A stretch of 22,251 bases of DNA from a virus, in the IMG/VR virus record IMGVR_UViG_3300034072_002240, positions 1 through 22,251 of that record; one strand, written 5' to 3'. The notes under the pieces are model-generated. The model was not told where the DNA came from and ran no database searches. It saw only the letters and a list, made by a program, of their open reading frames with translations. Below, piece after piece: positions 1 to 22,251 of the stretch. Each line of letters starts with the position of its first letter. Positions within the stretch are counted from its first letter, which is position 1. A program made the translations under genes and the position numbers.

Positions 1-246
1 TTACGCCTTGATGTCGAGCCCCGCTTCGATCGCGGCGGCGATGAAGGCCTTGCGCGCGTCTTCAGGCTTTTTCCTGCCGGCATCCACGGCGGCGCAGACC
101 AGCAGCGCCTTGTCTAGCGCCTCGCCATCCTCCACCGGCCAGTCCTCGATCAGGGCCCAGGAGGCGGCCTGGGTTGTTTCGATGCTCGTATAATCACCCG
201 GCGTTTCGAAGGCGATCAGGACGGGTTTCTGCCAGCGCGTGTTCAT
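1..246 (-). CDS. DUF982 family protein
   Basis: This 81-residue protein looks like the DUF982 family, small proteins common in Rhizobiales and often present in many copies per genome. The family-like features are an N-terminal W-x-K-P-V-x-I segment, a central Ala-rich helix leading to a Trp-Pro pair, a conserved Cys in the following helix, and a C-terminal stretch of the form AR-x-AF-x-AA-x-EAG. There is no signal peptide or membrane segment, so it is probably cytoplasmic. The molecular function of the family is unknown. The ATG at 246 is preceded by GGATGAGCG, a modest ribosome site. A weak EcfG-like element (GGATT, 17 bases, CGTT on the minus strand, 280-305) lies just upstream but departs from consensus. 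The gene belongs to the host chromosome, not the prophage. Confidence 0.8.
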   Translation of the reverse strand: MNTRWQKPVLIAFETPGDYTSIETTQAASWALIEDWPVEDGEALDKALLVCAAVDAGRKKPEDARKAFIAAAIEAGLDIKA

Positions 247-327
247 CGCTCATCCATGTTGGTTTAGCGCCCGGCTCTAAACGAAGCAGGCGGGATGCGC
301 AATCCGTTTCGGAGCCGACCGGTGCGG

Positions 328-615
328 TCAGTCGTCGCGTCCGAACAGCCATTCGCGAAGGATGCGCCGGTCAATGAGTTCCAGTGAGCGATCCGGCGCG
401 ATGCGATAGGTTTCCACCGCCCTTGTGCTGCTGTCTATGCGGAACTCATGGGTGAAGGTGCTGCCGATCGGTGACTTCGTCAGCTTCGTGCGCGGCTGGC
501 CTTTATAGATGATGCTCCCGGGAATGGGCTCCACATAGGGTGCCGGACCTGCGGTCGTGCATCCCGCAAGCGCGAGCGAAAGGGCTATTGCGGCCGATGA
601 TGCGAGCGTTTTCAT
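328..615 (-). CDS. Small putative lipoprotein
   Basis: This 95-residue protein begins with a type II signal peptide: Lys at position 2, a hydrophobic core, and the lipobox L-A-G-C with the lipidated Cys at residue 19. The mature part of about 75 residues is rich in charged and beta-prone residues and contains no motif I recognise. By the lipobox it should be anchored in the inner or outer membrane facing the periplasm. The start is well supported by GGAGGA ahead of the ATG at 615. A candidate EcfG-type promoter lies 27-51 bases upstream, which would place the gene under general stress control. Function is not known. Confidence 0.8.
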   Translation of the reverse strand: MKTLASSAAIALSLALAGCTTAGPAPYVEPIPGSIIYKGQPRTKLTKSPIGSTFTHEFRIDSSTRAVETYRIAPDRSLELIDRRILREWLFGRDD

Positions 616-641
616 CCTGTCCTCCGAGGTCCATCTGCAAA

Positions 642-666
642 AACTATATGGAGGCGCGGAGGTTCC
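642..666 (-). promoter_or_regulatory. Candidate EcfG-type promoter for the lipoprotein gene
   Basis: Read on the minus strand, GGAAC is followed after 17 bases by GTT. The alphaproteobacterial EcfG consensus is GGAAC, 16-17 bases, CGTT; here the -35 is exact and the -10 matches three of four bases (AGTT). Transcription would start about 15-20 bases before the lipoprotein ATG, leaving room for its GGAGGA ribosome site. No experimental support. Confidence 0.4.
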
Positions 667-702
667 CGGAAGCGGCGGATGCGGCAGTATTATTCCTTCC
701 GA

Positions 703-807
703 CTACTTGCGCTTTGGGTTCTGAATGTCGCGCGCGACCCAGCGAAAGAAAAAATAGACGAGGAAGCCAAAGATGAAAAGCGGGATGAGGTTCGCAAAAC
801 CGGACAT
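703..807 (-). CDS. 34-residue single-span membrane peptide
   Basis: This short reading frame is easy to miss. It encodes 34 residues: a short polar start (MSGFANL), one hydrophobic span of about 17 residues rich in Phe, Leu and Ile (roughly residues 7-23), and a basic tail (RWVARD...NPKRK). The positive tail after the span predicts an N-out, C-in single-pass inner-membrane peptide. GGGAGGGAG lies upstream of the ATG at 807, at a slightly long spacing. It stands in the same orientation as the lipoprotein gene, about 90 bases upstream of it. No function can be assigned. Support is the codon structure, the ribosome site and the plausible membrane topology. Confidence 0.5.
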   Translation of the reverse strand: MSGFANLIPLFIFGFLVYFFFRWVARDIQNPKRK

Positions 808-950
808 ATGATTCTCGTTTCTCCCTCCCGTCACGGGGGTCTATCCGGAGAGGCTGAGACGAGGCAAGGGGTAGCACGCATGGTCGTCGGTCACATGTAC
901 GTGTGCCGACCTGCCTGCGGCAGGAGTGGGACGGAGCGAGGGAGGGGGCG

Positions 951-990
951 GGAGAGATCCGGCGCACTGCCAGCGAAGCCGGATCTCTCC
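951..990. repeat. 13-bp perfect inverted repeat
   Basis: GGAGAGATCCGGC at 951-963 is the exact reverse complement of 978-990, with a 14-base loop. A competing pairing exists: GGCGGGAGA at 947-955 with TCTCCCGCC at 992-1000. No T run follows, so it is not an obvious terminator. It could be a structured RNA segment or an intergenic repeat. Confidence 0.6.
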
Positions 991-1286
991 GTCTCCCGCC
1001 GGTTTCAGTGTACGGGGGACTGTCTTCACTATGGCGGACAACCGAAAATAGACATAGAGCGAGAAATTACCTCGAATAAATTGCAGCGATCCAGAACTCG
1101 CGATGGATGCGACGCGCGAGACTATGCACAGTTTCTCATCTTCACTGTCCGGGACATTAATCCGCCAGGCGCGGGGGACGGCACGCCCCTTCCGGCCGGA
1201 CCATCATGTCTGGGCAAAAGCGGTGTAACCTGTTGAAACGGCACGTCTGCCGTCATTCTTTCAGCCTGCTGGAGAGGCCGGAAGAG

Positions 1287-1311
1287 GGAACTTTTCACGC
1301 GCTGCGTCATT
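1287..1311 (+). promoter_or_regulatory. Weak EcfG-like promoter candidate for DUF3309 gene
   Basis: GGAAC at 1287-1291, then 16 bases, then CATT at 1308-1311; the EcfG -10 consensus is CGTT, so one base differs. It lies about 39 bases ahead of the DUF3309 ATG, a suitable distance. Evidence is the motif only. Confidence 0.25.
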
Positions 1312-1349
1312 GAAGCAGTCGGACACATGCCAATAGTGGAGGGTTAAAC

Positions 1350-1502
1350 ATGCTCGGCACCATCCTTGTCATCCTGCTCATTCTGTTCCTCATCGGCGCG
1401 CTGCCAAGCTGGGGTTATCATAATTACGGTTACAGCCCTTCGGGCGGTCTCGGACTGGTGCTGGTCATCGTGCTGATCCTGGTTCTGATGGGACGGATTT
1501 GA
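1350..1502 (+). CDS. DUF3309 family small membrane protein
   Basis: This 50-residue protein matches the DUF3309 family in length and pattern. An N-terminal hydrophobic segment (MLGTILVILLILFLIGALP) is followed by a central SWGYHNYGY stretch with a Gly/Ser turn, then a second hydrophobic segment (LGLVLVIVLILVLMGRI). It is therefore a two-span inner-membrane hairpin peptide of unknown function, common in alpha- and betaproteobacteria. GGAGG sits seven bases before the ATG. An intrinsic terminator 26 bases after the stop makes this a monocistronic gene. A weak EcfG-like promoter candidate lies upstream. It is the last host gene before the prophage. Confidence 0.85.
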   Translation: MLGTILVILLILFLIGALPSWGYHNYGYSPSGGLGLVLVIVLILVLMGRI

Positions 1503-1527
1503 TCGACCGTTCCTGAAAATGCACAGG

Positions 1528-1567
1528 TTGCCCGCAGTCGAAAACGCTTCGGCTGCGGGCAATTTTT
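1528..1567 (+). terminator. Rho-independent terminator after DUF3309 gene
   Basis: A 15-bp stem pairs 1528-1542 with 1548-1562. Its outer ten pairs are TTGCCCGCAG/CTGCGGGCAA, its inner part includes one T-G wobble, and the loop is 5 bases. TTTTT follows at 1563-1567. A textbook intrinsic terminator. Confidence 0.9.
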
Positions 1568-1682
1568 CGTCCGGAGCAGCGGGATGACGCGAAAAGCCAT
1601 GTCATCTTAGTGACTTAGACAAGGTGGGCGGTTGAACTCCACGTACCCGGCTGAAAAAACACGACATTCGGAACGATCCCTC

Positions 1683-1710
1683 TTGCGCCCCAAATGGATT
1701 CGTTCTAAAT
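1683..1710 (+). promoter_or_regulatory. Candidate sigma-70 promoter of the tRNA-Cys gene
   Basis: TTGCGC at 1683-1688 and CTAAAT at 1705-1710 are separated by 16 bases and lie about 31 bases before the tRNA 5' end. After prophage insertion, transcription from here would run into attL and antisense to the end of the integrase gene. Motif evidence only. Confidence 0.35.
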
Positions 1711-1741
1711 GCCCGCCATCGCTCCATTGATGAGCGTGTGA

Positions 1742-1781
1742 GGCCTCGTGGCGGAGTGGTGACGCAGAGGACTGCAAATCC
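1742..1781 (+). tRNA. tRNA-Cys(GCA), 5' half only (split by prophage)
   Basis: The segment reads as the first 40 bases of a tRNA-Cys: acceptor strand GGCCTCG (1742-1748), TG at positions 8-9, D-stem GCG/CGC around the D-loop, anticodon-stem strand GAGGA, and loop CTGCAAA (1772-1778) with anticodon GCA at 1774-1776. The 3' anticodon-stem strand starts correctly as TCC (1779-1781) and then fails to pair. No variable loop, T-arm (GGTTCGA-type) or 3' acceptor strand follows. The gene is therefore cut just after the anticodon loop. The missing half should lie at the far prophage end, outside the window. Confidence 0.85.
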
Positions 1782-1785
1782 CGAC
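1769..1785. other. Probable attL core at the tRNA-Cys anticodon arm
   Basis: Homology to tRNA-Cys ends at about 1781, and the integrase gene begins its 3' end 100 bases further on, pointing back toward this site. Tyrosine integrases often recombine within the symmetric anticodon arm of tRNA genes. The exact core cannot be fixed without the right end of the prophage. Confidence 0.6.
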
Positions 1786-1807
1786 AAAATGTAATGTTTT
1801 CAGTAGG

Positions 1808-1893
1808 CGTTCTGAATAAGTCGCCCCGCAACGATACATTTTCTGCCGAATACGGCCATTGATTTCATTCACAAATTTTGACTATTCAGAACG
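1808..1893. repeat. 11-bp inverted repeat between attL and int (possible integrase arm sites)
   Basis: CGTTCTGAATA at 1808-1818 recurs as its exact reverse complement at 1883-1893, 64 bases apart. The second copy covers the last codons and stop of the integrase gene. Paired repeats in this position are typical of arm-type integrase or excisionase binding sites, but that role is inferred. Confidence 0.5.
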
Positions 1894-3090
1894 GCCAAAA
1901 CGCTTTTTCGTGGCCTCTAGGACGCGCTTCTCTGTCTCTTTCGCATACCCGCGATAAGCCGAAGCCGTCTTGTGCTTTGACAGCACTCTGCCTTGCCCTT
2001 CGGTAAGGCCTTTCTCCTCAAGCTCCGTCATGCCGCCATGCCTGCACATATCCAGGCTGAACTCTGGCGCCGACAGTTTCCCTGCCTCTCTGAGCTTGTC
2101 TGCCATCTCCCTGACTTCATGAGCCAAGAACGTGCCATCGCCAAAAAGCTGGCCGTTCTTCTTGCACACGATTGATGTGCCATATCTCGGCGCCTTGCGA
2201 AGAACCTCTTCCGCTTGCGAATAGAGCAGGACTGTCGATCCATCTTCGTCGACGAACTCAAGCGGGTGCAGTGCCAACGCATCGTTCTTGCGATGCTTCA
2301 GCCGGATCTTATCGGGATGGTCGGACGCTCTGTAGCCGGTCCAAGGCGCAAAGCCTGCCCCGATTGATGACGGGCGCATAAGCCATTCGAAGGCCAGCAC
2401 GGCGGCTGCAGCCAACTCCCCACGCCCTTTCTCGATTGCACCGTCAGCGAACTCATAGACCGCTTTGCGATCTACATATCCCTTGGTGGCCTTCTGACGT
2501 CTCTTGACGGTGACGCCTTCCCACGGGTTCGGTGTGTCCGGTCGGAACAGGTCGGGATGATGCGGCCGCATGCGCTTCCACATAGCCTTGCAATAGGTGA
2601 CTACTTTCTCTCCCATACGATTGGCCTTTTCCCCAGAGAAATGGAGATAGACTTTCTCGGCGGTGCTCACGGCAACATTTGTAATTTTTGCGTCTCCGAA
2701 CCTGGATTTATCTCCGTTCGGTTTGGTGATCTCGATAGCGCAGACCCGGTCAAAGACACGCTTGTAGTCTGGGCGGCTGAACTCACCCACGCGCTCTAGA
2801 AATGAATTGTGCGAGAGATAGACATTCACGAGCCATTCGACCGTGCCGTATCGGCTAGTATCGGGCTCATGACGCGGGTTTTCTTTCTCCCGGCGCCAAT
2901 CCTCCAGCCGATCATTCCAGACCTTTGCTGCGGCCACCAGTTCAGCTTGAGAGAGGTTTACGCCAAGAGCCGCGCTACGGTAGGGGCAGCCAGCCTTTCG
3001 GTACAGGGTAGGGCACGTCCAATAGTAGCCGGTCGATCCGTTGGCCAGCGTCTTGAACGAGGTATATGGAGGCATGGTGACAGGTATCAT
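1882..3090 (-). CDS. int: Tyrosine recombinase / phage integrase
   Basis: This 402-residue site-specific tyrosine recombinase is expected to insert and excise the prophage at the adjacent tRNA-Cys. The N-terminal 45 residues have the GYYW...LG pattern of phage integrases. A core-binding region follows, then the catalytic domain: first Arg in EWLMRPSS (about R239), second Arg in MCRHGG (about R350), His in LSKHK (about H373), and the nucleophile Tyr in AYRGY (Y379 or Y382). I chose the ATG at 3090, which overlaps the stop of the excisionase-like gene and has GGAAG in front. A longer frame to 3207 would run over most of that gene. All catalytic positions are present, so the enzyme looks intact. 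Confidence 0.93.
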   Translation of the reverse strand: MIPVTMPPYTSFKTLANGSTGYYWTCPTLYRKAGCPYRSAALGVNLSQAELVAAAKVWNDRLEDWRREKENPRHEPDTSRYGTVEWLVNVYLSHNSFLERVGEFSRPDYKRVFDRVCAIEITKPNGDKSRFGDAKITNVAVSTAEKVYLHFSGEKANRMGEKVVTYCKAMWKRMRPHHPDLFRPDTPNPWEGVTVKRRQKATKGYVDRKAVYEFADGAIEKGRGELAAAAVLAFEWLMRPSSIGAGFAPWTGYRASDHPDKIRLKHRKNDALALHPLEFVDEDGSTVLLYSQAEEVLRKAPRYGTSIVCKKNGQLFGDGTFLAHEVREMADKLREAGKLSAPEFSLDMCRHGGMTELEEKGLTEGQGRVLSKHKTASAYRGYAKETEKRVLEATKKRFGRSE

Positions 3091-3326
3091 CACCACGCTT
3101 CCAGATCGGCGCCGTCGTTTACGCCAATAGCCTTGTCCAGGTCTATCTTCCGCCACGCTCTGAATCTGCCCTTGCCGGTTCCGGTCTCGATGAACGGCCG
3201 AGGCCATACGGTTCCAACACGGCTGATAAAAGCATCGACCGTCTTTTCGCCGGCATAGGCTGCCGCGTGCTCATCTCTAAGGACAGCAGGCCAGCATCCG
3301 GCAGGGATGACAGCATGTTTCGTCAT
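3090..3326 (-). CDS. Probable excisionase / small HTH DNA-binding protein
   Basis: This 78-residue protein has a predicted helix-turn-helix in its centre (roughly residues 17-45, LRDEHAAAYAGEKTVDAFI), followed by a basic, Trp-containing wing region ending in a DLDKAI helix. This layout is usual for excisionase and AlpA-like DNA-bending proteins. It lies directly upstream of int. Its TGA overlaps the int ATG (TGATG), and its own ATG overlaps the upstream stop (ATGA), so the two are probably made together. Directionality control of excision is the likely role, inferred from position and fold type rather than a specific motif. Confidence 0.6.
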   Translation of the reverse strand: MTKHAVIPAGCWPAVLRDEHAAAYAGEKTVDAFISRVGTVWPRPFIETGTGKGRFRAWRKIDLDKAIGVNDGADLEAW

Positions 3327-3583
3327 TCGTCCCCGCTTTCCCCGCTATCCACAGCGGGTTTATGCACAGGCGATCCAACGCTCCTTTCAAGCGCCGCTCG
3401 GCCGGCGTCGGTGATTGAGATTACTCTGCTTACGAAGCCACTCTCATGCTTCGTGTAGGGCGAGGTGGCCACGTACCCTCTTTGAGCAAGGCTGACGACA
3501 AAGGCGTCCTCGTATCCCTTTTCTTCCTCGGCTTCGTGTTCTCTGAGCACTCGCAGAACATGCTTTTCCATTCTGGTCAGCAT
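3323..3583 (-). CDS. Small winged-helix-like phage protein
   Basis: This 86-residue protein starts at the ATG at 3583 (GGAG ahead, overlapping the upstream stop as TGATG). Residues 1-68 read as helices and a beta wing: LTRMEKHVLRVLREHE, then YEDAFVVSLAQRGYV, then SRVISITDAGRAALE. The last element resembles the ITxxGRxAL signature at the end of many winged-helix domains, so DNA binding is plausible. The tail is acidic and low in complexity. It could be a regulator of the early operon, but no family is certain. Confidence 0.6.
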   Translation of the reverse strand: MLTRMEKHVLRVLREHEAEEEKGYEDAFVVSLAQRGYVATSPYTKHESGFVSRVISITDAGRAALERSVGSPVHKPAVDSGESGDE

Positions 3584-4014
3584 CACCGCTCCTCCGATTG
3601 CAGGGCGCTTGAAACAGCAATCTTCCGAACGCGACGGTCTAACTTGCGAATGATAGCGCGTATCAGCAGACGGCGAGGTTTCGACCAGACGTTTTGAGAT
3701 GTTTCGAAAATCTTCAGCCACGATGTTAGTTCAGCACGAAGCATGTTCTCGACGCGCTCAGATTGCTGTGCACGGCGGTGCATCGCTTGCAGCTTCGCCT
3801 TTGCCTCCCGCTCGCGCGTCTCGGCTTCGGATAGGAGTTGGCGGAGAGAAGAGTTCTCCGTTTCTAAACGGTTGATCTTCTCCGAAGAGGTTTCCAGGTG
3901 AAGGAACGCCCGAAGAGTGTCAACCTGTTCGGGGGTAAGGGACGCGACTACGACATCCTTCAAATCATCCTCCAAGGCGAGGAATTCACGAACCCGTTCC
4001 ACGATATCACTCAT
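3583..4014 (-). CDS. Coiled-coil phage protein, unknown function
   Basis: This 143-residue protein has no family I recognise. Residues 1-45 are acidic and helical. The middle (about 48-92) is a strong coiled coil with heptad-like Leu spacing (INRLETENSSLRQLLSEAET). The C-terminal 50 residues are strongly basic (SKPRRLLIRAIIRKLDRRVR), which suggests nucleic-acid contact. GGAGG ahead of the ATG at 4014 fixes the start, and the gene overlaps the end of the upstream frame by 8 bases. The longer open frame to 4074 is unnecessary. Confidence 0.65.
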   Translation of the reverse strand: MSDIVERVREFLALEDDLKDVVVASLTPEQVDTLRAFLHLETSSEKINRLETENSSLRQLLSEAETREREAKAKLQAMHRRAQQSERVENMLRAELTSWLKIFETSQNVWSKPRRLLIRAIIRKLDRRVRKIAVSSALQSEER

Positions 4015-4648
4015 TGGTGCCGCCCTCCTGCGCTGCGGGTGCTGCGGGGAGAGGCATGAAATGGGTGGCGACATTCGCCTTGGTGTCCCGGCTGGCGTAT
4101 TCTAACCAGCAATTTTGGACAGAGCTCCAGTAACCCATGATCGGGTGAAGCCATGCAGATGACCAAAGGAGCCGGATTGTCCTGTCCTTCTCTGCCTCAT
4201 TGATCGGCTGCCACCCCGCCACGTCCTGCACCTGTGCGGAGAGGTACGGCGAAAGAGCATCTTCATGGATTTTTTGCGCCGCCGCTTCGGCTGCTGTTCG
4301 GCTAAGATGACGACTAACGTTGAAGCTCGCAGTTTTTCCGACGCCTCGAAAAGATAGCTGCCATTCATGGCGATCAAAAGTGACATGGTAATCTCCGGTA
4401 ATCGTATTGCACCGGCTTATTGTGGTTCTGCGCTCCCACTCCAAAGCCTTCACGGCCACGGATGGCGCGGGAGGGGCGGCTTCGGCTCGGCAATTCCATT
4501 GGGCTCCGTGATTGAATTCCTCCCCAGTCTCAAGCGTGCATGAGCACTTGTCGCAGCTGTAAATCGTGGACTGGCTACGGTCCCCATACTGCTCGATGGA
4601 CGCAGGACCGCCGCAGAACGGGCACGGCTTCAGTTCTTCACTCTGCAT
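4007..4648 (-). CDS. Zinc-ribbon (Lar-like) and DUF551-like phage protein
   Basis: This 213-residue protein has two recognisable ends. The N-terminus carries a CPFCGG motif with Cys at 9 and 12 and a second pair at 32 and 35, the zinc ribbon of the Lar restriction-alleviation-like family. The C-terminus, from GWQPINEA (about residue 145) to HFMPLP (about 205), has the pattern of DUF551 proteins found in many phages. A conserved-looking middle part contains ALEWERR and a Trp-rich stretch. AGGAGG precedes the ATG at 4648. The zinc ribbon alone does not prove an anti-restriction role. It overlaps the upstream gene by 11 bases. Confidence 0.65.
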   Translation of the reverse strand: MQSEELKPCPFCGGPASIEQYGDRSQSTIYSCDKCSCTLETGEEFNHGAQWNCRAEAAPPAPSVAVKALEWERRTTISRCNTITGDYHVTFDRHEWQLSFRGVGKTASFNVSRHLSRTAAEAAAQKIHEDALSPYLSAQVQDVAGWQPINEAEKDRTIRLLWSSAWLHPIMGYWSSVQNCWLEYASRDTKANVATHFMPLPAAPAAQEGGTNE

Positions 4649-5390
4649 GGTGTTCGCCTCCTGTGCTGGCGAGGGCTGTGTAAAGCGGGATGCATTCGCC
4701 TTCGAGGTTTTCGGACCATGCCCAAATTTCACCGGCTTTCGCTTTTTGCCACGCCCGAAGATCGACAGGTGACACCCAGAGGACAGGATCAGGTTTTGAC
4801 GTCTCCGTGAGGGGCGCAGCATAGAGAGCCATGTTCATGCCTAAATCGGGTCTTGGCTTTGGAGACATGCTAAAGTCCCAGCCGTCAGAGCTTTTCCCCA
4901 AAAGCTCCATATCAGCCGCACAGACATACGCCACGGGCTTATGAGTGTCGCCCTCTCTACTGGCGAGGGCGGTGCTGATACGATCAGCCTGCTGCTTGAT
5001 ATAAGCGCGCTTGTCTTTCCAGTTGCGCTCGTTCATGTCGTCAGCGAAGACGCGGATCAGTTGCACCGGAGGAAGGGTTTCGACATAGACGCCAACCTGA
5101 AGCCGCTTTGCCTCAGATCGGAAATCCTCAATCTGGGCTGCTTGACGCTCCACTTGGCCTTTGTACATGTCGCGGTTGCGTGCCGTGCGGTCCCGGTCCT
5201 GTCTCAATTCCTCGTTCTCGCGCTGCAAGCTTTCGAGGGCTGTCTGAGCCTGCCGGATCATCGGGAGCGTCTGGTGCGCGCTGTCTGGTGTCTCTGGTGC
5301 TGGCATACGGATGTATCCAAGCTCGACACCGTTGACGATGAACTGCTCTGCCGCTGCCAGCGCCTTCTTGATCTCTTCCAATGCGGTCAT
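4638..5390 (-). CDS. Phage early protein with coiled coil and PLYA-type motifs
   Basis: This 250-residue protein begins with an amphipathic segment and a predicted coiled coil (about residues 40-95, LESLQRENEELRQDRDRTAR). A conserved-looking C-terminal half follows, with KPVAYVC and then MALYAAP, and later WVSPVDL and IPLYTAL. This P-V-A-Y ... L-Y-x-A-P arrangement is seen in many hypothetical phage proteins of no known role. The ATG at 5390 overlaps the upstream stop as ATGA. No catalytic motif is visible. Confidence 0.6.
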   Translation of the reverse strand: MTALEEIKKALAAAEQFIVNGVELGYIRMPAPETPDSAHQTLPMIRQAQTALESLQRENEELRQDRDRTARNRDMYKGQVERQAAQIEDFRSEAKRLQVGVYVETLPPVQLIRVFADDMNERNWKDKRAYIKQQADRISTALASREGDTHKPVAYVCAADMELLGKSSDGWDFSMSPKPRPDLGMNMALYAAPLTETSKPDPVLWVSPVDLRAWQKAKAGEIWAWSENLEGECIPLYTALASTGGEHHAE

Positions 5391-5578
5391 GGCTGATCAT
5401 CCTCGTCTTCTGCAAGCTCCGCATTTTGTGCCCAATCGTTGATCGTGGATGCCCAGAATGATTCGTCATTCAACTGGTCTTCCGGCTTGTCGGTATTTGC
5501 AAACCATCCGGCGAAGATCATCATTTCCAAATAGGTGAGGTCTTGGAGTGCTTCTCTGAGCTTCTGAAGGTTGGTCAT
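5387..5578 (-). CDS. Small acidic phage protein
   Basis: This 63-residue protein starts at the ATG at 5578, overlapping the HNH gene stop as ATGA. It is helical at the start (MTNLQKLREALQDLTYLEMM), has a Trp-containing middle and ends in an acidic tail (AELAEDEDDQP). I recognise no family. Its place in the chain of overlapping genes and the preserved frame support it being real. Confidence 0.55.
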   Translation of the reverse strand: MTNLQKLREALQDLTYLEMMIFAGWFANTDKPEDQLNDESFWASTINDWAQNAELAEDEDDQP

Positions 5579-5970
5579 GGCGTATCCTCGCGATAGAACG
5601 TGACGGGCCGGTAGACGACGGCCTTTTTGGGCTTTTCGGACTTTGGGAACGGAGCGGACTTGATCTTGCCCGCCGGCCGGATGACGCCAGACGCCTTGTC
5701 GCGCTGCCGGTTCGACTTCGCGATCTGCTTCACGTCGTTGCGGGTTTTGAACTTGTGACACTGGACGCAAATCGCAAGGCAGTTCTCCAAGCTGTTATCG
5801 CCGCCCAGAGCGTCCGGCACAGCGTGATCGTACTGAACGCCGAGGGACAGGCTGCAATTGCAACGCTGGCCCTCCTCGAAGCCGTAGCGGGTGCCTGTGG
5901 CCTCACAGCGGACGCCGGAACGCTGCAATGCTTCCTGCTTGGTCTTGCGGGTGAACTCGGTACGGGCCAT
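5575..5970 (-). CDS. HNH endonuclease
   Basis: This 131-residue HNH nuclease contains CNC, then YDHAVPDALGG supplying the metal-site His, then NSLENCLAICVQCHKFKT with the Asn, the second Cys pair and the final His. That is the usual beta-beta-alpha metal layout with flanking zinc-binding Cys residues. The chosen ATG at 5970 overlaps the upstream stop (TGATG) and has GGCAGAGG ahead. Phage HNH proteins are often encoded beside terminase genes and help cut packaged DNA. Here the gene stands in the early minus-strand operon instead. A homing or host-DNA role cannot be excluded. Confidence 0.85.
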   Translation of the reverse strand: MARTEFTRKTKQEALQRSGVRCEATGTRYGFEEGQRCNCSLSLGVQYDHAVPDALGGDNSLENCLAICVQCHKFKTRNDVKQIAKSNRQRDKASGVIRPAGKIKSAPFPKSEKPKKAVVYRPVTFYREDTP

Positions 5971-6173
5971 CACCTCTGCCCTCCCAGCGCGCGTGTCATC
6001 ATGTCCCGCTTGCGGCGCTCCAGATCGCGGACGCTTCCTGTCTTGCTGCGGGATTGCTTTGCCTGTCGGATCTCGGCGTCGATCTCGGTTTGCCAGTTGT
6101 ATTCCCGGGCAAGATTCCGTCTCGACTTCCAAGCGAGCCAGTGGTGGATGGCGCGGCGGATCAATCGGTTCAA
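5970..6173 (-). CDS. Small basic phage protein with TTG start
   Basis: This 67-residue, strongly basic, helical protein (NRLIRRAIHHWLAWKSRR near the start, RDLERRKRDMMTRAL near the end) has no family I recognise. A longer frame is open to 6332, but it would run across the end of the upstream gene. The TTG at 6173 overlaps that gene's stop as TTGA and has GGGGAG eight bases before it. This fits the overlap pattern of all other genes in the operon. DNA or RNA binding is plausible from charge alone. Confidence 0.55.
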   Translation of the reverse strand: MNRLIRRAIHHWLAWKSRRNLAREYNWQTEIDAEIRQAKQSRSKTGSVRDLERRKRDMMTRALGGQR

Positions 6174-6433
6174 TGCTTCGTCTCCCCATCGCTTTCGAAG
6201 CTCTCCATAATCCCGGCCGCTGTCTTGAAGGCATTCGGCAGGGACTTCTTGATGATAGTGATCGCCTCTTTGTCGGAAAGGTTCGTCATCGCCTTCATAG
6301 AAGCGGCAAGGCATACCGTGAGCGCCACGCAAATTGACTGGAACTTGCCCTCGTCATTCAAAAGCTGGGCGGCAGGTGTCTCCGTCCAGTGATTGGAAAC
6401 AGCGGTAGCTATCTCTCGTCGCAGGATGTACAT
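6170..6433 (-). pseudogene. 5'-truncated early phage gene at a deletion junction
   Basis: The frame encodes a credible C-terminal part of about 74 residues (TETPAAQLLNDEGKFQ..., then LSDKEAITIIKKSLPNAFKT). Upstream it continues only as the antisense of the portal gene. No ATG in the believable part has a ribosome site. The given start is merely the first ATG beyond the junction. The original N-terminus and promoter seem to have been removed together with the portal N-terminus. As the first gene of the int operon, its loss probably left the whole operon without its native promoter. Confidence 0.5.
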
Positions 6434-7487
6434 CGGGACCGGTGACAACGATCTGGCAACGCCCTTCAACCGGGCGCTGATCCTCGACGCGGACGAGAAA
6501 TACGAGCGCAAGACCATATCCTTCGCCACGCTGCCAGATGTCATGCAGCAGTTCATCCAGCAGTTCTGCGGCGCTGCTGACATCCCGATGACGCGGTTCC
6601 TCGGCACGGCACCCTCGGGCCTTGGTTCGAATGGCGATCACAGCATGGCCAACTACCATGACCGGATCGCCTCAACACAGTCTCTGGAGATCACGCCAGC
6701 GCTTTACCGGCTGGATGAATGCCTGATCCGCTCGGCTCTTGGCTCTCGCCCGCCGGAAATCTTCTATACCTGGGCGCCGCTGGAGCAGATGAGCGAGAAG
6801 GAACAGGCAGAGATCGGCAAGATGAACGCCGAGACGGCCGAAATCCTCGATCGAACGGGCCTGTTCACAAAGCCGGAACTGCGGACCGTCGTCGGTAATC
6901 AGTTCATCGAGAATGGGTTCTATCCCGGCCTTGATCAGGCGATGGCTGAAACCGGCGATAACTTCGACCTTGGCGAAGACGACGACAACCAGGACGACCA
7001 GCAGCGGCCACCACGGCAGGCAGCAAACGATGCCGCGCCGCGCACGCTGTATGTGTCCCGCAAAGTCGTAAACGCCGCTGACATCATCGCATGGGCGAAA
7101 GAGCAGGGGTTCAAGACCACGCTGCCTGCCGATGATCTGCATGTCACCATCGCCTACAGCCGTGATCCGGTTGATTGGATGAACGTGGGCGAAAGCTGGG
7201 CCGGAGAATTGAAGGTCGCAGCTGGCGGTCCGCGTCTCGTGGAACGGTTCGGTGACGCTCGCGTGCTGCTGTTCAAGGCTGCTGAACTCGACTGGCGGCA
7301 CGAGAACATCAAGGCGGCCGGTGCGTCATGGGATCATCCCGAGTACCAGAGCCACATCACCATCAGCTACGACCCGGGTTCGCCTGATCTCCAGAACGTC
7401 GACCCCTATCAGGGTGAGATCATTCTGGGGCCGGAGTTGTTCGCAGAGGTCAAGGAAGACTGGTCTGACAACCTGAAAGAGGAATGA
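6393..7487 (+). CDS. Portal protein (DUF1073), N-terminally truncated, with C-terminal Acb1-like domain
   Basis: This frame encodes the C-terminal part of a DUF1073 phage portal (ISFATLPDVM, then IPMTRFLG, then ITPAL...LI, and FTWAPLEQMSEKE-like text), about residues 13-190. An acidic linker (GEDDDNQDDQQ) leads to an Acb1-like 2H phosphoesterase domain at about residues 217-358. That domain has both H-x-T motifs, H250-V-T and H321-I-T. Acb1 proteins hydrolyse cyclic nucleotide signals of CBASS immunity. DUF1073-Acb1 fusions are known. The usual portal N-terminus of roughly 250 residues is missing. A TGA at 6390-6392 immediately precedes the frame, and neither TTG 6393 nor ATG 6426 has a ribosome site. 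No terminase lies upstream. The portal function is almost certainly lost. Confidence 0.8.
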   Translation: METAVAISRRRMYIGTGDNDLATPFNRALILDADEKYERKTISFATLPDVMQQFIQQFCGAADIPMTRFLGTAPSGLGSNGDHSMANYHDRIASTQSLEITPALYRLDECLIRSALGSRPPEIFYTWAPLEQMSEKEQAEIGKMNAETAEILDRTGLFTKPELRTVVGNQFIENGFYPGLDQAMAETGDNFDLGEDDDNQDDQQRPPRQAANDAAPRTLYVSRKVVNAADIIAWAKEQGFKTTLPADDLHVTIAYSRDPVDWMNVGESWAGELKVAAGGPRLVERFGDARVLLFKAAELDWRHENIKAAGASWDHPEYQSHITISYDPGSPDLQNVDPYQGEIILGPELFAEVKEDWSDNLKEE

Positions 7488-8308
7488 TGCTCCGCTACTC
7501 CATGTCGAAGCTCGGCAGGCGGGCGGGGCGTCAGGCCGGAACATCAGTGGCGCTGCCAATGATTGAGCCCAGGCTGTCGACCGAGAAGGAATACTACTCG
7601 GCGCTTCGGTCGATGCTGGCCCAGATAGCCACGGAGACGCGCGAGAGCATCATCCCGCTGTATCAGGCGGAGCGGCAGCAGAAACGCGCACAGGGAGCCT
7701 TACTGGCCGATGCTGACCAGTCATGGTTCAGTCGAGTGCAAATGCTCGCCGTGGCGCTTGCCCGGAACGCTTCAAACACCGTGAACCGCATCCTCGATCT
7801 TGAGGCGCAGCGGCACACATCGACCTTCATTGAAACAGCCCGCCGCGCTCTGGGTGTGAACCTAGCCGCGGTGGTGCAGCAAGAAGACCTTGCCGACTAT
7901 CTGACCACGGCTGCCGCTCGTAACGCATCGCTGATCTCTGGATTGGCAGACGATACGATCAAGCGCATCCAGCAGACGGTCTACCAGAACAGCATCGCCG
8001 GTAACTCGGTAACGACGCTGCGCAAGGCTCTGCAAAACGACTTCGGGATATCTGACCGGCGGGCAAAGCTGATCGCCAGAGACCAGACGGCGAAGCTGAA
8101 CAGCGACCTCAACCGCATCAGGCAGGAGCAGGCGGGGGTGACGTCTTATACCTGGACCACAAGCCACGACGAACGCGTGAGAGAGCGGCACAGGCAGCTT
8201 GACGGCAAAGTCTACAAGTGGGGACAGACGACGGGTGCCGAGGGTGGATTGCCACCGGGGCAGCCAATCAACTGCCGGTGCATCGCGCGCGGTGTGGTCG
8301 AGTTTTAA
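7484..8308 (+). CDS. Mu gpF / SPP1 gp7-like minor head protein
   Basis: This 274-residue protein carries the C-terminal signature of the SPP1 gp7 / Mu gpF head morphogenesis family: TSHDERVRERHRQLDGK, then a GG-x-PPGQP segment and INCRCIARGVVEF at the very end. The N-terminal 140 residues are helical. Members attach to the portal inside the capsid and are needed for correct head assembly or DNA delivery. The start overlaps the portal stop as ATGATG, with AAAGAGGA upstream; ATG 7484 or 7487 would both serve. The position directly after the portal gene is the usual one. Confidence 0.9.
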   Translation: MMLRYSMSKLGRRAGRQAGTSVALPMIEPRLSTEKEYYSALRSMLAQIATETRESIIPLYQAERQQKRAQGALLADADQSWFSRVQMLAVALARNASNTVNRILDLEAQRHTSTFIETARRALGVNLAAVVQQEDLADYLTTAAARNASLISGLADDTIKRIQQTVYQNSIAGNSVTTLRKALQNDFGISDRRAKLIARDQTAKLNSDLNRIRQEQAGVTSYTWTTSHDERVRERHRQLDGKVYKWGQTTGAEGGLPPGQPINCRCIARGVVEF

Positions 8309-8490
8309 TCTGGCAGGAACTTGTTGGAGTCAGATATCGTATTAATATCTGTGAAAGCAGCGACATAGTCCCTAGCGGACGGCCCGAGTTGACGAAGAAG
8401 GATCGCAGCACGCGAGTATTCCTCTGATGAAGGACCTGCTGTACGGAGTTTATCAAGCGCTTGCTTCATGGATTTGAGCGTGTTGGTCAT
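8305..8490 (-). CDS. Small minus-strand protein within the head module
   Basis: This 61-residue protein is helical, with a Lys-rich start (LKSMKQALDKLRTAG) and an Arg/Leu segment (SRAAILLRQLGPSARDYVAAF). No family is recognised. It runs against the surrounding late genes and overlaps the end of the head morphogenesis gene by four bases. The start is uncertain: ATG 8490, ATG 8502 and TTG 8526 are all possible and none has a good ribosome site. With the next gene it may form a separately expressed pair. Confidence 0.45.
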   Translation of the reverse strand: MTNTLKSMKQALDKLRTAGPSSEEYSRAAILLRQLGPSARDYVAAFTDINTISDSNKFLPD

Positions 8491-8529
8491 TGTATGATTG
8501 TCCATGGTTGAAGTCAGCGATTTCAATTT

Positions 8530-8724
8530 TCAGCCCGGTAGAAAGTTCTTGACGTCCTCGGGGATATCGATGGGCATGGCGTCCATGTCATCAGGCCCGA
8601 GATAGACGATTTCAGTTGTTTCAACAGCCTTGCGCAGCGCTCTGACCTCAATCGTCAGCGCTTCGATCTTGACGTTCTGATCGTGGATCAGCGTTCGCAG
8701 CTCTCGGAAATGCTTGTCGTCCAT
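8530..8724 (-). CDS. Small coiled-coil protein within the head module
   Basis: This 64-residue protein begins MDDKHFRELRTLIHDQNVK and continues as a probable coiled coil of about 25 residues (IEALTIEVRALRKAVE), then an acidic, Pro-rich tail (DDMDAMPIDIPEDVKNF). No family is recognised. ATG 8724 is preferred over TTG 8760, but no strong ribosome site is visible. It is divergent from the DUF2213 gene, whose start lies only 35 bases away. It is followed in the same direction by the other small gene, so the two may be a moron-like insertion into the late operon. Confidence 0.5.
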   Translation of the reverse strand: MDDKHFRELRTLIHDQNVKIEALTIEVRALRKAVETTEIVYLGPDDMDAMPIDIPEDVKNFLPG

Positions 8725-8759
8725 GCCGCGATCTAACCCGATACAGGGGAACAAGTCCA

Positions 8760-9908
8760 ATGCAATTCACTGACGCTGTAACGGTGTCCGGCACTCGTCG
8801 GACGGCCGACGGATATCTCATTGCCGAAGCCAAGTCGGTACGAACCGGCATCCAGCTTTATTCTGGCGATGAGGTGGGCAAGCCGGAGATGCCGATCGTG
8901 CGGGTCTATCGCCCAGCCGAACAGGTCTTCGCCGACGCCAGCCTGCAGAGCTTCATCCACGCTCCGGTGACAATGAACCACCCCGACGAGGCGGTGACAG
9001 CGGCAAACTGGAAAGACCTCGCCATTGGTGAAGTCAGTACGGCCGCCAAGAAGGATGGTGAGTGGGTTCACCTGCCGCTGATCCTGAAGGACGCCAAGGC
9101 CATTGCAGAGGTTGAGGAGGGCAAGCGAGAGCTTTCCGCCGGGTACACCTGCGAACTGGTCTGGGGCGACGGCGTAACGCCTGACGGGCAGCAGTTCGAT
9201 GCCACCCAGACAAACATCAAGATCAACCATCTCGCCGTGGTGACACGCGCTCGAGCTGGTTCTCAAGCTCGCATCGGTGACGGTGCGTCATGGGGCGCAA
9301 GCCCTTTCACCCAAACAGCAGACGAAAGGAAAGGCCCCATGGCTGACACTCTGCGTAAAATGCTGGTCGATGGTTTGCAGGTCGAAACGACCGACGCAGG
9401 CGCAGCGGCCATCGAGAAGTTGCTTGGCGACAAGAAGGCGCTTGAAAACCGCCTCGATGACGCCGAGAAGGCGCACCAGGCCGCACTTGCGGCAAAGGAC
9501 GCCGAACTGGCTAAGAAAGACGCTGCGATCGATGCTGAAAAGGCAAAGGTCCTGTCTGACGCCGATATCGACAAGCGGGTTCAGGCTCGCGCCGATCTCA
9601 TCACCGTGGCCAAGTCCATCGCCAAGGACGTGAAGACGGAAGGCCTCTCTGACGCTGCTATCCGTAAGGCCGTTGTCGTTGCCAAGTTTGGCGATGCCGC
9701 GATTGCGGGCAAGCCTGACGCCTATGTCGACGCTCGCTTCGACCTTCTGGTCGAAGACGCTGCGAAGGGCGCCGCCGATCCGTTCGCCGCTGTCGTCAAG
9801 GATGGCTTCAAGCAGATCGACGCCAATTCCACCAGCACGGCCCACAAGGCCATGACCGATCATCTCACGTCGGCGTGGATGGGCTCTAACCAGAAGGGGG
9901 CCGCATAA
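8760..9908 (+). CDS. DUF2213 capsid protease with C-terminal scaffold region
   Basis: This 382-residue protein belongs by pattern to DUF2213, phage head maturation proteins related to the S78-type proteases. The N-terminal 190 residues include APVTMNHPDEA (candidate catalytic His), KRELSAGYTCEL (candidate catalytic Ser) and INHLAVVTRARAG. The C-terminal half has a long charged coiled coil (about residues 210-270, rich in AEKAKDAELAKKD), typical of scaffolds. It probably cleaves and guides the major capsid protein encoded 450 bases downstream. GGGGA lies ahead of the ATG at 8760. Residue 194 is a Met with its own ribosome site, so a separate scaffold product is likely. The stop overlaps the cement gene start (TAATG). 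Confidence 0.88.
   Translation: MQFTDAVTVSGTRRTADGYLIAEAKSVRTGIQLYSGDEVGKPEMPIVRVYRPAEQVFADASLQSFIHAPVTMNHPDEAVTAANWKDLAIGEVSTAAKKDGEWVHLPLILKDAKAIAEVEEGKRELSAGYTCELVWGDGVTPDGQQFDATQTNIKINHLAVVTRARAGSQARIGDGASWGASPFTQTADERKGPMADTLRKMLVDGLQVETTDAGAAAIEKLLGDKKALENRLDDAEKAHQAALAAKDAELAKKDAAIDAEKAKVLSDADIDKRVQARADLITVAKSIAKDVKTEGLSDAAIRKAVVVAKFGDAAIAGKPDAYVDARFDLLVEDAAKGAADPFAAVVKDGFKQIDANSTSTAHKAMTDHLTSAWMGSNQKGAA
9339..9908 (+). CDS. Nested in-frame scaffold protein (probable internal start)
   Basis: The ATG at 9339, in frame inside the DUF2213 gene, follows GAAAGGA with eight bases between, a better ribosome site than that of the full gene. The product would be 189 residues, beginning MADTLRKMLVDGLQ and covering just the coiled-coil scaffold half. 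Protease genes with a nested scaffold start are known, for example lambda C and Nu3. The existence of the product here is inferred. Confidence 0.5.
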   Translation: MADTLRKMLVDGLQVETTDAGAAAIEKLLGDKKALENRLDDAEKAHQAALAAKDAELAKKDAAIDAEKAKVLSDADIDKRVQARADLITVAKSIAKDVKTEGLSDAAIRKAVVVAKFGDAAIAGKPDAYVDARFDLLVEDAAKGAADPFAAVVKDGFKQIDANSTSTAHKAMTDHLTSAWMGSNQKGAA

Positions 9909-10345
9909 TGCCTGCGATCCAGACCACCTACGCAGCCACTCACGCCCGCTGGGTTGAGGGCATGATCCCCAACATGGAGCCGAACGACATCGTCACCCGC
10001 ATCGCGGAAGACGTTGAAGGCATCGGCTTCGGCAAGGTCTGCGTGCAGGGCACGCTGGACAACCAGGTTGTGGACTCCGAAGCGACCGTCAAGTTCGCCG
10101 GCATCGCTGTTCTCGACACCACTCGCCCGACCGGCAAGTACGAGCAGTTTGACAACGTCGCCGTCATCAAGAAGGGCGTCATCGTCGTGCAGGCCTCCGA
10201 AGCCGTGGCCGTTGGCGATCCCGTCTACTACACCCCGGCGACCGGCGTCCTTTCCAAGACGGCGACCTCCAACACCCTCATCGCAGGCGCACAGTGGGAC
10301 ACCAGCACTTCTGGTGCCGGTCTCGCAGTGCTGCGTCTCGGCTAA
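9908..10345 (+). CDS. Capsid cement (structural stabilising) protein
   Basis: This 145-residue protein is beta-rich with repeated Gly/Val turns (GFGKVCVQGTLDNQV, then KKGVIVVQASEAVAVGDPV, and a C-terminal GAGLAVLRL strand). That is the look of small cement or decoration proteins encoded between the DUF2213 protease and the DUF2184 capsid gene. These proteins bind the outside of the expanded shell. AAGGGGG precedes the ATG, which overlaps the previous stop. The length is normal for the family. Confidence 0.8.
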   Translation: MPAIQTTYAATHARWVEGMIPNMEPNDIVTRIAEDVEGIGFGKVCVQGTLDNQVVDSEATVKFAGIAVLDTTRPTGKYEQFDNVAVIKKGVIVVQASEAVAVGDPVYYTPATGVLSKTATSNTLIAGAQWDTSTSGAGLAVLRLG

Positions 10346-10359
10346 CAGGAGCGATCTCA

Positions 10360-11310
10360 ATGAACATGCATATGAACGACGCTCAGCAGGTCGCGATGAG
10401 CTTTCTCATCCGGCAGGCTTCGCTCATCGAGCCCACCGTCTACGCGATGCGTTATCAGGAAATCCAGTACGCATCCCTGATCCCGGTCGACACTTCGGCG
10501 CCGGAGTGGATCCAGTCCGTCACCTACTTCTCCATGGATGGTGTCGGCAAGGCGGAATGGTTCAACGGCAACGCCCACGACGTGCCGAAGGTCGAGCTGA
10601 CCCGTGAAAAGTTCGAAACCAGCGTCAGCATGGCCGCAATCGGCTATGGCTACACCCTGGAAGAGCTCGGCACGGCCCAGCTGCTCGGCATGAACCTGTC
10701 GGCCGACAAGGCAACGCTTGCTCGCCGCATCGCGGAAGAGAAGATCGACGCCGTCGCATTTGTTGGTGACACAGCCAAGGGTCTCACCGGTCTTGTCAAC
10801 TCGTCCACCCCGACCGCCACCACGGCGCCGGCAGATGGCACGGGTTCTGCAACGACCTTCATCAGCAAGACGCCTGACCAGGTTCTTCGCGATATCAACG
10901 GCCAGCTCACCGGCATCTTCACCGGCACGCTCGGCGCGGAAATCGCGGATACCATCCTCCTGCCGTACTCCGTGCTGTTGGACCTCTCGACCCGGCGTAT
11001 CGACGCGGTGAATCAGACCACGATCCTGGAATGGGTCGAGCGCAACAACATCTACACCCGCACCACGGGGCAGGCGCTCACCATCCGCGGCGTCTTTGGC
11101 TACCTCGACACTGCTGGCGCAGGCGGCACTAAGCGCATGGTTGCCTACCGTCGCTCGCCAGAAGTTCTGAAGATGCATCTGCCGATGCCCTTCCGCTTCA
11201 TGCAGCCCTGGCAGACCGGCCCGATCAAGTTCGACGTTCCCGGCATCTTCCGTGTCGGCGGCGTGGACATCCGCCGGCCGAAGGCAGTCCGCTACCTCGA
11301 CGGCATCTAA
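10360..11310 (+). CDS. Major capsid protein (DUF2184)
   Basis: This 316-residue protein matches DUF2184 major capsid proteins: an N-terminal SFLIRQASLIEPTVY segment, a central KFETSVSMAAIGYGYTLEEL region, and a C-terminal MPFRFMQPWQTGPIKFDVPG stretch followed by GGVDIRRPKAV. It forms the head shell. ACAGGAG nine bases before the ATG at 10360 fixes the start; an open extension to 10294 overlaps the cement gene and is not used. The gene appears full length and free of frameshifts. It is preceded by its cement and protease genes as expected. Confidence 0.92.
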   Translation: MNMHMNDAQQVAMSFLIRQASLIEPTVYAMRYQEIQYASLIPVDTSAPEWIQSVTYFSMDGVGKAEWFNGNAHDVPKVELTREKFETSVSMAAIGYGYTLEELGTAQLLGMNLSADKATLARRIAEEKIDAVAFVGDTAKGLTGLVNSSTPTATTAPADGTGSATTFISKTPDQVLRDINGQLTGIFTGTLGAEIADTILLPYSVLLDLSTRRIDAVNQTTILEWVERNNIYTRTTGQALTIRGVFGYLDTAGAGGTKRMVAYRRSPEVLKMHLPMPFRFMQPWQTGPIKFDVPGIFRVGGVDIRRPKAVRYLDGI

Positions 11311-11322
11311 GGAGAGACGACC

Positions 11323-11499
11323 ATGAAAGTGAAGAACGTTTCCAAGGGTTCTCGCGGCATCAACACCAAGGACGGCCCCGTCCTGCTGGAGCCTGGCGAA
11401 GAAGTCGACGTCGAGATCAGCGAAGAAGAGCTGAAGGTGTCCAAATCGACCGAGTGGTTCGAATTTGGCGCCAAGGCTTCGACCAAGGACGAGAAATGA
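11323..11499 (+). CDS. Small charged protein after the capsid gene
   Basis: This 58-residue protein starts 12 bases after the capsid stop, with GGAGAG ahead of the ATG. It has a beta-like core (GINTKDGPVLLEPGEEVDV) and an acidic segment (EISEEELKVSK) before WFEFG. Small proteins of this form commonly follow DUF2184 capsid genes; their role is unknown, perhaps in head assembly. I am confident that it is a gene and unsure of its job. Confidence 0.7.
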   Translation: MKVKNVSKGSRGINTKDGPVLLEPGEEVDVEISEEELKVSKSTEWFEFGAKASTKDEK

Positions 11500-11505
11500 T
11501 CAATG

Positions 11506-11532
11506 GCCTCGGCTGGAAACGGCCGGGGCTTT
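11506..11532 (+). terminator. Hairpin with short T run after the capsid genes
   Basis: GCCTCGGCT (11506-11514) can pair with GGCCGGGGC (11521-11529), including two G-T pairs, with a 6-base loop. Only TTT follows. At most it would be a weak terminator or attenuator reducing transcription beyond the abundant capsid genes. Confidence 0.3.
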
Positions 11533-11555
11533 CCCTTCACGGTGAGGTAAATCCC

Positions 11556-11747
11556 ATGACCCTGATTAAGTCGAACCACGATGCACCCTTGCCGGTCCCC
11601 GGTGGCCCAACCATCAACCCGTTTTCGACGGTGTCTGTCGATAACTTCGACGTGCTCCAGCACAATGACGTCGTCAAGGCGTGGCTGGCTGCCGAAGTCA
11701 TCGAAGTGGTGAAGGAAAAGGCCGTCAAAACCGAAAAGGCTGAGTGA
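11556..11747 (+). CDS. Small phage protein of unknown function
   Basis: This 63-residue protein starts at the ATG at 11556, preceded by GTGAGG. A Pro-rich N-terminal part ([14 protein letters not shown]) is followed by a helix ([20 protein letters not shown]) and a Lys/Glu tail. A longer frame from 11496 would run through the hairpin and has no ribosome site. No family is recognised. It sits between capsid and connector genes and overlaps the next start as TGATG. Confidence 0.6.
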
Positions 11748-12136
11748 TGGCCTACGTTCAGCCGACGCCTGCCACTTTCAAGCTACGATTTCCTGAATTC
11801 GCAGCAGTCAGTGACGCGCTGATCCAGCTTGTCTTGCAGGAAGCCTTCGATGAAGTGGGCGAGACGTGGCTTGAGCGGGATCGGGCTCGCGCCCAGATGC
11901 TGCTCACTGCCCACAAGCTCACCATGGAAGGGGAGCCAGGGCGCAGCGTATCAGGGCAGGGAAGCGCAGGGACAGGCGCCGTTCGCCGCCGCAAGGTTGG
12001 TGACGTCGAGGTCGAGTTTGCCACTCCTGGCTCAGGTGTGGGCGGATTTGCGGCCACTGGCTACACGGCGACAGTCTACGGACAGGAATATCTCGCTCTC
12101 CTCAAAAAGAATTTCCCGTCGCCCATGGTGGTCTGA
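11747..12136 (+). CDS. DUF4054 head-tail connector-like protein
   Basis: This 129-residue protein has the DUF4054 pattern: an N-terminal [21 protein letters not shown] helix, then [24 protein letters not shown], a Gly-rich loop with the V-x-FA-x-P segment, and a C-terminal [16 protein letters not shown]4054 proteins resemble head completion (neck) proteins that join the portal to the tail. The start at 11747 overlaps the previous stop. The normal length and position after the capsid genes support the call. Confidence 0.85.
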
Positions 12137-12549
12137 TGCTTACCTCTCGTGTTGTCCGCAAGGTCTTTGTCAATGTGCCTAGCGTGATAACTGGCCCCAA
12201 GCGGGTCAAGGTGGGGTTCCCTGCCGGCGAGGCTGATGCAGATAACATCCAGAAAGCCATCTGGAACGAGTTTGGCACTCGTGGTGGGGCGTCTGGCGGC
12301 GGCTGGGGCGGTCCGGTTCCGGAACGGCCCTTCATGAGAAACGCGATGCGGGCCACCTACATCAACATCGGCGGCCGCAACTTCGTCGTAGAAGGCTCGA
12401 CCCTTACGCCTAACGTCTTCCTTGATGAAATCCATGCGACGGACTGGATCATCGCGCGCACCGAGGAGGAGACACTCGGCATCCTGCTCAACAACTCCCG
12501 TATCAAGTTCGATGACAGCGGCATGCAGCAGATCGCCTCCACGCATTGA
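12136..12549 (+). CDS. Chimeric gene: HK97 gp10-like connector fused to tail-sheath (DUF3383) fragment
   Basis: This frame encodes 137 residues of two unlike parts. Residues 1-72 look like a gp10-like connector: IWNEFGT, a Gly-rich loop and the typical PERPFMRNAM motif. From about residue 74 (TYINIGGRNF, then FLDEIHATDWIIART, then LLNNSRIKFDDSGMQQI) the text follows the pattern I associate with the C-terminal region of DUF3383 tail-sheath proteins. The join is in frame. The protein then ends abruptly at IASTH beside the truncated nuclease gene. Both parents are incomplete, so neither function should survive. The first start overlaps the DUF4054 stop as TGATG. The sheath assignment is from memory of the family pattern. 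Confidence 0.6.
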   Translation: MLTSRVVRKVFVNVPSVITGPKRVKVGFPAGEADADNIQKAIWNEFGTRGGASGGGWGGPVPERPFMRNAMRATYINIGGRNFVVEGSTLTPNVFLDEIHATDWIIARTEEETLGILLNNSRIKFDDSGMQQIASTH

Positions 12550-12868
12550 CGTCAGCGCCATCTGCGCGGCGGCAGACGGCAACTACCCTGTCATAGCTCT
12601 TCCCCTTGGGGATGCAGAAGGTGGGGCGGGATTGCGCAAGGAACTTGTCGAGAGCATCGGCGCTTGCCTTGCCGCAACGGTAGGCTTCACCAGACGCGGT
12701 GCGGCAGACCTGCCGGGACTCGGGTGCGTCAATGCCATCGAACCGGATACGCTGTCCTGCTATCTCAATCGTATCGCCGTCGACAACTGACGCGCGACCA
12801 GCGATTTCAGCGGCAGATGCCGGGGCAGCGACAGCGACGATGCTGGCAAACAGAATGGCAGCCTTCAT
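12503..12868 (-). CDS. Secreted thermonuclease (SNase-like), C-terminally truncated
   Basis: This 121-residue protein has a clear signal peptide (MKAAILFASIVAVAAPASA) followed by an SNase domain: VVDGDTIEI, then IRFDGIDAPESRQ (Arg and Glu equivalent to R35 and E43 of staphylococcal nuclease) and SYDRVVAVC (Arg equivalent to R87). After DVNAW the expected C-terminal region of about 30-40 residues is replaced by RRSAACRCHRT, which is the antisense of the sheath-fragment gene. The catalytic residues survive but folding is doubtful. ATG 12868 overlaps the upstream stop as ATGA. It was presumably a periplasmic or secreted nuclease carried as an accessory gene. Confidence 0.8.
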   Translation of the reverse strand: MKAAILFASIVAVAAPASAAEIAGRASVVDGDTIEIAGQRIRFDGIDAPESRQVCRTASGEAYRCGKASADALDKFLAQSRPTFCIPKGKSYDRVVAVCRRADGADVNAWRRSAACRCHRT

Positions 12869-13188
12869 CTGCGGACGTCTTCCGCCACGATGACGCCACG
12901 GCAGCCGGAGTGTTCCCCGCTGGTGACAAGTATGGTGTGAGACGCAAAACCCATGTCCGTGATGACGGCTTTCGTTCCTACAGGGACCATGCATGACAAG
13001 AGCCGGAATACCAGTGTCGGATTTGATTTGTGGACACCAGCCTGGATGAGCTTGAACGCCTCGCTCTGGGCGTCCGAGTCCTTCCAGACGAATACGTTTT
13101 CAGAGCCCGATCTGCCCAAGGTCACCTCCTGAGCAGCGGCAGGGCTGGCAACCAACATTGCAATTGAAGCGACTAGAGCAGCGCGCAA
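12865..13188 (-). CDS. Small secreted protein with TTG start
   Basis: This 107-residue protein has a signal peptide ending in ASPAAAQ and a mature domain of about 85 residues. Two Cys residues (LLSCMV and HSGCRG) could form a disulfide. The middle is beta-rich (TKAVITDMGFASHTILV). The family is not recognised. The TTG at 13188 has a perfect GGAGGA site six bases ahead, whereas no ATG is available at the N-terminus. It forms a two-gene minus-strand unit with the nuclease, divergent from the tail assembly chaperone gene 22 bases away. Both products appear exported, suggesting an accessory cassette in the tail module. Confidence 0.65.
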   Translation of the reverse strand: MRAALVASIAMLVASPAAAQEVTLGRSGSENVFVWKDSDAQSEAFKLIQAGVHKSNPTLVFRLLSCMVPVGTKAVITDMGFASHTILVTSGEHSGCRGVIVAEDVRR

Positions 13189-13210
13189 ATAAATTCCTCC
13201 GGAGATTCGA

Positions 13211-13669
13211 ATGGCCGATCGCAAGATAGATGGGATTGAATATCATGTCGATCCACTCCCAGCAGTTGAATCTATCGAACTTTATGCGGATATCCTGCGA
13301 TTGCTCGGGCCAGCGGCCAACCGTCTTCCCGCGATAATCCTGTCGTTGCAGGCGGATAGCGAGGGACAGCAAATGATGGCCGACGTGGCGGCGCTCGCCG
13401 CGATATCGGATATCCTGTCGCGGGTGTCCAGTCAGGAAGTGTCAGCGCTGGCTGCGCGGATTGTCGGGATCGCTTCAATCAAGCGCAAGTCCGGCAACTA
13501 CGAACCGTGCGACCTCGATGGTGACTTCACGGGAAAGCTCGGCAATGTCGTCCCGCTGATGAAGTTCGTTCTTGAGGAGCAGTTCCGCGATTTTTTTATC
13601 GGAAAGCGCCCGAGTGGAATCATCGGGCTGCTGATGGAGGTCTTACAGACCGCGAAGTCCGGCAAATAG
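13211..13669 (+). CDS. Tail assembly chaperone, short (unshifted) form
   Basis: This 152-residue protein lies directly before the tape measure gene, where myo- and siphoviruses place the tail assembly chaperone. The text (DGIEYHVDPLPAVESIELYADILRLLG near the start) is like chaperones of this phage group. GGAGA precedes the ATG at 13211. Residues GDFTGKLGNV...FVLEEQFRDFF lead into a slippery T run. Downstream of it the -1 frame stays open to the tape measure start, which supports a gpG/gpGT-type pair. The short form coats the tape measure during tail assembly. Confidence 0.8.
   Translation: MADRKIDGIEYHVDPLPAVESIELYADILRLLGPAANRLPAIILSLQADSEGQQMMADVAALAAISDILSRVSSQEVSALAARIVGIASIKRKSGNYEPCDLDGDFTGKLGNVVPLMKFVLEEQFRDFFIGKRPSGIIGLLMEVLQTAKSGK
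13591..13632 (+). promoter_or_regulatory. Programmed -1 ribosomal frameshift signal
   Basis: The heptamer T TTT TTT occupies 13591-13597 in the correct phase (13591 is the third base of a GAT codon). Seven bases later a stem pairs AGCGCCCGA (13605-13613) with 13623-13632, with one bulged T. Slippery site, spacing and hairpin all fit the standard -1 frameshift layout. Confidence 0.75.
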
Positions 13670-13839
13670 CGCCGAACGTCAATCTCTTCATCTACCGGCC
13701 GGCCTTATCAAACCCGCCGCTTTGCAGCTTCCTTGAATGCGAGAAGATCACGCTCAAGCAGTTGCTCGACATGCACGAAATACTCGACCTCAGGGTCGCC
13801 GCCGTTGAAAAAGCCAACAGGATGAGAGCCCAGAAATGA
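13597..13839 (+). CDS. Tail assembly chaperone, -1 frame extension (GT-like domain)
   Basis: This is the 80-codon -1 frame entered at 13597. It has no start codon with a ribosome site at its beginning, but encodes sensible protein (LTDREVRQIAPNVNLFIYRP, then a KITLKQLLDMHEI helix and EKANRMRAQK). It ends at TGA 13837-13839, overlapping the tape measure ATG as ATGA. Joined to residues 1-129 of the short form it gives a product of about 209 residues. The long form would link the tail tube to the tape measure. Confidence 0.7.
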   Translation, partial: YRKAPEWNHRAADGGLTDREVRQIAPNVNLFIYRPALSNPPLCSFLECEKITLKQLLDMHEILDLRVAAVEKANRMRAQK

Positions 13840-15473
13840 CTATAGCCGGCGAACTCGTCAACATCCTTGGTTTCAAGCTTGAGGGTGAACAGAACCTCAA
13901 GAAGTTCAACCAGGGCATGGACGACGCCGAGGCCAGCGCGAAGAAGACTTCGGATAAGGTACGCGCGCTGGGCATCGCCGCTGGAGCAGTGGCAACCGGC
14001 GCCATCGCTGTCGGAACGACAGCCGTCAAGAACTTCGCTGCCTTTGAGCGCGAGATGGGCCGGATTGGCACCACGGCAGGCGCCACCGTTGCAGAGACCG
14101 TAAAGGCGTCCGATGACGTGCAGGCCTTGGCAAAGCGGTTCGCGCTGCCTTTGGAAGAAGCCGTAAGCGGCCTGGACACGCTCACAGCATCGGGGATGAA
14201 CCTTGACGAGGCTATGGCGTTCCTGCCGTCGGTTCTCGCTACGGCTCAGGCCTCTGGCGCGGCCGTCAACGATATCGCCAACACGGCGCAGAAAGCGTCT
14301 TCGGCTCTGAAAATTGAAGCGGGCGACCTGCAGAAGGCGTTCGACATCATGGTGTCGGGTGGCAAGGCTGGTCAGTTCGAACTGAAAGATATGGCAGCGT
14401 CCATCCCGACGCTGGCGAACTCGTTCGCGAACCTCGGATATTCAGGGCAGGAGGGCCTGCAGAAGCTTATCGCGATCCTGCAAACTCTTCGCGAGGACAC
14501 CGGATCGGCCGGGCAGGCGGCAACGCAGGCGCAGAACATCTTCTCGAAAATGTTCAGTCAGGAGACGGAAAAGAACTTCAAGGACTTCGGCGTCAACATC
14601 CGCGACGAAGTCGACAAAGCGGTCAAGACAGGCGAGGGCGCGATCGAGGCCTACGTCAGGATATCCCGGCGTGTCATGCAAGATAACCCGAGCGCCAAGC
14701 TTGTTGACCTGTTTGCCGATCAGGAATTTCAGTTGGGTATGCAGTCGTTGATGACGAGTGCAGATTCCTACGAGAAGTTTCTAAAAGCCGTGAACGGCGG
14801 CGAGGTAGACGGTACGGTGTTTCGTGATCTAGAGCGCTTCACCACCGACACGACCGCATCTATCCAGCGACTGAGCAGCTCTTGGGACGGATTTATGAAG
14901 TCGCTGGGCGGGTCGATTGCGCCAGCAGCAAGCGGTGCCTTAGACGCGCTCACCAATGAAATCAGCTATCAGGACGCTGTTTCCAAGGAGTTGGAGAGGC
15001 AAGGCTACAGTTTTCTTGGACGTCAGCTCTGGATGGGGAGCAAGGAGCAGAAAGACGCCCTTGCGCGCGCCGGCGGCTATGTCCCGAACAATGATCCAAT
15101 CGCGCAGGAAGCGGCAAAAAGCGCGCCGGCGGCTTACAAGGCCCTTGGACGGCGCCCATCGCGCCCAATGAGTAAGACGCCCGATACCGCTTATGGTTAC
15201 AATGAACCCGCGCAGAAAGAGATTCCGGCGAACGTCTTTGCCGGTTTTGAGGCTCGCATGGACAAGCTGGCGGCAGTCGCAACCAGCACGCCACCAGAGG
15301 TCAACAATACGGTCAACGACAGCAGAGACCAGTCCACAGTCGTCAATGTTGGCGGGGTGGTGGTCAACGGCGTTCCCAACGTATCCGCGGCTGTTGGCGG
15401 CGCTGTAGGCCGCGCCGTCGGGCAAGCCGCTGTTGGTCGCGCCTCGCGCTTTGAGAAGGACGATGCATTCTGA
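13836..15473 (+). CDS. Tape measure protein
   Basis: This 545-residue protein has the features of a tape measure. An N-terminal helical region with a small hydrophobic stretch (IAAGAVATGAIAVGTTAV, about residues 48-65) is followed by the conserved PhageMin_Tail region (FEREMGRIGTTAG, then ALAKRFALPLEEAVSGLDTL, then ASSALKIEAGDLQKAFD). A Gly/Ala/Val-rich C-terminus (GAVGRAVGQAAVG) ends it. It sets tail length and occupies the tube. The modest length implies a short tail. The start overlaps the frameshifted chaperone stop; the end overlaps the next start. Confidence 0.9.
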   Translation: MTIAGELVNILGFKLEGEQNLKKFNQGMDDAEASAKKTSDKVRALGIAAGAVATGAIAVGTTAVKNFAAFEREMGRIGTTAGATVAETVKASDDVQALAKRFALPLEEAVSGLDTLTASGMNLDEAMAFLPSVLATAQASGAAVNDIANTAQKASSALKIEAGDLQKAFDIMVSGGKAGQFELKDMAASIPTLANSFANLGYSGQEGLQKLIAILQTLREDTGSAGQAATQAQNIFSKMFSQETEKNFKDFGVNIRDEVDKAVKTGEGAIEAYVRISRRVMQDNPSAKLVDLFADQEFQLGMQSLMTSADSYEKFLKAVNGGEVDGTVFRDLERFTTDTTASIQRLSSSWDGFMKSLGGSIAPAASGALDALTNEISYQDAVSKELERQGYSFLGRQLWMGSKEQKDALARAGGYVPNNDPIAQEAAKSAPAAYKALGRRPSRPMSKTPDTAYGYNEPAQKEIPANVFAGFEARMDKLAAVATSTPPEVNNTVNDSRDQSTVVNVGGVVVNGVPNVSAAVGGAVGRAVGQAAVGRASRFEKDDAF

Positions 15474-16036
15474 TGCCAGCCATTGCCTTCTCTCGCCTCA
15501 TCGGGCCGGTCCCGATCGATTGCGTCATCACGGAAAACCCGGTTTCGGAACTCCTGATGACGGAAATCCCGATCGAGACGGGATCGAAAATCACCGACCA
15601 TGCTGTGGTCATGCCGAAACGGGTTTCGCTTGACATCGCTACAGCGAACGCCACGGCCTCTTACGGGGCCTTGGTCGCATTTCAGGAAAGCCGGGTGCCG
15701 TTCACGCTTGTGACGGGCCTCGCCATTTTCCGGAACATGCTGATCAAGCGGATCGATCCGGAGCGAGATGCGTCGTTCTCGACCATCCTTCGCTGTCGGG
15801 TGGAGCTGCAGGAAGCGATCCTTGTCGGGACTGCATATGCAGCGGATCCGGATGGCGACAACTACGAGCGTGGCCAGGCAGGTGGAGAGAAGAGCCTGAA
15901 GTCGGCCGCTCCGGCTCCGGAACGCTCTCGCGACCCTGTAACGGCGGATCGATCGACAGGCACTGTCCAGCGCGGTGATGCCGGGGTGGTAACCGTTCCC
16001 TCAAGCCTTCCGCTGCTCTCCAGCGTCTTTGGGTGA
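15473..16036 (+). CDS. Dit-like tail/baseplate protein
   Basis: This 187-residue protein has the pattern of Dit-like phage tail proteins in its first 120 residues: ETGSKITDHAVVMPKRVSLD, then a beta-rich segment with FTLVTGLAIFRNMLI, then SFSTILRCRVELQEA. The last 60 residues are a low-complexity Ala/Pro/Arg/Asp-rich tail. Such proteins join the tail tube or tape measure to the baseplate. Its start overlaps the tape measure stop (TGATG), as expected for this gene order. Confidence 0.75.
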   Translation: MPAIAFSRLIGPVPIDCVITENPVSELLMTEIPIETGSKITDHAVVMPKRVSLDIATANATASYGALVAFQESRVPFTLVTGLAIFRNMLIKRIDPERDASFSTILRCRVELQEAILVGTAYAADPDGDNYERGQAGGEKSLKSAAPAPERSRDPVTADRSTGTVQRGDAGVVTVPSSLPLLSSVFG

Positions 16037-16040
16037 CCAG

Positions 16041-16364
16041 ATGAACGTATTCACGATAACGGATCATGCCGATCAGCAATTCGGCACAATCATCAATGGA
16101 TCGCGCGTCTCGCTCAGGCTTCGCTACAACCCGAGCAATAACCGGTGGAGCTTTGATCTGTCGCTCGATGACAAGCCAGTTCTGCAAGGTCGTCGGGTGG
16201 TGACAGGGATTGATCTGCTGGCGCCGTTCGATTTCGGGATAGGGGTTATGTTCGCTGCGGCGGTTAAGCCTGGCTCTGTTCCGGATCGTAATGCCCTTCC
16301 CGAAGGCAATGTCCGCTTCTATCATGCAACACAGGAAGAAGTAGATGCTGCAATACCTGCGTAA
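16041..16364 (+). CDS. Baseplate plug protein (Pam3 gp18-like)
   Basis: This 107-residue protein reads as a small beta-sandwich: FTITDHADQQFGTIINGSRV, then LRLRYNPSNNRWSFDLSL, then RRVVTGIDLLAPFDFGIGVMF. This matches the plug domain described in the baseplate of cyanophage Pam3, encoded between the Dit-like and hub genes. I prefer ATG 16041 over the TTG at 16029, which lies inside the end of the previous gene. It overlaps the hub gene by 20 bases. Confidence 0.7.
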   Translation: MNVFTITDHADQQFGTIINGSRVSLRLRYNPSNNRWSFDLSLDDKPVLQGRRVVTGIDLLAPFDFGIGVMFAAAVKPGSVPDRNALPEGNVRFYHATQEEVDAAIPA

Positions 16365-17226
16365 GGTCAGCGCCGAGTTCTCGGGTGGCCTCACGCTGAA
16401 CCTTGGCGGCATCGCGCTGCATGAGATCAAGATCGAGTTCCAGATCACGAAGGGTATCAGTTCCAAGTCCAACACGGCCCGGATATCGATCTGGAACCTG
16501 ACGGAAAGCCATCGCAATTCGATGGGCAAAGAGTTCGACAAGATCACTTTGAAGGCTGGGTATATACCTCCCAGCGATTCCGGAAACGTCGGGGTGATTT
16601 TCAAAGGCGATGTTCGGGACGTAGAGCACCAGAGAGACGGCGCTGACATAGTAACCATCATCTCCTGCGGTGACGGGCAGAAAGCGCTCCTGCGGTCAAA
16701 TATTTCTAAGACATTCCCGAAGGGTACGCCCACGAAGGATGTCATCGAAGAGATTTACAAGCAGATGGAGAAGGAGGGCATCGACCGCGGCGAATGGAAG
16801 TTCCCCGATAGTATGCCGAAGGAAACCAAGCGGCCTTACTCTATGTGCGGCTCTTGCCGGCGGGAACTCGATACGCTCGGACGGAGCAACAAGTTCTATT
16901 GGTCACTCCAGAATGAGACTTTGGAGATCGTGCCGGGTGATAGCTACATCGGTGGCGTCGTCCTGCTCACTCCGGAAACGGGCATGATTGGCACACCGGC
17001 CATCACTGATAACGGCGTGCGCGTCTCAGCTCTGCTCAATCCGGAAATCAGGCCGAACCGCCGAGTCCAGATCAAGAGCCAGACACTCGAAATGAACGCG
17101 GCCGACGGAATGTATCGTGTCTCCGAAGTCACCTATTCCGGTGACAACCGCGACGGAGACTTCCAAGTTGACATCACGGCCGAGGCAATCAAGGGCGGCA
17201 AGGTGGATCAGGGAGTGAATGGCTGA
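16345..17226 (+). CDS. Baseplate hub protein
   Basis: This 293-residue protein looks like a baseplate hub (gp27/gp44-type). It has an N-terminal ARISIWNLTESHRN segment, a KITLKAGY strand, an IFKGDVRDVEHQRDGADIVTI strand pair, and a KGTPTKDVIEEIYKQM helix. The C-terminal part includes GVRVSALLNPEIRPNRRVQIKS and YRVSEVTYSGDNRDGDFQV, a pattern common in hub proteins. It would connect the tail tube to the spike encoded next. ATG 16345 is used, overlapping the plug gene. The stop TGA at 17224-17226 overlaps the spike start. Confidence 0.8.
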   Translation: MLQYLRKVSAEFSGGLTLNLGGIALHEIKIEFQITKGISSKSNTARISIWNLTESHRNSMGKEFDKITLKAGYIPPSDSGNVGVIFKGDVRDVEHQRDGADIVTIISCGDGQKALLRSNISKTFPKGTPTKDVIEEIYKQMEKEGIDRGEWKFPDSMPKETKRPYSMCGSCRRELDTLGRSNKFYWSLQNETLEIVPGDSYIGGVVLLTPETGMIGTPAITDNGVRVSALLNPEIRPNRRVQIKSQTLEMNAADGMYRVSEVTYSGDNRDGDFQVDITAEAIKGGKVDQGVNG

Positions 17227-17882
17227 TGGCGGGCTACCTCGGGAAGACTACGAACGACCCGCGAGACGTCACCGACCGTCAGGCGGAATCGGAGCGAGAG
17301 GCGCAGTGGGGCCCGATACCCGGCGAGATCGTCTCCTATAACGGCCAGACAGCCACGGTGAAGCCGCTCTATAAGCCGATCCACAACGGCAAGCCCGTCG
17401 AGATGCCGGTGCTGCTTGAGGTTCCTGTCGATCTGCCTCGCACGGCCAACGCGGGGATAACGTTTCCCATCCCGGCCGGCACAAGAGTGATGCTCGCGCC
17501 GATGATGCGCAGCATGGACAACTACGATGTTGACGATGACGGCACTCCTTCGGATGCTCGATCGTTTAGCCTTTCGGATATGCGGGCAACAATCGTTGGG
17601 GGTGACAGTCTCAAATCGCCGCTTGAGAACGTTGATCTGGAGAACACGCATATCCGGTTCTCGGCTGACGGAAGCTTTGGCATCAAAGGAAGCCCAGACG
17701 GAAAGTTCAGGATCGATGGCGCAGAAGGCAACCTCTACGACATCATCGCGACATTCATGGAACTCGTTGCGTCGGACCAGCTCCAGATCAATTACGGCTC
17801 TTCGGCTGGAACCGGGCACCAACTGTTCAATCGCGCCGCGCTGATGGCGCTGGCCGCCAAAGTTAGGGCGATGGCACTATGA
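17226..17882 (+). CDS. Gp138-type membrane-puncturing spike protein
   Basis: This 218-residue protein has the N-terminal Gp138-like OB fold (GEIVSYNGQTATVKPLYKP, then MPVLLEVPVDLPRTA, then FPIPAGTRVMLAP) and a following segment YDVDDDGTPSDARSFSLSDM typical of these spikes. It then has a beta-helix-like part (HIRFSADGSFGIKG, DGKFRIDG) and a C-terminal helix. The protein trimerises at the tip of a contractile tail and pierces the outer membrane. The position between hub and gp25-like genes is standard. It appears complete. Confidence 0.85.
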   Translation: MAGYLGKTTNDPRDVTDRQAESEREAQWGPIPGEIVSYNGQTATVKPLYKPIHNGKPVEMPVLLEVPVDLPRTANAGITFPIPAGTRVMLAPMMRSMDNYDVDDDGTPSDARSFSLSDMRATIVGGDSLKSPLENVDLENTHIRFSADGSFGIKGSPDGKFRIDGAEGNLYDIIATFMELVASDQLQINYGSSAGTGHQLFNRAALMALAAKVRAMAL

Positions 17883-18244
17883 CAATCCCTCGCACGGGGC
17901 TGGCGATCGATCAGGCCAGCAATGACCTATATCTGGATGCTGACGGCAATCTTGCTCTGGTGAATGATACTCACGCCGTAGGGCAACATGTGCGCCAGCG
18001 GCTTTCCACGTTTGAAGGTGAATGGTTTTTGGACACGACGGCCGGCGTCCCTTGGCTCGATGAGATTTTGGGGAAGACTTATGACCCGGCTCTGGCCGAG
18101 AGCGTCGTGAAAGCTGAAATTTTGGATACCGACGGCGTGACAGAAATCACGTCGTTCTCGGTATCCTTCGACCGCGCGTCTCGCGGGCTCATAATCCGGT
18201 CCGTCAACGTCATTTCAGAATATCAGGAAGAGGTGCAGATATGA
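17879..18244 (+). CDS. gp25-like (DUF2634) baseplate wedge protein
   Basis: This 121-residue protein belongs to the gpW/gp25 or DUF2634 type: NDLYLDADGNLALVNDTHAV, VRQRLSTFEGEWFLDTTAGVPW and DEILGK. The FEGEWFLD-x-x-x-GVPW stretch is characteristic of this wedge component. It would bind baseplate J and the sheath start. It overlaps both neighbours by four bases (ATGA), showing tight coupling. Confidence 0.88.
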   Translation: MTIPRTGLAIDQASNDLYLDADGNLALVNDTHAVGQHVRQRLSTFEGEWFLDTTAGVPWLDEILGKTYDPALAESVVKAEILDTDGVTEITSFSVSFDRASRGLIIRSVNVISEYQEEVQI

Positions 18245-19122
18245 CGGAATACGGCGTAGTCAGCACCGGCTTTTCGCGCAAACCCCTGACGGTGATCCTT
18301 GCTGAGATTGAGGCGGGTCTGGTCACCGAATTTGGTCCAGGTTTGGTGCAAACCTCACAGTCGCCAATGGGGCAAATAAACGGAATATTTGCCGAAGCGA
18401 TGACGAAAGCTTGGGAATTGGCGGAGGACGCATATCAGTCATTGGACCCTGACCAGGCGGAAGGGGTTCGGCTAGACATCTTGGGCCGGATCCGACGCAT
18501 TTCACGCGCCCCGGGTCAATCTGATGATAGCTTCAGACGCGCTATCACAAATATTGGGCAGGCCCGCATTGATTTGCAGGATGTAAGCCGGGCAATCGCT
18601 GCCATTGACGGCGTGACGTATTACAACGTCTGGACGCGCGACGATACGGACGAAATCCCGACCCCTGCCAATTTGTGTCTCGCGGTTACTGGAGGCAGTG
18701 ATGATGCCATCGCCGCAGCAATCCGAGCTTATATCGTCCCAGGGATGACGCTGTATGGCAATGCCACGGTCGAAAGCGTGATCGAGGGGTATTGCCGATC
18801 TTTCCGCATCCTAAGACCTATCGACGTACCAGTCACGTTGACAGTCACTGTGAGAACGTTCCGCGATGGACTGGGCTGCCCGCCACCATCATCGATCGCG
18901 ATCAAGGCTGCGGTCCTTAATTCGGCATACTTCCTCAACGGCGAGGACGTCACGTTCTATGCTATCCGGCAAATAATCGAGAGTTCATTCTCTAATGTCG
19001 AGGTTATTGAAATCAACGGTGAGCGTGACGGTATCGGCGAAGGGAGCAACCAGCCCATATCGATTGGCTTCATTGAACGGGCGTCAATATCGTCTGCTAA
19101 CTTAACAGTGGTGGTGGCTTGA
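18241..19122 (+). CDS. Baseplate J-like wedge protein
   Basis: This 293-residue protein matches baseplate J family proteins. The N-terminal ILAEIEAGLVTEFG and QINGIFAEAMTKAWELAEDAYQSLDP lead to GVRLDILGRIRRISR. The middle has DVSRAIAAIDGV and VTGGSDDAIAAAI, and the C-terminal part carries the usual VTLTVTVR and INGERDGIGEG strands. It is slightly short for the family, like small baseplates of the Pam3 type. It forms the wedge arm to which fibres attach. It ends by overlapping the DUF2612 start. Confidence 0.88.
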   Translation: MTEYGVVSTGFSRKPLTVILAEIEAGLVTEFGPGLVQTSQSPMGQINGIFAEAMTKAWELAEDAYQSLDPDQAEGVRLDILGRIRRISRAPGQSDDSFRRAITNIGQARIDLQDVSRAIAAIDGVTYYNVWTRDDTDEIPTPANLCLAVTGGSDDAIAAAIRAYIVPGMTLYGNATVESVIEGYCRSFRILRPIDVPVTLTVTVRTFRDGLGCPPPSSIAIKAAVLNSAYFLNGEDVTFYAIRQIIESSFSNVEVIEINGERDGIGEGSNQPISIGFIERASISSANLTVVVA

Positions 19123-19925
19123 TGTCTTGTGTTGATCAATCCGCGTTTGTCGAGGATGGAATAAATAAGATACTCACTCAATACCGTGAGAGCCCTAAGC
19201 TAATCCATGTAATCCGGACCTATCTCCGGCAGGTCTGGCAAGCCCAGCAATCTATCTGCGACCTGCCTTCATTCTTCGATATCAATACTGCAACCGGAGA
19301 CCAGCTTACGATTATCGGCAAATGGATGGGCTTCCCTCGATGCCACTGCGTTTGCGATGTGCAGCCGGTTTTTGGCTTCGCGTGTGATGTGCTCATCCCT
19401 GGGTCTAGGCCCATCGTAGGTTTCTGCGAAGGGGGAGTTTGGCTTGATTGCGCTACGGACGGAATCTCTGAGATTTGCATCACTGACGATGAGGTCTATC
19501 GGGCGCTATTGATTTCTCGCGCCTACCAGATGGACAGCCGGTATTCATGGGCTGATCTGACCACGGCTCTGCAAGCCATTTATGGGCCGCAGGCTCGCAT
19601 CATGGCCGCGGGGCATGGTCAGGTCGTTTTGGCGCCGATGCGCGAACTGACTGACTTAGAAGCCGCAATAATGCAGGTCGTTCCCCGTGTTCTCCCGATC
19701 GCGCCAGGGATGACCACACGCTGGCATTTCGGAACCTTCGCAATCTTTGGCTTTGGGGAAGGGTGGGGCGGTTTCTGCGAAGAGTGGCAGCCTGATGGCC
19801 TTCCCCTTTCCACTCAGGACGGTGCCATTCTTATCACCGAAGACAGTGAAGACATCATGTCCAGCGCACTCACAAAAGACAGTGAGTGGCTTTGCCGGAT
19901 CGACGTGAAACCTTACTCCTGCTAA
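19122..19925 (+). CDS. DUF2612 baseplate-fibre connecting protein
   Basis: This 267-residue protein has the DUF2612 layout. The N-terminal QAQQSICDLPSFFDINTATGDQLTIIGKWMGFPR is the part common to gpI/DUF2612 tail proteins. A middle segment rich in Cys and aromatics (CHCVCDVQPVFGFACD, GFCEGGVWLDC, later GFGEGWGGFCEEW) looks like an internal repeat. A DEVYRALLISRAYQM helix lies between. These proteins link the baseplate wedge to the tail fibre. I use ATG 19122 and not the TTG three bases earlier. The Cys content is notable for a phage tail protein. Confidence 0.85.
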   Translation: MSCVDQSAFVEDGINKILTQYRESPKLIHVIRTYLRQVWQAQQSICDLPSFFDINTATGDQLTIIGKWMGFPRCHCVCDVQPVFGFACDVLIPGSRPIVGFCEGGVWLDCATDGISEICITDDEVYRALLISRAYQMDSRYSWADLTTALQAIYGPQARIMAAGHGQVVLAPMRELTDLEAAIMQVVPRVLPIAPGMTTRWHFGTFAIFGFGEGWGGFCEEWQPDGLPLSTQDGAILITEDSEDIMSSALTKDSEWLCRIDVKPYSC

Positions 19926-19940
19926 CTGAAAGGGCTGATA

Positions 19941-20873
19941 ATGGCCGATTTTGATCCACCATGGTCCTCTGTGGGTGGCGTCAACCGCTCGCCTACCACC
20001 AACGAGCAATCCGACGGGTTCCAGTGCGGTGATGCTGACCTAACGCTGTTCAACCGCTTGTTCGGTCGTATCGAGGCTGAGCTGAAGGCGGTGCAGGATG
20101 CCGGCGGAATCACCGGAACAGAGGGAGACGACACCACCGTTTTGCAGGCGATCAACGCGCTCATATCCGCAGCTACAGGGGGCGGCGACGTCTCGCAGTT
20201 CGTTCTCTTCAGTCAGGCCCAGGCACGTTTGCCTATTTTCCCAGAGGTGACGACGAACGGCGGCGTCATCGCGGTGACTTCACCATCTACTGGGACCATC
20301 CGCGTCCCGGCCTCTGCAACGATCTTGCATCGCGGCATTCGAACTTACACCACCGCTCAGACGGATTTCGCCACGACGGCAAGCAAAACCTATCACTTGC
20401 GGTGGAACCCTACGGACGGCTTTTCTCTAAAGGATCTGGCAGATACGGGATACAACCCGACGGTTTCAGCCGAGACGAATGCGGCATTCGATAGTAGCTA
20501 CGACGACATGCTTGTGGCGCGGGTCGTGACGAATTCGTCAAACGTCCCGACGATCACCAACCTCAAGAACAAGGCCGTGCTGGCTGATTCGCTTACACTG
20601 GTTGGGTCTGCTGTCGCTAACAACGGAGGTAACGAATCTCGGTTTGCCTTCGCTTCAGCTAACTATAATTGGGCCAGAACACCGATCAACAAGGCTGTGA
20701 CTGATACGGCTGTCGGAAATAACGGCGCCGTTCAGGACCAGGATATTTCATACTATGCTTCGTACCCAACAACCGTCACTTCTATTCCGGCGACACGATA
20801 CAATTCGAGTTTCCAGCGCATGCATGATTACGCGACTTCGCTCACCCTCCAGCTTGACATAAGGGCTTTGTAA
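19941..20873 (+). CDS. Tail fibre protein
   Basis: This 310-residue protein follows DUF2612 with GAAAGGG ahead of the ATG. Residues 1-75 form an N-terminal attachment part (FNRLFGRIEAELKAVQDAGG, then TTVLQAINALISAA) like other fibre proteins. The rest is Thr/Ser/Asn-rich and beta-prone, typical of a receptor-binding shaft or tip. No enzymatic motif is visible. It should determine host adsorption together with the following gene, whose start it overlaps (TAATG). Confidence 0.75.
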   Translation: MADFDPPWSSVGGVNRSPTTNEQSDGFQCGDADLTLFNRLFGRIEAELKAVQDAGGITGTEGDDTTVLQAINALISAATGGGDVSQFVLFSQAQARLPIFPEVTTNGGVIAVTSPSTGTIRVPASATILHRGIRTYTTAQTDFATTASKTYHLRWNPTDGFSLKDLADTGYNPTVSAETNAAFDSSYDDMLVARVVTNSSNVPTITNLKNKAVLADSLTLVGSAVANNGGNESRFAFASANYNWARTPINKAVTDTAVGNNGAVQDQDISYYASYPTTVTSIPATRYNSSFQRMHDYATSLTLQLDIRAL

Positions 20874-21682
20874 TGGTCGACCGCATCAAAATCACCGACC
20901 TTGATGCGACCGCATCCTTCGGCCTTGCCGACGTCCTCCCAGCTGTGCGCGTGAGCGAAAACAGGACCGTTAAGGTCACGATGCAGCAGATCGCCGATGT
21001 GATATCTGCCATCTTGGTCGATAGCGCGCCGGCCACTCTCGACACATTGAACGAACTGGCCGCCGCATTAGGGGATGACCCGAATTTCGCGACAACGGTT
21101 ACCAACGCTCTTGCGCTCAAAGCTGACGCATCAGAGCTGAATACGGTTAGCCGTATTTGGACATATCGTTGCGGCGTTGGCCAAGTCTACCATGTCGACA
21201 CATCGAAGACAGGCGCGGAGATACCGCCTTCCAATACGAGTGGTCCGATCTTTATTGAATTGACCGCCGGTCTCACGGGTTCGGGTCAGTTCAATAACGG
21301 TAAGCTTACTTCGGAAAGCGTTTCCGGGTCTGCTCCGCTTGTGCTGGCAACCGCGGTAATTTCGTTCTCCGGATCCCCGATGATCGGACAGACAATTGAC
21401 CTCATCAACACTGAGGGGCGAATGCTTCGTCCAAGCACTTTGCCAGGCACAAAACAGAACGACGCTTTGCAAAATATAGTTGGCAGCCTCGACGGAGTTT
21501 GGGGAACGAATGTGGTTCCGACCGGACCATTCACAGATGTGGTCAGTAGCCAGACTGTTCGTCCGAATGCCGGAACGGCCAACCCTCGCATCATTGGTTT
21601 TGACGCCTCACTAGCAGTGAGAACGGCGACGGAAACGCGCATGAAGAATCTTGGTGTTAAGTCTTATATGAGGATCAAGTGA
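20873..21682 (+). CDS. Tail fibre / collar-domain protein
   Basis: This 269-residue fibre-like protein has an N-terminal MVDRIKITDLDATAS segment. A tail-fibre repeat follows (APATLDTLNELAAALGDDPN, then FATTVTNALALKADASELN), a trimeric motif seen in many tail fibres. The C-terminal domain is beta-rich and ends in GVKSYMRIK, similar to the close of collar-type fibre tips. It is likely the second receptor-binding element. The stop overlaps the start of the next gene. Confidence 0.8.
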   Translation: MVDRIKITDLDATASFGLADVLPAVRVSENRTVKVTMQQIADVISAILVDSAPATLDTLNELAAALGDDPNFATTVTNALALKADASELNTVSRIWTYRCGVGQVYHVDTSKTGAEIPPSNTSGPIFIELTAGLTGSGQFNNGKLTSESVSGSAPLVLATAVISFSGSPMIGQTIDLINTEGRMLRPSTLPGTKQNDALQNIVGSLDGVWGTNVVPTGPFTDVVSSQTVRPNAGTANPRIIGFDASLAVRTATETRMKNLGVKSYMRIK

Positions 21683-22251
21683 TGCCCTGGGCAATCAACG
21701 GACAGATATCGACCGACATGCTGGACGGCGGCATCGAGATCACTGATGCGCAGTATGCCGAAGCGCTAGAAGGCATTGCTGCGGGGAAGGCAGTTTCTAT
21801 AGCGAATGGGTTTGAAATTATCGACCCCCTCGTGGCCCCTCCAGAGGCTCCAGAAGAGCCAGACCGGACATTGGACGAGTGGAAAGTTCTTCTCATGATG
21901 AATATCGACAGCGATGCGGAGGCTGCGAGGCTGCGATACATTACGGCTGGGAGCGGTCAGGCTATGACCTACCAGCAGAAGGCGCAGGAAGCATCCGAAG
22001 TGCTCTCGCTCGTCGGATCGGGCGAGGTTGATGAAACGCAGTTCCCGCTCCTCTCCGCGGAAGTGGGCATAACCGCACCGACGTTGATCGAGGTCGCTCA
22101 GGTGGTTGATTACGCCTACCAGACGTGGCGCGTGGTGGGCGCCCAGATCGAAGCCCTTCGGCTGGGCGGTAAATCTGCCGTTTCGGCTGCAACGACAATC
22201 CCGGCGGCAAAGGGTAAGCCTCCGGTGAAGGCCACAGGTCAGGCAGCTTGA
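21682..22251 (+). CDS. Tail fibre assembly-like protein
   Basis: This 189-residue protein has MPWAINGQISTDMLDGG at the start, a Pro/Glu-rich hinge (APPEAPEEPDRTLDEWK) and a C-terminal helical region (QQKAQEASEVLSL, then IEVAQVVDYAYQTWRVVGAQIEALRL). This resembles the helical C-terminal domain of phage proteins encoded after tail fibres that help them fold or attach. The reading frame closes exactly at the window edge and seems complete. The start ATG 21682 overlaps the previous stop. No lysis genes are seen up to this point. Confidence 0.6.
   Translation: MPWAINGQISTDMLDGGIEITDAQYAEALEGIAAGKAVSIANGFEIIDPLVAPPEAPEEPDRTLDEWKVLLMMNIDSDAEAARLRYITAGSGQAMTYQQKAQEASEVLSLVGSGEVDETQFPLLSAEVGITAPTLIEVAQVVDYAYQTWRVVGAQIEALRLGGKSAVSAATTIPAAKGKPPVKATGQAA

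Follow-up and report, generated by a model that had tools for sequence, protein, structure and literature searches.

Evidence for a probable programmed -1 ribosomal frameshift in the gene for a Phage_TAC_15 tail assembly chaperone in a myovirus prophage

The chaperone locus in a damaged tail module

The 22,251-base stretch of DNA analysed here (the window) comes from a myovirus prophage and carries its tail assembly chaperone gene, placed before the tail tape measure gene (Table 1). The zero-frame chaperone, TAC-N, belongs to the Pfam family PF21822 (Phage_TAC_15), which it matches at E = 3.4e-22 with 79.7 bits against a cut-off of 22, and it also matches PHROG 1613, tail assembly chaperone. 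Its AlphaFold2 model has a mean pLDDT of 79 and resembles viral tail assembly chaperones in BFVD, including the 'tape measure chaperone' of phage Moogle; a fold search of the model against the PDB gave no meaningful match.

The zero frame reads GAT TTT TTT ATC across the slip, with GAT TTT TTT as codons 127-129. Read directly, the heptamer T TTT TTT therefore has the P- and A-site phase X XXY YYZ, as the initial annotation had claimed, and it is the only run of seven T or seven A in the window. The seven-base spacer described there was found as well. From the slip onward the -1 frame meets no stop until a TGA at 13837-13839, which shares bases with the tape measure ATG beginning at 13836, in agreement with the earlier account of a frame running to the tape measure start. 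The fusion product predicted from the sequence, TAC-NC, has 129 + 80 = 209 residues, the length that had been anticipated. The slip site coincides with a drop in model confidence over residues 128-137, the end of the folded N-domain, and the C-domain is modelled with low confidence (pLDDT 63). The C-domain encoded in the -1 frame corresponds, over window positions 13687-13833, to phrog_4364, a PHROG of unknown function. A Mu-type -2 frameshift was rejected, the -2/+1 frame stopping after 13 codons at a TGA (13632-13634). The overlapping ORFs precede the tape measure gene as in lambda G/GT, an arrangement present here on the tape measure side; in intact relatives the tube gene precedes the chaperone ORFs, and in the window it is deleted.

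Table 1. Features of the chaperone locus and the adjoining tail module, with positions in the window.
Feature	Position	Strand	Remarks
Chimeric neck/sheath remnant	12136-12549	+	Two deletions; N-terminal part of sheath and whole tube gene missing
Zero-frame tail assembly chaperone (TAC-N), 152 aa	13211-13669	+	Pfam PF21822 Phage_TAC_15
Shine-Dalgarno-like GAGGAG, proposed stimulator	13574-13579	+	11 nt upstream of heptamer
Slippery heptamer T TTT TTT	13591-13597	+	In phase; codons 128 and 129, Phe-Phe
-1 frame extension, 80 aa + stop	13597-13839	+	C-terminal domain of TAC-NC; matches phrog_4364
Spacer, 7 nt, heptamer to stem	13598-13604	+	Direct reading
Bulged 9-bp stem-loop, possible accessory stimulator	13605-13632	+	Core conserved in close clade only
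Tail tape measure protein	13836-15473	+	Start overlaps -1 frame stop (ATGA)

Two deletions appear, from comparison with related sequences, to have taken the tube gene and most of the sheath. Three longer relatives contain 1.81 kb that is absent from the window at 12353/12354; this deletion fuses the neck protein in frame to a C-terminal stretch of the sheath, and the two nucleotides CA are shared at the junction of the chimeric ORF. Relative to two of these three the window lacks a further 0.83 kb at 12538/12539, with loss of the sheath end and the tube gene. Compared with G2, the window also lacks approximately 19 kb between 5394 and 6466, before a portal-like gene whose ORF begins at 6393; sequence matching G2 starts at 6466. 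The window is known as a 22-kb virus record without reads, and the deletions may be an artefact of assembly. Two minus-strand ORFs, one of them thermonuclease-like by eye, lie between the sheath remnant and the chaperone (12503-13224); they are common to G3 and G4 and are not aligned in G2.

The initial annotation had also suggested that the decay is recent. The window has no indel of its own between 13211 and 18464, and third positions account for 67 of the 83 window-specific substitutions in the surviving genes, compared with 84 of 102 in an undamaged relative, so that the remaining tail genes still show purifying selection. As the third-position share equals that of the undamaged relative, most of the divergence of the window predates the loss of function, and a recent decay is thereby supported. 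With the tube gene deleted, the chaperone products of this copy could not build a working tail.

The slip site and the -1 domain among relatives

In the window and 18 distinct relatives, TTTTTTT or TTTTTTC occupies the same codons and is followed by a homologous -1 extension, in which the motif APN(L/V)N...RP...P...HE..(D/N)L recurs. The extension of one metagenome fragment (L012, 2-494) is partly divergent: it is normal up to APNVNL and divergent thereafter, and is apparently rearranged or chimeric. Rhizobium and Aminobacter phages, cyanophage Pam3 and relatives from IMG/VR share the heptamer position and the -1 domain of the window, while an Aureimonas flava prophage has C CCT TTT at the place of the heptamer, still of the form X XXY YYZ. 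A search of genome contigs gave no match with a single protein as query and two matches when an alignment was used.

The distribution of substitutions follows the two frames. In the window's close clade, 79 of 105 variable sites before the slip site are at third positions of frame 0, and after the zero-frame stop 22 of 29 are at third positions of frame -1; the 72-base overlap of the frames holds just 10 variable sites. All 19 distinct sequences, the window among them, have TTT as the P-site Phe codon, whereas two further conserved Phe columns have it in 4/19 and 2/17; these counts, drawn partly from related sequences, are not independent.

The -1 domain as query also reached Chaseviridae phages (Spp001, VPs20, PP101 and PM1), Aeromonas phages and others. 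Seven of these phages were read, and the chaperones of the five that were scanned match PF21822. All seven have the heptamer in phase and the -1 domain behind it (six TTTTTTC, one TTTTTTT). PP101 gp66, annotated as a separate ORF, matches phrog_4364 at E = 6.5e-20. When IMG/VR was searched with the -1 domain, 60 distinct loci were recovered, one of them cut by a contig end. An in-phase X XXY YYZ heptamer lies just upstream of the domain in every one of the 59 assessable loci, which bears out the conservation that the initial annotation had proposed to check. It is TTTTTTY in 51 and TTTTTTA, TTTTTTG, CCCTTTT or AAATTTT in the remainder; such a change of heptamer type among relatives is expected if slippage is what selection acts on, and it indicates selection on the class of heptamer.

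A complementary search, started from the N-domain of the Chaseviridae-like set, recovered 69 distinct loci. In 65 of them TTTTTTY is present and the -1 frame continues for 39-89 aa beyond the zero-frame stop. The remaining four comprise one locus with an indel in the chaperone reading frame, two that carry the heptamer but a short extension, and one (L123, from 523) that reads GAT TTC TTC, with no canonical heptamer and an open -1 frame. The last appears to be the only real exception seen, and as a single metagenomic sequence it may contain an error. Relatives lacking the heptamer but keeping a second frame with its own start had been named as the observation that would overturn a frameshift. 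L123 provides the first half of this description, a -1 frame kept behind no canonical site; a second gene with its own start was seen in none of the 59 loci, and the frameshift reading was not overturned.

Codon choice was also examined in 107 representative loci, a set gathered by a pattern requiring a heptamer and hence a measure of codon choice and of the upstream element, not of heptamer frequency. The P-site codon is TTT at 100 of these 107 sites, whereas elsewhere in the same ORFs there are 296 TTT and 392 TTC codons. In Pseudomonas phage PB1 (L048, 14866-14919) the depositors annotated a potential ribosome slippage site; in this Pbunavirus it lies at a baseplate wedge gene and not at the chaperone.

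The upstream element and the downstream stem

The GAGGAG upstream of the heptamer, absent from the initial annotation, has counterparts throughout the family. Across the 107 divergent loci an SD-like element is spaced 10-11 nt before the heptamer, and the mean anti-SD energy is -7.5 kcal/mol, compared with -4.9 kcal/mol (sd 0.31) under synonymous recoding, in which the same peptides were encoded with codons drawn from each locus (z = -8.4). None of 100 randomisations reached so low an energy, and three control stretches gave no anti-SD signal (z about +1). SD motifs also exceed expectation in number (75 vs 39.9, sd 4.2), but the pentamer list was chosen after viewing the sequences, and for this reason the energy-based test is preferred. 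Tested alone, the GAGGAG of the window is not significant, and nor are most of the elements in the 19 sequences tested singly; selection appeared in the larger set only. The spacing of 11 nt in the window lies within the approximately 10-14 nt expected of a dnaX-like element.

The initial annotation had described a bulged 9-bp stem downstream of the heptamer as part of the cassette. The stem is present in the window, with the arms AGCGCCCGA (13605-13613) and TCGGGC-T-GCT (13623-13632) and one bulged T. At -15.9 kcal/mol it is moderately better than shuffled sequences (z = -2.2; z = -1.5 for a longer stretch), and in the window and its close clade z is about -2 to -3. Several distant relatives have no downstream stem, and among 113 divergent loci the stretch after the heptamer shows no more structure than do two of the three controls (mean z -0.43 and -0.54 downstream, -0.42 and -0.60 in these controls). 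The similar values in these controls speak against the stem as a family-wide conserved stimulator; it is local to the window's clade, and its importance had been overstated. We propose that the conserved stimulator candidate is the upstream SD-like element rather than the downstream stem.

Decoding of the two frames and comparison with known systems

Homopolymer runs can support slippage by RNA polymerase, and the T7 of the window is such a run; bases added or removed during transcription would then yield mixed mRNAs. However, many relatives with T6C, and others with CCCTTTT or AAATTTT, in the same place retain the capacity for tandem tRNA slippage and not the long homopolymer, and the selected SD-like element before the slip site points to the ribosome, leaving this explanation highly improbable.

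It is even less probable that the -1 frame is a separate small gene, translated from its own start or by coupling, although in the Erebus, N17, PP101 and PM1 records the 3' part is entered as a hypothetical protein of its own. Conservation of the -1 frame begins at the heptamer (R2 and W7 of the extension). The window's -1 frame contains no ATG, GTG or TTG ahead of extension residue 55, which lies inside the conserved domain; two relatives (L019 and L021) have no start codon before residue 73, and 49 of 82 representative loci have none between the slip and the core motif. The starts annotated in Erebus, N17, PP101 and PM1 cut into the conserved domain. The absence of start codons and the position of the annotated starts together exclude an ordinary second gene as a general explanation, and a second ORF in the -1 frame that lacks a usable start is the pattern of lambda G/GT. 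It is scarcely credible that the frames were separated by a sequencing error, or by a decay mutation that broke a once-continuous gene: the prophage is clearly damaged near the chaperone, but the same frame relation is found in complete, intact phages and in dozens of independent assemblies.

The chaperone gene of this prophage thus very probably carries a site of programmed -1 ribosomal frameshifting like that of lambda G/GT, and the cassette recognised in the initial annotation is upheld by its phase, its relatives and its substitution pattern. Most ribosomes would stop at 13669 to give TAC-N. A minority would arrive at U UUU UUU with the P and A sites each occupied by Phe-tRNA and with the upstream GAGGAG probably paired to the anti-Shine-Dalgarno sequence of 16S rRNA; both tRNAs would then re-pair one base back, and translation would continue to 13839 to give TAC-NC. 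In lambda, the first domain of the chaperone binds the tape measure protein and the second binds the tube protein (PMC5009743). By analogy, TAC-N may coat the tape measure protein while the additional C-terminal domain of TAC-NC may recruit tube subunits.

We further consider it likely that in Phage_TAC_15 phages as a group (alphaproteobacterial, Chaseviridae and related) the chaperone frameshift is stimulated by an SD-like element 10-11 nt before a changeable X XXY YYZ heptamer. If so, the chaperone ratio in this lineage would depend on pairing between mRNA and 16S rRNA, in contrast to phage tail genes thought to shift without stimulators. The frameshift itself would give the widespread 'unknown' frame phrog_4364 a function as the C-terminal domain of a tail assembly chaperone, a product omitted or mis-split in many phage records, including those of Pam3, Chaseviridae and Kleczkowskavirus. 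The relatives also form a clean natural series, with changing heptamers at the same place, a selected SD element and a variable stem, in which one can ask which parts of a bacterial frameshift signal matter.

The mechanism itself is known, the -1 frameshift of tail chaperones of the lambda G/GT type being well established in long-tailed dsDNA phages (PMC5009743). What is newly traced is the Phage_TAC_15 case, mostly unannotated; an upstream stimulator in a tail-chaperone frameshift is a mildly new part. The open-access literature yielded no report of a frameshift in Phage_TAC_15 phages, nor any of selection on an SD element at a tail-chaperone frameshift, weak indications in both cases as most subscription papers lie outside that scope. 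A point against the frameshift here is that U UUU UUU shifts less readily than A AAA AAG in E. coli constructs (PMC5009743); in two HK97-like cases the measured frameshift efficiency was 6-7% (PMC3711429).

The window differs from lambda G/GT in its protein family (Phage_TAC_15), its U-rich heptamer and its selected upstream SD-like element. E. coli dnaX, the standard SD-stimulated case, shares the upstream SD-like element before an X XXY YYZ heptamer and, with the window's clade, a 3' stem; it is an unrelated gene with an A AAA AAG site, and its stem is an established stimulator whereas that of the Phage_TAC_15 loci is not conserved. Agrobacterium phage Milano, compared by its description only, is another myovirus of alphaproteobacteria, and a chaperone, putatively frameshifted, is annotated ahead of its tape measure gene; the parts of that account available to us do not describe a heptamer or stimulator (PMC6588377). 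The closest precedent is found in Pseudomonas phage Adele and its relatives; Adele is a myovirus for whose TAC-N and TAC-NC a -1 frameshift at a poly-T site has been proposed (PMC12846349). Adele differs in its GTTTTT motif, in belonging to another phage group (Vandenendeviridae, with Andersonviridae) and, as far as the accessible portion of its description goes, in having no upstream stimulator described; as in the phages considered here, the 3' part was mis-annotated as a separate gene (PMC12846349).
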